Shown: piece by piece, positions 1-64,000 of the stretch
How the letters are laid out: every line of letters begins with the position of its first letter
Numbering within the stretch: the first letter of the stretch is position 1
NCBI GenBank assembly: GCA_900320585.1
Contig: ONSV01000009.1
Location: 1-64,000 of the forward strand
DNA length: 64,000 nt
Direction: 5' to 3'
Source of the DNA: an uncultured Prevotellaceae bacterium
GTDB lineage: Bacteria; Bacteroidota; Bacteroidia; Bacteroidales; Bacteroidaceae
Notes under the pieces: model-generated
Database searches by the model: none
Seen by the model: only the letters and a program-made list of their open reading frames with translations
Told to the model about the DNA's origin: nothing
Program-made: the position numbers and the translations under genes

Positions 1-1200
1 AGCAACTGGCGCATGCCATCAAAGGCTGAGTGCCAGGAGCTCGTCAGCAAATGCACCTTCAAGACGGTGACCATCGACGGTTCGAAGTGCCTGGAGGTGA
101 CTGGTCCCAACGGCAACTCCATTGTCCTGCCACTGGCGGGATATATGAGCGACGGCACCGTCACTGGCAACGGCTCGAAGGCCTATTACCTGAGCGGGAA
201 CATATATGTAAGCAGCATCAGGGCCTATGCCTTGTACCCATACGCTGGAGGTGCTTCCGTAAGCTATTGCCAGCGACGCACAGGTGCGCTTATCCGCCCC
301 GTATACATTGGCGAGGACGAGGAGGAACCTACCCCTACTGAGCCCACAGTAGAGGACCCCATGTTTGAAGCCATAGACCTCGGACTGAGTGTGTCGTGGG
401 CATCATGCAACTTCGGTGCTTCAGAAGAAAGCGAGACTGGTGACCTGTTTGCATGGGGCGAGGTCTCACCGAAGAGTGACTACACTTGGGCCAACTATGT
501 TTATGCCAATGGCACTTCGTCGTCTGTGGTATATATAGGCAACAACATATCGGATACTCCATACGACCCTGTAGCCTCTTCTTCCGAAAACAATGCCAAT
601 TGGCGTATACCCACCAAGGCAGAATGCCAAGAGCTCGTGAGCAAATGCACCTTCAAGGCTATCACAGTAGATGGTGTGAAGGGGGTGCAGGCAACCGGAC
701 CAAACGGCAACACCATCTTCTTCCCCTACACAGGATACAAGAGTGATGGGAAGATCACAGGCGAGGGCACACAAGCCTATTATATGACCGGTGACATCTA
801 CAAGACGAGTATCAGAGCCTATGGCCTCTTCGTTACCAGCGGCAAGGCAAGCATCAGTTATTTCCAAAGGCGCACAGGTGTTCCCATTCGCGCCGTCTGC
901 CCCAAAGATGATACGACCCCGACAGACCCAGTGGATCCTGTGGAACCCGTAGACCCAGTGGATCCCGTAGACCCTGTAGAACCGGTGGATCCCATCATTC
1001 CTGGCTATGGTATCAATCCCGTTATCGTTGATCCAACTTTCAACAACCAGTCTTTCTTCGACACCGATGGCATAGAGAATATGGAATCGGCACCTGAAAC
1101 CGACTCCAGCATCTACACGCTCTCAGGAGCAAAAGTCGATGATGGTATGCTCAAACCGGGCATCTACATCAGAAACGGGAAAAAGTTTATTGTCAAATAG
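1..1200 (+). CDS. Repetitive secreted surface protein, 5' end missing
   Basis: The reading frame is open from base 1 (S-N-W-R-M-P), so the gene starts before the window and the first in-window ATG (13) is not the real start. Two copies of one module are visible about 198 residues apart: NWRMPSKAECQELVSKCTF near base 4 and NWRIPTKAECQELVSKCTF near base 598. Between them is a segment of the 'LGLSVSWASCNFGA...GDLFAWGE' type, seen in many Bacteroidales surface proteins of unknown role. A Pro/Asp/Val/Glu repeat linker precedes the C-terminus, which ends in a 'YTLSGAK...GIYIRNGKK' motif typical of secreted proteins in this group. Function is unknown; an extracellular location is inferred. Confidence 0.8.
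   Translation, partial: SNWRMPSKAECQELVSKCTFKTVTIDGSKCLEVTGPNGNSIVLPLAGYMSDGTVTGNGSKAYYLSGNIYVSSIRAYALYPYAGGASVSYCQRRTGALIRPVYIGEDEEEPTPTEPTVEDPMFEAIDLGLSVSWASCNFGASEESETGDLFAWGEVSPKSDYTWANYVYANGTSSSVVYIGNNISDTPYDPVASSSENNANWRIPTKAECQELVSKCTFKAITVDGVKGVQATGPNGNTIFFPYTGYKSDGKITGEGTQAYYMTGDIYKTSIRAYGLFVTSGKASISYFQRRTGVPIRAVCPKDDTTPTDPVDPVEPVDPVDPVDPVEPVDPIIPGYGINPVIVDPTFNNQSFFDTDGIENMESAPETDSSIYTLSGAKVDDGMLKPGIYIRNGKKFIVK
925..992 (+). repeat. In-frame DP(V/E) codon repeats
   Basis: Tandem GAC/GAA-CC-GTN codons encode a flexible DPVDPVEPVDPVDP-type linker near the C-terminus of the surface protein. Nearly identical hexa- and nonamers follow one another here, so length variation by slippage is plausible. 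Confidence 0.8.
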
Positions 1201-1276
1201 CCTCACATTTCTTGATGACGCCAGCACACGTCGCAAAGGAAAGGGAAATCATTCAACACCGTAACTGTAACACCTG

Positions 1277-2446
1277 ATGAAAATTGGACTATTAAAGGAA
1301 ACCAAGATTCCAGAAGACAACCGGGTGGCTTTGACCCCCGACCAAGTGAGGACATTGAAACAGGAGTTCCCCGACTCTGACATCATTGTCCAAAGCAGTG
1401 ACATCAGGGCATTCTCCGATGGAGAATATGAGGCTGAGGGTGTGGAAGTGGTTGACGACCTTTCTGACTGCGATGTGCTCTTCGGTATCAAAGAAGCCAA
1501 TACCGACACCTTATTGCCAGGAAAGCATTATTTCTTTTTCGGCCACATTGCGAAGATGCAAGCTTACAACCTGCCTCTTCTGCAGACGATGCTGAGGAAA
1601 AAGCTTACTTTCTCTGACTACGAATACTTGGTGAACGAGAAAGGAGAGCGCGTGTGTGCTTTTGGCTGGTGGGCAGGCGTTGTCGGAGTATATTATACAT
1701 TGCGCGGTTTCCTGTTAAGAGAGGGAGACGAATCGCTTCCCAAACCCGACCGGAGCTTCACACTGGCCAAGCTGCAGGCGGAATTGGAAAAAGCCCATCT
1801 GCCAAAAGTAAAATTGCTGATCACGGGGAATGGAAGGGTTGCCAAAGGGGCGACCTACATTTTGCGCGAATGCAAGATACAAGAACTGACATTGGAGCAA
1901 TTCTTGAGCGATGAGCCCGTGGAGCACATCTCGTTCTACCAAGCTTCATTGGACGAGTTGGTGGGAAGGAAAGACGGGCAGCCCTACGACAGGGAGGATT
2001 TCCATAACAATCCCGAGGCCTACGAGAGCCATTTCATCCGTTTAGCACGCCATACAGACATTTTTATATCTTGTCACTTCTGGAATCCGAAAGCACCCGT
2101 CTACCTGGAGCAGGAGGATTTCGAAAAGTACCACTTGCCCATCAAGATGATTGGCGACATCACCTGCGACATTTGCGGGAGCATCAAATCGACTCTCAGG
2201 TCATCCACCCACGACCTTCCCTATTATGATTTCAATCCTATAAGCCGACAAGAAGAGCCACCATTCTCATCCAAAGACAACATCACCGTGATGGCGGTAG
2301 ACACATGTCCCAATGCCCTGGCAATTGATGCCAGCAGGTATTTTGGCGACATGTGGTGCCACCGACAACCAGACCGTCATGAAGGCCACCATTATCAAGA
2401 ATGGGGTACTGACAGAGAAATTCTCTTACTTGGAAGATTTCTCTAA
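1277..2446 (+). CDS. Saccharopine/alanine dehydrogenase-like NAD(P) oxidoreductase, C-terminus frameshifted
   Basis: The N-terminus (MKIGLLKETKIPEDNRVALTPDQ) matches the alanine dehydrogenase/transhydrogenase N-terminal fold shared with lysine-forming saccharopine dehydrogenases. A Rossmann-type segment (LLITGNGRVAKGA) lies near residue 180, and D-I-T-C-D-I-C-G-S-I falls in the C-terminal half. The frame ends oddly after YFGDM (W-C-H-R-Q-P...). From base 2355 the +1 frame reads GATDNQTVMKATIIKNG and then LTEKFSYLEDF, stopping at 2459, which looks like the true family C-terminus. Skipping one base near 2354 joins the two, so this is a frameshift or an assembly error. The product may be altered only over its last ~30 residues. 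Confidence 0.75.
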   Translation: MKIGLLKETKIPEDNRVALTPDQVRTLKQEFPDSDIIVQSSDIRAFSDGEYEAEGVEVVDDLSDCDVLFGIKEANTDTLLPGKHYFFFGHIAKMQAYNLPLLQTMLRKKLTFSDYEYLVNEKGERVCAFGWWAGVVGVYYTLRGFLLREGDESLPKPDRSFTLAKLQAELEKAHLPKVKLLITGNGRVAKGATYILRECKIQELTLEQFLSDEPVEHISFYQASLDELVGRKDGQPYDREDFHNNPEAYESHFIRLARHTDIFISCHFWNPKAPVYLEQEDFEKYHLPIKMIGDITCDICGSIKSTLRSSTHDLPYYDFNPISRQEEPPFSSKDNITVMAVDTCPNALAIDASRYFGDMWCHRQPDRHEGHHYQEWGTDREILLLGRFL

Positions 2447-2502
2447 AGGAAAAAAATAACAGGGGGAAGCGACAGTGGATTAGGCTATATCGACAAATCC
2501 CA

Positions 2503-3387
2503 CTACCGAGACACGATACTCAAATCGATCTTGTCGCCAAAGTAGCGATCCATCTCTGGCAATCGGTTTTTGTCCATTCCACTAGCGGGATAGAAAGTAT
2601 ACTCGCCAAAGTAACATCTGCCATCCACATCATAGAAGTCCATTCTCACATAGGGAAAGCCCTTTGAGAGAAAGGCCGCCAACTCAAACAGCTTGTCGAT
2701 GTTTTTGGGCTTGGGAAGCGTGAAACCGGCTGGAGCAGCCTTTCCACGCAGGTTATATCTCAAGAGTTTCCATTCCTGGCTGAAGAAATAGAATTTCGGG
2801 GCTCCTATCTGCCTGTCGACACACAAGAGCACACAATCCACGTCGCCATTGAAACAATAGAACTTGTAGTCCACGATATCCTTACCCAAAAACTGCTCGG
2901 CAAAGATCTTCTTCTTCACATTCTTATACGGCCATTCCCTGAAACGGGGGAAGATATCGGTGTTCAGCGAATTGGTCAGCTTTTCCCTTACCTTAGGTAT
3001 GTCAAGGCTTGACTTGTCCTGACAAATGACGACTCCCGTATTGCCACCGCTATGGTTGGTCTTCAGCACAAACTGGTCGGGCAAGGTTGAGAAATCAATC
3101 TCATCGAACGAATCCCACACCCCAAGCAGCGGACAAACATACTCTGGCCCAATCTTCTCTGACACATAATCCTTCACGGTGAGCTTGTCGACCAAAGTTG
3201 TAAGAAGCGGGTCGCGCTGGTTGATTTTCAGCCACTGCAGTTTCTCATTCATCGTCTTGGGGGCGTCTAAATGAAGCCTCTTGCCCATAGTGAGATAATA
3301 CAGCATCTGAAGGTAAATACGGTCGGAGTAAAGCGCATTGGTTTTCATCAATACCCGCGCCAAGAAGTGGGTCAGTTGATTATCCAT
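2503..3387 (-). CDS. TupA-like ATP-grasp protein
   Basis: This 294-residue protein has the look of the TupA-like ATP-grasp family found in Bacteroidetes and teichuronopeptide/capsule loci: T-M-N-E-K-L-Q-W-L-K near residue 47, FVLKTNHSGGNTGV around 105-118, and the late segment VRMDFYDVDGRCYFGEYTF with acidic metal/ATP ligands. Such enzymes are thought to attach amino-acid or similar groups to surface glycans; the substrate cannot be read from sequence. It is the last gene of the minus-strand polysaccharide locus, about 120 bp downstream of a GT2 gene. It has no signal peptide, so it is probably cytoplasmic. Confidence 0.8.
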   Translation of the reverse strand: MDNQLTHFLARVLMKTNALYSDRIYLQMLYYLTMGKRLHLDAPKTMNEKLQWLKINQRDPLLTTLVDKLTVKDYVSEKIGPEYVCPLLGVWDSFDEIDFSTLPDQFVLKTNHSGGNTGVVICQDKSSLDIPKVREKLTNSLNTDIFPRFREWPYKNVKKKIFAEQFLGKDIVDYKFYCFNGDVDCVLLCVDRQIGAPKFYFFSQEWKLLRYNLRGKAAPAGFTLPKPKNIDKLFELAAFLSKGFPYVRMDFYDVDGRCYFGEYTFYPASGMDKNRLPEMDRYFGDKIDLSIVSR

Positions 3388-3509
3388 TTTTCTTCAAGTT
3401 TCATTTGTTTGCAGGTTTCAGAATCCCGTCAGTCAGATTATCTGTCAAGCCACGCATCATGAAGACTTTTGCAATGAGATTCCACTACAATATATCGGCT
3501 ATTGCGAAG

Positions 3510-4445
3510 TCATTTGCCGAGAATTCTTTTCATCATCAGCTTGCATGCCTTGGGCAAGGGGTTAAACTTGAAAAGGCTCCAGAGTGAAGCATACTTGCTG
3601 AGCGAGCATTCGGCCACATACTCATCAAGCCCTGCGTCTTTATCATATCCTTTCGCATACAAGCTACTGATTACGGCAGATACATACGACTGGGCATACC
3701 TCCTCAGTTCGGGATGACGCATGGCCACCGAATCCCTGAGTTGGTTGAGCATGCAGATGCTTCGGATGGCCTTCCGTCCAAAACGTACCTTGGAAGAAGA
3801 AGACATGTTCTGAAAATAGCAGTATACCGGTTCGTTCAAGTGCACCACCTTATGGGCATTCTCCAGCACCTGATAGAAAAGATACCCGTCCTCTCCATTG
3901 GTGAAATGCTCTACCGTGATGTATTCATGTGCTTGCAACAACTCCCTCTTGAAAATCTTGCCACAAAGGTTATGGTGGTATTCCGAAACCAGCAACGACT
4001 TGTAGACAGAGACCTTGTCGGAGCCGAAACTCAGCGACGATGTCCTTCTCGTTTCCTTACGGCCATGATCTGGAAAGACCAGCATCATATCGCCCGATAC
4101 GATGTCGGCTTCCGTGCGCACCGCCTCCTTGTAGAGTTTCTCCACGGCATCGAGCGGCAGATAGTCGTCGCTGTCGCAAAACAGGATGTAATCGCCTGTC
4201 GCCGCCATATAGCCCGTGCGGCGGGCCTGCATCAGACCACGGTTCTTGTCATGGGCTATCAAGCGGAACCTGTTGTCTTTATCAGCGAAACGGCTTACTA
4301 CCGACATGGAATCATCGGGAGAGCCATCATCGACCACGACAATCTCCAAGTCGCTCAGTGTTTGGCCTACTACCGACTTCAGACAATTGCCTACGACTTT
4401 CTCTACATTATAGATAGGTATGATTATTGATACTTTAGCACCCAT
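3510..4445 (-). CDS. Family 2 glycosyltransferase
   Basis: The protein begins with the classic GT-A fold of GT2 enzymes: VSIIIPIYNVEKVVGNCLKS, then VVVDDGSPDDS, and the DXD-type metal site as FCDSDDYL near residue 110. It probably transfers a sugar from a nucleotide donor to a lipid-linked repeat unit on the cytoplasmic face; donor and acceptor are unknown. Length (311 aa) is normal. It lies 52 bp downstream of the Wzx flippase gene and is codirectional with the whole polysaccharide cluster, so cotranscription is likely. Confidence 0.88.
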   Translation of the reverse strand: MGAKVSIIIPIYNVEKVVGNCLKSVVGQTLSDLEIVVVDDGSPDDSMSVVSRFADKDNRFRLIAHDKNRGLMQARRTGYMAATGDYILFCDSDDYLPLDAVEKLYKEAVRTEADIVSGDMMLVFPDHGRKETRRTSSLSFGSDKVSVYKSLLVSEYHHNLCGKIFKRELLQAHEYITVEHFTNGEDGYLFYQVLENAHKVVHLNEPVYCYFQNMSSSSKVRFGRKAIRSICMLNQLRDSVAMRHPELRRYAQSYVSAVISSLYAKGYDKDAGLDEYVAECSLSKYASLWSLFKFNPLPKACKLMMKRILGK

Positions 4446-4497
4446 TGGACTTCAAACAATCCCAAATAATAAAAGATACGATACCGAAACGCGGTGT

Positions 4498-6033
4498 TCA
4501 TTTTGCCTTATGCATCCTAATTCGCTTATTGATCAAGGTCAGGAAAGCATTTTTCTCCTCTCTACTCATCCACCATATCCACATGCTCAGCATCATGGTC
4601 GTCGTTGTGGCAAAACTACAAACCAGGAATCGAAGCACGCCAGAAGGCATGAGTGACGTGACAATGAGTCCTGCACACACCATGAGCACCAGCGTCGAGA
4701 GGACTGGCTTCAACACTTCGTTCAGGTAATCCAACAACGAAAGATTGCAAAGTTTGCATGCAAAGTACACGATGACGGTATTTCCACCCAGTCCCCAAAA
4801 CACGAACATAGGTATATAAAGCCAATATGGCCCACCACCAAGTTTGAAACAAATGAACGTGAACAATATGGGAAGCAGGTTCATCACGCTTTTGTAGATT
4901 GCATAATACTTTATCTTTCCAGTGGCATAAACAGAGGTGGCAGTGTTTGAAGCCGTCATGGAAATAATGGTCAGTACAAGTTGGAGCCGACAGAAAAGGA
5001 TGGCCCATTCGGGTACTGTCTTCAACCATACGCCCAAGACAAATGGCATTTCCCAAAACAACGGAACAGCCAAAAGCAAGCTCAGCATAGACATATACTT
5101 GTTGCCTGTATTGGCAGCCCTATTCATCAACGCGATATTCTTTGAGCCTGCATTTTTGACAATAACAGGATTAAGCGCTTTCTTCATATTCTCGGCAAAA
5201 GCCCTGGAATGTCCACTAATCTGGTGAGCGATACCATGGGCGGTGTTCAGTCTCGTTCCGAAGAAATGATTAAGCACGATGCCTATTCCCTGTCCTGTAA
5301 TCAAATTGGAAATGGCGGTCAGAAAGTTCCATCCAGAGAAGGACGCGATACTCTTCACCATTGAAGAATCGTAATACTCAATGGGTTTTATCACACATTC
5401 CTCATAATGTCTGTGGCAGTAGACCTTCATTATCATCCAGTTGATAAGAGGGATAACACTACTGAGGATGGCGTAGAGAATGAGTTTGTCGGACGAGGCA
5501 TACAGACAGATAAAAGCGACGCCCAACTTCAAGAAAGCCACAAGAATGCCAATGATTGAATAATAAAGCATGTTCTCATGCGCATTCATAATGGCATCGT
5601 AAGGCACGTTCGTGATTGTCAGCACTGAGGTACATATCAGACTCAAGTAGACAATCTTTGCCGCACCTATGCGCGACGGCTCAATATTCAGTATACCATT
5701 GAAAAGGGGGAAATATGCTATGGCAAATATCAGTACTGTCAACAAGGCGATAGCCACATGGAGCGTCATACTGACATTGAACACCTTTTTCTTTTTCTCC
5801 AGTATGCCTTCGCCCTCGGCATACGACATAAAACGCTGGGTGGCATTGGCCATCGTGTAATTGAGGAATCCCAACATTCCAATAGCACCACCAACGACAT
5901 TATATATACCAAAGTCGGATTCACCCAACGCCTCCAGGATCAATCTTGTGGAGTATAAAGAGACAAACACGGTTATTCCCATCCTCACAAACAGGAATCC
6001 GGTATTCTTTATCACACGTGTTGCTGAACCCAT
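4498..6033 (-). CDS. Polysaccharide flippase, Wzx/MATE-type
   Basis: This 511-residue, very hydrophobic protein has about 12-14 predicted membrane spans starting at residue 10 (GFLFVRMGITVFVSLYS). The N-terminal 'R-L-I-L-E-A-L-G-E-S-D-F-G-I-Y-N-V-V-G-G' pattern is characteristic of O-antigen/capsule flippases of the MOP superfamily. The inferred role is flipping undecaprenyl-PP-linked repeat units across the inner membrane for a Wzy-type polymerase, which is also encoded in the locus (13328-14533). The start is 14 bp after the LicD stop codon. The symbol wzx is withheld because family members cannot be told apart by sequence alone. Confidence 0.85.
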   Translation of the reverse strand: MGSATRVIKNTGFLFVRMGITVFVSLYSTRLILEALGESDFGIYNVVGGAIGMLGFLNYTMANATQRFMSYAEGEGILEKKKKVFNVSMTLHVAIALLTVLIFAIAYFPLFNGILNIEPSRIGAAKIVYLSLICTSVLTITNVPYDAIMNAHENMLYYSIIGILVAFLKLGVAFICLYASSDKLILYAILSSVIPLINWMIMKVYCHRHYEECVIKPIEYYDSSMVKSIASFSGWNFLTAISNLITGQGIGIVLNHFFGTRLNTAHGIAHQISGHSRAFAENMKKALNPVIVKNAGSKNIALMNRAANTGNKYMSMLSLLLAVPLFWEMPFVLGVWLKTVPEWAILFCRLQLVLTIISMTASNTATSVYATGKIKYYAIYKSVMNLLPILFTFICFKLGGGPYWLYIPMFVFWGLGGNTVIVYFACKLCNLSLLDYLNEVLKPVLSTLVLMVCAGLIVTSLMPSGVLRFLVCSFATTTTMMLSMWIWWMSREEKNAFLTLINKRIRMHKAK

Positions 6034-6047
6034 TAATTATGCAGAAA

Positions 6048-6938
6048 TCAAAAGACGACTGTCTCGCCTTTCCTCATTCTCTCTTTCACCTCGACTATTG
6101 AAAGACGTTCCTTGAAATTGCAATAATAATGAAAATGGTGTGCGACTTGTTTTTCCTTTGGCGGAAACTTCATATAGTCGCCATATACATGTCTCAACAT
6201 CTCGTCGTATTTGACAGGTGCCTTTACCGTGAAGTCGGAAAAAGGTATTTCGACGAAAGTGTCGAACCATTCGGATGGCCAGTATTCACGTTCGAAATAC
6301 GACCCCATAACCACCATCACATGACTGCCATTAGGATTGAAGGCAATTTGCCTGGTAGATTGCAGGAATTCATCATAATTTCTTTTGGTGTCATGAGAAG
6401 ACAAAATGGCATGTATCCGGTTGTAGCATGTACGCAAATGCAAGTTTTTCAAGAGGTGAAGAATGTCGTGAAGGTCGGTCTTGCAGATACTGTCGAGATA
6501 TTTTTGCATCTTATCCCTATACAACGTCCTTGCCTTTAAGTAATCAGAGACGCTGATATCTGATTTGTCCAGAGGAAACACATCAATGTATATCCCTATG
6601 ACATGCTCGAATTCCCTTCGCTCCCATAAAGTGGTATTCCTATCACATATCTTAATAAAGCCATTGTAAAAGCCTATCCCATCCTCAATCGAGACCAACT
6701 CCAACGAAAAGGCCTCGAGATGGCTACGTAATTCGAAGAGCCGCTCATAGTCATCCCTGAGCACTACAATATCAATATCGTCGTCCCAAGGTATTATCCC
6801 ATGATGTCGCACGGCCCCAAGGCAGGTTCCGCCTGCCACGAACCATCTTATATGATATGAATCCAAGAAAGATATAAGCCTCTTGAAAATATCAAGAAGC
6901 GCTTCCTTATACCTTTCATTAAAGACCACTTCGTCCAT
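6048..6938 (-). CDS. LicD-family phosphotransferase
   Basis: The LicD nucleotidyltransferase-fold signature is clear near residues 35-58: WFVAGGTCLGAVRH followed by GIIPWDDDIDI, with the paired aspartates that bind metal. LicD proteins transfer phosphocholine or other phospho-alcohols (e.g. phosphoribitol) to surface glycans. Here the donor could come from the cytidylyltransferase at the other end of the locus (15088-15780). Length (296 aa) is within the family range. It sits between the GDP-fucose synthase gene and the flippase, all on the minus strand. Confidence 0.88.
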   Translation of the reverse strand: MDEVVFNERYKEALLDIFKRLISFLDSYHIRWFVAGGTCLGAVRHHGIIPWDDDIDIVVLRDDYERLFELRSHLEAFSLELVSIEDGIGFYNGFIKICDRNTTLWERREFEHVIGIYIDVFPLDKSDISVSDYLKARTLYRDKMQKYLDSICKTDLHDILHLLKNLHLRTCYNRIHAILSSHDTKRNYDEFLQSTRQIAFNPNGSHVMVVMGSYFEREYWPSEWFDTFVEIPFSDFTVKAPVKYDEMLRHVYGDYMKFPPKEKQVAHHFHYYCNFKERLSIVEVKERMRKGETVVF

Positions 6939-7006
6939 TCTAAATCAACCCCGTTCGATTTCCAATAACAAAAAATGTCAAACGACTCACTTTTTCAAGT
7001 TTTCGG

Positions 7007-8086
7007 TCAATGACTATCAACATACCATTCGAAAAGCCTTTGTATGCCCTCGTCTATCTCTACCTGATGATGCCATCCAAGCGAATGGAGCTTACTCACA
7101 TCGATGAGCTTGCGTGGTGTGCCATCGGGCTTGCTGGCATCCCATCTCAAAGCTCCCTTGAAGCCTATTGCCGACACCACCTTCTCGGCCAGTTGGCGGA
7201 TGGTGAGTTCTTTGCCCGTGCCCACGTTGATGTGGCAGTTGCGTATCTCACGGCTATCAGGGTCATAAGTATCCTTGAAGTCGACATTCAGGAGCACATA
7301 GACACTTGCATCGGCCATATCCTCACTCCACAAGAACTCGCGCAGGGGCGAGCCTGTGCCCCAAAGGGTGACAGCCTCGGGGGTGATGCCGTATTTTGAC
7401 AGCACCAAGAGTATGTCCTCCTCGGTGGCACTGCCGTCGACGCCCTCTACAGGCCGGCAGTCAAGGTCGCGGCGCACGCTGTCCCAATCGGCCTCATTGA
7501 GGCATTTGGCCAGATACACCTTGCGAATCATGGCAGGCAGCACATGGCTGTTTTCCAAATGGAAATTATCGTTGGGACCATAGAGGTTGGTGGGCATCAC
7601 GGCAATATAGTTGCACCCATACTGCAGATTGAAACTCTCGCACATCTTGAGGCCGGCAATCTTGGCGATGGCATAGGGCTCGTTGGTGTACTCGAGCTCG
7701 GAGGTAAGCAACGCATCCTCGTGCATGGGTTGTGGAGCCATTCGGGGATAGATGCATGTGGAACCCAGGAACAGCAGTTTCCTCACGCCATGACGGAAAC
7801 TCTCGCCTATCACATTCTGCTGTATCTGCAGGTTCTCGTATATGAAGTCGGCCCGATAGGTGAGGTTGGCCATGATGCCACCCACATGGGCTGCCGCCAA
7901 TACCACGGCATCGGGCTGTTCCTGGTCGAAGAAAGCCTTCACGGCCACAGCATCGAGCAGGTCGAGTTGGGCATGGGTGCGCCCCACCAGATTAGTATAC
8001 CCACGCTTGAGCAGGTTGTTCCAGATGGCCGAGCCCACCAGTCCACGATGACCGGCCACATAGATTTTCGATTGTTTGTCGAGCAT
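7007..8086 (-). CDS. fcl: GDP-L-fucose synthase
   Basis: An extended SDR enzyme of 359 residues. The NAD(P) site is GHRGLVGSA near residue 12, the catalytic motif is YAIAK (Tyr/Lys) near 138-142, and FLGSTCIYPRMAPQP and NLYGPNDNFH are hallmark GDP-fucose synthase segments. It performs the 3,5-epimerisation and 4-reduction of GDP-4-keto-6-deoxymannose to GDP-L-fucose. It lies 18 bp downstream of gmd, and manC precedes that, so the three genes form a complete mannose-1-P to GDP-fucose pathway. A ~30-residue insert (around residues 205-230) relative to short bacterial versions is common in Bacteroidetes. Confidence 0.95.
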   Translation of the reverse strand: MLDKQSKIYVAGHRGLVGSAIWNNLLKRGYTNLVGRTHAQLDLLDAVAVKAFFDQEQPDAVVLAAAHVGGIMANLTYRADFIYENLQIQQNVIGESFRHGVRKLLFLGSTCIYPRMAPQPMHEDALLTSELEYTNEPYAIAKIAGLKMCESFNLQYGCNYIAVMPTNLYGPNDNFHLENSHVLPAMIRKVYLAKCLNEADWDSVRRDLDCRPVEGVDGSATEEDILLVLSKYGITPEAVTLWGTGSPLREFLWSEDMADASVYVLLNVDFKDTYDPDSREIRNCHINVGTGKELTIRQLAEKVVSAIGFKGALRWDASKPDGTPRKLIDVSKLHSLGWHHQVEIDEGIQRLFEWYVDSH

Positions 8087-8104
8087 GATGAGGAAATGAT
8101 TGCG

Positions 8105-9190
8105 TTATTCGGGCATCTTGGCCTTGAGATACAGTTTTTTCACGAATTTCATATCGTGCTCCACCATAATCCGGATGAGTTCACGGAAACTGGTCTTGCG
8201 TGGGTTCCATCCCAGTTGGTTCTTGGCTTTCGTAGGATCGCCAAGGAGCTGCTCCACCTCGGCCGGACGGAAATATTTGGGATCGACCTCCACAAGCACA
8301 CGTCCGGTGCTCTTGTCGATACCTTTCTCGTCGACACCCTCACCCTGCCACTCAAGCGAGATGCCTACGGCCTCGAAGGCCAAAGTAGCGAACTCCCTCA
8401 CCGTGTGGTACTCACCCGTGGCAATGACGAAGTCATCGGGCTTGGGTTGCTGCAAGATGAGCCACATACACTCTATATAGTCCTTGGCATATCCCCAGTC
8501 GCGCAAAGAGTTGAGATTACCCAAGTAGAGCTTGTCCTGGAAGCCCTGAGCGATGCGTGCGGCGGCAAGTGTGATCTTGCGGGTGACGAAATTCTCGCCA
8601 CGACGCTCGCTCTCGTGGTTGAAAAGGATTCCATTACAGCAATACATGCCATAGCTCTCCCGATAGTTCTTCATTATCCAGTAGCCATAAAGTTTGGCTA
8701 CCGCGTAGGGTGAACGGGGATAGAACGGTGTGGTCTCGCGCTGTGGCACCTCCTGTACCAGACCGAAGAGTTCGGAGGTGGATGCCTGGTAGATGCGGCA
8801 AGTCTTCTCGAGTCCCACTATCCTGACGGCCTCGAGCAGTCGCAGCACGCCCACGGCATCGGTGTCGGCGGTGTATTCGGGCACGTCAAACGAAACCTTC
8901 ACATGGCTCTGGGCAGCCAGGTTGTATATCTCGTCGGGCCTTACCTCTGCCATAATACGAATAAGCGATGACGAATCGGTCATGTCGGCCCAATGCAGGT
9001 TGACAAGCCTTTGCTTCTTCATGTCTCTCACCCACTCATCGAGATACAGGTGTTCGATGCGTCCGGTATTGAAGGAAGATGAGCGACGGAGCAGTCCATG
9101 CACCTCATAGTCTTTCTCAATAAGAAATTCGGCCAAGAATGATCCATCCTGGCCGGTAATACCTGTAATCAGCGCTTTTTTCTTGTTCAT
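8105..9190 (-). CDS. gmd: GDP-mannose 4,6-dehydratase
   Basis: A 361-residue SDR enzyme. It has the N-terminal [14 protein letters not shown] nucleotide-binding motif, [27 protein letters not shown], the STSELFG segment and the YAVAK catalytic Tyr/Lys pair. It converts GDP-D-mannose to GDP-4-keto-6-deoxy-D-mannose, the substrate of the adjacent GDP-L-fucose synthase. It sits 8 bp downstream of the mannose-1-phosphate guanylyltransferase gene, which indicates one transcript. No anomalies were seen. Confidence 0.96.
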
Positions 9191-9198
9191 TGTGGTCT

Positions 9199-10260
9199 TT
9201 ATTCTGAGTATTGTGAAATTTTCTGTTCTTCGGAAAGTTTGCAGATGAGCAGAGTGCCATCTTTCTCGGCAATGATATACCCGTCGAGTCCTTGCACTAC
9301 CACCTTACGTTCCTCTGTGGTATGGATGATGCAATTATGGGTCTCGTAGAGAGATATGTTGGGCCCTATCTTGGAGTTGCCATAGAGGTCCTTGGGTGCC
9401 TGTGCCAAGAGCGAGCCCCAAGTGCCCAGGTCGCTCCACCCGAAATCGGATGGACAAACGAAAATCTCTGACGCCTTCTCCATGATGGCATAGTCGACGG
9501 ATATGCTCTCGCAGTCGGGATATTTCTGGTTGATGAGTTCCTGCTCCTCAGGCGTACCATAATATGGCAACATGTTCTCGAAAATCTTCGAGAGTGATGG
9601 CATATAAACCCTGAAGGCATTGACGATGGTGCTCACTCTCCAGATGAAGATGCCCGCATTCCAAAAGTAACTTTTGTCACGGATATACTTCTCGGCGGTC
9701 TGAGCGTCGGGTTTCTCGCGGAAGGAATCGACACGGAATATTTCCCTGTTACGGGGCGAACTGACCGAGAGGTCGGCTTGTATATAGCCATATCCCGTCT
9801 CAGGGCGAGTTGGTTTCATTCCCAGCGTGACAATGGCGTCGGTCCCGCTGGTGAAGTTGAGGCAAGAACTGATGATACGTCTGAATTCTGACGTATTAGT
9901 GACCACATGGTCGCTCGGAGAGACCACGACATTGGCCTTGGGGTCGATTTTCTTGATTCGCCAACTCACATAGGCGATGCAAGGAGCCGTATTACGCCGG
10001 CATGGCTCGCTGAGGATATTCTCCACCGGAATCTGGGGCAACTGCTCATGTACGATGGCCGCATATTTGGCATTGGTGACCACCCATACGTTATTGGGAG
10101 GACAAATACCCTCGAAACGCTCAAATGTGAGTTGGAGGAGTGTTTTCCCCACTCCAAGGACATCAATAAACTGCTTGGGGCGGTCGGGAGTGCTCATGGG
10201 CCAAAACCTACTACCGATGCCCCCGGCCATAATGACCAAATGATTATTTTGAGATGCCAT
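9199..10260 (-). CDS. manC: Mannose-1-phosphate guanylyltransferase
   Basis: The protein opens with the nucleotidyltransferase signature [20 protein letters not shown] and contains SDHVV, the ETGYGYI motif and FREKP, all typical of GDP-mannose pyrophosphorylases. It makes GDP-mannose from mannose-1-phosphate and GTP, feeding the gmd/fcl pair immediately downstream. At 353 residues it is the short, single-function form lacking the C-terminal phosphomannose isomerase domain of ManC/AlgA-type fusions. About 57 bp separate it from the upstream nucleotidyltransferase-like gene. Confidence 0.94.
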
Positions 10261-10317
10261 GATTATGATGAGATAAAATAGTAATGAATATGGATAAGCC
10301 GTAGATGATCTCTCAAG

Positions 10318-11466
10318 TCAGTCTTCGTGTGCCTCGTTCTCCTTCTGTCTCCTGTAAATGAAATCCTTCACGTCGCGATAGGGCATCCATATGGCATGCC
10401 CCGGGAAATGCTTGAGCAGGCGCAATCTGAATGATTCCAGTACAAAGAACCTTTTCAAGTGCCCTTCCACGCCATCGAGCTTGTCGTGGAGCCTCACCTC
10501 ATATTTCCCAAAGTTGCCGGCAAAGAGAATCTCGTCGAGCATAAACTCGCCTTTCGTCCTACTGGGCTTCGTAAAGATGTATTTGCTATCCAGCCCCAGG
10601 ACCTCCATCTGCACATACATCATGGCCCTGGCGAAACCATGAAGGTTGAACCGTTCGAGAAGAGCTATCAGTTTCTTGTCATCGTCGGGGGTGGCTCCTT
10701 CATCACGGCGCTTGCGCAGCAGATAGAAATAGTCGATAATTTGTCGCAAACCTATGCCCTCGTTGATGAAATGGCGGAACACATGATTGAGTTGGTAGAA
10801 AGTATTGAACTCGGTGGTCGGCACGAAGAAAGAATACAAGCCGTCGGGCGAGGTAGCCTTGTTGACGAACTGCGAGGGTGCGACCTTGGCGAAATATGCC
10901 CACAAAGCCTTTGTCATCCTTTTGTTATAGAAGCGCGAGGGCCAGAAATGCACTTCTACCTCGGCATCGCCGAACATCGGAAAGTGCACATGAAGTGAGG
11001 ATGCGGGAAGGTCGTAATATTTTGTGGTGAAGGCAAGTATTTCGTCACGTGTGCCCTCAAGCCATATATCCACGTCGCCACTTGTGCGCAAATAAGGGTC
11101 GGGATACATGATGGCGTTGCCCTGTCCTTTAAGGATGCAATTGCGGAACCCATTCTCCAGGAACCACTCAGAGGCTTTCTGTGTACGGCCAAAGAGGATT
11201 TCACTTTTTTTCCTCAGTTTCAAGTCCTCGAACATCCACTCCATCACGTCGTCATCGGTAGGCTTGTTGCCCTTGAAGTCAGCGATGGAAAGCTTGCCAT
11301 CCCACATCAGCACCGTGGGGATGAAAAGTCCCAGGATGGCTTGTTTCTTGCCAAAATCTATCAGGTCATGCCATTTGATTGTGGCGATGCACTCTGGCAC
11401 CGGACAATTGTCGTTGAGGCAGAACTTCAGGAATTCCAGGTATTTTGTAGACTCTTCCATTGTCAA
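10318..11466 (-). CDS. Nucleotidyltransferase-family protein (NTP_transf_5-like)
   Basis: A 382-residue protein with the core CILKGQGNAIMYPDPYLRTSGDVDIWLEG spread around residues 120-150. The Gly-rich turn and DVD motif are those of the 'uncharacterised nucleotidyltransferase' family common in capsule and lasso-peptide loci. The family is predicted to transfer nucleotidyl or phospho groups, but its substrate is unknown. The gene lies 10 bp downstream of the initiating sugar transferase gene, suggesting a role in the same glycan. No signal peptide or membrane span is evident. Confidence 0.75.
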   Translation of the reverse strand: MTMEESTKYLEFLKFCLNDNCPVPECIATIKWHDLIDFGKKQAILGLFIPTVLMWDGKLSIADFKGNKPTDDDVMEWMFEDLKLRKKSEILFGRTQKASEWFLENGFRNCILKGQGNAIMYPDPYLRTSGDVDIWLEGTRDEILAFTTKYYDLPASSLHVHFPMFGDAEVEVHFWPSRFYNKRMTKALWAYFAKVAPSQFVNKATSPDGLYSFFVPTTEFNTFYQLNHVFRHFINEGIGLRQIIDYFYLLRKRRDEGATPDDDKKLIALLERFNLHGFARAMMYVQMEVLGLDSKYIFTKPSRTKGEFMLDEILFAGNFGKYEVRLHDKLDGVEGHLKRFFVLESFRLRLLKHFPGHAIWMPYRDVKDFIYRRQKENEAHED

Positions 11467-11476
11467 ATCTTCATTA

Positions 11477-12067
11477 TTAATGCTTGATGATTTTACACAA
11501 AGTCATGAATATAATCTTGAAATACTCGACCAGTGTGCGGTTGTTGATGAAATTCAGATTATACTCAATTTTCTTGGGCATGATCTCGTTGATATACATT
11601 TCCTCGGGGTCCTTGGCTTGTCCGAGAAGCTCATTCTCATTAGAGAATGCGATGGAGGCATAGTCGGTGATGCCCGGCTTCACGGAGAGCACAATACGTT
11701 GCTCTGGGGTGTAGAGACGCACATAGCGCTCCACTTCAGGCCGAGGGCCTACCAGGCTCATGTCGCCAATGAGCACGTTCCACAGTTGTGGCAACTCATC
11801 AATCTTGTATTTCCGGATGTAGAAGCCCACCTTCGTGATGCGGCTGTCGCGACCGCCCACGGTGATGAGATGCCCCTTGTCGGATCCACGCCTCATGGAG
11901 CGGAACTTATAGAGCCGGAAAGGCACACCATCCTTGCCTATACGTTTCTGGGAATAGAAACCAGGCCCTCTGCTCTCCAGCCTGACGAGCACATAGACAA
12001 GTACCAGCAGGGGAGAAAGCAGGATAAGTCCGATTGAAGAGAGCAGGATGTCGAAAAACCTTATCAT
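11477..12067 (-). CDS. Initiating undecaprenyl-phosphate sugar phosphotransferase
   Basis: A compact member of the bacterial sugar transferase (PF02397) family: an N-terminal membrane segment (FDILLSSIGLILLSPLLVLVY), then KRIGKDGVPFRLYKFRSM and the conserved LPQLWNVLIGDMSLVGPRPE with the DXSLVGPRP signature. It transfers a sugar-1-phosphate to undecaprenyl phosphate, starting repeat-unit synthesis on the inner membrane. At 196 aa it contains only the catalytic part, without the multi-span N-terminal domain of WbaP. Its start overlaps the stop of the upstream aminotransferase by 4 bp (ATGA), so the two are probably translationally coupled. Confidence 0.93.
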   Translation of the reverse strand: MIRFFDILLSSIGLILLSPLLVLVYVLVRLESRGPGFYSQKRIGKDGVPFRLYKFRSMRRGSDKGHLITVGGRDSRITKVGFYIRKYKIDELPQLWNVLIGDMSLVGPRPEVERYVRLYTPEQRIVLSVKPGITDYASIAFSNENELLGQAKDPEEMYINEIMPKKIEYNLNFINNRTLVEYFKIIFMTLCKIIKH

Positions 12068-13284
12068 CCGCCGTGGTTTACGATGGATTGATAAGCATCG
12101 ATGACCGTCTTGGCAACAAACCTCACCTTCTCGTCATCAAGCTGGGGATAGACAGGCAACGAAATCTCATGCGCATAATTGCGGTAGGCCATAGGGTAGT
12201 CGTTGATGTCGTAACCCAACGACTTGTAGTAGGTAAGCATAGGCAATGGCACAAAATGCACGTTGACAGCCACATCGTGACGGGAAATCTCGCTGATTAT
12301 TTCGTCGCGCTGCTGCTCGGTGATACCTTTCACTCGCAAGGCAAACACATGGCACGAGCTCTGCCTGACATCGATGTGCTCCGGGGGCAGTATGGCCCAG
12401 TCAAGGGCCGAGAAGATTTCGTTGTAGGTGCTGAAGATACGCTTGCGCTCTACCAGCAGCTTGTCATACTGGCGAAGTTGAGCCAGTCCGATGGCGGCAT
12501 TGATGTCGGCCATGTTCACTTTCATTCCCCTGCCCACGATGTCGTATCTCCAGCCACCGGCCTGGCTCTTGGTGAAAGCGTCCTTGGTCTGGCAGTTGAG
12601 TGTCATGAGCCTCAATTCCTTGTAGAGCTGGGCATTATCGAAAGGTGCGGGCATATTGAAGCAAATGGCGCCACCCTCGGCTGTCGTGATGTTCTTCACT
12701 GCATGAAGCGAGAAGATGGCGATGTCGGTCTGGGTGCCCACCCTCTTGTTGTTGTAGCAAGCTCCGATAGAATGGGCAGAGTCGTTCAGCACCAGAATAC
12801 GGCCCAGCTTTTCCTGAACCTCACTGGTGGGCCTGAACATGGCCTTGATTTCGGGCGAGTTGACCACCTGCATGATACCATCGTAGTCGCAAGGATATCC
12901 GGCGATGTCGACGGGGATGATGGCTTTCGTGCGTGGTGTGATGGCTTTCCTCATGGCCTCGACCGAAATATTGAAGTCTTCACCCGAGTCGACCATCACC
13001 ACCTTGCCACCGGCCCACAACACCGAGGTGGCCGTGGCGCAGTAGGTATATGCGGGGATGATGACCTCATCGCCGGGTTGTAGTCCAAGCCAACGGAGCA
13101 TCATGATGGTGCCCGAAGACCATGAATTCACACACAGCACCGCCTCGGCTCCGTTCAGTTTGGCAATTTCAGCCTCTAAGGCCTTTACCTTCGGGCCTGT
13201 CGTAATCCATCCTGAGCGCAGCGAGTCGACCACTTCGTTGATGACGCTATCGTCAACATAGGGGGGAGAAAAAGGGATATTCAT
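12064..13284 (-). CDS. DegT/DnrJ/EryC1/StrS-family sugar aminotransferase
   Basis: A PLP-dependent sugar aminotransferase of 406 residues. It starts with IPFSPPYVDDSVINEV, has the 'S-G-W-I-T-T-G-P-K-V' entry motif, and carries the Schiff-base lysine in FSLHAVKNITTAEGGA. It is expected to convert a nucleotide-linked keto-sugar to an amino sugar; the 3- or 4-amino product cannot be decided. The ATGA overlap with the initiating sugar transferase suggests that the first sugar of the repeat unit is the amino sugar made here (PglE/PglC-like logic). That link is an inference. Confidence 0.92.
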   Translation of the reverse strand: MNIPFSPPYVDDSVINEVVDSLRSGWITTGPKVKALEAEIAKLNGAEAVLCVNSWSSGTIMMLRWLGLQPGDEVIIPAYTYCATATSVLWAGGKVVMVDSGEDFNISVEAMRKAITPRTKAIIPVDIAGYPCDYDGIMQVVNSPEIKAMFRPTSEVQEKLGRILVLNDSAHSIGACYNNKRVGTQTDIAIFSLHAVKNITTAEGGAICFNMPAPFDNAQLYKELRLMTLNCQTKDAFTKSQAGGWRYDIVGRGMKVNMADINAAIGLAQLRQYDKLLVERKRIFSTYNEIFSALDWAILPPEHIDVRQSSCHVFALRVKGITEQQRDEIISEISRHDVAVNVHFVPLPMLTYYKSLGYDINDYPMAYRNYAHEISLPVYPQLDDEKVRFVAKTVIDAYQSIVNHGG

Positions 13285-13327
13285 GTATCTATGTTTTTAT
13301 TTTCTCTAATATAATCTTAGGCTATTC

Positions 13328-14533
13328 CTACTTTATCCAAGGATATTTCACTTTGCACGACTCCAAATGCAGGAAATACACCATCAAGTAAAAATAATTC
13401 ATCTTTGTAATATAGGATACAGAGCCATAATCGGTAAAGAACTTGATGATAAGGAGCACCAACACGAGATTGCACATATCATCGATTTTATAATATTTCC
13501 GTTCCTTCCACAGCAAATACAAGAATATGGAATAATAGGAGACAAGGGCGAAAATGCCTCCACACGCAGCCAACTCCACATAATTGTCGTGAAGGTATGT
13601 GTTCTCACCAAACTCCTCATTGGTAAGGAAATAGGAACAACCCATACCCATACCAAACCAAGGGGTCTTGGCAAATTGGGCCCATCCAAGATCACGGAGT
13701 TCAATTCTCGCCTGTGTTGAAGCATCTATCTCGCCTTCTTCAGTAAATTGTGCAAGAAAGCCCATCATTCTGTTGGTAACACCTTCCATGACGGATGTCG
13801 ACGAAAAAAGCAAAATGATGATAAAAAACACCAAGACAATCCCTACAAACCTCATTAAAGGCAAAAGGTTTCTCTCTTTGCTCCTCAAGTATTTCAAAAA
13901 GAACAACAATAACACGCCTAAAACAATCATGCCCACTCCTTTTCGGCTCTGAGAGCTGAGAATAAAGAAAATAGTGGGAAAGATAAGCAAATCAGACCAT
14001 GCCCTCCTTCTCCTGAATAGGATAAAAAACATATTGATAATCAGCACGGTAGAGGCGAGCATGGACAAGGTGTTGATATTATTGAAGGAGTTGGAGAGAC
14101 GCCCTTCTTCGCTTGCAAGGTCTGTTACCCTTTCGACACCATAAAACAAGTAACAATAGAAGACTACTATATATCCAACCCACATGATCAATTTCATCAA
14201 CTGCGTCACATCATTGAATTTCTTGAAATGACAATACATGATGCTCAGGCAAATCAATAGGTACAATATCGTGTTACCGTTTGATATGGCATTGTGGTAA
14301 TTGAGGGCCCACATCGAATTGGCATAACAATACAGGCAAAATTGAAAAATAAACACATGGAATGCATGAAACTCCAACTTGTAATTGGATATAACCAAGA
14401 ACAAGATAATTATGGCAAAAAGCACATACATACCGCTTCCGACTGTGGCCAAAAAGTATGTGGTCATCACAAACAGAGCGGCCAGTATCAGCAAAATCCG
14501 GTCGTTGGTTTTTGATCTTACATAATATGGCAT
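13328..14533 (-). CDS. O-antigen/capsule polymerase-like membrane protein (Wzy/ligase family)
   Basis: A 401-residue integral membrane protein with about 10-11 spans. After a large loop (residues ~245-300, with ARIELRDLGWAQFAKTPWFGMGMG) comes NTYLHDNYVELAACGG, the H-containing motif of the Wzy_C/O-antigen ligase superfamily. It probably polymerises lipid-linked repeats in the periplasm, which fits with the Wzx flippase at 4498-6033. A ligase role cannot be excluded. It is the first cluster gene after a ~550-bp intergenic stretch and precedes the aminotransferase gene by 43 bp. Confidence 0.82.
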   Translation of the reverse strand: MPYYVRSKTNDRILLILAALFVMTTYFLATVGSGMYVLFAIIILFLVISNYKLEFHAFHVFIFQFCLYCYANSMWALNYHNAISNGNTILYLLICLSIMYCHFKKFNDVTQLMKLIMWVGYIVVFYCYLFYGVERVTDLASEEGRLSNSFNNINTLSMLASTVLIINMFFILFRRRRAWSDLLIFPTIFFILSSQSRKGVGMIVLGVLLLFFLKYLRSKERNLLPLMRFVGIVLVFFIIILLFSSTSVMEGVTNRMMGFLAQFTEEGEIDASTQARIELRDLGWAQFAKTPWFGMGMGCSYFLTNEEFGENTYLHDNYVELAACGGIFALVSYYSIFLYLLWKERKYYKIDDMCNLVLVLLIIKFFTDYGSVSYITKMNYFYLMVYFLHLESCKVKYPWIK

Positions 14534-15087
14534 AAACTCATCTACAACTTATGAGGAGGGGGAGATAGCACCACCTTACGGTTTTCCCCAGCCAAATGAA
14601 AAAAGTAACCCATTTGCAATGATGATAGACGCTCAAGCAATTCAACCATTGTGCAAAAGGCAAAAACAGCAATATATTATTGATTGTGAACTAATTAAAC
14701 CAAGAGAAGCAAACAGTATGACTGAAGTTGAGCACTATGTCTGGGCAATTCGAAATGTAAGCGCACAACTCACCTTCTTCGCTTTTATTAGAAAAAAACG
14801 AAGTGTGAGGACGCAGAAATAATGAATTGCAAACACCGCCTTGGAGATATCACATGTCAACGGAAACCCACAACAAACCTTTATATCCACATTTGATGAA
14901 TATCTACAAGGCAAGCATGAATTTCACACATATTCTTCTCGCAGCGTTCACAGTCAACTGCTATATTGCTTTCGAGGCACAAAGGTAAGAAAAAAAATTA
15001 TTTTATATACATTATCATTGCTTTTTTTTCTCTCAGACAAGCAATTTAGCGGTTTTCAAAGGAGAAAGGCCACTACTTGACAACACT
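14534..15087. other. 554-bp AT-rich intergenic leader without a convincing gene
   Basis: No frame here has a recognisable product. Two short plus-strand frames (14619-14822, 14841-15080) have unlikely compositions and no promoter. Visible items are a minus-strand -7 box at 14980-14987 and an imperfect inverted repeat at 14769-14809 (CTCAC...CTTCG / CGAAG...GTGAG) with A/T-rich loop sequence. The region could be a long untranslated leader of the polysaccharide operon. Confidence 0.5.
14980..14987 (-). promoter_or_regulatory. Putative -7 promoter element (TACCTTTG)
   Basis: The minus strand reads TACCTTTG, a perfect Bacteroidetes -7 box. Its -33 partner is weak. If used, the transcript would have a ~440-nt leader before the polymerase gene at 14533. 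Confidence 0.4.
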
Positions 15088-15780
15088 TCAACGGCTTTGG
15101 CCGCGGAGCTGGCTCATCAGGGCCATATCTTCTTTGTAGGTCACCTTGATATTCGTGGTGTCGCCCTCAACTATGAAGACCGGCACATCGGGCAAATACC
15201 TGGCCACCACGCCACAATCGTCGGTGGTAACAAAAGCCGGATCGAGCAAGGCTTTCTCGTAAGCTTGCCTTATCACCCCCAAGCGGAAACATTGTGGGGT
15301 CTGCATGTTACGGAGCGTACTGCGCGCTGGGGTTGCCACAATGCACCCACGCCCGTCGACCTGAACGATGGTGTCGGTGGTCTTCACCGCCACACCCACG
15401 GCATCGTAGTGGGCCATGGCCGCCACGCAGTCGTCGATGATGCGTTGGCTTACCATGGGTCTCACGCCATCGTGCAGGAGCAACACATCAGACGAACCGG
15501 AATAGGCATTGATGGCTGCAAGGCTCGAGTCGTAGCGCTCCTTGCCTCCCTCGAGAATCTTCCGCACCTTCACAAAACGGTTACGGGATACAATCTCGCG
15601 CATCTTCTCTATGTAATTGGGGTTCGACACAATGACTATCTCATCGATATGAGGATTACGCTCGAAAGCCTCTATGGTGTAGGCGATGATTTCCTTGCCA
15701 TCAACCTCAAGAAACTGTTTGGGCAGTGCGCCGCCAAGACGTGTTCCACTGCCACCTGCCAGGATAACTGCGATGTTCAT
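15088..15780 (-). CDS. IspD/TarI-type cytidylyltransferase
   Basis: A 230-residue cytidylyltransferase: ILAGGSGTRLGGALPKQF at the N-terminus, TPQCFRLGVI in the middle and TTNIKVTYKEDM at the C-terminus are the IspD-superfamily CTP-binding motifs. The family contains IspD (MEP pathway) and TarI/Bcs1-type ribitol-5-phosphate cytidylyltransferases. The segment LLHDGVRPMVS and the location beside a LicD gene in a polysaccharide locus favour a CDP-polyol/CDP-ribitol role. A housekeeping ispD function remains possible, so no symbol is assigned. No reductase partner gene is present nearby. Confidence 0.85.
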   Translation of the reverse strand: MNIAVILAGGSGTRLGGALPKQFLEVDGKEIIAYTIEAFERNPHIDEIVIVSNPNYIEKMREIVSRNRFVKVRKILEGGKERYDSSLAAINAYSGSSDVLLLHDGVRPMVSQRIIDDCVAAMAHYDAVGVAVKTTDTIVQVDGRGCIVATPARSTLRNMQTPQCFRLGVIRQAYEKALLDPAFVTTDDCGVVARYLPDVPVFIVEGDTTNIKVTYKEDMALMSQLRGQSR

Positions 15781-16093
15781 TGTAATAGTATTCTTTTTCT
15801 TTCATGACTTTTCCGAGCCGCTGTTATTCTTCTTTACCTGTTGTTTACAGAAAGAATGGATGAGCCATGATTCCTACTGCCAATCATTTGCACACACCAC
15901 AGCAGCCCACACCTCTGCAAAAATAACAATAAAAGCTGAATAACACCAAAACATCTATTTCTTTTTTATGCCAGGCGTCATAGGATTGCCGTTTTATTGT
16001 TTGCCTGGGGCATGCATGTCGTCAAAGCGGTATCGGCCTGACTATCACATTGTTTCCCATCATTATATCCCAATACCATCCCTTATTCTTAAC
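15781..16093. other. Intergenic region upstream of the cytidylyltransferase gene
   Basis: About 313 bp without a convincing gene. It contains the promoter for the minus-strand cytidylyltransferase (15918-15950) and the 3' flank of the broken acyltransferase. A short plus-strand frame (15968-16162) shows no family features. Confidence 0.6.
15918..15950 (-). promoter_or_regulatory. Promoter of the cytidylyltransferase gene (TTTG-21-TATTTTTG)
   Basis: The minus strand has TTTG at 15950-15947, a 21-nt spacer and TATTTTTG at 15925-15918, matching the Bacteroidetes -33/-7 consensus. It gives an untranslated leader of about 130 nt. Confidence 0.65.
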
Positions 16094-17016
16094 CTAAAAC
16101 GTAACAATCCATCGCAAGAATTTGTTTTTTTCAAACAACCACAGAACCGCGATACAAAGTAGCAAGACGAGCGGGGGATAAACATAAACATAGTCATTAG
16201 GCATCATATTTCGGGTAACGCTACAGAAAAAATCTTGTAGCAAATAAATGCCCAACGTATGGCTACCGACATATTCAACAAAATGATTGTGTCGCAATTT
16301 CAATTTCGAGAAAAGAACTATCAACGCCAGCGTCTCACCCATGACCCACATTGAGCCAAAATTAAAAAAAACATGGTCGGCCACCCTGAACAAGGTAAAA
16401 GAAGGATGCATAAAAAGGCAGTTCTCTATGAGCTGTACCAAATAGAATCCCAATACCACCAGGCCACAATAATGCCAAGGCCATTTGACCCTTTTAGAGT
16501 AATTGATTGCGAAGAAGCCTGCCACATAATAGAACACCGACTCATAATGGTACCAATTCCTCAATGGGTTGAATTTCCAGGACAGCGTCCTGATGAATGA
16601 AGCAGAGAATAAGAATAACAATACGCAAAATACAATCTTGTCGCTACGCGAACCATGATGGACAAAGGCATGGACAAGGGGATTGATTAGATTGAGGATG
16701 AAGAGCGCCACCAAAAACCACAGGTAGTTGCCATAACCTACTTTAAACTCCAAGAAATTGGAGAAGATAGCCTTTGGAACCAAATCTTTCCCCAAAAGAA
16801 AACCAAGAAGATGATTTTCATGTTTTTGGTCAACAGTTCCTTGTATGTTCTCTTCTTCACCAGCATCAAGTAACCATTGACAGCAAAGAAAATCGCAACA
16901 CACATGCTCAAGACAGGAGGCATGACCAAGGCTTCGTATGCATGGCTATGGTAAATAATGACAAGAAAAATTGCCAATGCCTTAAGATAATCCAGGTAGA
17001 TGATTCGCTCTTTCAT
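16094..17016 (-). pseudogene. Acyltransferase-3 family membrane protein, broken by a 1-bp deletion
   Basis: The N-terminal part (MKERIIYLDYLKALAIFLVIIYHSH from 17016) carries the acyltransferase-3 start with its R-x-x-x-L-D and catalytic-type histidine. It runs to F-F-W-G-K and then goes out of frame, stopping ~30 residues later. The remainder (from K-D-L-V-P-K... to W-I-V-T-F, stop 16094) is in another frame. Adding one G to the G4 run at 16790-16793 restores a continuous ~308-residue multi-span protein. Such enzymes O-acetylate surface glycans. The start at 17016 is favoured because a promoter lies at 17049-17081. This is either a recent inactivation or a homopolymer sequencing error. Confidence 0.75.
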
Positions 17017-17048
17017 GTGGTTGATGCACGTTTTCTGATCTATCGGTG

Positions 17049-17081
17049 CAAAAATAGCAATAAAAAGAAGAAATAAGCAAA
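17049..17081 (-). promoter_or_regulatory. Promoter of the acyltransferase gene (TTTG-21-TATTTTTG)
   Basis: The minus strand shows TTTG at 17081-17078, 21 nt, then TATTTTTG at 17056-17049, 32 nt before the ATG at 17016. It is a good consensus match and fixes the start codon. Confidence 0.65.
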
Positions 17082-17232
17082 AACTCCGTTTCCATTTTTC
17101 CAGACACTTGGAGCACTGCCACTTCCTTATTCGTCGACGGTATGCGTGTCGTACTTGTACTTTTTCTGTGAGGAACCTGCAAAAGGATGACAAAAAAAAC
17201 CGGAATCCTTTCGTTGTGCGCTTGTTTTTCAT

Positions 17233-17240
17233 TACTTTTG
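17233..17240 (+). promoter_or_regulatory. -7 promoter element (TACTTTTG) of the esterase gene
   Basis: TACTTTTG fits TAnnTTTG and lies 24 nt before the ATG at 17265, so translation from an upstream in-frame ATG (17187) is unlikely. The -33 element is not clear. Confidence 0.55.
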
Positions 17241-17264
17241 CATCACCCTCAACCATTTTTAGTT

Positions 17265-18377
17265 ATGAAAACATCAGCATTCTTTTTGGCTCTTCTGCTA
17301 TCCACCGTCATGGCCATCCTCCCATCCTGCAGGACAATGGCCATGGAAAACATGTATTCCGCCAACTCACCTGCCATCAGTTATGTAGGCAGGATACTGG
17401 TCAACGACGACGAGTCGGTAAGCTACGACTGGACAGGCGTCTACATGGAAACCTCTTTCTGGGGCAGTCAATTCATCATCATGGTGTCGGAAGAAGGCAC
17501 GAGTTACCACAACATCTTCGTCGACGGACAGTGGACGAAGAAAATCAAGATAGAGGGTACCACCCCACAACGTGTCGTCCTTGCCACCACGAACGACAAA
17601 CGCTGGCACAAGATTCGCTTGCAGAAATGCACCGAGGGACAATACGGACGGGTGACCATCCACCAGGTCGTCCTCCCCAAAGGCGGGCAGATAGCCCCAG
17701 TGAAGCGCAAGGAGCGCATGATAGAGGTCTATGGCGACTCCTACACCTGCGGCTATGGCACGGAGAGCCAGAAAGCCAGCGACCCTTTCCGCATCGAGAC
17801 CGAGAACTGCGACAAGGCCTACGGCTGCATCATCGCCCGCTATTTTGACGCCGACTATGCCCTTACCGCCCATAGCGGACAAGGCATGGTGCGCAACTGG
17901 GCCGACCCCAAGCAAATCTCCGACGCGAACATGTCGACTCGTTACACCCAAGTGTTCGACGACCATGGCACCCAGCCCTATGGTTTCGACCTCTACCAGC
18001 CACAACTGGTCATCATCAACTTGGGCACTAACGATTTCTCTCCCGTAGCCATCCCCACCGACGAGCAATATGTGGGTGCCTACCTGAAGATGATCGACAC
18101 CATACGTTCCAAATACAAGGGAGTGAAGATTCTCTGCGTCACGCCTCACTCCGCTGGCCGATACTTGGAATCGTGTCTGAGACTCCTTGCCGAGCGCACG
18201 GCAGGCATCGGCGACGTGTTCATGGCCAACACATTGGCCGGCATGGTGACCGTAGAGCGCGACATGGGAGCCGACTGGCATCCCAACTACCAGGGACAGC
18301 GCAAGATAGCCATGTCGCTAATACCTCAGATCTCGGACATCATGGGATGGGAACTCACCCAGGAAATCGTACAATGA
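17265..18377 (+). CDS. CE2-like SGNH carbohydrate esterase, putative lipoprotein
   Basis: A two-domain carbohydrate esterase family 2 architecture: an N-terminal jelly-roll-like part (VSYDWTGVYMETSFWG), then an SGNH hydrolase part. The latter has the nucleophile block IEVYGDSYTCGYG, the LGTNDF block and the catalytic histidine in DWHPNYQGQ. CE2 enzymes remove acetyl groups from hemicellulose oligosaccharides. The start at 17265 gives a signal peptide (MKTSAFFLALLLSTVMA) with a lipobox-like L-P-S-C, so the protein is probably lipid-anchored to the envelope. It lies 28 bp before the DUF4450-type gene, with which it likely forms a glycan-degrading unit. Confidence 0.87.
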   Translation: MKTSAFFLALLLSTVMAILPSCRTMAMENMYSANSPAISYVGRILVNDDESVSYDWTGVYMETSFWGSQFIIMVSEEGTSYHNIFVDGQWTKKIKIEGTTPQRVVLATTNDKRWHKIRLQKCTEGQYGRVTIHQVVLPKGGQIAPVKRKERMIEVYGDSYTCGYGTESQKASDPFRIETENCDKAYGCIIARYFDADYALTAHSGQGMVRNWADPKQISDANMSTRYTQVFDDHGTQPYGFDLYQPQLVIINLGTNDFSPVAIPTDEQYVGAYLKMIDTIRSKYKGVKILCVTPHSAGRYLESCLRLLAERTAGIGDVFMANTLAGMVTVERDMGADWHPNYQGQRKIAMSLIPQISDIMGWELTQEIVQ

Positions 18378-18405
18378 CCATTCCTCTTCCCCTAATAACA
18401 GCACC

Positions 18406-21390
18406 ATGAAATACCTTGCACCGCTCCTTGCCGTCCTTCTCCTGGCCATACCCTCGACACTCATTGGCCAGACCGTGAAGAAACCACCCCGGACGATGAA
18501 CTACTATCCCGACGGGGGTGGCATCGTATGTGTCAATGGAAACAACCGCTACACCCGGCCGCTCTATGGCAGCCACACCCGGTTCAGGCTCGAGACCAGC
18601 GACCGGCCCGTCTTCGCCACCTACGACCGGGAGCGCAGCGTCAACATCACGTTCTATATCCTTGACGGTGCAAAATGGCGACCCCTTGACTCCACCTCGT
18701 TCTGCGAGGCAAGATACGAAGGAGGAAGACGTGACTACACCCTTGGCGACGAGACTTGGGGCGACGCCTCTTTGCACATCAGCACCCTGGCCACCTACAA
18801 CACAGAGGGGGCCATCTGGCAGTTTCACCAGAAAGGATTTGCCTCGCCGCCACAATTGCAGGCCGTCGTACGGCCTGTGGCCAAAAACAAGATGGTGCGC
18901 GACGGCGACTACGGACTTGAGCCCCGGAGCAGTTTCGAAGGCCAGGGCACGCCCCTTCAGCAACTCTCCTGGACCTGCGACAGCAGTTCGTTCATCTTGC
19001 TCACCCCCGACAGTCTGCTCCTTGCCGACACGCTTGGCGCACAACATTTTGCGGAAGAGGAACTGTCGCGGCAGTCGCTCCTCTCCCATCTGCGTATCAG
19101 CACCCCCGACCCCTACATCAACACACTGGGCGCCAATCTTGTGGCCGCAGCCGACGGACTATGGGATGGCGAGACCTGGTTGCACGGCTGCTGTGGATGG
19201 CGCACACCGCTGGCTGGATGGCGCGCGGGATATGTGGCCGACGTGCTGGGATGGAACGAGAGGGCCATCTCGCATTTCAACGCCTATGCCCGCAGCATGG
19301 TGACCGATGTGCCACCCGTATACCCCCATCCCGCCCAAGACAGCACCTGCAACCTGGCACGTGCCGCCGAGCAATGGGGCACACCCATGTATAGCAACGG
19401 CTATATCTGCAAGTTGCCCGGCAAGACCGACAAGATGAGCCACTATGACATGAACCTCAACTACATCGATGAGCTGCTGTGGCATTTCTGCTACGATGCC
19501 GATACCATCTACATGCGTGCGATGTGGCCCATCCTCAAGGCCCATCTCGAATGGGAGAAGCGCAATTTCGACCCCGACGGCGACCATCTCTACGATGCCT
19601 ACTGCTGTATCTGGGCCAGCGACGCGCTCTACTATAACGGTGGGGCGGTGACCCACTCGTCGGCCTACAACTACCGTGGCAACCTGTTGGCGGCACGCAT
19701 CGCCGAGATCATCGGCGAGGACCCCACGCCTTATGCCCGCGAGGCCGGAGCCATCCTCAAGGCCATGAACCAGCGCCTCTGGCTTGGCGACGAGGGACAC
19801 TGGGCCGAGTACGAGGACCTGATGGGACTCCGGCGCCTGCACAAGAGCGCCGCCATCTGGTCGGTATACACCCCCATCGACTGTGGGGCCTGCAGCGCTG
19901 AGCAGGCCTGGCAAGCCACAGCCTATGCCCGACGGCACCTGCCTCAAATCCCCGTGGAATGGACCAGTGGCGGACAGATGGCTGCCGACGACGGCACCGA
20001 CTATGCCACCGTTAGCACCACCGACTGGCTGCCCTACGACTGGAGCACCAACAACGTGGCCCATGAAGAGGTGATGAACTTGGCACTGGCCTATTTCATT
20101 GCCGGACGTAACGAAGAGGGATTCCGGCTCCTCAAGAGTGATGTGCTCGATGGCATGTTCCTGGCCGCATGCCCAGGCAATTTCGGTCAGATCAGCTATT
20201 ACGACAAAGCCCGCAGCGAGGCCTACCGCGACTTTGGCGACAACGTGGGCATCTCGGCCCGTGCCATTGTCAACGGTCTCTTCGGCATACGCCCCGACGC
20301 TCTCAACGGCCGCTGCATCATCCAATACTCCCTGCCCGGAGACTGGAATGAAGCCAGCATCTCTACCCCTTATCTCGAATACTCTTTCCGCCGCGAGGGC
20401 ACGCGTCTTGTATACGACATTACCCAGCATTTCAGCCGACCTCTACGCATCATCCTGAAGGTGGGAACCGGCAACGGACAGTTTGTCGAGATAGAAGGTT
20501 CGGCACAGGAACGGCAGACTATTGTCGCCAACCTCAGCAATTATGGCACTCCACTGTCCACCGAAGTGGCCATGACGCCCGATGACCATGGCGAGGGCGT
20601 GGACATCGACCTGGCAGGTCTGGCCGACTTCATCATCGGCGAGAAGCAAGTGCCTATCGACATGAACAAGCTATGGAACGCCAACGTCGACGACATCTTC
20701 CGCAACAAGTACCTGTCGCCACGGCCACCCTACACCACACTGCAAATACCATGGCAAGGCATCGGACAGTGGTGCCTGCCACAGCGCACGGCACATATTG
20801 AGGATGACGGGCTCAGGGCGAAGAGCGTGAAAGGACTCTTCGACACGGGCATCGGCGTGAGTTTCCTCACTCCCGCCACCGGACCCAATATCGCCTATAC
20901 GTCATTATGGGACAACTATCCCGACAGGGTGGTCGTCCCTCTCAAGGGAAAGGCCTCGTATGCCTGTCTGTTGCTGGCCGGCAGCACCAACAATATGCAG
21001 AGCCGCATCGACAACGGCATCGTATGCGTGGAATACCGTGACGGGAGCTGCGACACCCTGCATCTTGAGAATCCCATCAACTGGTGCCCCATCGAACAAG
21101 AATACTACATCGACCAACTGGCTTTCACCACCGCCTCGCTCCGTCCCTACAGGGTGCACCTGGGCAGCGGGACCGTGGCACGCGAACTGGCCCCAATCAT
21201 CGGAACAGGGGCGTTCGAGAACTCTGTTCCCGGCAATCCCGACAGTGCCGAGCCCAGGGTCATCGACTGTGGTGCAGCCGAGATACTCAAGATGCCGCTC
21301 AATCCCCGCAAGCGGCTACGCCGGCTCACCCTGCGCACCCTCTCCAACGACGTGGTGATGGGACTGATGGCCGTCACACTGCTCAAATAG
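18406..21390 (+). CDS. DUF4450-type secreted glycoside-hydrolase-like protein
   Basis: A 994-residue protein with a signal peptide (residues 1-21, LLAVLLLAIPSTLIGQ). The N-terminal domain (MNYYPDGGGIVCVNGNNRYTR..., RPLYGS) resembles the DUF4450 family of Bacteroidetes. The central region (~residues 255-620), rich in H/W/D motifs such as WLHGCCGWRTPLAGWR, YDAYCCIWASDALYYNGG and EWTSGGQMAADDGTDYAT, looks like an (alpha/alpha)6 glycosidase barrel. A beta-rich C-terminal part follows. Substrate unknown; pairing with a CE2-like esterase suggests plant-polysaccharide or acetylated-glycan breakdown in the periplasm. The gene is GC-rich compared with the polysaccharide locus. Confidence 0.75.
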   Translation: MKYLAPLLAVLLLAIPSTLIGQTVKKPPRTMNYYPDGGGIVCVNGNNRYTRPLYGSHTRFRLETSDRPVFATYDRERSVNITFYILDGAKWRPLDSTSFCEARYEGGRRDYTLGDETWGDASLHISTLATYNTEGAIWQFHQKGFASPPQLQAVVRPVAKNKMVRDGDYGLEPRSSFEGQGTPLQQLSWTCDSSSFILLTPDSLLLADTLGAQHFAEEELSRQSLLSHLRISTPDPYINTLGANLVAAADGLWDGETWLHGCCGWRTPLAGWRAGYVADVLGWNERAISHFNAYARSMVTDVPPVYPHPAQDSTCNLARAAEQWGTPMYSNGYICKLPGKTDKMSHYDMNLNYIDELLWHFCYDADTIYMRAMWPILKAHLEWEKRNFDPDGDHLYDAYCCIWASDALYYNGGAVTHSSAYNYRGNLLAARIAEIIGEDPTPYAREAGAILKAMNQRLWLGDEGHWAEYEDLMGLRRLHKSAAIWSVYTPIDCGACSAEQAWQATAYARRHLPQIPVEWTSGGQMAADDGTDYATVSTTDWLPYDWSTNNVAHEEVMNLALAYFIAGRNEEGFRLLKSDVLDGMFLAACPGNFGQISYYDKARSEAYRDFGDNVGISARAIVNGLFGIRPDALNGRCIIQYSLPGDWNEASISTPYLEYSFRREGTRLVYDITQHFSRPLRIILKVGTGNGQFVEIEGSAQERQTIVANLSNYGTPLSTEVAMTPDDHGEGVDIDLAGLADFIIGEKQVPIDMNKLWNANVDDIFRNKYLSPRPPYTTLQIPWQGIGQWCLPQRTAHIEDDGLRAKSVKGLFDTGIGVSFLTPATGPNIAYTSLWDNYPDRVVVPLKGKASYACLLLAGSTNNMQSRIDNGIVCVEYRDGSCDTLHLENPINWCPIEQEYYIDQLAFTTASLRPYRVHLGSGTVARELAPIIGTGAFENSVPGNPDSAEPRVIDCGAAEILKMPLNPRKRLRRLTLRTLSNDVVMGLMAVTLLK

Positions 21391-21398
21391 GTATCATC

Positions 21399-23024
21399 AT
21401 GCCGTGTCTCCATCCCCTTTACTCCCACTTGCCTCGTCCTGGGCGGCTCAACAATCCCTTCGGCTACATCCCCTCACCCCTGTGCCAACAAGCCGCAGAA
21501 GAAGTGCGACGATACATCGAGTCGGTGGCAACATGGCAGGAGGAACTCCGTCGTGGTAAGATGTTCGGTGTGCTCGTGGTGGAAGACGGACAAGGCCAAC
21601 TGGGATTCCTGGCCGCCTACTCCGGATTGCTGGCCGACCGGAACGACTGGGATTGGTTCGTGCCCCCCGTTTTCGACTTTCTGCAACCTGATGGCTACTT
21701 CAAGCAAGAAGAATCAGCCATCAGCCATATCAACCAACAGATAGGGCAATTGGAACAGTCGGAGGAATGGCATCAAGCCCACAAGCAATGGGAGGAGACC
21801 TGTCGGCTCCAGACAGCCGAGCAGATGACCTTCAAGGAAAAAATGGCAGCGGCCAAAGCGCGTCGCGACCAAATCAGGCTCTCAAGGTTGTCGCACCCCG
21901 ACCAACAAGCACCCACGGAGGAAGAACTGGTGAGAGAGAGCCAGAAGATGAAAGCCGACCTTCGCAGAATGAGAAAACGTCATACCGAGGCACTGACACC
22001 CCTGGCCGACAAGGTGAACCGACTGGAAAAAGAATCCGACATCCTGAGACATGAGCGAAAGCGACGTTCCGACGCATTGCAGCGCTGGCTCTTCACCCAC
22101 TTTGTGGTGCGAAACGGCCTCAGTGAGGAGCGCCATCTGCTCGATATCTTTTCCAACACCTCCACACCCATCCCTCCCTCTGGGGCAGGAGAGTGTTGCG
22201 CGCCCAAACTGCTGCAGTATGCATACCTGCACCAACTGCGGCCACTCTCCATTGCAGAGTTCTGGTGGGGAGACTCGCCGGTGGGCACGTTGCGCCGCCA
22301 TCTCGGCTACTACCCCGCCTGTAGGGGCAAATGCCTTCCTATCCTCACCCATATGCTCCAAGGCATCGACGTGGACGACAACCCATGGGAGCAGACCAAG
22401 GTGGCCGTTCCCGAAATCATCTACGAAGACGAATGGATTATCGTGCTATGCAAACCAGCCGGAATGCTCTCTGTACCAGGAAAAATTTCGCAACAGTCGG
22501 TATGGTCGTTCGTCCGCAGCCATTGTCCGGAGGCCACGGGCCCGTTGCTCGTGCACCGTCTCGACATGGCCACTTCCGGGCTGCTTGTGGCCGCCAAGAC
22601 CAAACAAGCGCACCAAGACCTTCAGGCACAGTTCCATCACCGCACGATAGAGAAAACTTATGTGGCACTACTCGAGAGCCCACTACCAGCCGATATGCCT
22701 TCAGAGGGAATCATTACCCTGCCACTGAGTGCCGACCCCCTGGACAGACCACGGCAGCAAGTTGACTATGTCAATGGCAAACCAGCCATCACACGCTACG
22801 CCACCACCGACCGCCAACGCGTCATCCTACAGCCCAAGACCGGACGCACCCACCAGTTGCGGGTGCATTGTGCCCATCCCGACGGACTCAACCGGCCCAT
22901 CAAGGGCGACACCCTTTACGGCTCTCCCTCCGACCGTCTCTACCTCCATGCCGAAAGCATCACTTTTGTTCATCCCTTGACCAAAAAAAGGGTGACTTTT
23001 TCTTCTAATGGAACTCCTTTCTAA
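21399..23024 (+). CDS. RluA-family pseudouridine synthase with long N-terminal extension
   Basis: The C-terminal ~210 residues are an RluA-type pseudouridine synthase: IIYEDEWIIVLCKPAGMLSVPG, then the catalytic HRLDMATSGLL (Asp389) and LQPKTGRTHQLRVH. The enzyme isomerises specific uridines in rRNA or tRNA. The first ~330 residues include a Glu/Lys/Arg-rich coiled coil (about 110-225) and a Trp-rich segment. Fusions of this type recur in Bacteroidetes but the role of the extension is unclear. The ATG at 21399, 8 bp after the DUF4450 stop, is preferred to upstream in-frame codons, which overlap that gene. Confidence 0.88.
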   Translation: MPCLHPLYSHLPRPGRLNNPFGYIPSPLCQQAAEEVRRYIESVATWQEELRRGKMFGVLVVEDGQGQLGFLAAYSGLLADRNDWDWFVPPVFDFLQPDGYFKQEESAISHINQQIGQLEQSEEWHQAHKQWEETCRLQTAEQMTFKEKMAAAKARRDQIRLSRLSHPDQQAPTEEELVRESQKMKADLRRMRKRHTEALTPLADKVNRLEKESDILRHERKRRSDALQRWLFTHFVVRNGLSEERHLLDIFSNTSTPIPPSGAGECCAPKLLQYAYLHQLRPLSIAEFWWGDSPVGTLRRHLGYYPACRGKCLPILTHMLQGIDVDDNPWEQTKVAVPEIIYEDEWIIVLCKPAGMLSVPGKISQQSVWSFVRSHCPEATGPLLVHRLDMATSGLLVAAKTKQAHQDLQAQFHHRTIEKTYVALLESPLPADMPSEGIITLPLSADPLDRPRQQVDYVNGKPAITRYATTDRQRVILQPKTGRTHQLRVHCAHPDGLNRPIKGDTLYGSPSDRLYLHAESITFVHPLTKKRVTFSSNGTPF

Positions 23025-23059
23025 TATTATCCCGACGGGCTCAATGGCTGTTAGCTGTG

Positions 23060-23083
23060 GTAATGTCTGAACTTCTGAACTAC
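23060..23083. repeat. Dispersed 'GTTCAGAAGTTCAG' element, copy 1
   Basis: GTAATGTCTGAACTTCTGAA is the reverse complement of the TTCAGAAGTTCAGACATTAC core seen at 35703-35750 and 51007-51068. Confidence 0.7.
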
Positions 23084-23121
23084 TTGCAATTTGCTAAAGA
23101 AGAGATAAAACGTGTGATTTA

Positions 23122-23153
23122 TTTGCTCTCTTTCGCTGAAATAACTACCTTTG
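23122..23153 (+). promoter_or_regulatory. Promoter (TTTG-20-TACCTTTG) of the FAD-enzyme operon
   Basis: TTTG at 23122-23125 and TACCTTTG at 23146-23153 with 20-nt spacing give a strong consensus promoter ~110 nt upstream of the ATG at 23264. Confidence 0.7.
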
Positions 23154-23263
23154 CAAAATTCTAAACCATTTGATTGGCGAATCAAGCCGTCAGCATCTCA
23201 CAAATTTCCTTATCCAGAAGGAGATTATTTTATTCGCTTAATCACAACTTACAGGTAGCAGAC

Positions 23264-24502
23264 ATGTCAAAAGCAAGAGTGGCCATTATTGGCGCGGGAA
23301 TCTCGGGACTGAGTACAGGACATTTCCTTAAAAATCGATACGACGTAACCTTATATGAGAAAGAGAGCGTGCCGGGTGGACTTATCAGATGTGACAACAC
23401 CAGGGGTTTGTTCCATCTATGTGGAGGACATGTGTTCAATTCCAAGCGGCAAGATGTGCTTGACTGGTTCTGGAGTCATTTCGACAGAGATAAGGAGTTT
23501 GTCAAAGCAGAAAGAAACAGTGTCGTTTTTCTCAATGACCAACAACACATACCCTATCCAATAGAGAACCATATGTATTTGGCTGATGAAGAAACCCAGC
23601 GGCGCTTCATCAATGATATGATTTCCATCAGCAAGGAAGAAGATTATCAACCTCAAAATTTTGAGGATTTTCTTAGGCATCGTTTCGGAGAAACACTTTA
23701 TCAATTGTACTTTAACCCATACAATAAAAAAGTGTGGCGCCGACCCCTCAACACCGTGCCACTATCGTGGTTGGAAGGCAAACTTCCCATGCCCACCGTC
23801 GAGGAAATGATTTTCAACAATATGAATCATGTGGAGGAAAAACAATTCGTTCACTCCACATTCTGGTACGCCAAACAGCAGGGTTCTCAATTTATTGCCT
23901 CTCGCTTAGCCGAAGGTCTTCATATCAAATTCTGCAAGAATATCGACCTGATACGCTATAATAGTGAACAATGGGAGGTCGAAGGAGAAGAATACGACAA
24001 ATTGGTCTTTTGCGGCAACATCAAAGACATGGTGAGAATAATCAGCGGGGTGGATATGGAGTTCTTCAGCAAGGATGTCGAAAAACTGGAATTCCATGGC
24101 ACCACAAGCGTGTTCTGTGAGATTGACCATAATCCATACAGTTGGATCTATATGCCAAGCAGTGCACACGAAAGCCACCGCATCATATGCACGGGTAACT
24201 TCTCCCCAAACAACAATCCAGGCAACACCATGACTGGCACCATAGAATTCACCGACGAACTAAACAAAGAGGAGATCGAGGATAATCTGAAACGCATTCC
24301 TCTACATCCCAAATACATCAAACACCAGTTCAATCCATACACATACCCCATTCAGGACAAGAACACCAAACAGCTCATTTCCCAAATCAAGTCCTATCTC
24401 AAGCCATATCACTTCTATTTTACCGGCAGATTTGCCGACTGGGAATATTACAATATGGATGTGGCTATTGGCGCAGCCATGGATTTATGCAAAACTATTT
24501 AA
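23264..24502 (+). CDS. FAD-dependent amine oxidase/UDP-galactopyranose-mutase-like protein
   Basis: The N-terminus VAIIGAGISGLSTG and the following LYEKES are an FAD-binding Rossmann motif. GGLIRCDNTRGLFHLCGGHVFN is typical of the UDP-galactopyranose mutase/protoporphyrinogen-oxidase-like flavoprotein group in glycan loci, and FTGRFADWEYYNMD near the C-terminus is the second FAD contact. A sugar-nucleotide substrate is likely but not provable. The ATG at 23264 places the Rossmann motif at the start of the protein. Only 4 bp separate it from the next gene. Both are AT-richer than the neighbours, suggesting horizontal origin. Confidence 0.8.
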   Translation: MSKARVAIIGAGISGLSTGHFLKNRYDVTLYEKESVPGGLIRCDNTRGLFHLCGGHVFNSKRQDVLDWFWSHFDRDKEFVKAERNSVVFLNDQQHIPYPIENHMYLADEETQRRFINDMISISKEEDYQPQNFEDFLRHRFGETLYQLYFNPYNKKVWRRPLNTVPLSWLEGKLPMPTVEEMIFNNMNHVEEKQFVHSTFWYAKQQGSQFIASRLAEGLHIKFCKNIDLIRYNSEQWEVEGEEYDKLVFCGNIKDMVRIISGVDMEFFSKDVEKLEFHGTTSVFCEIDHNPYSWIYMPSSAHESHRIICTGNFSPNNNPGNTMTGTIEFTDELNKEEIEDNLKRIPLHPKYIKHQFNPYTYPIQDKNTKQLISQIKSYLKPYHFYFTGRFADWEYYNMDVAIGAAMDLCKTI

Positions 24503-24506
24503 CATT

Positions 24507-25397
24507 ATGGAAAAGAAAGTAGCACTTCTGGTTGTCTATAACCATAGATACGACAAGAACATACCTATCATAGAAAAACTGTATAAGAATCGTTTTTCTC
24601 ACGTCTACCAACTGATGCCTTTCTATGATGGAGACCACAAGAATGTCATTCCCGTATACGATAGTTCGCATTACTTCCAGAATTATATAGCACAGGCCTA
24701 CACACACTTGAAAAAGGAGGGGTTCACCCACTTCTTCATTGTGGCCGATGACATGATTCTGAATCCCAGAATCAACGAAAACAATCTTTGGGAAGAAATG
24801 GGCATCGACACAAATGACTGCTACATCTCCAGGATCTCCATTATCCAAGAGAGAAAAAACTTTTGGACACATTCGCCAAAGGCTATGAAATACAAAGTGA
24901 AGCAAAAAGGCGTGGAGGTTGAAAACATCTTACCTAGCAGAGAAGAAGCTGAGAAAATATTCGCGAAACATCATCTTCCAACAACAAAAGTCCCTATCCG
25001 AAGGTTTATCCCCAAATCATGGCATAACTTTTATAAATTTGTTTTGAAGCAAATGCCGTTTCCTCTCAAGATGGATTATCCACTTGTTGGAGGCTACTCA
25101 GATATTTTACTGCTCACACAAAAAGAGATGCCCAAATTCTGCCAGTATTGCGGAGCCTTTGCCGCCACCAAATTATTTGTAGAGATAGCTATTCCCACAT
25201 CTCTTTATCTCACAGCCGAAACCGTGAAATTAGACAAAGATGTGAAACTGAAAAGAGGTGATATTTGGTTCACCCAAATTAAAAAACTTGAAAACTACTA
25301 CGACAGGGATCTCCACAAGTTATTATTGGGATATCCAGAAAAACTACTCTTTATCCACCCTGTCAAATTATCCAGATGGAAGTATGACAGCATATAG
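24507..25397 (+). CDS. Uncharacterised glycosyltransferase-like protein
   Basis: A 296-residue cytoplasmic-looking protein. VALLVVYNHRYDKNIP at the N-terminus and FFIVADDMILNP near residue 85 recall a GT-A fold with an acidic DxD-like site, but there is no full match to a family I can name. It follows the FAD enzyme by 4 bp, so the pair probably acts on the same sugar, for example making and transferring a furanose-type residue. That link is inference. The gene is AT-rich and ends about 80 bp from the convergent pyridoxamine kinase gene. Confidence 0.65.
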   Translation: MEKKVALLVVYNHRYDKNIPIIEKLYKNRFSHVYQLMPFYDGDHKNVIPVYDSSHYFQNYIAQAYTHLKKEGFTHFFIVADDMILNPRINENNLWEEMGIDTNDCYISRISIIQERKNFWTHSPKAMKYKVKQKGVEVENILPSREEAEKIFAKHHLPTTKVPIRRFIPKSWHNFYKFVLKQMPFPLKMDYPLVGGYSDILLLTQKEMPKFCQYCGAFAATKLFVEIAIPTSLYLTAETVKLDKDVKLKRGDIWFTQIKKLENYYDRDLHKLLLGYPEKLLFIHPVKLSRWKYDSI

Positions 25398-25476
25398 ATG
25401 ATGTCAAGGATTCTGAATGAGCCCAACGAAATGAATTCCGAGCTATTGTCTGGGTTCCTGCAACTTCAGAACCCCA

Positions 25477-26292
25477 TTAAATAATACTCAGGAAATTCTC
25501 TACCGGTATACCGCGGTTCTTATCGGCATTGTCCTTGTTGAGGTCGATAAGACGGGCCACGGCATCCATCGCCTTGCGGGTGGATGGCTCCAAGGGCTCA
25601 CCTTGCAACAGATGGCCTATGAGCACGGCCGAAAAGATGTCGCCAGTGCCTGGAAAATGAACGGGAATCTCCGTATAGCCAAGTTGGAAACGGGTATCCT
25701 CGATATGATTATAGCCCACAACGCAATGCTCACCTTCTACCATCATACTGGTGATGATGACCGACTTGGTTCCAAACTCACGCAAGGCATCGACCAACCG
25801 GTTGGCTTCGTCCATGGTCACGCCATCCTTCTTATATTCCGTATCGGTAAGATAGCACGCCTCGGTGTAATTGGGATAGATGAGGTGAGCCACCGACAGC
25901 ATCTCGCGCATGCTGTTGATGGTAGAGGGAGTGACACCATTGTAGAGTTTTCCCTCATCGCCCATAATGGGATCGACGAAGATGGTGGTGCCTTTACTTG
26001 CTTGGTCACGGCAGTACTCCGACACGATGCCGGCCTGTCGCTCCGAGGCAATGAAGCCCGTGGCAATGGCATCGAACTCAAATCCCAGTTCCTTCCATAC
26101 AGGAAATACGCCCTTGATGTAGTCGGTGGTGTCGAGGATATTGAACTTGCCATAGTCAAGCGTGTTGGAAACCAAAGCCGTGGGCAAGTTGTAGACGGGT
26201 AGCCCCATATAGGAGAGAATGGGCAACATGGCCGCCGTGGCCACTTTCCCATATCCTGCTATATCATTGATAAGAAGTATCTGTTTGTTCAT
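25477..26292 (-). CDS. pdxK: Pyridoxamine/pyridoxine kinase
   Basis: A PfkB/ribokinase-superfamily vitamin B6 kinase: ILLINDIAGYGKVATAAMLP at the N-terminus, VDPIMGDEGKLY in the middle, and the anion-hole/catalytic block VHFPGTGDIFSAVL near residue 213 with the base Asp. It phosphorylates pyridoxal, pyridoxine or pyridoxamine to the 5'-phosphate. ATG at 26292 is preferred over an in-frame TTG two codons upstream. The gene is preceded by four tandem copies of a promoter-bearing repeat (26322-26650), the nearest with an intact -7 box on the minus strand. Whether it is the PdxK or PdxY subtype is not certain. Confidence 0.88.
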   Translation of the reverse strand: MNKQILLINDIAGYGKVATAAMLPILSYMGLPVYNLPTALVSNTLDYGKFNILDTTDYIKGVFPVWKELGFEFDAIATGFIASERQAGIVSEYCRDQASKGTTIFVDPIMGDEGKLYNGVTPSTINSMREMLSVAHLIYPNYTEACYLTDTEYKKDGVTMDEANRLVDALREFGTKSVIITSMMVEGEHCVVGYNHIEDTRFQLGYTEIPVHFPGTGDIFSAVLIGHLLQGEPLEPSTRKAMDAVARLIDLNKDNADKNRGIPVENFLSII

Positions 26293-26321
26293 TCTCAATT
26301 GTTGATAAACGCCTTACGCAC

Positions 26322-26650
26322 TGCAAAGGTAGTGCAAACCGAGCGGAATGCGAAACAAAACACGAAGTTTTTGTTTCCATTCCCGAGGTGCCGCCTACCT
26401 TCGGCCGCAGGCCAAAGGTAGTGCAAGGTGAGTGGAATTCCAAACAAACAACGAAGTTTTTGTTTGAATTCCCGAGCCGAAGCCTACCTTCGCCACGAAG
26501 TGGCAAAGTAGTGCAAGGTGAGCGAAAAGCAAAATAAAACGAAGTTTTTTTGGTTTTCCGAACCGCAGCCTACCTTCGCCACGAAGTGGCAAAGGCAGTG
26601 CAAGGTGAGCGAAAAGCAAAATATAATAAAGTTTATTTGCTTTTCCGAGT
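26322..26650 (-). repeat. Four tandem ~89-bp palindromic repeat units
   Basis: Units recur at 86-91 bp spacing (caaaggta-type boxes at 26324, 26413, 26504 and 26590). Each holds a long A/T-rich hairpin (arms e.g. 26345-26360/26368-26383 and 26611-26620/26636-26645) and units are joined by a second short hairpin (26403-26413, 26492-26504, 26578-26590). On the minus strand each unit ends in TGCACTACCTTTG or a decayed version. Arm sequences differ between units but stay complementary. The same unit occurs twice before pyrE. Confidence 0.85.
26324..26331 (-). promoter_or_regulatory. -7 element (TACCTTTG) for the B6 kinase gene
   Basis: The minus strand reads TACCTTTG 31 nt before the ATG at 26292. 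It is the last base block of repeat unit 1. The candidate TTTG at 26359-26356 has a long 24-nt spacer. Confidence 0.55.
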
Positions 26651-26659
26651 CTATTCAGT

Positions 26660-26667
26660 TAAATTTG
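26660..26667 (+). promoter_or_regulatory. -7 element (TAAATTTG) directly before the GH65-like gene
   Basis: TAAATTTG ends only 4 nt before the ATG at 26672, so transcription would start at or next to the start codon, giving a leaderless mRNA. Confidence 0.5.
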
Positions 26668-26671
26668 CAAC

Positions 26672-28816
26672 ATGAAACGAAATCTACTGACAATCATACT
26701 AAGCATTTTCGCCTTGGCAAGCATTGCCCAACCTATCGACCGGGAGGCTGTGGTAAGGCGGAACAATCCTCATGTAACCCATCTCGACACGCTCGCCTCG
26801 CTCACCGTAGGCAACGGAGGTTTCGCCTTCACAGTCGATGCCACTGGCCTACAGTCATTTCCACGGCAATACGCCAAGGGAGTGCCTCTTGGCACGATGA
26901 GCGACTGGGGCTGGCACAGTTTCGACAATCCCGAGCGCTACCGCCCCGAGGAAGCATTGAAAGCCTTCGACTTCGGTCATGGGCATACCGAGTTCTATGC
27001 CACCCAGTTCAAGGAAAAAGGCCGTGCCCAAGGAGCCTCCGACTGGTATCGGCAAAACCCCCACCGCATGCATCTGGGAGCCGTGGGACTCAACCTCGAC
27101 CCCAACGATGTGAGCGATATCATACAGACTCTCGACCTTTGGACAGGCATCATCGACAGTTGGTTCAGTTACCACGGCCACCGCTATCATGTGCAGACCG
27201 TCTGCCATCCACAGCGCGACATGATAGCCACCCGCATCGTCTCTACCGGCGAGAAAACCCTCAGGTTGGAATTCCCCTACCCCACGGGCAACCACAGCGA
27301 CGATGCCTGCAACTGGGATGAGTGGGAGAAGAACATCACCTCGTTCGAAGGCATGGGCAACTGCAATACCGACACGCTACGGCGCGTGCTCGATGGGAAG
27401 TCGCGCTTCGATGAGGCCGACTACTTCGTAGCACTCCATTGGAGCGAGGGCAAGCGGAATTACGTGAATGTGAAGGGCGACGTTCCACAATGGAACCTCA
27501 ATCTCTTTCATGTGGCCGATGCCGACACCGCCGTGGCCCTCACCTGCGAGTTCTTCGAGCACAAAGACCCCACCCGCCCCATACTCACCTTCGAACAGGT
27601 GGCCGAAGCCTCGCGCCAGCACTGGCAGGCATTCTGGCAGCAGGGCGCCATCGTCGACTTCTCGCACTGCACCGACCCCAGGGCACGCGAGTTGGAGCGC
27701 CGGGTAGTGCTCAGCCAATACCTGCTTGCCGTAAACGACGCCGGCGACACCCCACCCCAGGAGACTGGCCTCACCTATAACTCTTGGTTTGGCAAGTTCC
27801 ACCTCGAGATGATATGGTGGCACCAGGCACAGTTTGCCCTTTGGGGCCATCCCGAACTTCTGGAGCACTCCCTCGACTGGTATTTCAAGGCCGAGCCCAT
27901 GGCCCGACAGATAGCCCAACGCCAAGGATTCGAAGGCGTGAGGTGGATGAAGATGACCGACCCCTCTGCCGCAGAGGCTCCCTCGAAAGTAGGAAGTTTC
28001 CTCATCTGGCAACAGCCCCACCCCATCTATCTGGCCGAACTCCTCTACCGTGCCGCCGACTCCATTGGCAAGGCGCGAATCATTGAGAAATACAGCAGAA
28101 TCGTTGACGAGACGGCCACCTTCATGGCCTCCTTCGCCACCTACGACTATGCCCGCGACCGGTTTGTTCTCAAAGGATGCATCCCCGCACAGGAGACCCT
28201 ACGGGCCGACGAGACCGTGAACCCACCCTTCGAACTATCCTACTGGCGGTATGCCCTCGCCACCGCCCAGCAATGGCGCCAACGGCAAAACCTGCCATCC
28301 AAGAGCCAATGGGAGGAGATTATCAACCGGCTCTCACCACTGGCGGCCAAAGACAGCCTGTATCTGGCCGCAGAAACGGCTCCTCAGACCTATACCGACA
28401 TCCGCTTCACCAGCGACCACATGGCGGTGCTCGGTGCCGTAGGCATCCTGCCCATGACCCCACAGGCCGACAGCACCATCATGCGCAACACCCTGCACTG
28501 GGTGCTCGACAACTGGAACTGGGACAAGACGTGGGGATGGGACTTCCCCATGACGGCCATGAACGCCGCCCGCATGGGCGAGCCCCACAATGCCGTGAAC
28601 GCCCTGCTCATGCCACAGCGCACCAACACTTACCTTCCGAATGGGCACAACTACCAAGACGACCGTCTGCGTATCTACTTGCCAGGCAACGGCGGCCTGC
28701 TTACCGCTGTGGCGATGATGTGTGCCGGATGGGACGGTACGCCCAGTAACAATCCCGGATTCCCCGCCGACGGTCAATGGGATGTCCGTTGGGAAGGACT
28801 GCTCCCATTGCCCTGA
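26672..28816 (+). CDS. Secreted GH65-like (alpha/alpha)6-barrel glycosidase
   Basis: 714 residues with a signal peptide (residues 1-19, ending A-S-I-A-Q). The N-terminal domain starts with the 'LASLTVGNGGFAFTVDATGLQSF' pattern of GH65/GH95-type beta-sandwiches. The central region has LTYNSWFGKFHLEMIWWHQAQF followed by the barrel, with a likely acid residue in the FHLEM block. The family includes trehalose/kojibiose phosphorylases and hydrolases; substrate is not predictable. It stands alone next to a helicase gene rather than in a full polysaccharide-utilisation locus. Its TAnnTTTG box abuts the start codon. Confidence 0.7.
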   Translation: MKRNLLTIILSIFALASIAQPIDREAVVRRNNPHVTHLDTLASLTVGNGGFAFTVDATGLQSFPRQYAKGVPLGTMSDWGWHSFDNPERYRPEEALKAFDFGHGHTEFYATQFKEKGRAQGASDWYRQNPHRMHLGAVGLNLDPNDVSDIIQTLDLWTGIIDSWFSYHGHRYHVQTVCHPQRDMIATRIVSTGEKTLRLEFPYPTGNHSDDACNWDEWEKNITSFEGMGNCNTDTLRRVLDGKSRFDEADYFVALHWSEGKRNYVNVKGDVPQWNLNLFHVADADTAVALTCEFFEHKDPTRPILTFEQVAEASRQHWQAFWQQGAIVDFSHCTDPRARELERRVVLSQYLLAVNDAGDTPPQETGLTYNSWFGKFHLEMIWWHQAQFALWGHPELLEHSLDWYFKAEPMARQIAQRQGFEGVRWMKMTDPSAAEAPSKVGSFLIWQQPHPIYLAELLYRAADSIGKARIIEKYSRIVDETATFMASFATYDYARDRFVLKGCIPAQETLRADETVNPPFELSYWRYALATAQQWRQRQNLPSKSQWEEIINRLSPLAAKDSLYLAAETAPQTYTDIRFTSDHMAVLGAVGILPMTPQADSTIMRNTLHWVLDNWNWDKTWGWDFPMTAMNAARMGEPHNAVNALLMPQRTNTYLPNGHNYQDDRLRIYLPGNGGLLTAVAMMCAGWDGTPSNNPGFPADGQWDVRWEGLLPLP

Positions 28817-28847
28817 AGGGATGGCACAAGAGAAATGAAGCACCACC

Positions 28848-30794
28848 ATGGCCGAGAATAAAGGAACTACCAACAACGCCATACTCATGCTGCGCCAGCA
28901 ACGGCTGCTGCTCGAGATAGAATACCATGCCGAAAAAGAAGCCTACCGCCGACAGACCGAGTCGGTGGGGCTGCAACGAAAAGTGAAGCGTGGCGATGCC
29001 TGGTATCCCGTGCGCGGCGGGCGCAGCTACTACAACTCGCTCAACCAACTGGTGGTGGAGATTCACCGCACCGAGGACAATGACATCGAGCACAATTTCG
29101 AGTATGGACGGCCGGTATGCTTCTTCCGTATCACCCGCCAGGCCGACGGCAAGGAGAAAATCAACTATTTCAAGAGCACCTGTACGGTGAACTATGCCGA
29201 TGGCGACCGTATGGTGGTCATCGTTCCCGACAGCCAGACGGTGAGCGAGGTACAGCATGCCGAGAACCTGGGCGTGCAACTGTTCTTCGACGAGACCTCC
29301 TACCGACTGATGTTCGAGGCCCTCGACCGTGTGACCCAAGCCCGCAACAACCGCCTCGCCTACCTTCGCGACCTTTTCTACTCCCATCATGCCGCCGGCA
29401 CCAATAAGTTCACGCCCATGCGTTTCCCATGGCTCAACCCCACACAGGAACGTGCTGTCAACGAGGTGCTCAGGGCCAAAGACGTGGCCGTGGTGCATGG
29501 ACCTCCCGGCACAGGGAAGACCACCACGCTGGTAGAGGCCATCAACGAGACCTTATGCCGAGAGAGCCAGGTGCTGGTGTGCGCGCAGAGCAACATGGCC
29601 GTCGACTGGATTTCCGAGCAACTTGTAGACCGCGGCATCAATGTGCTGCGTATCGGCAACCCCACCCGCGTCAACGACAAGATGCTCTCCTTCACCTATG
29701 AGCGGCGCTTCGAGGCCCACCCCGACTATCCACAACTGTGGAGCATCCGCAAGGCCATCAGGGAGTTGCGCACGCAACGCCGACGCAATACCGACAACTA
29801 CCACCAGAAGATGGACCGTCTGCAAAGCCGTGCCACCGAACTGGAGATACGCATCCGCAGCCAGCTCTTCGACGAGGCCCGCGTCATCGCCTCTACCCTC
29901 ACCGGTGCCGCCAACCGCCTGCTCGACGGACAGAAATACAACACGCTCTTCATCGACGAGGCCGCCCAGGCGCTCGAGGCGGCTTGCTGGATAGCCATCC
30001 GCAGGGCCTCGAGGGTGGTCCTGGCCGGCGACCACTGCCAGTTGCCACCCACCGTGAAGAGTATCGCTGCCCTGAAAGGCGGATTGGGCAAGACCTTGAT
30101 GGAACGCATTGTGGAAAACAAGCCCGAGGTGGTGACCCTGCTCCGCGTGCAATACCGCATGAACGAGCGCATCATGCGCTTCTCGAGCGATTATTTCTAC
30201 GATGGCAAGGTAGAGAGCGCGCCGCAAATCAAGCACCGCGGCATCCTCGACTACGACCATCCCATCCTATGGATCGACACCTCTGGGCTCGACAGCCGTG
30301 AAGAGTTCGTGGGCGAGAGTTTCGGACGTATCAACAAAGCCGAGGCCGAGCTCACCCTCAACACCCTCAAGGAGTATTTCATGAAAATCGGGCGCGAACG
30401 TATCCTCGACGAGCGCATCGACGTGGGTGTCATCTCGCCCTACCGCGCACAGGTGCAGTATCTGCGGCGGCAAATCACGAAGAAAGAATTCTTCAAGCCC
30501 TTCCGCCGGCTCATCAGCATCAACACCGTAGACGGATTCCAAGGTCAGGAGCGCGACATCATCCTCATCTCGATGGTGCGTGCCAACGACGAGGGACAGA
30601 TCGGTTTCCTCCGCGACCTGCGGCGCATGAACGTGGCCATCACACGTGCGCGCATGAAACTCATCATCCTTGGCGACTCCGGCACCATGACCCGCCATCC
30701 TTTCTACCGCAAACTATACGAATATGCCCATATCCCCGATGAGGAAGAACCCACCGATGGAAATGGCAGCAACATCATAAACATTGAGGAATAG
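28848..30794 (+). CDS. Superfamily 1 DNA/RNA helicase (UPF1/IGHMBP2-like)
   Basis: A 648-residue SF1 helicase: motif I GPPGTGKTTTLVEAI (Walker A at residues 218-225), motif II FIDEAAQALEA, motif III-like AGDHCQLPPTV, and motifs V/VI VDGFQGQERDIILIS and NVAITRARMKL. The N-terminal ~190 residues resemble the OB-type stalk region of IGHMBP2/SMBP2-like enzymes. It unwinds nucleic acid using ATP; the biological substrate in bacteria is unclear. The next gene starts 3 bp after its stop codon, so they are cotranscribed. Confidence 0.9.
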   Translation: MAENKGTTNNAILMLRQQRLLLEIEYHAEKEAYRRQTESVGLQRKVKRGDAWYPVRGGRSYYNSLNQLVVEIHRTEDNDIEHNFEYGRPVCFFRITRQADGKEKINYFKSTCTVNYADGDRMVVIVPDSQTVSEVQHAENLGVQLFFDETSYRLMFEALDRVTQARNNRLAYLRDLFYSHHAAGTNKFTPMRFPWLNPTQERAVNEVLRAKDVAVVHGPPGTGKTTTLVEAINETLCRESQVLVCAQSNMAVDWISEQLVDRGINVLRIGNPTRVNDKMLSFTYERRFEAHPDYPQLWSIRKAIRELRTQRRRNTDNYHQKMDRLQSRATELEIRIRSQLFDEARVIASTLTGAANRLLDGQKYNTLFIDEAAQALEAACWIAIRRASRVVLAGDHCQLPPTVKSIAALKGGLGKTLMERIVENKPEVVTLLRVQYRMNERIMRFSSDYFYDGKVESAPQIKHRGILDYDHPILWIDTSGLDSREEFVGESFGRINKAEAELTLNTLKEYFMKIGRERILDERIDVGVISPYRAQVQYLRRQITKKEFFKPFRRLISINTVDGFQGQERDIILISMVRANDEGQIGFLRDLRRMNVAITRARMKLIILGDSGTMTRHPFYRKLYEYAHIPDEEEPTDGNGSNIINIEE

Positions 30795-30797
30795 ACC

Positions 30798-31193
30798 ATG
30801 CTACAACAAGACTATATCATGCGCCTGATACGCGAGTTCTTCGCGGCCCTGCAGCGTGCGCTGGAAAAACCCGAGATAGAAGACCGCACGAAAGCCATCC
30901 ACCAACTCTACCTGCAGTACCTTGGCGACTATGAGTTCTACCAGAATGCCACGGTGGAGGAGGCCATTGAGGCCATCAGCCATTTTCCTGAGGAACAGCG
31001 CCTCTACCGCTTGGAGATGTTGGCCGAGCTCTATTACGCAGAGGCGGCCGTACGCGTGCACCCCATCGGTGAGACACTGCTCCAGCGAGCGCTTCCGCTC
31101 TTTGAGTACGTCGACGAGCACAGCAAGCTCTATTCTTTCGACCGCAAGCGCAAGATGGAGGAAATACAGCGTCGCATATACCACCACGACTGA
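30798..31193 (+). CDS. Small helical protein, DUF6483-like
   Basis: 131 residues. The opening QQDYIMRLIREFFAALQRAL resembles the short uncharacterised DUF6483 family. The protein appears all-helical, with TPR-like spacing in the middle (YRLEMLAELYYAEAAVR). No catalytic motifs, signal peptide or membrane segment. It is tightly spaced between the helicase gene (3 bp) and the MATE transporter gene (7 bp), so it belongs to that transcript. Function unknown. Confidence 0.75.
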   Translation: MLQQDYIMRLIREFFAALQRALEKPEIEDRTKAIHQLYLQYLGDYEFYQNATVEEAIEAISHFPEEQRLYRLEMLAELYYAEAAVRVHPIGETLLQRALPLFEYVDEHSKLYSFDRKRKMEEIQRRIYHHD

Positions 31194-31200
31194 GCACCAC

Positions 31201-32565
31201 ATGGCTATCACCCACGACATGACTATGGGAAGCCCCACTCGTGGCATCCTGCGCTTCTCCATGCCCCTGATTGCCGGCTACCTGCTGCAACAGCTCTACA
31301 ACGTGGCCGACGCGGCCATCGTGGGACGGTTCATCGGCGTGGAGGCCCTGGCTGCAGTAGGTGCGTCATGGTCGGTGATGTTCCTCATCATGGGGTTCTG
31401 CAACGGGGCCTGCGCGGGGTTCGCCATCCCCGTGGCACAGTCGTTTGGCGCCAGAGACCATGTAGCCATGCGCTCCTTTGTGGCCAATGCCACACGCTTG
31501 TCGGCATGGATAGCGGTGGTGCTCACCCTTGTCACCACCCTCCTCAGCGACCACATCCTTAGGCTCATCAGCACGCCAGCCGACATTTTCACACCTGCCC
31601 GCACCTACCTGGTTCTGCAGTTGCTCACCATCCCCTTCACCATCGCCTACAATTTGCTGGCAAGTCTGCTCCGGGCGCTCGGCAACTCCAGGCAACCCTT
31701 CTACTACCTCATCCTCTCCTCGCTGCTCAACATCTTCCTCGATGTGCTCCTCATCATCGTCTTCCGCATGGGGGTGGCCGGAGTGGGCATCGCCACCATG
31801 GTATCGCAAGCCACGGCAGCGGCGCTCTGTCTCGGTTATATCCTACGTAGGGCTACGATGCTCATTCCCCAGGGTGCCGAGCGGCGCTACAACCATGGTC
31901 AGGCCATGCACCTTCTGGCCAATGGCATTCCGATGGGATTGCAGTTCTCCATCACCGGCATAGGCATCATTATGTTGCAAAGCGCCAACAACGCCTTGGG
32001 AACGGTTTGCGTGGCCTCGTTCACTGCTGCCATGCGCGTGAAATATTTCTTCACCAGTGTGTTCGAGAACATCGGGGTGGCAATGGCCACCTATTGCGGA
32101 CAGAACATCGGGGCAAGGAAAGTGCCGCGCATAGCCCTCGGCATCCGCTCGGCGATGTTCATCACCATGGTCTATTTCCTTTGCATCTTCACCATCATCC
32201 AGTTGTTTGCCGACGAGATGATGATGCTTTTCGTAGACGAGAGCCAAACGGCCATCATCCAAAATGCTGCCATGCTCATGCGCATCAGCAGCTGGTTCTA
32301 TCCGGTGCTGGGCCTACTCACCATTATGCGCTACTCCATCCAAGGACTGGGATGGTCGGGAATGTCCATGATGTCGGGGGTGATGGAGATGATAGCCCGT
32401 GGAGGGGTAAGTATCTGGCTGGTGCCGGCATGGGGATTCCTTGGCGTGTGCTATGGCGACCCCGTGGCATGGATAGCCGCCGACCTCTTCCTCATACCGG
32501 CCATGCTATGGCTCTACGGCCGACTAAGCAAGGCTGTCCCACGGCATCGCCGGCCATCAGAATAG
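31201..32565 (+). CDS. MATE-family efflux transporter
   Basis: A 454-residue, 12-span inner-membrane protein. MGSPTRGILRFSMPLIAGYLLQQLYNVADAAIVGRFIG is the typical N-terminal half-repeat of NorM/DinF-type MATE pumps, and the second half repeats it with MGLQFSITGIGIIMLQ. It exports cationic drugs or metabolites using a Na+ or H+ gradient. ATG at 31201 is chosen because the preceding in-frame sequence overlaps the small upstream gene. A dispersed GTTCAG-type repeat follows the stop codon. Confidence 0.9.
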   Translation: MAITHDMTMGSPTRGILRFSMPLIAGYLLQQLYNVADAAIVGRFIGVEALAAVGASWSVMFLIMGFCNGACAGFAIPVAQSFGARDHVAMRSFVANATRLSAWIAVVLTLVTTLLSDHILRLISTPADIFTPARTYLVLQLLTIPFTIAYNLLASLLRALGNSRQPFYYLILSSLLNIFLDVLLIIVFRMGVAGVGIATMVSQATAAALCLGYILRRATMLIPQGAERRYNHGQAMHLLANGIPMGLQFSITGIGIIMLQSANNALGTVCVASFTAAMRVKYFFTSVFENIGVAMATYCGQNIGARKVPRIALGIRSAMFITMVYFLCIFTIIQLFADEMMMLFVDESQTAIIQNAAMLMRISSWFYPVLGLLTIMRYSIQGLGWSGMSMMSGVMEMIARGGVSIWLVPAWGFLGVCYGDPVAWIAADLFLIPAMLWLYGRLSKAVPRHRRPSE

Positions 32566-32606
32566 CCTGGTTTAACCTCGTCGGGCACAAGAGATTGTTT
32601 GCTAAG

Positions 32607-32658
32607 GTAATGTCTGAACTCCTTCAACTTCTGTAACTCCTGAACTCCTTCCAACTTA
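32607..32658. repeat. Dispersed 'GTTCAGAAGTTCAG' element, copy 2
   Basis: Begins GTAATGTCTGAACTCCTTCA and continues with further AACTTCTG/GAACTCC units, ending in CCAACTTA beside AAAGTTGAG. It is the reverse orientation of the copies at 35.7 and 51.0 kb. Confidence 0.7.
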
Positions 32659-32705
32659 CAAAAGTTGAGCGAAAACACATTTTTTGGTTGGATTCAAGTG
32701 CGTAA

Positions 32706-32738
32706 TTGTCTGAATATCGATTATTTTGCGTAAATTTG
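32706..32738 (+). promoter_or_regulatory. Promoter of argS (TTG-22-TAAATTTG)
   Basis: TAAATTTG at 32731-32738 is a perfect -7 box. TTG at 32706-32708 is a plausible -33 element with 22-nt spacing. Leader about 28 nt. Confidence 0.65.
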
Positions 32739-32769
32739 CACCCCAAAAAGAAGAATAATCACAAACAGC

Positions 32770-34590
32770 ATGAATATAGAGTCAAGCATAAGCAGCATGG
32801 TGGTGAAAGCCATCAGCGACCTCTACGGACAGGAAGTGTCTGATAAGATGGTACAACTCCAAAAGACGAGGAGCGAGTTTGAGGGCAATCTCACCCTCGT
32901 GGTGTTCCCCTTCCTGAAAATGTCGAAAAAGAAGCCCGAGGACACCGCCAAGGAGATTGGCGACTATCTGGTAGCCCACGACAAGAACGTGGCTGGCTAT
33001 AACGTGGTGAAAGGTTTCCTCAACCTCTCCATCGCCACCTCGGCCTGGATAGGCCTGCTCAACACCATCCATTCCGAAGAGCATTTCGGAGAGCGCGAGG
33101 CCACCGACGCATCGCCCCTTGTGATGATTGAGTATTCCTCGCCCAACACCAACAAGCCCCTGCACCTGGGTCATGTGCGCAACAACCTGCTCGGCTGGTC
33201 GCTTGCCCAGATCATGGCCGCCAATGGCAACAAGGTGGTGAAGACCAACATTGTGAACGACCGTGGCATACATATCTGCAAGTCGATGCTCGCCTGGCAG
33301 AAATGGGGCAATGGCGAGACACCCGAGAGCAGCGGCAAGAAAGGCGACCATCTCATTGGCGACTACTATGTGGCCTTCGACAAGCACTATCGCGAGGAGG
33401 TGAAGGAACTCACCGCCAAGCTGAAGGCCGAGGGCCTGACCGACGAGGAGGCCGAGAAGCGTGCCAAAGACGAGGCCCCACTCATCAAGGAAGCCCACGA
33501 GATGCTGGTGCGCTGGGAGCAGGGTGACCCTAAGGTGCGCGCGCTTTGGGAGAAGATGAACTCCTGGGTATATGCCGGATTCGACGAGACCTATCGCGCC
33601 CTTGGCGTGTCGTTCGACAAGATTTACTACGAGTCGGAAACCTATCTTGAGGGCAAGGCCAAGGTAGAGGATGGACTCGCCCGCGGACTCTTCTTCCGCA
33701 AGGAAGACAACAGCGTGTGGGCCGACCTCACCAACGAGGGGCTCGACCAGAAGCTGCTGCTGCGCTCCGATGGCACCTCGGTCTACATGACGCAGGACAT
33801 CGGCACCGCCGACATGCGTTTCAAGGACTATCCCATCGACAAGATGATCTACGTGGTGGGCAATGAGCAGAACTACCACTTCCAGGTGCTCTCCATACTG
33901 CTCGACCGCCTGGGCTTCGAGTGGGGCAAAGACCTGGTCCACTTCTCCTACGGCATGGTGGAGTTGCCCAATGGCAAGATGAAGAGCCGTGAGGGAACGG
34001 TGGTGGATGCCGACGACCTGATAGCCACCATGATAGCCGACGCACGCCAGATGAGCGAGGACAAGGTGAACAAGCTCGAAGGCATCGACGAGGCCGAGAA
34101 AGACGAGATAGCCCGCATCGTGGGCATGGGCGCCCTCAAGTACTTCATCCTGAAGGTGGATGCCCGCAAGAACATGCTCTTCAACCCCGAGGAGAGCATC
34201 GACTTCAACGGCAACACCGGTCCCTTCATCCAATACACCCACGCCCGCATCCGCAGCATCCTGCGCAAGGCCGCTGCCGAAGGTATCGTCATTCCCGGGA
34301 AGCTCGCCGACGACATGCCCGTGAACGAGAAGGAGACCGACCTTATCCAGAAGATGAACGAATATGGCGCCGCTGTGGAGCAGGCAGGCAAAGACTACTC
34401 GCCCAGCGGCATTGCCAACTACTGCTATGAGCTCACCAAGCAGTTCAACCAGTTCTACCACGACTATAGCATCCTGAACGCCGATACCGAGGCCGAGAAG
34501 CAAGTGCGCCTGGTGATTGCCGCCAATGTGGCGAAAATCATCCGCAACGGCATGCGCCTGCTTGGCATCGAGGTGCCCGAGAGGATGTAA
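32770..34590 (+). CDS. argS: Arginyl-tRNA synthetase
   Basis: 606 residues of a class I synthetase: SSPNTNKPLHLGHVRNN (HIGH-type motif, HLGH), the N-terminal Add-1 domain (residues ~1-115), GKMKSREGT as the KMSKS-equivalent loop, and the C-terminal DALR anticodon-binding domain with the QYTHARIRSIL segment. It charges tRNA-Arg. It has its own promoter just upstream, and rnhA follows 21 bp later. Length and motifs are normal. Confidence 0.97.
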   Translation: MNIESSISSMVVKAISDLYGQEVSDKMVQLQKTRSEFEGNLTLVVFPFLKMSKKKPEDTAKEIGDYLVAHDKNVAGYNVVKGFLNLSIATSAWIGLLNTIHSEEHFGEREATDASPLVMIEYSSPNTNKPLHLGHVRNNLLGWSLAQIMAANGNKVVKTNIVNDRGIHICKSMLAWQKWGNGETPESSGKKGDHLIGDYYVAFDKHYREEVKELTAKLKAEGLTDEEAEKRAKDEAPLIKEAHEMLVRWEQGDPKVRALWEKMNSWVYAGFDETYRALGVSFDKIYYESETYLEGKAKVEDGLARGLFFRKEDNSVWADLTNEGLDQKLLLRSDGTSVYMTQDIGTADMRFKDYPIDKMIYVVGNEQNYHFQVLSILLDRLGFEWGKDLVHFSYGMVELPNGKMKSREGTVVDADDLIATMIADARQMSEDKVNKLEGIDEAEKDEIARIVGMGALKYFILKVDARKNMLFNPEESIDFNGNTGPFIQYTHARIRSILRKAAAEGIVIPGKLADDMPVNEKETDLIQKMNEYGAAVEQAGKDYSPSGIANYCYELTKQFNQFYHDYSILNADTEAEKQVRLVIAANVAKIIRNGMRLLGIEVPERM

Positions 34591-34611
34591 CACCGCAACA
34601 AGCATACGACC

Positions 34612-35085
34612 GTGGCAAAGAAAGACATCCTACAAAACCCGCCCGACTACCGCCATGACACGGTGCTGCCACTCCCTCCGGAGGTGAGCGCCGACGCATG
34701 GGCGGTAGACGCGGCATGCTCGGGCAATCCCGGACGTATGGAATACCAAGGCATCGACCTGGCCACGGGCACGCAAGTGTTCCACTTCGGTCCGGTGCAC
34801 GGCACCAACAACATCGGTGAGTTCCTGGCCATCGTCCATGCCCTTGCGCTCATGGAGCGGCAAGGGCTGCGCAAGACCATCTATTCCGACAGTTACAACG
34901 CCATACTCTGGGTATCGAAGAAGAAATGCAAGACCACGCTGGCACGCGACGCACAGACGGCCCAGCTCTTCGATATCATCGCCCGCGCCGAGGCATGGCT
35001 GCGCACCCACGCGGTACAGGTGCCCATCATCAAATGGGAGACATCGGCCTGGGGTGAGATTCCTGCCGACTTCGGCCGAAAATAG
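34612..35085 (+). CDS. rnhA: Ribonuclease H I
   Basis: 157 residues with the four catalytic carboxylates in place: D33 in WAVDAACSGNPG, E70 in NNIGEFLA, D93 in YSDSYNA and D153 in PADFGRK. It cleaves RNA in RNA-DNA hybrids. The start codon is GTG at 34612 (V-A-K-K-D), giving a short extension of ~25 residues before the RNase H fold. No N-terminal hybrid-binding (viroplasmin) domain is present, unlike some Bacteroidetes versions. It lies between argS and an acetyltransferase gene on the same strand. Confidence 0.88.
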   Translation: MAKKDILQNPPDYRHDTVLPLPPEVSADAWAVDAACSGNPGRMEYQGIDLATGTQVFHFGPVHGTNNIGEFLAIVHALALMERQGLRKTIYSDSYNAILWVSKKKCKTTLARDAQTAQLFDIIARAEAWLRTHAVQVPIIKWETSAWGEIPADFGRK

Positions 35086-35125
35086 CCAGGCTGAAAGCAC
35101 CCTTCAACCATCCTGACCTAACACC

Positions 35126-35680
35126 ATGACTGAAAAAGAGAAAATGCTGGCTGGCGAATATTACTCAGCCACCGACCCCGAACTGCTTGCCGAACTCAAC
35201 GCCACCAAGGAGGTCGTACGCGACTACAACGACCTGAGGCCCCATCAGACCCAGCAACGGCTGGCCATCTTGAAAAACCTGTTGGGAGAAATGGGCGACG
35301 ACAATATCCTCATCGTACAGCCTTTCTACTGCGACTATGGCAAGCACATCCGCGTGGGCAAGCGATTTTTCGCCAACTTCAACTTCACCGTACTCGACGA
35401 GGCCATCGTCACCATCGGCAACGACTGCTTCATCGGTCCCCACGTGAGCATCTATACCGCCTGCCACAGCACCGACCCTGTGGAGCGCAACAGCCGGCGC
35501 GAATGGGCCTTGCCCGTAACCATCGGCCACAACGTGTGGATAGGTGGCAGCGTCACCATCCTGCCAGGAGTGACCATCGGCGACAATGTCACCATTGGGG
35601 CGGGGTCGGTGGTGGTAAGCGATATCCCATCCAACTCCGTCGCCGTAGGCAATCCCTGCCGCGTGGTAAAGAAAATTTAG
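35126..35680 (+). CDS. Maltose/galactoside O-acetyltransferase (left-handed beta-helix)
   Basis: 184 residues starting with TEKEKMLAGEYYSATDPELL, the N-terminal helical domain of Maa/LacA-type sugar acetyltransferases. Hexapeptide repeats follow (IRVGKRFFANFNFTVLD, VTIGNDCFIGPHVSIYT, VTIGHNVWIGGSVTILPGVTIG). The catalytic histidine is in the YTACHSTDP segment. It acetylates the 6-hydroxyl of maltose, galactosides or similar sugars using acetyl-CoA and normally works as a trimer. It lacks polysaccharide-locus neighbours, so it is probably a detoxifying enzyme. Confidence 0.92.
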   Translation: MTEKEKMLAGEYYSATDPELLAELNATKEVVRDYNDLRPHQTQQRLAILKNLLGEMGDDNILIVQPFYCDYGKHIRVGKRFFANFNFTVLDEAIVTIGNDCFIGPHVSIYTACHSTDPVERNSRREWALPVTIGHNVWIGGSVTILPGVTIGDNVTIGAGSVVVSDIPSNSVAVGNPCRVVKKI

Positions 35681-35702
35681 TTGAAAGAAATTTGGGAGCT
35701 CA

Positions 35703-35750
35703 GGAATTCGGGAGTTCAGAAGTTCAGAAGTTCAGGAGTTCAGACATTAC
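35703..35750. repeat. Dispersed 'GTTCAGAAGTTCAG' element, copy 3
   Basis: Tandem (A/G)GTTCAGA units, e.g. GAGTTCAGAAGTTCAGAAG, ending in TTCAGACATTAC. It lies between convergent genes, just after the acetyltransferase stop codon. Confidence 0.75.
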
Positions 35751-35773
35751 CTCTCTTCCTTGGCCCTTATTTC

Positions 35774-36706
35774 TTAACCTTTATCCCTTATCCAATATTC
35801 CACTATATTGCCATCCAGCCATTCGCGGGAGCGCAATATAGCATTGGCAGGCACCTGCGGAGCCGGCGTCCCACCACCCGTGATTATATTGCCCGTCTCT
35901 ATCCTGATTTCATCCCACAGACCAGCATCGATGAACGACTGGTGCGTCTGCCTACCGCCCTCTACCAAGAGCGACAACAACTGCCGCTCACGGCACGACG
36001 AGACCACGGCATCGAGCCCGAACGCCCCCGACAATACCATCTTCACGGGCGACGGACCACTCCAATAGCGTACGTCGAGCCGGGGATGCTCCCTCTCCTC
36101 TGTCACCCGTCCCACTAAGATGGCATCGTTCTCGGCACGAAGCCTGTGAACGAGCATCTTCGTAAAAGGCGTGGATATGGCCACTGCCCTACCGTGGTCA
36201 TCGAGAAAGCCATCGGCTGTCTGTGCCCACTTCAGGGTGATATAAGGCCGTTGTTTCTGGTGAAAGGTGAAGAAACGGCGGTTCAGCCACAGGCATTCCT
36301 CCTCGAGCACGCCTACCGTCACCGCGATTCCCGCCTCACGGATTTTCTGTATCCCGCGCCCCTGCACTCGGGCAAAAGGGTCGACACACCCCACCACCAC
36401 ACGGGCAACGCCCTTGCTCACGATAAGGTCGGCACAAGGGGGAGTCTTGCCATAATGGGCACAAGGCTCGAGGCTGACGTAAACCGTTGACTCGGGCAAC
36501 AGGCATTCATCGGCCCTGGCCACCGACGCGAACGCGTTGACCTCGGCATGCCCCTCGCCACAACGCACGTGCCATCCCTCTCCGATGATACGGTCACGGG
36601 CCACTATCACCGCGCCCACCATAGGGTTGGGACGGGTTGTAAGCAAGCCGTTGGCAGCCAGTTGCAGGCAGCGCCGCATGAACATATTGTCGTTGGTTTC
36701 TTTCAT
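35774..36706 (-). CDS. ribD: Bifunctional riboflavin biosynthesis deaminase/reductase
   Basis: 310 residues. The N-terminal cytidine-deaminase-like domain has the zinc ligands HAEVNAF and PCAHYGKTPPCADLI. The C-terminal reductase domain includes TLKWAQTADG and LLVEGGRQTHQSF. It carries out the second and third steps of riboflavin synthesis (deamination of the pyrimidine and reduction of the ribose side chain). Slightly shorter than many RibD proteins (~340-370 aa), mainly in the reductase half, but the key residues are present. It is divergent from prmC. Confidence 0.94.
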   Translation of the reverse strand: MKETNDNMFMRRCLQLAANGLLTTRPNPMVGAVIVARDRIIGEGWHVRCGEGHAEVNAFASVARADECLLPESTVYVSLEPCAHYGKTPPCADLIVSKGVARVVVGCVDPFARVQGRGIQKIREAGIAVTVGVLEEECLWLNRRFFTFHQKQRPYITLKWAQTADGFLDDHGRAVAISTPFTKMLVHRLRAENDAILVGRVTEEREHPRLDVRYWSGPSPVKMVLSGAFGLDAVVSSCRERQLLSLLVEGGRQTHQSFIDAGLWDEIRIETGNIITGGGTPAPQVPANAILRSREWLDGNIVEYWIRDKG

Positions 36707-36793
36707 GTTGCGAAGATAGCGCTTTTAGGGCAGAAAACCTTATCACGAAGAATAATTCTCTTTCGAAAAGCCACAAATATGCGCTTTTTTCCA

Positions 36794-36801
36794 TAATTTT
36801 G
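36794..36801 (+). promoter_or_regulatory. -7 element (TAATTTTG) directly before prmC
   Basis: TAATTTTG ends 4 nt before the prmC ATG (36806), giving a predicted leaderless transcript. The -33 element is not evident. Confidence 0.5.
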
Positions 36802-36805
36802 CACC

Positions 36806-37639
36806 ATGACCTACCAACAACTATGGAAAAGTCTTACCCCACTCTACGACTCTGGTGAGGCCCAAGCCATCGTCCGCACCCTGCTTGAGGAACGGTTCGG
36901 CATGACGATGACCGACATCCTGTGCGATGGCCTCAGCCGTCTCGACAACCAACAGCAGCAATGGCTCTCCACCATGATGCAGCGCCTGTGCAAGGCCGAG
37001 CCCGTACAGTATGTATTGGGCGAGGCGCCTTTCATGCAGCGCATGATGAAGGTGGAACCGGGCGTGCTCATTCCCCGTCCGGAGACCGAGACCTTGTGCC
37101 AATGGATTCTCGATGATGCTCACCCCGCCCACCCTCAGGTGATGGATGTAGGTTGTGGAAGCGGGTGCATCGCCATCACGCTGGCTCTTGGCCTCGACCA
37201 AGCCCACGTTGTGGCTGTCGACCTGTCGGAGCGGGCGCTTGGCATCACCCGTGCCAACGCCGATGCCCATCATGCGCCTGTGGTGGTGGAGCGGCGCGAT
37301 GCCCTTGCCCTAAAAAGCGAGGATGAGCGATGGGACATCATCGTATCCAACCCACCCTATATCCGCGAGAGCGAGGCTGCCATCATGCACCCCAACGTGA
37401 CCCGCCACGAACCTCGCGAGGCGCTCTTCGTACCCGACAACGACCCTCTGCTGTTCTACCGCGCCATCGCACGTTATGCCACAACGGCCCTCCGCCATGG
37501 CGCTTCCATCTATTTCGAATGCAACACCGCCCTGGTGGAAGCCACCGCCCAACTGCTGAACGACATCGGACTTGTGAATGTGGTGACCCGCGATGACCAG
37601 TTTGGCAAGCCCCGTTTCATCAAAGCCATCCGACCATGA
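36806..37639 (+). CDS. prmC: Peptide chain release factor glutamine methyltransferase
   Basis: 277 residues. A helical N-terminal release-factor-binding domain is followed by the Rossmann methyltransferase with VMDVGCGSGCIAITLAL (SAM site) and the catalytic IVSNPPYI. It methylates the GGQ glutamine of RF1/RF2. LIPRPETETLC is another PrmC hallmark. Its TGA overlaps the recX ATG (ATGA), indicating translational coupling. Confidence 0.95.
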   Translation: MTYQQLWKSLTPLYDSGEAQAIVRTLLEERFGMTMTDILCDGLSRLDNQQQQWLSTMMQRLCKAEPVQYVLGEAPFMQRMMKVEPGVLIPRPETETLCQWILDDAHPAHPQVMDVGCGSGCIAITLALGLDQAHVVAVDLSERALGITRANADAHHAPVVVERRDALALKSEDERWDIIVSNPPYIRESEAAIMHPNVTRHEPREALFVPDNDPLLFYRAIARYATTALRHGASIYFECNTALVEATAQLLNDIGLVNVVTRDDQFGKPRFIKAIRP

Positions 37640-38124
37640 GAGAAATGACCGAGCAACAAGTGATGCAGAAACTGTCGGCCCTATGTGCCCAGGCAGAGCA
37701 CTGCAGTTATGAGATGACCGAGAAGATGCGCCGCTGGGGCATCGAAGAAGAGGTGCAGGCACGCGTCATGGCACGCCTGACAGAGGAGAAATACATCGAC
37801 GACGAACGCTATTGCCGCCTCTTCGTGCGAGAGAAAATCAAGTTCAACAAATGGGGGCGCCGCAAGGTGGAGCAAGCCCTCATGGCCAAGCGCATCGACC
37901 GCGGCATTGCGCGGCGGGTACTCGACGAGGTCGACGATGAGGATTACCTGGCCGTACTTCGTCCACTCATCAAGAGCAAGCGCCGGCAACTGAAGCCGAT
38001 GAGCGACTACGAGACGACGGGCAAGCTCATGCGCTTCGCCATGAGCCGCGGTTTCACGACAGACCTTATCCGCCAATGCCTCGACGGGGCCGATGAAGTG
38101 GAAATAGAGGAGGATGAGGAATAG
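37636..38124 (+). CDS. recX: RecX-family regulatory protein
   Basis: 162 residues of tandem three-helix RecX repeats: MTEKMRRWGIEEEVQARVMARLTEEKYIDDERYCRLFV, KFNKWGRRKVEQALMAKRID and a third degenerate repeat. RecX binds RecA filaments and limits recombination activity. The start overlaps the prmC stop by 4 bp. The tail is acidic (EVEIEEDEE). No recA gene is present in the window. Confidence 0.9.
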   Translation: MREMTEQQVMQKLSALCAQAEHCSYEMTEKMRRWGIEEEVQARVMARLTEEKYIDDERYCRLFVREKIKFNKWGRRKVEQALMAKRIDRGIARRVLDEVDDEDYLAVLRPLIKSKRRQLKPMSDYETTGKLMRFAMSRGFTTDLIRQCLDGADEVEIEEDEE

Positions 38125-38141
38125 ACGATAAGGAGCGACTG

Positions 38142-38849
38142 ATGCAGATGGAAAAAAGAATCAGTTTCTGGCACAGGGTCATCAACCTGATCGCACCTGA
38201 GGCCTGTATGGTGTGCGGTTGCCGCCTGGGCATCGACGAGACGGTGCTGTGCACTCCATGCAACCTGCACCTGCCCCGCACCCTTTTCGCCTCCGACCCA
38301 TACAACAATGTGATGGCCCGGCGCTTCTGGGGAAGGATTCCCATCGAGCGGGCCGCCGCCCTTTTCTTCTACGAGGCGGGATCGGAGGTAAGCCACATCA
38401 TCCACAACCTGAAATACAACAACCACCCCGAGGTGGGAACGACAATGGGCCGTATGGCCGCCGAGGAGATGATGCCGCAAGGTTTCTTCGAGGAGATCGA
38501 CATGATTGTGCCTGTACCCCTCGAGCGCAAGCACCAACGCCAACGTGGCTACAACCAGAGCGTGGAGATAGCCCGGGGAGTGAGCGAGGCCACCAGCCTG
38601 CCCGTTGTGGCCAATGCCGTGGAACGGATTTCGTTTCATGGCAGCCAGACGCAGAAGAGTGTGGCACAGCGCATGGAGAACGTGAAAGATGCTTTTCGCC
38701 TGACGCGAAAAGCCGACCTGACCGACCGCCATATACTGGTTGTCGACGACATTGTGACCTCGGGAGCCACCATCTGCGCTTGCGTGCAACCCATGCTTGA
38801 TTTCCCTAGACTGAAAGTGAGCGTATTGTCGCTTGGAGTGGTGAGATAA
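38142..38849 (+). CDS. comF: ComF-family phosphoribosyltransferase-like protein
   Basis: 235 residues. The N-terminus carries a zinc-ribbon-like CMVCGCRLGIDETVLCTPC. The C-terminal PRTase fold has VPLERKHQRQRGYNQS and the PRPP-binding loop VDDIVTSGAT. ComF proteins are linked to DNA uptake in competent bacteria, but their biochemical reaction is not settled. It is 17 bp downstream of recX, so prmC-recX-comF form one operon. Confidence 0.9.
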   Translation: MQMEKRISFWHRVINLIAPEACMVCGCRLGIDETVLCTPCNLHLPRTLFASDPYNNVMARRFWGRIPIERAAALFFYEAGSEVSHIIHNLKYNNHPEVGTTMGRMAAEEMMPQGFFEEIDMIVPVPLERKHQRQRGYNQSVEIARGVSEATSLPVVANAVERISFHGSQTQKSVAQRMENVKDAFRLTRKADLTDRHILVVDDIVTSGATICACVQPMLDFPRLKVSVLSLGVVR

Positions 38850-38975
38850 GCACTCCAAGCCGTGCCCAAACAAGCCTTTTGTGTGCCCATTCTTGAATTG
38901 TAACACATCAAAACATCATCGAAAAGGCCGATTTGCTAATAAATTATTACTTTAGCACCAAATTAACAATAATAA

Positions 38976-39007
38976 TTGTGATAGTTGGGGAAAATTTTGT
39001 ATTTTTG
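38976..39007 (+). promoter_or_regulatory. Promoter (TTG-21-TATTTTTG) of the M6 protease gene
   Basis: TTG at 38976-38978 and TATTTTTG at 39000-39007 with 21-nt spacing; leader about 80 nt to the ATG at 39092. The region is strongly AT-rich. Confidence 0.65.
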
Positions 39008-39091
39008 CCCTACTAAGAAAAACCGAAAGTATCAAAACTTCACTATAACCCTTCTACGCTACGCTTTAGGCCAAGAAACCAACATTGAACA

Positions 39092-40738
39092 ATGAGAAGA
39101 CTATTTTGGACCATCGTTGCCATTTTGGCAACATCTCTCTGCACTGATGCCGTTCCGGTGTCGGGGCGGCTCCATAGTGTCTTTGCCACAGAGCAGGGCG
39201 ACAGCTTACGGGTAAGACTCATGGGCGACGAGCACCTGAGTTTCTGGCAGTCGGACGATGGCCGGTGCTTCAGACTGTCGGCCGACCAACGTCTTCATGA
39301 GATTGACCTGCAAGCCGAGAAAGTGAGGCTTTTGGCATCTGCCAAGCCACACCGCTCACCTGCCTTAGGCGATTTCAAGCATTATGAGGGTCAGTACAAA
39401 GGTATCATCATCCTGGCCAATTTCAGCGACCGCAAATTCAAGGAGGGGCACGACCTCGAACTCTACAACAACGTGGCCAACACCGAGGGGTTCACCAACA
39501 ACATGGGGTTCAAGGGCAGCGTGCGCGACTATTTCCTCAGTCAGAGCCGCGGAAAGTTTGACTTCTCATTCGATGTCATCGGTCCTGTGGAACTCTCGCA
39601 CAGTTACAAATACTATGGCGAGGACGCCCCCAACGGCTCATCACACAACATCCACGCCGGCGAGATGATAGCCGAGGCATGCCAACTGGCCGGCAACGAA
39701 ACCGACTGGAGCCGGTATGACTGGGACGGCGACGGCGAGGTAGAGCAGGTTTTCGTTCTCTTTGCCGGCGAGGGCCAGCACAACAGCACCGACACCCACA
39801 CCATCTGGCCACACAAGCACTCACTCTCGCAGAGCGACTACGGAAAAGTGCTGCAACTGGGCGACTATACCATCGACCAATATGCCTGCAGCAGCGAGAT
39901 GCACTCCACCACACAGGTTTCGGGCATCGGCGTGATCTGCCATGAGTTCTCCCACTGCTTCGGATTCCCCGAGCACTATGATGCCGCCTTGGGCTCATCG
40001 GGCAACTTCGGCATGAACAAATGGGACGTGATGGGTTTGGGCAACTACAACGGCAATGGCTTCGTACCCGCCGGATACACCAGTTACGAGCGGATGGTGC
40101 TGGGATGGCTCGACCCCATCGAACTGAAGGACGACGAGATGCAGATAGACGGCATGCGCCCCCTCTCCGACGACGGCGAAGCCTATATCATCTACAACGA
40201 CGCCAACCCCGACGAGTTCTACATGCTCGAGAACCGCCAGCAGACAGGATGGGACGCTGCCCTGCCCGGGCGCGGACTGCTCATCTTGCACGTCGACTTC
40301 GACAAGCAGATATGGGAGGCCAATGGCGTGAACGTGATACAGACCGTAGGCAATTTCCAGAACGACCATCAGCGCATGACCATCTTCCATGCCGACAACG
40401 ATGACCAGACCACCGACTTCTCGCTGCAGCGCGACCCTTATCCCTATAGCAAGCGCGACTCCCTTACCGACAACTCCTTCCCTCCGGCACGGCTCTACAC
40501 CCCCAACCTGGCCGGGAAGAAACTGATGGGCAAACCCATCACCAACATCACGCGCAATGCCGACCTCACCATCAGTTTCCATTTCTATGGGAACAATGAA
40601 CAAACGGGCATCCGCGACGAGCGACTGGACTGGTGGAACGGCGAGCGACAAGTCATCTACCGGATGGGTGAGCGCACCATATGGACACCCCTCGATGCCA
40701 CTTCTAATCAAAAGAATCAGAAATTCCTAAGCCATTAG
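39092..40738 (+). CDS. Secreted M6-family-like metalloprotease
   Basis: 548 residues with a signal peptide (1-20). GKFDFSFDVIGPVELSHSYKYYG and the zinc site CHEFSHCFGFPEHYD (His284, His288) fit M6 immune-inhibitor-A-like peptidases. MNKWDVMGLGNYNG supplies the Met-turn-like segment. It probably degrades extracellular proteins. The C-terminus (T-G-I-R-D-E-R-L-D ... V-I-Y-R-M-G-E-R) begins like the secretion-type C-terminal motif of its neighbours, but then degenerates and lacks the final GIYIxNGKK block. It may therefore have lost its sorting signal. Confidence 0.87.
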   Translation: MRRLFWTIVAILATSLCTDAVPVSGRLHSVFATEQGDSLRVRLMGDEHLSFWQSDDGRCFRLSADQRLHEIDLQAEKVRLLASAKPHRSPALGDFKHYEGQYKGIIILANFSDRKFKEGHDLELYNNVANTEGFTNNMGFKGSVRDYFLSQSRGKFDFSFDVIGPVELSHSYKYYGEDAPNGSSHNIHAGEMIAEACQLAGNETDWSRYDWDGDGEVEQVFVLFAGEGQHNSTDTHTIWPHKHSLSQSDYGKVLQLGDYTIDQYACSSEMHSTTQVSGIGVICHEFSHCFGFPEHYDAALGSSGNFGMNKWDVMGLGNYNGNGFVPAGYTSYERMVLGWLDPIELKDDEMQIDGMRPLSDDGEAYIIYNDANPDEFYMLENRQQTGWDAALPGRGLLILHVDFDKQIWEANGVNVIQTVGNFQNDHQRMTIFHADNDDQTTDFSLQRDPYPYSKRDSLTDNSFPPARLYTPNLAGKKLMGKPITNITRNADLTISFHFYGNNEQTGIRDERLDWWNGERQVIYRMGERTIWTPLDATSNQKNQKFLSH

Positions 40739-40799
40739 GGATGACAATGATAATCATAAAACTAAAAATACATTATTATTAACCAAAAAAATCAAGCTT

Positions 40800-43700
40800 A
40801 TGAGAAAATTTCTATGCTTAGTTTGGGTCCTGTTCGCTGTCAGTATGGCCTATGCCCAGAAGACAAGCGACGTGCGACCAGTCTCGACTGACTTCCCGTT
40901 CAGCCAGATCAGCAAGGAAGACCAACGGCAGTTGGAGAAAATGGTACCAGAGAGTGCAAGGGCCGCCCAGAAGGCTGCTCCCACACGCAAGCTGGTGCGT
41001 GCTGATGGCGATGGTGAGAAAGTGGAGTATTTCGTTGCTGCCCAGAGCACCACACGGAATTACTCCTTCGTATTCAACGGTGGTGACATCTTCACCTACA
41101 ACATCGGCATCACACGCGATGGCAACAAGGTGACGTTCTCCAATTTCTTCAACCTCTTCAATCCCGCCGACTACTCGCCGAGCCTCGACAACGATTTCAG
41201 CGGTACGTACGACGAGGCTACGAAGACCATTACCATCCCCACCCCCACGGCTATAGAGCAGGCTACGATATGTGGTATGATCTACAACTACTATACTGGT
41301 GTCCTGGCCTGCGGAGAAATTTCCGAAAACGGCACAATGATTCCCGAAGACAATCTCGTGTTCCATGTGGAAGGCGACTTCGAGAAACTCACCACCGACC
41401 AAGCAGTTGGTATTGCGGAATACGCACCCAGCGGTCAGTCGTATGGCCTGTTCAAGTCGTATCGCAAGATGGTTATCTGCCTGCCTAAGGAAAGCGGCGA
41501 CCTGGTTTGTTTCAACGAGACCCTCGACCTGGGTGAGAACTTCCCCAACACCGAAGCCGTGAAAGACTCCATCCCCCTCATTAACATCGGTAAGGGTGAT
41601 GTCGACTTCGCCGTGGAGGTAGAGAGCGACCCCGCTGGATACATCACCAGCAACTCGGGCGGAACGATTCCCGGACTCTCCTATACTTATGTCACCTTCG
41701 AGCTGGCCGGACCAGAGCCTACCGACGAGATTGAGGCCAATGCCCTGATCAACTACGACACTGGTGCCGACGACGGCAGTTTGCTCGTGGGCATCACGGG
41801 CAAGATCGTGCCCATCCCCGACTATTCGGCCATTGTAAAGAAAGGCGAGTTCACCTTCAACACCAGCCTCGACTATCCTTTCGAAATGGGCGAGCTCAAT
41901 GGTGTTCCCGCTGCCATCTCCGGCACCAAGGGAGCCTCTGGCATTTCCGACCTGTGGGTGCGTTTCAGCGTGCCCGAGGGCAAACTCGGAAAATTCTCCT
42001 TTGAGGGATTCTACAAGAACGACCCAACTTTCCGCTACGCATGGCTGTTGCTTACCGGATACTTTGTCGACAGCGACGCAGCTGCCTATGCCACCAGCGA
42101 TGAGGGCGACTTCAATGGCACCATCGAGATGGCACCAGGCGAGCACTTTGTCAGGTTCCAGCATCAGTGCAGCTACTACTCAGGCATTGAGAGCAACGGT
42201 CTCTACCTCACCGGCCTGACCCTCGACCTTGAGGACCTGCCAGCCGATTCCGCAGAGCTGAAGACCCCGAGCATCGACTTCGGCAACTTCCTCGTGGAGG
42301 AAGGCTACAACGTGAGTGGCACGCAGAACATCGAAATCCAGAACCGTGGTGCCAATCCTCTGACCCTGGTGAACCTCACCTCCGACAACGATGAGTTCAA
42401 GGCCGACCTGGCCGATGTGCAACCCGCCACATCACTCCAAAACCTCGTGATTCCCATCACCTTCTCCACAACCACTTCAGGTGTGAAGACCGCCAACATC
42501 ACCGTGGAAACCTCGGCAGGCACCTACACCGTCGCTACCAAAGCCAAGGTCTTCGACATGCCCGACTTCAGCCAGGTTGTCAGCGAAGGTCTCGAATATA
42601 TGGAAATCAGCACCGACCCCAGCTATCCATTTATTGTGGAGAACGGTGTGGCCTATAACGCCAACTGTGATGACGGCGACCTCGTGGAAGCCACTTCCTC
42701 ACTCAACATCAAGCTCAACATTCCCGAGGGCAAGATTGGTTACATGACATGGGAAGGCCGCACATGGGGCGCTCCAAAAATCGGCCAGGAAATCGATTAT
42801 TGGTACGACGACAAGGCTCAGGTCGACTTTCAATGCAACAACAACTCAGGATGGGTTTACCTCTTTGGCCAGGATGAGGATGCCAGCTCGGATGCCTTCT
42901 GCGAGTACAGCGGTGGCTACTACGCCAAGTTCCTCACCTTCATCCATCCGACACAGGAATGGTTTAGCAACCATGTCAACTTCCAATTCTACCAGAATGG
43001 CGATGGCGTCACTCACGGCAAACACCGTTTCGAGGTGAAGAACATCCGCCTGCATGTGGAAGACTTCCAGGAGCACAACGTGGAGCTCGTCACCGAGGGC
43101 ACAGTGGCATTCGAGCCTATCTACGCTGGCCCGCAGCGCCATGCTACCGCCACCGTGCAACTGAAGAACACCGGCAGCGCCACGCTGAGCGTTGAGTCGA
43201 TTGAGGCTGAGACCGAAGGCGATCCGTTCTATGGTGTGGTGCCCGAGGGTTGGTACAACCAAACGGAGTTCGGCAACACGATGAACGTGGAACTCTGGTT
43301 CGCTCCTCAGGATGTGCTTGACGAAGACAAGACCTACACTGGCAACATCATCATTCACACCACTGGTGGCGACGTGAAAGTGCCCGTCGAGGCTGTGGCT
43401 CTGGGTCAGAAAGGCATTATCTATCCTGGTGACTTCGAGGACGATGGCTACGGATGGATCGTATTCGACAACGACCGCGACGGCGACACCTGGAAACTGG
43501 GTTGGAACCTCTGGGGCGACAGACCTGAGTATGTGCTGAGTGGACATGAGTGCCTTGGTTCGGCTTCTGCCGATGCCTACGGTGGCTCTTATGCTCCCGA
43601 CAACTGGACCTTCTCACCCGCGTTCCAGATTCCTGCCGAGGGTGCCAAGCTGAGTTACTACATCAGTGCCTTCCACCCTGTGCGCTATGCCGAGCACTAC

Positions 43701-44135
43701 AGCTTATATATCGTGGAGGACCTCACTGGTGTGGCCGATGGTAGCGTCGACTACATTATCAACGGCTACCAGCCTGTCATCGAGGAGACTATTGACGAGC
43801 CCGCCGATTATGGTGATAACGACACCAGGGTGGGAGGATGGAAGAATAACGTTGTCGACCTCGACAGCTATGCCGGCAAGACCATTTACCTGGCCTTCCG
43901 TCACCATGGTTGCGAAGGTCAGTATGTACTCCGTCTCGACGACGCGTTCATCTACACCAACGACAAGTTCGACGAACTGGGAATCAGCACCCTCTCTCAC
44001 AGCCGCAACGTGGAGAGCGAGGAGATTTACAACCTCAGCGGCACGCGTCTCGACGCTCCTGCCAAGGGTGTGAACATCATCCGCACCACCACGAAAGATG
44101 GCAACGTGAAGACACAGAAAGTCATTATCAAATAA
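40800..44135 (+). CDS. Large secreted protein with choice-of-anchor/Ig-like domains
   Basis: 1111 residues with a signal peptide (CLVWVLFAVSMAYAQ). It contains repeated beta-sandwich segments: an ASPM/HYDIN-like 'I-D-F-G-N-F-L-V-E-E-G-Y... IEIQNRGANPLTLVNLTSDNDEF' module and a second copy (VAFEPIYAGPQRHATATVQLKNTG). A choice-of-anchor-J-like domain (DFEDDGYGWIVFDNDRDGD ... VLRLDDAFIYTN) lies near residues 880-1060. The C-terminus has the YNLSGTRLDAPAKG motif and ends VKTQKVIIK, resembling Bacteroidales secretion signals. Function unknown; probably cell-surface or extracellular. It precedes the Omp28-like gene by 8 bp. Confidence 0.8.
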   Translation: MRKFLCLVWVLFAVSMAYAQKTSDVRPVSTDFPFSQISKEDQRQLEKMVPESARAAQKAAPTRKLVRADGDGEKVEYFVAAQSTTRNYSFVFNGGDIFTYNIGITRDGNKVTFSNFFNLFNPADYSPSLDNDFSGTYDEATKTITIPTPTAIEQATICGMIYNYYTGVLACGEISENGTMIPEDNLVFHVEGDFEKLTTDQAVGIAEYAPSGQSYGLFKSYRKMVICLPKESGDLVCFNETLDLGENFPNTEAVKDSIPLINIGKGDVDFAVEVESDPAGYITSNSGGTIPGLSYTYVTFELAGPEPTDEIEANALINYDTGADDGSLLVGITGKIVPIPDYSAIVKKGEFTFNTSLDYPFEMGELNGVPAAISGTKGASGISDLWVRFSVPEGKLGKFSFEGFYKNDPTFRYAWLLLTGYFVDSDAAAYATSDEGDFNGTIEMAPGEHFVRFQHQCSYYSGIESNGLYLTGLTLDLEDLPADSAELKTPSIDFGNFLVEEGYNVSGTQNIEIQNRGANPLTLVNLTSDNDEFKADLADVQPATSLQNLVIPITFSTTTSGVKTANITVETSAGTYTVATKAKVFDMPDFSQVVSEGLEYMEISTDPSYPFIVENGVAYNANCDDGDLVEATSSLNIKLNIPEGKIGYMTWEGRTWGAPKIGQEIDYWYDDKAQVDFQCNNNSGWVYLFGQDEDASSDAFCEYSGGYYAKFLTFIHPTQEWFSNHVNFQFYQNGDGVTHGKHRFEVKNIRLHVEDFQEHNVELVTEGTVAFEPIYAGPQRHATATVQLKNTGSATLSVESIEAETEGDPFYGVVPEGWYNQTEFGNTMNVELWFAPQDVLDEDKTYTGNIIIHTTGGDVKVPVEAVALGQKGIIYPGDFEDDGYGWIVFDNDRDGDTWKLGWNLWGDRPEYVLSGHECLGSASADAYGGSYAPDNWTFSPAFQIPAEGAKLSYYISAFHPVRYAEHYSLYIVEDLTGVADGSVDYIINGYQPVIEETIDEPADYGDNDTRVGGWKNNVVDLDSYAGKTIYLAFRHHGCEGQYVLRLDDAFIYTNDKFDELGISTLSHSRNVESEEIYNLSGTRLDAPAKGVNIIRTTTKDGNVKTQKVIIK

Positions 44136-44143
44136 TGTTGTAA

Positions 44144-45910
44144 ATGAGGAAATTCCTTTTTTCGATTTTTGCATTGCTCGCTGTCTGCACAGCGGGCAAT
44201 GCTCAAATCTCCGGACTGAACATCGGTTATTGCAACGGTACAGTATCCACCACCCCTCACAGGGAGTTCTGCTCCACCGAGAAAGACATCTGGGTGAGTG
44301 GGGCCATCTGGTTGCCTGCCAGCGATATCAACGTGAACAAAGGCAATGAGATAGGCGCCATACGTGCCGGTCTGGCACAGAAAATCGGCATCGACACCTT
44401 GTGTGTGTGGCTGCGCGACAAGCTCGACGGGGCCAACCTTGCCGAGGGAGGCATTCCCAAAGCCGACATTGTGAAGGGTTGGAACGAGATCAAGCTCAAC
44501 ACACCGCTGCCGCTCGATGGCACCAACACCGACGGACTCTATATCGGATTCTCCTATCACCAGTCGTCCGTCAACCAGGGCGTGTCGGTATTGCTTAACC
44601 CCACCCCCAACGCGCTCTTCCTGAAGCATGGCGACGGCGAGTGGACCGACCGCTCCGACGAGGGTCTGCTTTGCGTGGAAGGTCTCGTCTATGGTGACAA
44701 CCTGCCCAAACTGAACCTGAGGCTGGTATCGGTCGACGCCCCCGAATATTACATCATCGACAAGGGCAAGATGACCATCACCGGCGAGGTGAGGAACATC
44801 GCTGTGCAGACCATTACCGGATTCGACGTGGAGGCCCGTATCGATGGCATCGACGAGGTGTACACCGCCCACATCGACGGCGAGCTTGCCTATCAGGAGA
44901 GCAAGACCTTTGAGTTTGAGATAGCCCCTGCCATCCAGACCGCTGGTCCTGGCAAGGTGACCGTCACCATCAGCAAGCTCAATGAGGGCGACGACCTGAA
45001 TATGGAAGACAACGTGGCAAGCGACGTGTTCGACATCGTGAACCACGACTACACCCGCGTCATGCTGCTCGAGGAATTCACCACCGAGCAATGCTCCAAC
45101 TGCCCGCGCGTGGCCTCCTACATCCACGACATGCTCGAGAAAGACAAGTACAAGGATGTGGTTTTGGCCGTATGCCACCATTCGGCCTACTACACCGACT
45201 GGCTCACGGTGCCCTGCGCCAACAAGTACCTCTGGTATTTCAACGCCGGTGGCTCCACCTACGCTCCCGCACTCATGGTAGACCGCTGGACACCTAACGG
45301 CGCGTCGACACCGGTGTTCAACCCCTCATCGCTGGCCGATCTCGAGGCAAGCACCAACCTCCGTTTGTCGAGACCCGCGTTCGTGTCGCTCAATGTCAAG
45401 ACCGAGGCCGACATGGAGGCCAACAAGCTGAACATCAACGTCAGTGGCAGCCGCTCGAAAGAGGACTTCTGCGTCAATCCGCCACGCATCACCGTATACC
45501 TGGTAGAGAACAACATCGCCGCGCACAGCCAGGCTGGCGCCTCTGGCTCGTTCATCCACCAGCATGTGGTGCGCAAGGTGAACAGCGACTGGGGTGAGGT
45601 CATCGAGTGGAACGGCGACGACTACAGCTACGACTGCACGCTCGACCTGAGGGCCGACTATGTGTTCGACAACCTCCAGGTGATAGCCATGATCTACGAC
45701 TACGATGCCAACGACGCCACGAAAAGCGAGGTGGCCAACGCCGGCACCCAGTATGCCAGCGACTTCAGTGTGGTCAACGGCATATCCTCAGTTGTTGGCA
45801 ACGACAGCACCGAGGGTATCGTTTACGACCTCCAAGGACGTCGCATCCAGAGCGAGACACTGCGTCCCGGACTCTACATCATCAACGGCAAGAAGCAGGT
45901 GGTGAAGTAG
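44144..45910 (+). CDS. Omp28-related secreted protein with thioredoxin-like domain
   Basis: 588 residues with a signal peptide (MRKFLFSIFALLAVCTAGNA). MLLEEFTTEQCSNCPRVASYIHDML around residue 307 is the CxxC-bearing thioredoxin-like core of Omp28-type proteins. A beta-rich N-terminal region and a C-terminal domain flank it. It ends with YDLQGRR...GLYIINGKKQVVK, the sorting-type motif. The role is unknown; related proteins are outer-membrane or secreted in Porphyromonas and relatives. A strong intrinsic terminator follows the stop codon, closing the transcript with the preceding 1111-residue gene. Confidence 0.85.
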   Translation: MRKFLFSIFALLAVCTAGNAQISGLNIGYCNGTVSTTPHREFCSTEKDIWVSGAIWLPASDINVNKGNEIGAIRAGLAQKIGIDTLCVWLRDKLDGANLAEGGIPKADIVKGWNEIKLNTPLPLDGTNTDGLYIGFSYHQSSVNQGVSVLLNPTPNALFLKHGDGEWTDRSDEGLLCVEGLVYGDNLPKLNLRLVSVDAPEYYIIDKGKMTITGEVRNIAVQTITGFDVEARIDGIDEVYTAHIDGELAYQESKTFEFEIAPAIQTAGPGKVTVTISKLNEGDDLNMEDNVASDVFDIVNHDYTRVMLLEEFTTEQCSNCPRVASYIHDMLEKDKYKDVVLAVCHHSAYYTDWLTVPCANKYLWYFNAGGSTYAPALMVDRWTPNGASTPVFNPSSLADLEASTNLRLSRPAFVSLNVKTEADMEANKLNINVSGSRSKEDFCVNPPRITVYLVENNIAAHSQAGASGSFIHQHVVRKVNSDWGEVIEWNGDDYSYDCTLDLRADYVFDNLQVIAMIYDYDANDATKSEVANAGTQYASDFSVVNGISSVVGNDSTEGIVYDLQGRRIQSETLRPGLYIINGKKQVVK

Positions 45911-45932
45911 CAACCGGCTACGCTTCATATTC

Positions 45933-45980
45933 ATCAGGCTCAAGGGGCTCCTCAAAGAATCCCCTTGAGCCTGATTTTTT
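45933..45980 (+). terminator. Rho-independent terminator
   Basis: A perfect 15-bp stem (45933-45947 with 45961-45975, ATCAGGCTCAAGGGG / CCCCTTGAGCCTGAT), a 13-nt loop and a T6 tract immediately after. It is the clearest intrinsic terminator in the window. Confidence 0.93.
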
Positions 45981-46041
45981 GTCCGACGCCCGCATTTTCA
46001 AATTTGTGCCATTATTGTGCTCATAACTCGGATAAAATCCT

Positions 46042-46049
46042 TAATTTTG
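46042..46049 (+). promoter_or_regulatory. -7 element (TAATTTTG) of the TPR-AraC regulator gene
   Basis: TAATTTTG lies 30 nt before the ATG at 46080. An upstream in-frame GTG (46017) would lie before the promoter and is rejected. Confidence 0.6.
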
Positions 46050-46079
46050 CATCCGATTGCATCAAAATCGAATTGCAAA

Positions 46080-47780
46080 ATGGCACAATCAGCGCGTTTT
46101 GGGAATGTGACTTTTCACGAAAAGGCACAAGCTGCCTTGCTTGTCCGTATGATCTGGCTGGTGCTGTTCCTCCTCTTTGCGCCACACCATGTTTTGGCCC
46201 AGGGAACAGCATTCGAGGCATCGTCGGTATACAAGAAGTACGCCAACACCCCAATTTCCGAAACCTATCGTGATGGCATGGACTACCTGTCGAAAGGCTG
46301 CCTCGACAGTGCCCTGGCTTGCCTCACCGTGGTTACAAGCCAGTTTCGGCCCAATATGGACGAAGAAGAGAAACGCACCTACACCTACGCCCTCAACAAT
46401 GCCGGAGCCATAGCGATGATGCGCTCCGACTACTCTGTGGCCTTCTCCTATTTCATGAAGGTCATCGATGTGGCCGACGACTCCATCGCCTACCGCACCT
46501 ACAACAACGTCGCGGGCATTTACATCTACTACAACGACTATGCCAATGCCCGCAAATACCTCAACATGGCCTACGACATCAGCGAGCAAAGGCATGACTG
46601 GGGGTCGCTCCTCAACACGCTCCACAACCTGCTCGACCTCGACTGGGACATGGACAGCCTGCAGCACTCGCAGGAACTCATCAAACGGTTCCGCCACACA
46701 CCCATCACGCCCAAGGATGCCCAATACCAATTTGTCAGCAAGATTTGTGATGGCATGGAGCAGTCGTACAACCACCACTACCAAGAAGCCATCGCGTCGT
46801 TCCGCCAGGCCATCGACATCGCACAACCACTGCCCTTCGTTGTCTCCCACGAGGTACCGGCCTATATGTATATCGCCAAGGCCTACATGCAGATGGGCGA
46901 ATATGGGAAGGCTGCCGAGTGCCTCGATATCTGCGAGAGGAAATCGCGCGAGAACCACAGCCTCGACATGCTCATCAACACCTACAAGTATCAAGTGCTG
47001 TGCTATAGCCAGAAAGGCGACCTGCCTCATGCTCACGAGGCCAAATACCGGTACATGGAGCTCAAGGACTCGGTGAACATCGCCAACGAGTATGGGAAAA
47101 TCAAGGACATGCAGTTCCTGCACGAGTCGGCGAAATATGAGAACCAGCTGTCGGAACTGCGTACGGAGAAACGTCTCCGCAACATCGCCACCATGGCCAT
47201 CCTCACCGGACTGCTCCTTGCCTTGGCCTTCCTCGGTCTCATGATATGGCAGAACCGGCGCCTGGCACGAAGCAACAAAGACCTGTTCAAGAAAAACGTG
47301 GCCCTCATCCAACAGGAGGAGCACGAGCAGCAACTACACCAGCAATATGCCACCCTCCTCGACCAATACCAGAGCAAGGAGCGCGGCAACGAGCGCTACC
47401 GCTCGTCGGGCCTCACCGACGAGAGCCGGCAGCAGTTGCTTCAGAGCATCCGTGAGGTGATGCACGACCCTGCACAATTCTGCCAGGACGACTTCACCAT
47501 CGACAAGCTGGCATCTTTAGTGGAGTCGAACACCAAATATGTGTCGCAGGTCATCAACGAGACCATCGGCAAGAATTTCAACACCCTGCTCAATGAGCAG
47601 CGCATCACCGAGGTGTGCAAACGGCTCGTCGACACCAAGAACTACGGCTCGAAGACCAACGAGGCCATCGCCGAGGAGGTGGGATTCAAATCGAGGAGCC
47701 ACTTCATCCGCACTTTCAAGAAAATCACCGGCCTCACCCCCACACAATACCAGCGGATGGCCAAGGAGCAATCAGCATAG
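46080..47780 (+). CDS. Membrane-spanning TPR-AraC transcription regulator
   Basis: About 566 residues. An N-terminal hydrophobic segment (MIWLVLFLLFAPHHVLAQ) acts as a signal or anchor. TPR-like repeats (GMDYLSKGCLDSALACLTVV, YNNVAGIYIYYNDYANARKYLNMAYD and others) follow. A transmembrane helix (IATMAILTGLLLALAFLGLMIW) comes next, then a short coiled coil and a C-terminal AraC helix-turn-helix (TIDKLASLVESNTKYVSQVI, IAEEVGFKSRSHFIRTFKKITG). The layout implies periplasmic TPR sensing with a cytoplasmic DNA-binding domain, as in other Bacteroidetes regulators. Targets unknown; secreted-protein genes lie upstream. Confidence 0.88.
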   Translation: MAQSARFGNVTFHEKAQAALLVRMIWLVLFLLFAPHHVLAQGTAFEASSVYKKYANTPISETYRDGMDYLSKGCLDSALACLTVVTSQFRPNMDEEEKRTYTYALNNAGAIAMMRSDYSVAFSYFMKVIDVADDSIAYRTYNNVAGIYIYYNDYANARKYLNMAYDISEQRHDWGSLLNTLHNLLDLDWDMDSLQHSQELIKRFRHTPITPKDAQYQFVSKICDGMEQSYNHHYQEAIASFRQAIDIAQPLPFVVSHEVPAYMYIAKAYMQMGEYGKAAECLDICERKSRENHSLDMLINTYKYQVLCYSQKGDLPHAHEAKYRYMELKDSVNIANEYGKIKDMQFLHESAKYENQLSELRTEKRLRNIATMAILTGLLLALAFLGLMIWQNRRLARSNKDLFKKNVALIQQEEHEQQLHQQYATLLDQYQSKERGNERYRSSGLTDESRQQLLQSIREVMHDPAQFCQDDFTIDKLASLVESNTKYVSQVINETIGKNFNTLLNEQRITEVCKRLVDTKNYGSKTNEAIAEEVGFKSRSHFIRTFKKITGLTPTQYQRMAKEQSA

Positions 47781-47795
47781 CCAAGGGGCGGGCGG

Positions 47796-47958
47796 CGAAG
47801 TTAGGCGGCACCTCAGGAAAGAAAATAAATCTGGTGATTTATTTTGCTTTCCATTCGGTTTGCACTAACTGTGTTCCTCTTCACGAAGTTAGGCTGCACC
47901 TCAGGAAAGAAAATAAATCTGTCGATTTATTTTGCTTTCCATTCGGTTTGCACTAACT
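47796..47958 (+). repeat. Two 88-bp copies of the palindromic promoter repeat
   Basis: Copy 1 (47796-47870) and copy 2 (47884-47958) differ at only a few positions. Each starts CGAAGTTAGGC, contains a palindrome (AAATAAATC / GATTTATTT) and ends TTCGGTTTGCACTAACT. The same unit, in reverse orientation, occurs at 26322-26650. The downstream copy has an intact -7 box, while the upstream one reads TAACTGTG. Confidence 0.88.
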
Positions 47959-47961
47959 TTG
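47931..47961 (+). promoter_or_regulatory. Promoter of pyrE (TTTG-19-TAACTTTG) inside the repeat
   Basis: TTTG at 47931-47934, a 19-nt spacer and TAACTTTG at 47954-47961 match the consensus. The promoter is formed by the end of repeat copy 2, 19 nt before the ATG at 47981. Confidence 0.7.
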
Positions 47962-47980
47962 CAATCACAAAGCAATAAAT

Positions 47981-48619
47981 ATGATTATGGACAACCTGAA
48001 AAAAGACTTTGCAAGGCGTTTGTTGAAAATCAAAGCCATCAAACTGCAACCCAACAACCCGTTCACATGGGCCTCGGGATGGAAATCACCTTTCTACTGC
48101 GACAACCGCAAGACGCTCTCCTACCCCGACCTCCGCACCTATGTGAAACTCGAACTCACCCATACCATCCTCGCACACTTCCCTGAAGTGGAGGCCGTGG
48201 CTGGCGTGGCTACAGGTGCCATCCCACAGGGAGCGCTCGTCGCCGATGCCCTGGGGCTTCCTTTCGTCTATATCCGTAACAAGCCCAAAGACCACGGACT
48301 GGAGAACCTCATCGAGGGCGAGCTGCGCCCCGGCATGAAAGTGGTGGTGGTGGAAGACCTTATCTCCACCGGTGGCAGCAGCCTGAAAGCCGTGGAGGCC
48401 ATCCGCAAGAACGCCTGCGAGGTTATCGGCATGGTAGCCTCCTACTCCTATGGTTTCCCCGTGGCCAAGCAAGCCTTCGAGGACGCCAAGGTAGAACTGG
48501 TGACCCTTACCGACTACGACCACGTGGTGGAAGAGGCCCTGGAGACAGGATACATCGCCAGCGAGGACGTGGAACTGCTCAACGAATGGCGGAAAGACCC
48601 CGCCAACTGGAAACAATAG
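47981..48619 (+). CDS. pyrE: Orotate phosphoribosyltransferase
   Basis: 212 residues. PFTWASGWKSPFYCDNRKTLSYP (orotate contacts), GVATGAIPQGALVADALGLPFVYIRNKPKDHG and the PRPP loop VVVVEDLISTGGSS are PyrE signatures. It converts orotate and PRPP to OMP in pyrimidine synthesis. Two in-frame ATGs (47981 and 47987) are possible starts. An SRPBCC-like gene and argH follow on the same strand. Confidence 0.96.
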   Translation: MIMDNLKKDFARRLLKIKAIKLQPNNPFTWASGWKSPFYCDNRKTLSYPDLRTYVKLELTHTILAHFPEVEAVAGVATGAIPQGALVADALGLPFVYIRNKPKDHGLENLIEGELRPGMKVVVVEDLISTGGSSLKAVEAIRKNACEVIGMVASYSYGFPVAKQAFEDAKVELVTLTDYDHVVEEALETGYIASEDVELLNEWRKDPANWKQ

Positions 48620-48642
48620 TAGATTCGACAAACCCCTATAGA

Positions 48643-49059
48643 ATGGAAACAAAATTTGAAAGCAGCGTGAGGGAAATCCCCTACGCACAAGCATCGGTAT
48701 ATCACCGCCTGAGCGACCTTGCCCTGAGCGAGGAGGTGCGCGACCAGTTGCCCGAGGACAAGCGCGAGGACATTGTCTTCAGCAGCGACAGCATCACGAT
48801 GAACGTGCCCCCCGTGGGCAACATCTCCATCCAGATTTGCGACCGCGAGGAGCCGAAGACCATCAAATACGAGACCGTCAGCTCGCCTCTGCCCTTCAAT
48901 CTCTGGGTGCAACTGCTGCCCATCACCGAGACCACCTGCAAGATGAAGCTCACCATCAAGGCCGACCTCAATCCTTTCGTTAAGGGCATGATATCCAAGC
49001 CCCTCCAGGCAGGATTGGAGAAATTGGCCGATGCCATCGCCGCAGGCAAATACGAATAG
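48643..49059 (+). CDS. SRPBCC-fold family protein
   Basis: 138 residues: KFESSVREIPYAQASVYHRLSDL at the start, beta strands in the middle and the C-terminal helix PLQAGLEKLADAIAA form an SRPBCC (START-like) hydrophobic-ligand fold. No catalytic motif is visible and the ligand is unknown. ATG at 48643 is preferred over an in-frame ATG at 48586 that overlaps pyrE. It lies 23 bp after pyrE and 39 bp before argH, probably in one transcript. Confidence 0.8.
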   Translation: METKFESSVREIPYAQASVYHRLSDLALSEEVRDQLPEDKREDIVFSSDSITMNVPPVGNISIQICDREEPKTIKYETVSSPLPFNLWVQLLPITETTCKMKLTIKADLNPFVKGMISKPLQAGLEKLADAIAAGKYE

Positions 49060-49098
49060 CGTGGAGCCTCTCCGGCCCCACACCAAACCATCACACAC

Positions 49099-50436
49099 AT
49101 GGCAAGCAAACTTTGGGAGAAAGACTTTGAGATCAACAGCGAGATAGAGCGGTTCACTGTGGGCCGCGACCGTGAGATGGACCTCTACCTGGCACCTTAC
49201 GACGTGCTGGGGTCGATGGCCCACATCACCATGCTCGAGTCGATAGGATTGTTGACGAGTGAGGAACTGAGCCAGCTTCTGGCAGCGCTGAAAGAGATTT
49301 ACGCGCTCTGCCAGCGGGGTGAGTTCGTCATTGAGGAGGGAGTGGAGGACGTGCACTCGCAGGTGGAGCTGATGCTTACCCGCCAACTGGGCGACATGGG
49401 CAAGAAGATTCACAGCGGACGGTCGCGCAACGACCAGGTGCTCGTCGACCTGAAACTCTTCACCCGGCAACAGCTGAAAGACATCGCCGAAGACGTGAAG
49501 ACCCTTTTCGATGAGCTCATCGCCAAGAGCAACCAGTACAAAGACGTGCTCATGCCCGGCTACACCCATCTGCAGATTGCCATGCCCAGTTCGTTCGGAC
49601 TGTGGTTTGGTGCCTATGCCGAGAGCCTTGCCGACGACATGCTCTTCCTGCAGGCCGCCTACCGCATGACCAACCGCAACCCTCTGGGCAGTGCTGCCGG
49701 CTATGGCAGCTCGTTCCCCCTCGACCGCAGCATGACCACCCGTCTGCTGGGGTTCGACTCGATGGACTACAATGTGGTCTATGCACAGATGGGGCGTGGA
49801 AAGATGGAGCGCAACGTGGCCTTCGCCATCGCCACCATCGCCGGCACCATGGCCAAACTCGCCTTCGACGCCTGCCTCTTCAACAGCCAGAATTTCTCGT
49901 TCGTGCGACTGCCCAAGGAGTGCACCACCGGCAGCAGCATCATGCCCCACAAGAAGAATCCCGACGTGTTCGAGCTCATCCGTGCCAAGAGCAACAAGCT
50001 GCAGGCCCTGCCCCAGCAGGTGACATTGATCATGAACAACCTGCCTTGTGGCTACTTCCGCGACCTTCAGATCATCAAGGAGGTGTTCCTGCCTGCTTTC
50101 GACGAGCTGAAAGACTGCCTGCGCATGACGGCATATATCATCAACCGCATGAGCGTCGACGAGCACATCCTCGACAACCCACTCTACGACCCCATCTTCT
50201 CCGTCGAGGAGGTCAACCGTCTGGCAGCCTCGGGCATGCCTTTCCGCGATGCCTACAAGAAAGTGGGTCTCGACATCGAGTCGGGACAGTTCAAGGCCGA
50301 CAAGCATATCCACCACACCCATGAGGGCAGCATTGGCAACCTCTGCAACGACCGCATCGTAGAGTTGATGCAGCAGACGCTCGACGGATTCCATTTCGAG
50401 CGGATGACCAATGCCGAGAAAGCACTGTTGGCATGA
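49099..50436 (+). CDS. argH: Argininosuccinate lyase
   Basis: 445 residues of the fumarase/aspartase superfamily. TVGRDREMDLYLAPYDVLGSMAH, GRSRNDQVLVDLKLF and the signature loop GSSIMPHKKNPDVFEL (catalytic Ser in the loop) identify ArgH. It cleaves argininosuccinate to arginine and fumarate in the last step of arginine synthesis. Its TGA overlaps the start of the next gene (ATGA at 50433-50436). Confidence 0.96.
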   Translation: MASKLWEKDFEINSEIERFTVGRDREMDLYLAPYDVLGSMAHITMLESIGLLTSEELSQLLAALKEIYALCQRGEFVIEEGVEDVHSQVELMLTRQLGDMGKKIHSGRSRNDQVLVDLKLFTRQQLKDIAEDVKTLFDELIAKSNQYKDVLMPGYTHLQIAMPSSFGLWFGAYAESLADDMLFLQAAYRMTNRNPLGSAAGYGSSFPLDRSMTTRLLGFDSMDYNVVYAQMGRGKMERNVAFAIATIAGTMAKLAFDACLFNSQNFSFVRLPKECTTGSSIMPHKKNPDVFELIRAKSNKLQALPQQVTLIMNNLPCGYFRDLQIIKEVFLPAFDELKDCLRMTAYIINRMSVDEHILDNPLYDPIFSVEEVNRLAASGMPFRDAYKKVGLDIESGQFKADKHIHHTHEGSIGNLCNDRIVELMQQTLDGFHFERMTNAEKALLA

Positions 50437-51002
50437 GACGCTCCATCTTCCTGTTCGCCTGCCTATGCTCACTGTTGCTCTCGGCCTGCAACGACTCTGA
50501 GAACGAATATACAATAGGAGCCTGCCTTGTCATCATTGACAACAGCGTGCACCAGGACCCCACACTGGCCAGCGCAATGAACATCAATGCCCCAGGCGTG
50601 TTCTGCACCATCACCAAAGGTTTGGAGAATGGCGCCAACAAGTTCTTTTTCTCTAACAATGTCGGACAGCACAGCAGTGTCGCCCTCAACGCGCTCGATT
50701 CGCGCCGCACACTCATACTGGGCTACAACGAAGGCATCATCGTAGGCTTTGGCAATTTGGACTACCCCGCCAGATTCGTCGCCTACGACAGGGAGTGCCC
50801 CAACTGCTTCGACCCGCAGGGCATCCCCATCCGGAGCCACCCTTTGAGCGTGAGCGGCAATGGCATGGCCACCTGTGGCACCTGCAAGCGCCAGTACAAT
50901 CTCAACAACAATGGCTTCGTGGCATCGGGCGACAATGGCAAGCGCCTCACCCGCTACCGCGCCCAGACCACAGGCACGTACGGAGTGCTCTCTGTGAACT
51001 GA
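50433..51002 (+). CDS. Putative lipoprotein with two CxxC pairs
   Basis: 189 residues. MRRSIFLFACLCSLLLSAC is a lipoprotein signal with lipobox L-S-A-C (Cys19). The C-terminal half has CPNCFDPQG... and GMATCGTCKRQYNL, two CxxC pairs about 30 residues apart that could bind zinc or an Fe-S cluster in a Rieske-like or ribbon fold. No histidine pair typical of Rieske proteins is seen near them. Function unknown. It starts inside the argH stop codon, so it is probably coupled to argH. Confidence 0.75.
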   Translation: MRRSIFLFACLCSLLLSACNDSENEYTIGACLVIIDNSVHQDPTLASAMNINAPGVFCTITKGLENGANKFFFSNNVGQHSSVALNALDSRRTLILGYNEGIIVGFGNLDYPARFVAYDRECPNCFDPQGIPIRSHPLSVSGNGMATCGTCKRQYNLNNNGFVASGDNGKRLTRYRAQTTGTYGVLSVN

Positions 51003-51006
51003 ATAA

Positions 51007-51068
51007 CTCAACTTTAGCAAGTTGAGAGGAGTTCAGAAGTTACAGAAGTTCAGGAGTTCAGACATTAC
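51007..51068. repeat. Dispersed 'GTTCAGAAGTTCAG' element with hairpin, copy 4
   Basis: A perfect 8-bp stem (CTCAACTT / AAGTTGAG, 51007-51026) precedes GGAGTTCAGAAGTTACAGAA and ends in TTCAGACATTAC at 51068. It lies immediately after the lipoprotein stop codon. Confidence 0.78.
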
Positions 51069-51142
51069 TCCAACTAACACCCGTTGAACATAAAGAGGTG
51101 AATTATGCGAAACTTCAACTGAATAATATTAAAATGTGTGAA

Positions 51143-51177
51143 TTTGTTGGATGTTCGGACAAAACCCCTTATCTTTG
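51143..51177 (+). promoter_or_regulatory. Promoter (TTTG-23-TATCTTTG) of the tRNA-Leu gene
   Basis: TATCTTTG at 51170-51177 and TTTG at 51143-51146 (spacer 23 nt) lie about 48 nt upstream of the tRNA. Confidence 0.6.
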
Positions 51178-51225
51178 CATCCAATTGTTCGGAAACCCCT
51201 ATGTCCAGCATAGGCCGACACACCA

Positions 51226-51311
51226 GCCGCAATGGTGGAATTGGTAGACACGAGGGACTTAAAATCCCTTGGCCAGGAATGGCCGTGCGGGTTCGAGTCC
51301 CGCTCGCGGCA
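51226..51311 (+). tRNA. tRNA-Leu (anticodon UAA)
   Basis: Reads GCCGCAATGGTGGAATTGGT at the 5' end, with anticodon loop CTTAAAA (anticodon TAA at 51260-51262), a class II long variable arm and T-arm GCGGG-TTCGAGT-CCCGC. The 3' acceptor strand is TCGCGGC followed by discriminator A (51311). No CCA is encoded (next bases CAT). Acceptor position 6 is A opposite C67, a mismatch in an otherwise canonical 7-bp stem. The length of 86 nt fits tRNA-Leu. Confidence 0.95.
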
Positions 51312-51326
51312 CATAGCCTTCCCCAC

Positions 51327-52325
51327 ATGAAACATCTTCTATGTATCATTACCACGCTCATGTTGCTCACCGCATGTGGTGTGGAGAGCGGTCATTTCAA
51401 GTTGTCGGGCCGCTTCCTGAACATGAGCCAAGGCGAATTCTACGTCTATAGCCCCGAAGGGGGTATCGACGGCATCGACACCATCCATGTGGTGGGCGGC
51501 CGCTTCACCTATGAGCGTCCTCTTGAGCACGAGGCCACCCTCATGCTCGTCTTCCCCAATTTCTCCGAACACCCTGTCTTTGCCCAACCGGGCAAGAGCG
51601 TCGACATCAAGGCCGACGCCTCGCACATGAAGGAGATGGAGGTGAAAGGCACCAAGGCCAACGAACTGATGACGAAATTCCGCAAACAGACGGCAAAGGC
51701 ATCGCCTCCCGAGACGGTGGCCAAGGCCGAGGAATTCATCAAGGCCAACCCGGAGTCGCCCGTGGGACTGTTCCTTCTCCGGAAATATTTTGTGCAGACC
51801 CTCACGCCCGACTATGCCAAAGCCAGCCAGCTGGTAGGTCTGCTGCTGGAGAAGCAGCCCAAGAACGGACAACTCGTGATGCTCAAGAAACAACTCTCGA
51901 TGTTGAAGAACGGCGCCAAGGGCTCTCCCATGGTGAAGTTCTCGGCGCAAACGCTGAAAGGCGACCTGGTGACCGATGACAACCTGGGCAACGACGTGGC
52001 TGTGGTGGCCACATGGAGTTGCTGGAACTTTGAGAGTCAGGAGCAGCAACGCCAGTTGCGCCGCAAACTGCGTTCCTCGGGTGGACGTTTCAAGGTGGTG
52101 AGCATCTGTGTAGACGCCGACAAGGCACAAGCGGAGCGTACCATCGAGCGCGACTCCATCACCTGGCCAGTAATATTCGACAAGCAACTGTTCGACAGTC
52201 CGGTGCTCCAGCAACTGGGATTGAGCGACGTGCCCGACAACATCGTGTACCATCACCGCCGGGTGGTGGCCAGCAGCCTCAGCACCCCTTTACTGGTGGA
52301 GAAACTTGACGAACTGCTGAAATAA
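51327..52325 (+). CDS. DUF4369/thioredoxin-fold lipoprotein lacking the CxxC
   Basis: 332 residues starting 15 bp after the tRNA. The lipoprotein signal is LLCIITTLMLLTAC. The N-terminal DUF4369-like beta domain (FKLSGRFLNMSQGEFYVYSPEGG) is followed by a helical linker and a C-terminal thioredoxin-like fold (VAVVATWSCWNFESQEQQRQL, FKVVSICVDADKA). Where redox-active relatives have W-C-x-x-C, this protein has W-N-F-E-S, so a disulfide-exchange role is unlikely. An in-frame start far upstream (51138) would run through the tRNA and is rejected. Probably envelope-located. Confidence 0.83.
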   Translation: MKHLLCIITTLMLLTACGVESGHFKLSGRFLNMSQGEFYVYSPEGGIDGIDTIHVVGGRFTYERPLEHEATLMLVFPNFSEHPVFAQPGKSVDIKADASHMKEMEVKGTKANELMTKFRKQTAKASPPETVAKAEEFIKANPESPVGLFLLRKYFVQTLTPDYAKASQLVGLLLEKQPKNGQLVMLKKQLSMLKNGAKGSPMVKFSAQTLKGDLVTDDNLGNDVAVVATWSCWNFESQEQQRQLRRKLRSSGGRFKVVSICVDADKAQAERTIERDSITWPVIFDKQLFDSPVLQQLGLSDVPDNIVYHHRRVVASSLSTPLLVEKLDELLK

Positions 52326-52363
52326 TAGTCTGTCCAAACTTTTTTCCTTTCGGTTTTTTTGCT

Positions 52364-52371
52364 TAATTTTG
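52364..52371 (+). promoter_or_regulatory. -7 element (TAATTTTG) of the YifB/ComM gene
   Basis: TAATTTTG lies 28 nt before the ATG at 52400 and just after the lipoprotein stop codon. Confidence 0.55.
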
Positions 52372-52399
52372 CAAAAAGCAACCAAACTACGTTTCCTCT

Positions 52400-53947
52400 A
52401 TGTTGGTGAAAACCTATTGCGCCGCCGTGACGGGACTCGAGGCCACCACCATCACCATCGAGGTGAATATCAGCCGTGGCGTGATGTTCCATCTCTCGGG
52501 CATGGCCGACACGGCCGTGCGTGAGAGTTACGACCGTATACAGGTGGCACTTCCCCACGTGGGGTTCAAGGTGCCCGTGTCGAACATCACCGTGAACCTC
52601 TCGCCTGCCGACATCCGCAAGGAGGGCAGCAGCTACGACCTGCCCATGGCCATCGGCATCCTTGCCGCCAACGGCAACCTCAAGAGCGACAACCTGAAAG
52701 ACTATATGATGGTGGGCGAGCTGGGCCTCGACGGCAAGCTCAAGCCCATCCGAGCCGCCCTGCCCATCTCCATCCTTGCCCGCAAGGAACAATTCAAGGG
52801 ACTCATCGTGCCACGCGAGAATGCCCGCGAGGCGGCCGTGGTGAACAACCTTGAGGTCTATGGCATGAACGACCTGAAAGAGGTCATCGACTTCCTCAAC
52901 GACCCCACCACGGCCACCCCGGAGTTTGTCGACACACGCAAGGAGTTTTACGAGCAACAATACAGCTTCGACCTCGACTATGCCGACGTGCGCGGTCAGG
53001 AGAACGTGAAACGGGCGCTCGAGGTGGCGGCAGCCGGAGGCCACAACATCATCATGATTGGTCCGCCGGGCAGCGGCAAGTCGATGATGGCGAAGCGCCT
53101 GCCCAGCATCCTGCCACCGCTGTCGCTTGCCGAGAGTCTGGAGACCACCCAAATCCACTCCGTGGCGGGGAAACTGGGTAGCGGCACGTCGCTCATCTCC
53201 CAGCGCCCCTTCCGCAGTCCGCACCACACCATCTCACAGGTGGGGCTATGTGGCGGCACGGCCAACGTACAGCCTGGCGAGGTATCACTGGCGCATAATG
53301 GCGTGCTTTTCCTCGACGAGCTCACCGAGTTCTCCAAACAGACGCTCGAGGTGCTCCGCCAACCGCTTGAAGACCGTCTCATCACCATCTCCAGGGCCAA
53401 GTACACCGTACAGTATCCTTGCTCCTTCATGTTTGTCGCCTCCACCAACCCCTGTCCTTGTGGCTACTATGGCGACCCCACCCATACCTGTGTCTGCACA
53501 CCCGGACAAATTCAGCGCTACATGGGCAAGATTTCCGGACCATTGCTCGACCGCATCGACATCCAATGCGAGATATCGGCCCTCTCTTTCGACGACATCT
53601 CCAAGTCGGCTCCCGGCGAGCCTTCCGCCGCCATCCGCGAGCGGGTCATTGCGGCCCGTGCCATCCAGGAGGAGCGGTTCAAGGGCATCAAGGGGGTGCA
53701 CTGCAACGCCCAGATGAGCGAGCGCATGATACACCAGTTTGCCGAGCCCGATGCCAAGTCACTCCAATTGCTCCGCATGGGCATGGAACGGCTGAAACTC
53801 TCCGCCCGTGCCTACAACCGCATTCTCAAGGTGGCCCGCACCATTGCCGACCTCGACCACTCCGACCAAGTGGAGAGCCGCCATATCGCCGAGGCCATCG
53901 GATACAGGAACCTTGACCGGGGAGACTGGGCGGAAAGAGGAGTATGA
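52400..53947 (+). CDS. YifB/ComM-family Mg-chelatase-like AAA+ ATPase
   Basis: 515 residues. The N-terminal Lon-protease-like fold domain (LVKTYCAAVTGLEATTITIEV ... PADIRKEGSSYDLPMAIGIL) is followed by an AAA+ core with Walker A IGPPGSGKSMMAKRLP and Walker B LFLDELTEF. C-terminal motifs FVASTNPCPCGYYGDP and the Mg-chelatase lid (RAYNRILKVARTIADL) complete the ComM architecture. ComM is a branch-migration helicase acting in natural transformation. All motifs are intact. Confidence 0.93.
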   Translation: MLVKTYCAAVTGLEATTITIEVNISRGVMFHLSGMADTAVRESYDRIQVALPHVGFKVPVSNITVNLSPADIRKEGSSYDLPMAIGILAANGNLKSDNLKDYMMVGELGLDGKLKPIRAALPISILARKEQFKGLIVPRENAREAAVVNNLEVYGMNDLKEVIDFLNDPTTATPEFVDTRKEFYEQQYSFDLDYADVRGQENVKRALEVAAAGGHNIIMIGPPGSGKSMMAKRLPSILPPLSLAESLETTQIHSVAGKLGSGTSLISQRPFRSPHHTISQVGLCGGTANVQPGEVSLAHNGVLFLDELTEFSKQTLEVLRQPLEDRLITISRAKYTVQYPCSFMFVASTNPCPCGYYGDPTHTCVCTPGQIQRYMGKISGPLLDRIDIQCEISALSFDDISKSAPGEPSAAIRERVIAARAIQEERFKGIKGVHCNAQMSERMIHQFAEPDAKSLQLLRMGMERLKLSARAYNRILKVARTIADLDHSDQVESRHIAEAIGYRNLDRGDWAERGV

Positions 53948-53977
53948 CACCTATACTTTTGATACCTATCCTCGCAT

Positions 53978-54331
53978 ATGAACAACGGAGACTATTTCAG
54001 CGACCCCGACTACGACGACTTTGAGTTCAGGGAGCAACATCCCTATGTATATGGCGATGATGACGACAATGTCGAATATAATGGCAGCACTCGCCCCAAC
54101 AGCCGCTACGCGCCAAGCCGTCCTACCACCGAGTCCGACGTGCAGTTCCATTACAAATACCTGGCATGGAAAGCCAGAAACAAGGAGAGGATAGAGCAAC
54201 TCTCACAGCCTTCTGGACGCAAGTCACGACCCCAGACTAACCAAAATGGAGACATTGAGCAACTGATTATTGTCATCTGCATATTAATATTCGTTGTCTT
54301 CATGTGTATATGTTTTATCGATTGTGGATGA
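53978..54331 (+). CDS. Small hypothetical protein with C-terminal membrane anchor
   Basis: 117 residues. The N-terminal ~60 residues are acidic and aromatic (NNGDYFSDPDYDDFEF..., YGDDDDNVEYNGS) and look disordered. A basic linker (KSRPQTNQNG) leads into a single C-terminal hydrophobic helix (LIIVICILIFVVFMCICFI). No homologous family recognised. It lies 30 bp after the YifB gene. Confidence 0.65.
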   Translation: MNNGDYFSDPDYDDFEFREQHPYVYGDDDDNVEYNGSTRPNSRYAPSRPTTESDVQFHYKYLAWKARNKERIEQLSQPSGRKSRPQTNQNGDIEQLIIVICILIFVVFMCICFIDCG

Positions 54332-54361
54332 ACCACATCAAAGAAAATATCCATATCTCCT

Positions 54362-54862
54362 ATGAAAAAAGAACTGGAAAAACGTGTCGACCAAGCCGTC
54401 GACAACTTCATGCAAGGCTATGGCTGTTGCCAGAGCGTGGTGGCCGCCTTCGCCGACCTCTACGGACTCGATGAGACAATGGCCAAGCGCATTGCCGCCG
54501 GATTTGGCGGTGGTGTGGGCAGGATGCGCATGATGTGCGGTGCCGTATCGGGCATCGTGATGCTCGTGGGACTCGACTGCGGCCAGACCGAAGGCAGCGA
54601 CCGAGAGGGAAAGTCGGCCTGCTACAAAGTGGTGCAGGAGCTCCTCGCCCGGTCGAAAGCCGACAATGGCTCCATCATCTGTGCCGAACTCCTCGGCCTG
54701 AAAGGTCCCGTGCCCCCAGGCCAGTATGTCGCATCGGAGCGTACCGCCGAATACTACAAAAGCCGTCCTTGCGCGGCCAAGGTAGAGAGCGCCGCCAGGA
54801 TTTTCGCCCAATATCTTGATGAAAAACAGGCAATGCCCCATCATCCCCTTCCTAGCGATTAA
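54362..54862 (+). CDS. C_GCAxxG_C_C-family redox/metal protein
   Basis: 166 residues. GYGCCQSVVAAFADLYGL followed by AAGFGGGVGRMRMMCGAVSGIVMLVGLDCG contains the conserved cysteine/GCAxxG pattern of this small family. Members are thought to bind metal or act in redox metabolism; the precise role is unknown. No signal peptide is present. It lies 30 bp after the small membrane protein gene on the same strand. Confidence 0.87.
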   Translation: MKKELEKRVDQAVDNFMQGYGCCQSVVAAFADLYGLDETMAKRIAAGFGGGVGRMRMMCGAVSGIVMLVGLDCGQTEGSDREGKSACYKVVQELLARSKADNGSIICAELLGLKGPVPPGQYVASERTAEYYKSRPCAAKVESAARIFAQYLDEKQAMPHHPLPSD

Positions 54863-54916
54863 CCTTTATTAACCCTCTTTCCCCGCCAAAGGCCATAGAG
54901 AAGAAGATTTATTTGC

Positions 54917-54924
54917 TATTTTTG
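54917..54924 (+). promoter_or_regulatory. -7 element (TATTTTTG)
   Basis: TATTTTTG lies about 70 nt before the ATG at 54994, giving the small secreted-protein gene its own promoter. No clear -33 element. Confidence 0.5.
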
Positions 54925-54993
54925 CAAATCATTCCCCAAAAACAACACAACACATATCAACAGATTACATCACTTTAACCAATTCTTGAAAAA

Positions 54994-55521
54994 ATGAAAA
55001 GATCTTTAGTTTTATTTGGTCTCATTGTGTGTTTCGCCATGGGTCTCTCAGCACAAAGCATTCTGGGCAAATGGTGTGCCCAACACGATGAAGGAGAAAA
55101 AAGCGCCTTGATGACACTTGAAATGACCTTCAAAGCCGACAAAACCATGTTGATGAACATTATCCTCAGCATGAGCGACCCCGAGGCGATGGAAATGGAA
55201 TTTCACGTGAATTTAGATGGCACCTATGGAGAGAAGAATGGCAATACCCTCCCCTTCAAGCTCAATTCCGACAAAGCCAGTGTCGTTGTTGACAAAATGG
55301 AATTCAAGGGCGAGATGGCTGAGCAGATGAAAGACAACAAAGAGTTGGAGGCTGGCCTTAAGAAACTCATTCAAGACCAAATCAATGCGTCGAAGGATGA
55401 GATGATAAACGAAATCCCCACAGAAGGCGAAATGACCATTACCGAGCTGACCGCCACCACCATGAAGGTCAAGATGGACGATAAAGATGACGAAATACTC
55501 GAGTTTGTAAAGGTTGACTGA
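54994..55521 (+). CDS. Small secreted lipocalin-like hypothetical protein
   Basis: 175 residues with a signal peptide (MKRSLVLFGLIVCFAMGLSAQ). 'SILGKWCAQHDEGEKSALM...' is the G-x-W start common to lipocalin-like Bacteroidales proteins, followed by alternating beta strands rich in Lys/Glu/Met. No catalytic residues are apparent. It is the last plus-strand gene before the convergent minus-strand GTPase cluster, with a strong inverted repeat between. Confidence 0.75.
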   Translation: MKRSLVLFGLIVCFAMGLSAQSILGKWCAQHDEGEKSALMTLEMTFKADKTMLMNIILSMSDPEAMEMEFHVNLDGTYGEKNGNTLPFKLNSDKASVVVDKMEFKGEMAEQMKDNKELEAGLKKLIQDQINASKDEMINEIPTEGEMTITELTATTMKVKMDDKDDEILEFVKVD

Positions 55522-55556
55522 TTTTCCTTTCAGACTATCTCATCTACTTATATATA

Positions 55557-55597
55557 CGACATCCCCTCCTCTGACAATGTCAGGAGAGGGGATGTCG
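55557..55597. terminator. Bidirectional inverted repeat between convergent genes
   Basis: CGACATCCCCTCCTCTGAC (55557-55575) pairs with 55579-55597 over 19 positions with one mismatch and one G-U pair, loop AAT. It lacks a T tract on either strand. Position between convergent stop codons suggests termination or transcript stabilisation. Confidence 0.6.
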
Positions 55598-55624
55598 CGT
55601 TGCAGGCCTGCCGGATGACACAGG

Positions 55625-56518
55625 TCAGAAAATCCTGTCGAGCAGGATATCCCACGCCGACTTGTTGTTGAGCGCTCTGTCGGCGGCATGATAATGGCTG
55701 CGCATATCGGAGCGGAGGTCGCTCACCGCCATGTAGTGGCCATAGACAGCGCGGGCAGAGTCGGCGAAAAGGCTCACCTCTCGCCCTACCCCGTCGTAAC
55801 GTTCCTGAAAAGCCTCCCAACTCGTCCCTGGGTTGGCCAAGGCCGCCACGCAGTGCTCCAGGTAGCGGTAATGCGCCTTTTGGAGCCGGGTGGGCACCGA
55901 GTCGAGCTCATGCATCAGATGGGTGTTCTTGCTCAGGTAGGAGTCGGTCTGGTAACGCCGTGCCTCACGGATACGGTCTTTCGAGTCGGCTATCGACTTG
56001 AAGTCTCTCCTTTCGGCAAGGTCGCAAGCCTGCCTGTACTTATTGAGCACGTCAGCCACACGGTCGAGTTGTCCGCTGACCGAAGGCCTGAGGTCCACGA
56101 TGGTCTTTCTTTCGCTGTTCTCTATCCCCCTCAGGAGTTGGATACGTTGCCGCATTTTCCTCAAGTCACTGTCGTCCCATACCGACCAGCCAAACTTCAG
56201 TTCGCATTTTCTCACGAATGCCGGCACGTATTTCTCCATGAGCATCATCTGCAGCGTATCGCTCTCGCCTGGCCGCAGCAGTTGGTTGTCGTCAAGGAAA
56301 CCGATGAGATGATGGGCGGCAAACCACCGCTGGTCGAGCGTATCGGAGTCGAGTCCTTGGTGTACATTGTCGATCATCCGTCTCACCAGAGCGGCCTGTT
56401 CGCCATCATGCGAGACAGCCCTTGGAGGGTCGAGTCGCAACTTGGCAAAGAACAGGAGCGACCCTGCCACCGCGGCGATGGCCAGCGACAGAAGAAACAC
56501 TTTGAGCGATGTCTTCAT
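55625..56518 (-). CDS. Membrane-anchored helical protein of the GTPase cluster
   Basis: 297 residues. One N-terminal membrane segment (VFLLSLAIAAVAGSLLFFAK, residues ~7-26) is followed by an entirely helical region (e.g. DQRWFAAHHLIGFLDDNQL, RKMRQRIQLLRGIENSERK). No known family recognised. Its start overlaps the stop of the 609-residue gene by 4 bp (ATGA at 56518-56515), implying translational coupling and a shared function. The large soluble part is probably periplasmic if the first segment is an uncleaved anchor. Confidence 0.7.
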   Translation of the reverse strand: MKTSLKVFLLSLAIAAVAGSLLFFAKLRLDPPRAVSHDGEQAALVRRMIDNVHQGLDSDTLDQRWFAAHHLIGFLDDNQLLRPGESDTLQMMLMEKYVPAFVRKCELKFGWSVWDDSDLRKMRQRIQLLRGIENSERKTIVDLRPSVSGQLDRVADVLNKYRQACDLAERRDFKSIADSKDRIREARRYQTDSYLSKNTHLMHELDSVPTRLQKAHYRYLEHCVAALANPGTSWEAFQERYDGVGREVSLFADSARAVYGHYMAVSDLRSDMRSHYHAADRALNNKSAWDILLDRIF

Positions 56519-58344
56519 TTTTTCTCGTCCTTGGTTTCAGGTTGTTGCACCGTCTCGGCAGCACCTTTTTCGGGAATATACCCTGCCGTCTGGTCGAGCA
56601 CCGAGATGTATTTCTCGAGCGTGATGGAGCCATCCTTGCTATAAGGCGACCGTGTGGTCTTGAGCGTATTGAGCACATCGGGCTTCTTGGCCCTGTCGAC
56701 GGCCTCTTTCAGTGCTTGCCACTGTTTGCTGCCTGTGAGATGGAGCGAGTCGGTCTTGGCATCGAAGGTATCGAAGTCGTACTCATTGAGGGCGTCGAAG
56801 ATACCCGCGAGAGCACCGTCGAAGAGCGAGTCGGCCTCGGCCTTCACCCACTTCTCGGTATTGTCGATGTAGCCTACCAGCTCGGCCTGCCGCAAGGAGT
56901 CGGCACGCTGCTTCTCGGCCTTTATCCTCATCGCGGTTTCCTCCTCGGCTTTCTTGTTCATGGCACGTTCCTTCATCCACGCGCCAGCCATCCATCCCAA
57001 GAGGAGTCCTAACACGAGGCCTATGCCCAGCGCATAGAAGAACTTCCTTGAGATTTTGGGCTTGGAGGATTTCTTGGCCGTGCGGCCACCCCGCGGCGCG
57101 CCAGCCACCTTGCTCACAATACCCTTCTTCTGCACGTCGGTCTTGTCGCGTTCCAAGGTCACCTGATGCCCATTCACTGTGTTTACCCTATAGCCGGGCA
57201 AGGGCGACCGCCTGGCATCGAGTTCGGGCCAGTCGATGTCGAATTTCACGCGTGTGTTCCTTGGGGTGCCGTTTACCGAGTAGCTCATCCTTGTCAATGC
57301 CTTTTGCAGGACAATGGTCACTTTCTTGCCTTTCGTGAGGTCCACCACCTCGTCTTTGTCTTGGTAGCCGTCGCACTTCACGATGAAATGGGCCTGGGTG
57401 AGCTCGCTCTCTGGCATGACGCGGCAATCCTTCCCCGCTATCTTCACCATCTCGGAATCTCTCACATCTACATGCTTGCTGTCATTGACGATGGGATTGC
57501 CCTCCTCGTCGACCAGGTTCACGGTCACGCCACTGATGATACGCCGCCAGCGGATATCGGCGGGCAAAGTGGCCTCGCAACGGTTCTTATGCACCAAGAA
57601 GTCAAAGGCGAAAGGCGCGCAGTTGTCCTTGCGCAGTTCCAGGGGCAGGCGGTCGCCCACCCTGCTGAGCACGGGTTTCTCGAAGGCCCTGTCGGTGCCC
57701 CGATGATAGATTTTCCCATTATTGGCCAAGGCCTTTTTCTTGGGTGGTGCCACAAGGGCAGGAGTGCCCAGAAGATGGTTGGTGAGGTCGGCCATCTTCT
57801 CTGTACGTGCCAATGGGGCCTGCGTCCGGTCGAGCAGGAACACCCCCTCGTATTGTGCATACTCGGGTTGCAGCAAGGCAGGTCCGAGCAGATCGGCGGC
57901 CGTATGTTTCTCTCCCTTGCCAAAAATGCGGAAAGCATAGTTGTTATCGTTCCTGGGCACGTTCCATTCAAAATCGAGCTCCTGGTAATCCCTGCTGAAC
58001 CATCCACTCAGTTCAGCGGTGTCGCCTCCCTTGGCCAGCACATCGGCGGCAGCACCGACGATGGTGGGCAAATCGGCCAGGGCCGTCATCAGGACCTTCC
58101 GTGGCACGAAGATGGCGAGCGCCCGATAGTCGCCTACCCTGGAGAAGAGGGGTTTGATGACATACACCATGCATCCGCCTTGGCGCAGCGCTATCATCCT
58201 CAGGATGCCGTTGAAGTCGACGGGGAGCGAGAGCGTTCCTCCCGTCCTGACGTCGAATATCCGTCCGTTGTCGGTACCATTATCGAACACCAGTTCATGG
58301 TCCTCGCCATTCTTGATCAGTTGCGAATATAAACTTAGTCTCAT
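56515..58344 (-). CDS. Single-pass membrane protein of the GTPase cluster
   Basis: 609 residues of unrecognised family. N-terminal region 1-200 is globular and may be cytoplasmic (HELVFDNGTDNGRIFDVRTG, YRALAIFVPRKVL). Residues ~265-350 look like a PEGA/carboxypeptidase-regulatory beta domain (VTVNLVDEEGNPIV, KKVTIVLQKAL). A basic stretch (RTAKKSSKPKISRK) precedes one membrane helix at ~435-457, then a Glu/Lys/Ala coiled coil and a Ser/Asp-rich tail. The positive-inside rule puts the N-terminal part in the cytoplasm. It could be a GTPase partner, as in paired-GTPase cassettes, but sequence alone does not prove this. Confidence 0.7.
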   Translation of the reverse strand: MRLSLYSQLIKNGEDHELVFDNGTDNGRIFDVRTGGTLSLPVDFNGILRMIALRQGGCMVYVIKPLFSRVGDYRALAIFVPRKVLMTALADLPTIVGAAADVLAKGGDTAELSGWFSRDYQELDFEWNVPRNDNNYAFRIFGKGEKHTAADLLGPALLQPEYAQYEGVFLLDRTQAPLARTEKMADLTNHLLGTPALVAPPKKKALANNGKIYHRGTDRAFEKPVLSRVGDRLPLELRKDNCAPFAFDFLVHKNRCEATLPADIRWRRIISGVTVNLVDEEGNPIVNDSKHVDVRDSEMVKIAGKDCRVMPESELTQAHFIVKCDGYQDKDEVVDLTKGKKVTIVLQKALTRMSYSVNGTPRNTRVKFDIDWPELDARRSPLPGYRVNTVNGHQVTLERDKTDVQKKGIVSKVAGAPRGGRTAKKSSKPKISRKFFYALGIGLVLGLLLGWMAGAWMKERAMNKKAEEETAMRIKAEKQRADSLRQAELVGYIDNTEKWVKAEADSLFDGALAGIFDALNEYDFDTFDAKTDSLHLTGSKQWQALKEAVDRAKKPDVLNTLKTTRSPYSKDGSITLEKYISVLDQTAGYIPEKGAAETVQQPETKDEKK

Positions 58345-58365
58345 GGTCTTGATATGTTGTTTTTG

Positions 58366-59535
58366 TTATTTCCTATTGAAGACTCTGTCCCAAAAACCTT
58401 TCTTCTTCTGCGCCGTAAGCAGGATTTTGGTCACCACCTCGCTGGCCTGGTCGGTGTTCATCCGGCAGAAGTTCTTGAAGCACACGTCGCCGATGTCGAA
58501 CATGAACGGCGGGGGCAGCTTCCCTCCATTGATTTTGTATTCACGGCAGCATCTGTCGAGCAGTCCCATGAAGTTGGAGTAGTTGTGGTGGATGAAATCC
58601 TCAATATGGTCCATCTCATACTCCCCTTCCTTCAGGTTGTGGGCCACCTTGTCGGTCTTGGTCACCAGCACATAGATGCCGTCGGTGTGGTTCTTCAGCA
58701 CCTCGTTGTTCTTCAGGTAGGTAAGGCCCGTGGTGAGGTATTGGTCTTGCAATGTGCCCTTGTAGGCCTTGCGCTCTGCACCATACTCGATGATGAAGAT
58801 ATGTATCTTCCGATTCTCGGAGGGGTTGTTGACAAGGATTTTGTTGAGCGAGCCCAGGGCATCCTGGTGACGCTCGTCGTACTTGTCATAACTGCCGGCG
58901 GGCAGCCACTGCAGGTAGCAGAAGAGCTCGCCAGCCATATCGATAAGGGTCACTGGGTGCACCTCGTTTTTCAGGTCCTCGAGCTGGAGCCCGATAGCGA
59001 AATTGGTCTTCACGGGTGTACGTCCTGGCAGCACGCAGAAGTCGCCGTTGTTGGTGAAGATGCTCTCGAGTTTCGACTCATAGCCGAAGTCGTGGGCGTT
59101 GTTGGTCACGGGCTCCACGCTGAGCACGACATTCCGGTTGGTCTTCGCCGCGCAGAGGATACTGCCCAGGGCGCAGGTCTTTCCTGAGGAGGGAATACCC
59201 CAGAGATACACCTCGAGCGAGCCTTCGTCGATATGGTCGATGGAGCCTTCGACGTCGATCATCTCAGTGATGGGCGTACCAAGCATGTCGACGAATCCGC
59301 GGTCGATGCCGCAGTCGTTCTCCAGTTCGGTCTCACTGATGATCCTGTTGCTCACGAGATAGTTCACCGTTGCCGCATCGAGCAGGTTGTGGTCGTCGGC
59401 AATGAGTGTCTTCAGTTCATCTATCGAGAGGTTGCCTTTGTCGATGGCCTCGGCAATGTAGATGGCAGGATTGTCTTGCAAGTCAATCTCCCTGCAAAAC
59501 CGTCTCATGTTTTCCGTGAATTCTGTTTTTGGCAT
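58366..59535 (-). CDS. P-loop GTPase, second of a tandem pair
   Basis: 389 residues. A ~100-residue helical N-terminal domain (with DDHNLLDAATVNYLV) precedes a GTPase domain: G1 GIPSSGKT (113-120), G3 in LIDMAGE (D199-G202) and G4 TKTD (292-295). GRTPVKTNFAIGLQLED is a probable switch-like region. It is a paralogue of the next gene upstream (59577-60755), with G motifs at the same positions. The IPSS loop and conserved C-terminal FDIGDVCFKNFCRMNTD block are not features of Era/Ras-like GTPases I know. It may be part of an envelope-linked signalling pair. Confidence 0.8.
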   Translation of the reverse strand: MPKTEFTENMRRFCREIDLQDNPAIYIAEAIDKGNLSIDELKTLIADDHNLLDAATVNYLVSNRIISETELENDCGIDRGFVDMLGTPITEMIDVEGSIDHIDEGSLEVYLWGIPSSGKTCALGSILCAAKTNRNVVLSVEPVTNNAHDFGYESKLESIFTNNGDFCVLPGRTPVKTNFAIGLQLEDLKNEVHPVTLIDMAGELFCYLQWLPAGSYDKYDERHQDALGSLNKILVNNPSENRKIHIFIIEYGAERKAYKGTLQDQYLTTGLTYLKNNEVLKNHTDGIYVLVTKTDKVAHNLKEGEYEMDHIEDFIHHNYSNFMGLLDRCCREYKINGGKLPPPFMFDIGDVCFKNFCRMNTDQASEVVTKILLTAQKKKGFWDRVFNRK

Positions 59536-59576
59536 TTTATCTTGTTTTTTTTAATTGCGAATGATGGCATGATACG

Positions 59577-60755
59577 TCAGTTGTCGAAGATCTGGGTGAT
59601 TTTTCTCACCAGGGGGTTCTTGCTGAATCCCTTCGACTCTCCCAGTATGATTTCCCTGGCCACCACCTTGGCCGTGTCGGTGTTGAGGCGGCAGAAGTTC
59701 TGGAAACACACGTCGCCGATGTCGAAGGGGAACACGGGTGGCAGGTTGCCGCCGCAGATCTCGAACTCACGGCAGTATCGCCGCAACAGCCCGATGAAGT
59801 TGGGATAGTTGTCCTCTACGAATCTCGTCACATGCTCCTCCGGTGTCTCGCCTGGCGCCAATGCCTGGTGCATCTTGTCGGTTTTGGTCACGAGCACATA
59901 CACCCCATCGGTATGGTTCTGCAGCACTCCACAGTTCTTCAGGTAGGTAAGGCCGGTGGTGAGATACTTGTCCTGCAGCGTGTCTTTGTATTTCTTTCCC
60001 TCACGGCCATACTCCACTACGAAGAGGTGTATCTTGCGGTTGTCGGTGGGGTTGTCGACCAGTATCCGGAGAAAAGTCTCGAGAGCCTTGCGGTGGTCCT
60101 CATAGTCGCCCACCTTCCCCACGGCCATCCAATGGATATAGCAGAAGAGCTCGCCGGCCATATCGATGAGGGTGACGGGGTGCACACGCCCATTGCTGTC
60201 CTCCAATTCCAGCCCGATGGCGAAATTGGTCTTCGTGGGCGTACGGCCAGGCAACTTGCAAACGGCATGATTGACGGGGAACACCTGCTCGAGCTGGGTC
60301 ATGTATTCATAGCCCTGCGAGGTGGACTGAGGCACCACGCGCGTGGCCACGTCCTTGTCGGTGCGGAGCGAGCACAAGAGCGCGCCCAGTGCACAGGTCT
60401 TGCCCGACGAGGGGATTCCCCAGAGATAAATCTCAGTATTCCCGCCATCGATAAGACTGATATTTCCTCCTGTATCGTCCATCGACGTGAGCGTCGAACC
60501 GAGCATTCCCACGAAACCAGGGTCCACATGGCAGTCGGTCACCAGTTCGTCCTTGGTGAGCACGCCGCTTCTCACCAGCGAGTGCACCACTCCGGCATCC
60601 ACCAGGTTGTGGTCGTCGCGCAACAGGGTTTTCAAGTCGGCCACGCTGAGGTGTTTCTCATCGAGCAGACGCTGGATGAGGGGCAGGGCGTCGGCCTCCT
60701 GGTCCAAAGCCCTGCACAGGGCCTTCATCTCTATGGTATAGTTGTCTTTGGTCAT
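59577..60755 (-). CDS. P-loop GTPase, first of a tandem pair
   Basis: 392 residues with the same layout as its neighbour: helical N-terminal domain (KTLLRDDHNLVDAGVV), G1 GIPSSGKT at 113-120, G3 LIDMAGE (D198-G201) and G4 TKTD (290-293). KTNFAIGLELED and the C-terminal FDIGDVCFQNFCRLNTDTA are also shared. The two proteins look roughly half identical, so a tandem duplication with later divergence is inferred. The gene starts 11 bp after the stop of the four-span membrane protein gene, so they are cotranscribed. Confidence 0.8.
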   Translation of the reverse strand: MTKDNYTIEMKALCRALDQEADALPLIQRLLDEKHLSVADLKTLLRDDHNLVDAGVVHSLVRSGVLTKDELVTDCHVDPGFVGMLGSTLTSMDDTGGNISLIDGGNTEIYLWGIPSSGKTCALGALLCSLRTDKDVATRVVPQSTSQGYEYMTQLEQVFPVNHAVCKLPGRTPTKTNFAIGLELEDSNGRVHPVTLIDMAGELFCYIHWMAVGKVGDYEDHRKALETFLRILVDNPTDNRKIHLFVVEYGREGKKYKDTLQDKYLTTGLTYLKNCGVLQNHTDGVYVLVTKTDKMHQALAPGETPEEHVTRFVEDNYPNFIGLLRRYCREFEICGGNLPPVFPFDIGDVCFQNFCRLNTDTAKVVAREIILGESKGFSKNPLVRKITQIFDN

Positions 60756-60766
60756 GCGGTTGGAGT

Positions 60767-61813
60767 CTATGGGTTGGGATGGGTGGCAGTGCCCTCTGGA
60801 TTTGTCGTTCGCTCAGGCACCGTCGTCGGTTGGCGGCGCGCCACCACGCTCCAGTCGGGCTGTGGTCCTTTTTTCTTTCCCCTAAGGCGCTCCCACGATT
60901 TGGAGTGCCGTGACTGGAGCCAATAGGGGAAGAACATCATGGCCATTGCTGCCAAAAGCAGGAGGATGGCATAGAAGGGTGGAGCCGACCTCTTGGCACA
61001 TGCTTTGGTGAGACGGTTGAGCTTCTCCATGGCCAATGCGGCATGGGCACTCTCGAAACCAGTGGTGTCGGCCTTCTCCTCATTGTAGAGGCGCTGCCTC
61101 ATGTCCTGGTCCATGGTCTTCTGCCATGAGTCGATGGCACCTGCGGTGAGGTTGGCGTTGCCCAAGAGGAAAACGTTCCATGTCGAGGCACCAGCCTGTG
61201 CCTTCTCCACCCATCGCTGGGCATCATGGCGCAGGCTGTCGTGGGCGGCGGGTTTCAGCAGAGTGGTCATGGCCTTCAGCATATTGTCGCGCATCACGCC
61301 CAAGCCCTTGTCGGTCATACCCTCGTTGTGCTTGCCGAATCCATATTTGGAGTAGTTTTTCGACTGGGTGCCCTTCACGCTTCTCAGCCGTTTCCGGTAG
61401 CTGGCTATCCGCTTGTCGGCAATGCTGTCGTACTCATCGAACATCGGCATGATTTCGGCCAGGGCCTCATCAAACTGCCGGGTGACTTGCCGGTTGCGGT
61501 CGGCCACAGAGAAGAAGTGGAGAAAGGGAAAGGCGGGAGCCAACAGCACAATGGCCAATGCCACCACGGCTATTCTCTCCTTGGAGATGCTGCTCGCAAA
61601 CCTGCTTTCGGCACCCTTCATTTGCTGGGCCTTGAAGCACAACAGCACCCAGGCCATGCCGATGGCCAAGGCCACCAAAGCCGACAGTTCCAGCCGGCCA
61701 CGGGTGAGGTATACCAGTCCCATGAACGAGATGTAGGCCACGAAGATGGCCGCCACCACGGCGACAATCTGTCCGAGCGCGGTCTTTTTTACCTTATGGT
61801 TGATACTATTCAT
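60767..61813 (-). CDS. Four-span membrane protein of the GTPase cluster
   Basis: 348 residues. Hydrophobic helices lie at roughly 12-35 (IVAVVAAIFVAYISFMGLVYL), 40-60 (LSALVALAIGMAWVLLCF), 80-102 (IAVVALAIVLLAPAFPFLHFF) and 282-302 (AILLLLAAMAMMFFPYWL). A large helical loop lies between the third and fourth spans (residues ~105-280). No known family. A periplasmic or cytoplasmic position of the loop cannot be settled. The gene precedes the GTPase pair by 11 bp and follows the transpeptidase-like gene after an 89-bp gap that contains a dispersed repeat. Confidence 0.72.
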   Translation of the reverse strand: MNSINHKVKKTALGQIVAVVAAIFVAYISFMGLVYLTRGRLELSALVALAIGMAWVLLCFKAQQMKGAESRFASSISKERIAVVALAIVLLAPAFPFLHFFSVADRNRQVTRQFDEALAEIMPMFDEYDSIADKRIASYRKRLRSVKGTQSKNYSKYGFGKHNEGMTDKGLGVMRDNMLKAMTTLLKPAAHDSLRHDAQRWVEKAQAGASTWNVFLLGNANLTAGAIDSWQKTMDQDMRQRLYNEEKADTTGFESAHAALAMEKLNRLTKACAKRSAPPFYAILLLLAAMAMMFFPYWLQSRHSKSWERLRGKKKGPQPDWSVVARRQPTTVPERTTNPEGTATHPNP

Positions 61814-61838
61814 TTTCTTTATTCATGTTTCGCATTCG

Positions 61839-61880
61839 CTCAACTTCTTGGAATTCAGAAGTTCTGGAGTTCAGACCATA
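61839..61880. repeat. Dispersed 'GTTCAGAAGTTCAG' element, copy 5
   Basis: CTCAACTTCTTGGAATTCAG continues into AGTTCTGGAGTTCAGACCAT. It retains the AGTTCAGA units and the CTCAACTT half-hairpin but is more diverged. It sits between two genes of the GTPase cluster. Confidence 0.6.
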
Positions 61881-61902
61881 GTCCGGATTTCGTCTCTCAC
61901 TC

Positions 61903-64000
61903 CTAAAGATATGGCTTGGCGAGTTGGTAGAACCGCCTGAGCCGGTCGGCATTCTGCGAGAAGAAATTGCGGGCGTCCGACGACTGTATGCCATTGCCCT
62001 TCTCTTTCTTGTTGGCCATCACACGGGTCACCCTCACCACGCACATCAGTCCGCGTCCGCCCTTTCCCTGCTGCACCTGCTTGTAAGCGCTCTCGGGCAT
62101 CAGGGCCATACAGTAGATGCCCACGTCGAGTTTGGAAAGTCTTCCGTCAATGCGTTTCTGCTCCATCCGTGTATAGTTGTCGGGCGTACCGGTCTTGGAG
62201 AAGAGCAGCAGTTTGTCGGTAATCTTCTGTTTACTGTTCAGGTCATCAACAACCCGTTGCATGGGTGTGAGCAGTCGGGGCGACTCGTGCTGTGCGGCAA
62301 GCAGGGCCTTCAGCACGGCGTTCCAGGAGTTGTTGGTTGCGGTGTCGGTCACCAGGCTGGCTGCCATACTTGGGTGGCGTGGGGCCACGAGCGAGGCCTC
62401 CACCTTTCTTTTGGTAAGCATTCTTGTCCAAGCCTCGGCCAGTTTCAGGCAGTTCCACTCATTGGTTCCCTGTCCGAGTACCCATGGCACGAGTTCACGT
62501 TTCATCGTGGCCCCAGGACGTGTGAGATTGTCGAAATAGAGCAGCGTGGGGTCGGGGGTGATGTTGTCGAGCCCGAAATGCTCCACCTTGTCGAGTCCAA
62601 GATTGTTCCATGTATAATAGGCCATCTGCAGACTGTCGTGCTCGTTATATGCCTTCATGTCGGGCAAGGTGTAGAGATAGTCGAGTTTTCGCACGAAGGG
62701 AGCGTTGGCCCAGGTGAAGTTGTCGTTGTTGCCCACATACACCTCCTTGCCCTTGAACGTGAACGGACTGCCCGTCTTGCTGCCGTAGTTGAGTGCCTTG
62801 GCCACCAGGGCCACGGGGTAGACATCATCGGAGGCGGCGAGGAAACGGGTCATTGATGAGCATCCGTTCCAGAAGCCGCTCGAGGTGGCGTCGTTGGCCC
62901 ATGCCGTGGTGGTATGTCCGAGGAACATGGCTTTCTGTCCATCCAACCGATAGTCGGAAGCGCCCGTGGAGAGTGTCGCCAGACTGGGTTTGGTGAGTAC
63001 GGCGGCCAGTGCCACAAGGGGTTTGAACGATGACCCCACGTACCTGCGCATGAGGGCGGGGTTCTTGCGTCCCAGGGCCAGGTCGTAGTCAAGGTTCTTG
63101 TCGGCCGAGCGGTAATATGGCGCGGCCACCACGCATCCGGTGGCCATATCCATGACGGTGAACGAGAGTTCCCACTGGTCCTTGGCATTGAAACGGCTCT
63201 TCAGTTGGTTGGCATAGTTCTCCAGTTCCTTCTCCATCATCATCGAGAGCATCGGGTCGATGCTCAACCGCACGGTGTCGCGGTATACGGAGTTGCGCAG
63301 CGTGGTGGAGAGTCCGCTCAGCAACTGTTGCGAGAACCTGTCGGTGAGCGAGGGGTCGATGTTGTAGCGTGCCTTCCCGGCATTGGAGTGGATGAGCGAC
63401 GACAGGGTGAGCATGGGGTTCTGCCTCGTCACCATGAGTTCGGCCATCTTTCCTCCATCCGAGATGCGGGTCACCATCAGCTTTACATTGCCGTTCAGGT
63501 TGTATACCCCGCCGTCCATAGCCGACGACGAGGACTTCTGCTTGGGCATGGCACCCTGCTCATCGTATGCCGTCACGTGGCACCCGGTGGTCTTCAGCCT
63601 CAGTTTCCCGCCTTCCACATAGTCGAGATAGAGGGCAGCCTGTGCCTCATCAAACTTTACGCACATCGTGGTGTTGCCCGCCTCATAGTCTTGGTAGAGA
63701 CGCATGTAGTCGGTCGCCTTGCTGTTGTCGCGACGCAGCGCGTGGTTCTTGCTATCGGCCCTCACCACCACCTCATGGCCGCCGTCGGTGGCAAGATGTC
63801 CTCTTCCCGACATCCGCAAGGGCATCACCGACTTGCCCCACACCACGAAACAGTGGTTGGACATGGGGAAGAGCGCGTTGTCGGCACAGGTCACCGTACC
63901 CACCCAGGGGTCTTTCACCAGAGCCAGCTTGAACATACCCGCCACCACCTCGATGCTCCGTATGCTGAGCGTGTCGGAGTCGGCGAACCGGATACGGAAC
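61903..64000 (-). CDS. Penicillin-binding-protein-like transpeptidase, 5' end missing
   Basis: The frame is open to the right edge (…F-R-I-R-F-A-D-S-D-T), so at least 699 residues of the C-terminal part are visible. VRLSIDPMLSMMMEKELE and FTVMDMATGCVVAAP resemble the linker and start of a PBP transpeptidase domain. YVGSSFKPLVALAAVL supplies S-x-x-K (codons 63021-63032) and LLFSKTGTPDN the KTG motif (62188-62196). The middle motif is S-D-D in AASDDVY instead of SxN. The ~230 residues before this are beta-rich and may be an FHA-like or other non-catalytic domain; this is not certain. Envelope location and peptidoglycan-related activity are inferred. Confidence 0.75.
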   Translation of the reverse strand, partial: FRIRFADSDTLSIRSIEVVAGMFKLALVKDPWVGTVTCADNALFPMSNHCFVVWGKSVMPLRMSGRGHLATDGGHEVVVRADSKNHALRRDNSKATDYMRLYQDYEAGNTTMCVKFDEAQAALYLDYVEGGKLRLKTTGCHVTAYDEQGAMPKQKSSSSAMDGGVYNLNGNVKLMVTRISDGGKMAELMVTRQNPMLTLSSLIHSNAGKARYNIDPSLTDRFSQQLLSGLSTTLRNSVYRDTVRLSIDPMLSMMMEKELENYANQLKSRFNAKDQWELSFTVMDMATGCVVAAPYYRSADKNLDYDLALGRKNPALMRRYVGSSFKPLVALAAVLTKPSLATLSTGASDYRLDGQKAMFLGHTTTAWANDATSSGFWNGCSSMTRFLAASDDVYPVALVAKALNYGSKTGSPFTFKGKEVYVGNNDNFTWANAPFVRKLDYLYTLPDMKAYNEHDSLQMAYYTWNNLGLDKVEHFGLDNITPDPTLLYFDNLTRPGATMKRELVPWVLGQGTNEWNCLKLAEAWTRMLTKRKVEASLVAPRHPSMAASLVTDTATNNSWNAVLKALLAAQHESPRLLTPMQRVVDDLNSKQKITDKLLLFSKTGTPDNYTRMEQKRIDGRLSKLDVGIYCMALMPESAYKQVQQGKGGRGLMCVVRVTRVMANKKEKGNGIQSSDARNFFSQNADRLRRFYQLAKPYL

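Follow-up and report, generated by a model that had tools for sequence, protein, structure and literature searches.

A conserved gene cluster from an uncultured Prevotellaceae bacterium joins a predicted SEDS-fold protein and a class-B-like PBP to P-loop GTPases

The window analysed in this study, i.e. the whole stretch of 64,000 nucleotides, covers positions 1-64000 of the 75,559-bp contig ONSV01000009.1 from an uncultured Prevotellaceae bacterium, the assembly of which consists of 273 contigs. Six open reading frames occupy its end on the minus strand, from position 55625 to the window edge, with intergenic spacings of -4, 21, 41, 11 and 89 bp, and all of them are present where a preliminary description of this DNA had seen a packed group of genes. 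The six genes are real, but the set is incomplete. Reading the contig past the window edge led to the start of the cluster: the PBP gene continues to position 65442 and two further genes follow, with spacings of 2 bp between the PBP gene and the gene of GTPase C and of 27 bp between the latter and the SEDS-fold gene. The full run thus comprises eight genes, all on the minus strand.

Two core genes of the cluster lie just outside the window. The first encodes a SEDS-fold protein of 927 aa (contig 67155-69938, minus strand) with an N-terminal TM segment, a beta-rich domain of approximately 330 aa and a predicted SEDS-fold core, and the second encodes the P-loop NTPase GTPase C (contig 65445-67127, minus strand, 560 aa). 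They are followed by the gene of a PBP-adaptor fusion of 1,179 aa (contig 61903-65442, of which 61903..64000 lies in the window, minus strand). The remaining five genes, again on the minus strand, encode a four-span (4TM) protein of 348 aa (60767..61813), GTPase A (59577..60755, 392 aa), GTPase B (58366..59535, 389 aa), a 609-aa protein with one membrane span at residues 435-453 (56515..58344) and a 297-aa protein with an N-terminal membrane anchor at residues 7-25 (55625..56518). The topologies are those of the hydropathy profiles, which agree with the four spans and the two single spans proposed before.

Directly upstream of the cluster there is a gene for an AraC-type protein (contig 70244-71140, minus strand; Pfam HTH_18, 2.9e-18), which is a candidate regulator of the cluster. 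An AraC-type gene likewise precedes the cluster in its two nearest relatives, L090 (93% identity) and L089 (67% identity, with one ORF between). In two other relatives, L054 (L054:3575-4504) and L055, a lipase-like gene (Mbeg1-like, 1.2e-5) stands before the cluster. Genes of a TolC/HlyD/ABC exporter, read by eye, are divergent from the AraC-type gene. The near-side neighbours in the window are of the housekeeping type (argH-like, tRNA-Leu and ComM-like, the proteins being named by eye). A REP-like intergenic element with the core GTCTGAACTCCTGAACTCC...AGTTGAGCGAATGCGAAACTT is located at window positions 61820-61890. Of 201 candidates 40 were scored, and 38 of these are short matches to the element at other sites of the genome. 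A similar copy was recognized by eye upstream of the SEDS-fold gene (contig ~69940-70250). Since the two copies bracket the SEDS-NTPase-PBP half, the eight-gene run may be split into two transcription units.

Searches of the eight proteins against Pfam, NCBIfam and PADLOC gave only weak or sub-cut-off matches (best PADLOC E-value 0.0033). Of the profile searches and structure predictions that the preliminary description had proposed, the former were therefore of little help, but two predicted models matched solved structures, one of SEDS proteins and one of PBPs. The model of the 927-aa protein shows the SEDS transmembrane fold. At the sequence level this protein has no match to PF01098 at E ≤ 1, and the profile comparison with 16 RodA/FtsW proteins (hhalign) reached 1.6%, or 1.4% with the SEDS core alone. 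A forced global alignment of the SEDS part to RodA/FtsW ended in a meaningless result of 22 columns, Foldseek alone gave no match below an E-value of 0.001 for the 927-aa protein, and sequence searches of the PDB returned nothing useful. Because the fold matches but PF01098 does not, we call the protein SEDS-fold and not a PF01098 member; judging from the model, it is likely a protein that works like SEDS. The genome additionally possesses two ordinary PF01098 genes, which we read as FtsW and RodA.

In RodA of E. coli the catalytic aspartate is D262, located in a periplasmic loop (PMC10449877). No strictly conserved counterpart of this residue could be assigned in the SEDS-fold alignment (68 rows; 166 homologs were found and 120 listed, of which 65 were aligned). 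The nearest candidate, residue 755, which was placed by hand alignment only, is a glutamate in 37 and an aspartate in 17 of the 68 rows and thus acidic in 54 of them, and D768, E770 and D786 are further acidic candidates for this role. The longest ORF of the gene would encode 949 aa; we chose the inner ATG leading to 927 aa, since most close relatives have 925-935 aa.

The PBP fusion consists of a predicted cytosolic adaptor domain up to about residue 250, a linker, a TM segment (residues 344-362) and a class-B-like PBP with pedestal (residues 510-1179). The SxxK and KTG motifs reported in the preliminary description were indeed found, as SSFK at residue 804 and KTGT at residue 1083, and both are invariant across 59 aligned PBP rows (189 homologs were found and 120 listed, of which 55 were aligned). 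In all 59 rows an SxD motif, SDD at residue 871 in the window's protein, stands in place of the SxN that is typical of PBPs. The predicted model matches solved PBP structures in both the transpeptidase fold and the pedestal. With its single TM segment (by hydropathy) and no glycosyltransferase 51 domain detectable by Pfam, the protein exhibits traits of class B. The Pfam Transpeptidase score is 13.2-14.4 bits and below the cut-off of 22.1, but the relative in L054 exceeds it with 23.8 bits. A PBP1A identity (NCBIfam, 19-20 bits at a cut-off of 508.75) was set aside, since the fold matches shown are entries named PBP2, PBP3, PBP4 and PBP5.

The adaptor domain is encoded in the PBP gene or in a neighbouring gene, depending on the locus. 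We considered whether it is a GAP1 domain, and at the profile-search sensitivity used this was not found: the profile comparison with GAP1-N1 proteins reached 0.2%, and with Pfam at E ≤ 1 neither the eight proteins nor the adaptor proteins of four relatives gave a GAP1 match. The GAP1-M search (0/148) says little, since the genome G240, which has a GAP1-N1 protein, was missed as well.

GTPases A and B are paralogs with 54% identity, and the motifs described before are present in both: GIPSSGKT at residue 113 of each, DMAGE at residues 198 and 199, and TKTD at residues 290 and 292, respectively. GTPase C has a P-loop (GSVGVGKT) and DVPGE. It lacks [TN]KxD, so that its nucleotide is uncertain. 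Compared by hhalign with a bona fide DO-GTPase pair (locus L149 of another genome, adjoining GAP1-N1 and GASH genes), A/B reached 85% and C 77%, whereas non-GTPase profiles gave 0.1-0.8%. However, the unrelated P-loop GTPase Ffh, which served as a control, also reached 59% and 34% against A/B and C, respectively, and its score against the DO-GTPases themselves was 88%. In Pfam, GTPase A matches DO-GTPase1 with 21.4 bits (cut-off 27), and five Ffh proteins, named by eye, score 18.9-23.1 bits. In view of the Ffh scores the kinship to DO-GTPases is not specific, and the comparisons show P-loop GTPases with at most a slight lean towards DO-GTPases. The upstream-type GTPase of relatives, described below, gave 82% with Ffh and 6.5% with the DO-GTPases (hhalign).

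Paired NTPases recur in relatives of the cluster, too: two consecutive genes match GTPase C in 13 of them (L111, L113, L115, L117, L120, L122, L124, L126, L128, L132 and L134-L136). A 328-aa GTPase that resembles DO-GTPases (27.1 bits at a cut-off of 27) adjoins a 349-aa three-span protein in a genome from a different family (L150:8766-10827), and the two are possibly a distant version of the 4TM-GTPase pair.

To follow the distribution of the cluster, the SEDS alignment was run against genome contigs from 84,980 species. Among 80 pattern matches examined, 55 encode a relative, and they correspond to at least 51 loci, or 52 together with the window. Three assemblies contribute two of the 52 loci each (L118/L123, L129/L136 and L135/L137). 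Ten loci were dropped because less than 7.5 kb of sequence lies downstream of their SEDS gene, leaving 42 that were testable. The HMMs of the families derive from the same set of loci, for which the SEDS gene had been the sole selection criterion. GTPase C and the PBP are present in 42/42 testable loci and the adaptor in 41/42, the exception being L094, where no adaptor domain was detected between NTPase and PBP. The core lies on one strand in all 42, and the HMM mapping revealed the strict order SEDS-NTPase-adaptor-PBP in 40. The core association persists in loci whose SEDS gene has as little as 24% identity. The view of a coherent, conserved cluster joined to the cell wall is borne out. That the genes are separate and adjoin only in this genome might be suspected in a fragmented assembly of 273 contigs, but the core association on the same strand in 42/42 testable loci, at SEDS identities as low as 24%, and the gene fusions in relatives refute such a chance neighbourhood almost completely.

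Around this core the loci vary. In 14 of the 42 a 4TM protein and a GTPase are encoded downstream of the core, as in the window, and in 11 of these 14 a single fused protein combines the 4TM part with GTPase A. A TM-bearing GTPase is encoded upstream in 16 loci, accompanied by a 4TM gene in 15; in L121 the contig ends first. Six loci have a five- or six-span protein between SEDS and NTPase, and six have the core with none of these extra arrangements. Relatives of the 609-aa protein hold the same place in other loci, and relatives of the 297-aa protein close the run in several. GH25 genes occur in 13/42 loci, one of which was checked by Pfam (3.9e-43).

The hosts are mostly uncultured Prevotellaceae, many of them from the rumen, in addition to Muribaculaceae, Porphyromonadaceae, Marinilabiliaceae and one Chlorobiaceae bin. 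The occurrence is patchy, with 4/201 genomes of the family sample, one clear case of 295 in the order sample and 2/296 in the phylum sample. In the order sample four of the 295 matched, one being the window's own genome; the three weak matches were discarded, since two look like PiT-type transporters and the last lies in a frame with stops. A phage origin was likewise rejected: viral contigs gave 95 pattern matches, not one of which encodes a relative.

The GTPase and its membrane partner are not confined to this cluster. A search with the GTPase gave matches in 20/201 family genomes, and seven of nine such neighbourhoods mapped (L045, L046 and L049-L053) contain SrfC and subtilase genes, six of them also SrfB; no such genes were seen in the other two (L047 and L048). 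In L045 these assignments are clear by Pfam (SrfB 1.8e-205, Virul_Fac 3.2e-89, Peptidase_S8 4.2e-41). All seven loci carry the 4TM protein, so that 7/9 neighbourhoods share it with the window. The GTPase was mapped beside the 4TM gene in six of the seven, and in L049 the GTPase search places a match there. Clear relatives of the 609-aa and 297-aa proteins are present in two (L045 and L046). These SrfABC-type clusters of the same family have SrfB, SrfC and a TM-anchored subtilase where the window has the SEDS-fold protein, GTPase C and the PBP fusion. SrfB and SrfC (PF07520, PF10139) were not detected at E ≤ 1 in the window's eight proteins by Pfam, which finds them in the cluster of a relative. 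The 4TM-GTPase pair would accordingly seem to be a membrane module that is used with two outputs.

SEDS-PBP pairs are among the main wall-building engines of bacteria. The predicted SEDS-fold protein outside the window is the most telling member of the cluster, since it likely turns a PBP plus GTPases into a complete synthase pair. We favour, with a probability of about 0.6, the reading that the cluster encodes an accessory SEDS-class B PBP peptidoglycan synthase that is gated from the cytosol by its own GTPases. The SEDS-fold protein would polymerise lipid II and the PBP would cross-link the new strand. The nucleotide state of GTPase C and the A/B-4TM module might be relayed to the SEDS-PBP pair by way of the adaptor domain and the TM segments, and the 609-aa and 297-aa proteins may be further membrane-anchored parts of a scaffold or sensor. 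In relatives with GH25 a muramidase could open up the existing wall at the sites where new material goes in. We infer the control of the pair by the GTPases from linkage, fusion and topology only, and the enzyme activities, the formation of a complex and the direction of the signal are likewise to be taken as presumed.

Two other readings have to be weighed. It is unlikely, but worth keeping in mind, that the SEDS-fold protein does not polymerise lipid II and is instead an inactive scaffold, or a polymerase or ligase of another lipid-linked sugar, and that the PBP alters the wall or does no more than bind to it. In that case the product made or anchored by the cluster would be a surface polymer and not ordinary peptidoglycan. 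Still less probable is a conflict or defence system, in which the GTPases would sense phage or envelope damage and trigger the SEDS-PBP pair, together with the muramidase where present, as an effector that either seals the wall or kills the cell. With its paired GTPases and their membrane partners the cluster resembles the layout of the predicted conflict systems of Kaur et al. (PMC7159879), and the patchy distribution (4/201 family genomes) as well as the use of 4TM and GTPase genes with a different output module would fit. However, no GAP1 or GASH domain was found in the eight proteins at E ≤ 1, the PADLOC scores are weak (best E 0.0033), the set of core genes stays the same in 42 loci, the near-side neighbours are of the housekeeping type and viral contigs yielded no relative. 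Moreover, the Ffh control showed the kinship to DO-GTPases to be non-specific, which made us weight this reading lower. Direct evidence for a role in defence was not found in our analysis, and the membership in DO-GTPase/GAP1 conflict systems suggested at the outset could not be upheld.

The cluster may also be compared with known systems. As in RodA-PBP2, FtsW-FtsI and SpoVE-SpoVD, the gene of a predicted polytopic SEDS-fold protein lies close to that of a class-B-fold PBP bearing SxxK and KTG. Unlike these synthases, the SEDS part has no detectable sequence-profile similarity to PF01098, the SEDS-fold protein has an extra N-terminal TM segment and the beta-rich domain of approximately 330 aa, an adaptor domain is encoded in the same or a neighbouring gene, SxD replaces SxN, an NTPase gene is found in every testable locus, and the distribution is patchy and not universal. 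As is proposed here, a cytosolic GTPase directs a SEDS-PBP pair in the FtsZ-FtsWI divisome; the GTPases of the cluster, in contrast, are P-loop proteins encoded in the cluster itself and not tubulin-like. With the DO-GTPase/GAP1 systems (PMC7159879) the cluster shares paired paralogous P-loop GTPases with DxxGE and partners that span the membrane; its relatives also have a GTPase that carries four spans at the N-terminus. It differs in its constant wall-synthase output, and no GAP1, GASH or FNIII domain was detected in the eight proteins (Pfam, E ≤ 1). The main text of Kaur et al. (2020) contains none of the terms FtsW, RodA and transpeptidase, and DO-GTPases are mentioned both there and in a PSP survey (PMC11237479). 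Our literature searches on SEDS, GTPases and gene neighbourhoods, in which most subscription journals were beyond reach, gave no description of such a cluster among the papers listed, in agreement with the earlier statement that no described system has this gene set.

More tentatively, and with somewhat less than even confidence, the cluster may be taken as a GTP-switched wall synthase that combines an unseen SEDS branch with its own periplasmic domain and an adaptor-linked class-B PBP. Its P-loop GTPases would switch synthesis directly across the membrane and not via FtsZ or MreB filaments, and the 4TM-GTPase module, assisted by partners of the 609 and 297 types, would serve as a generic controller that can be plugged into envelope machines with at least two different outputs.

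To our knowledge, it is an open question how SEDS-PBP pairs are switched on. A SEDS-PBP pair tied to its own GTPases, with fusions hinting at contacts, offers a compact system for testing nucleotide control of wall synthesis. The SEDS-fold protein likely represents a branch that is invisible to sequence models, and similar hidden pairs may exist elsewhere. Finally, the common 4TM and GTPase genes tie the cluster to another unexplained one with SrfB, SrfC and a subtilase, and suggest that a reusable trans-envelope controller serves both.
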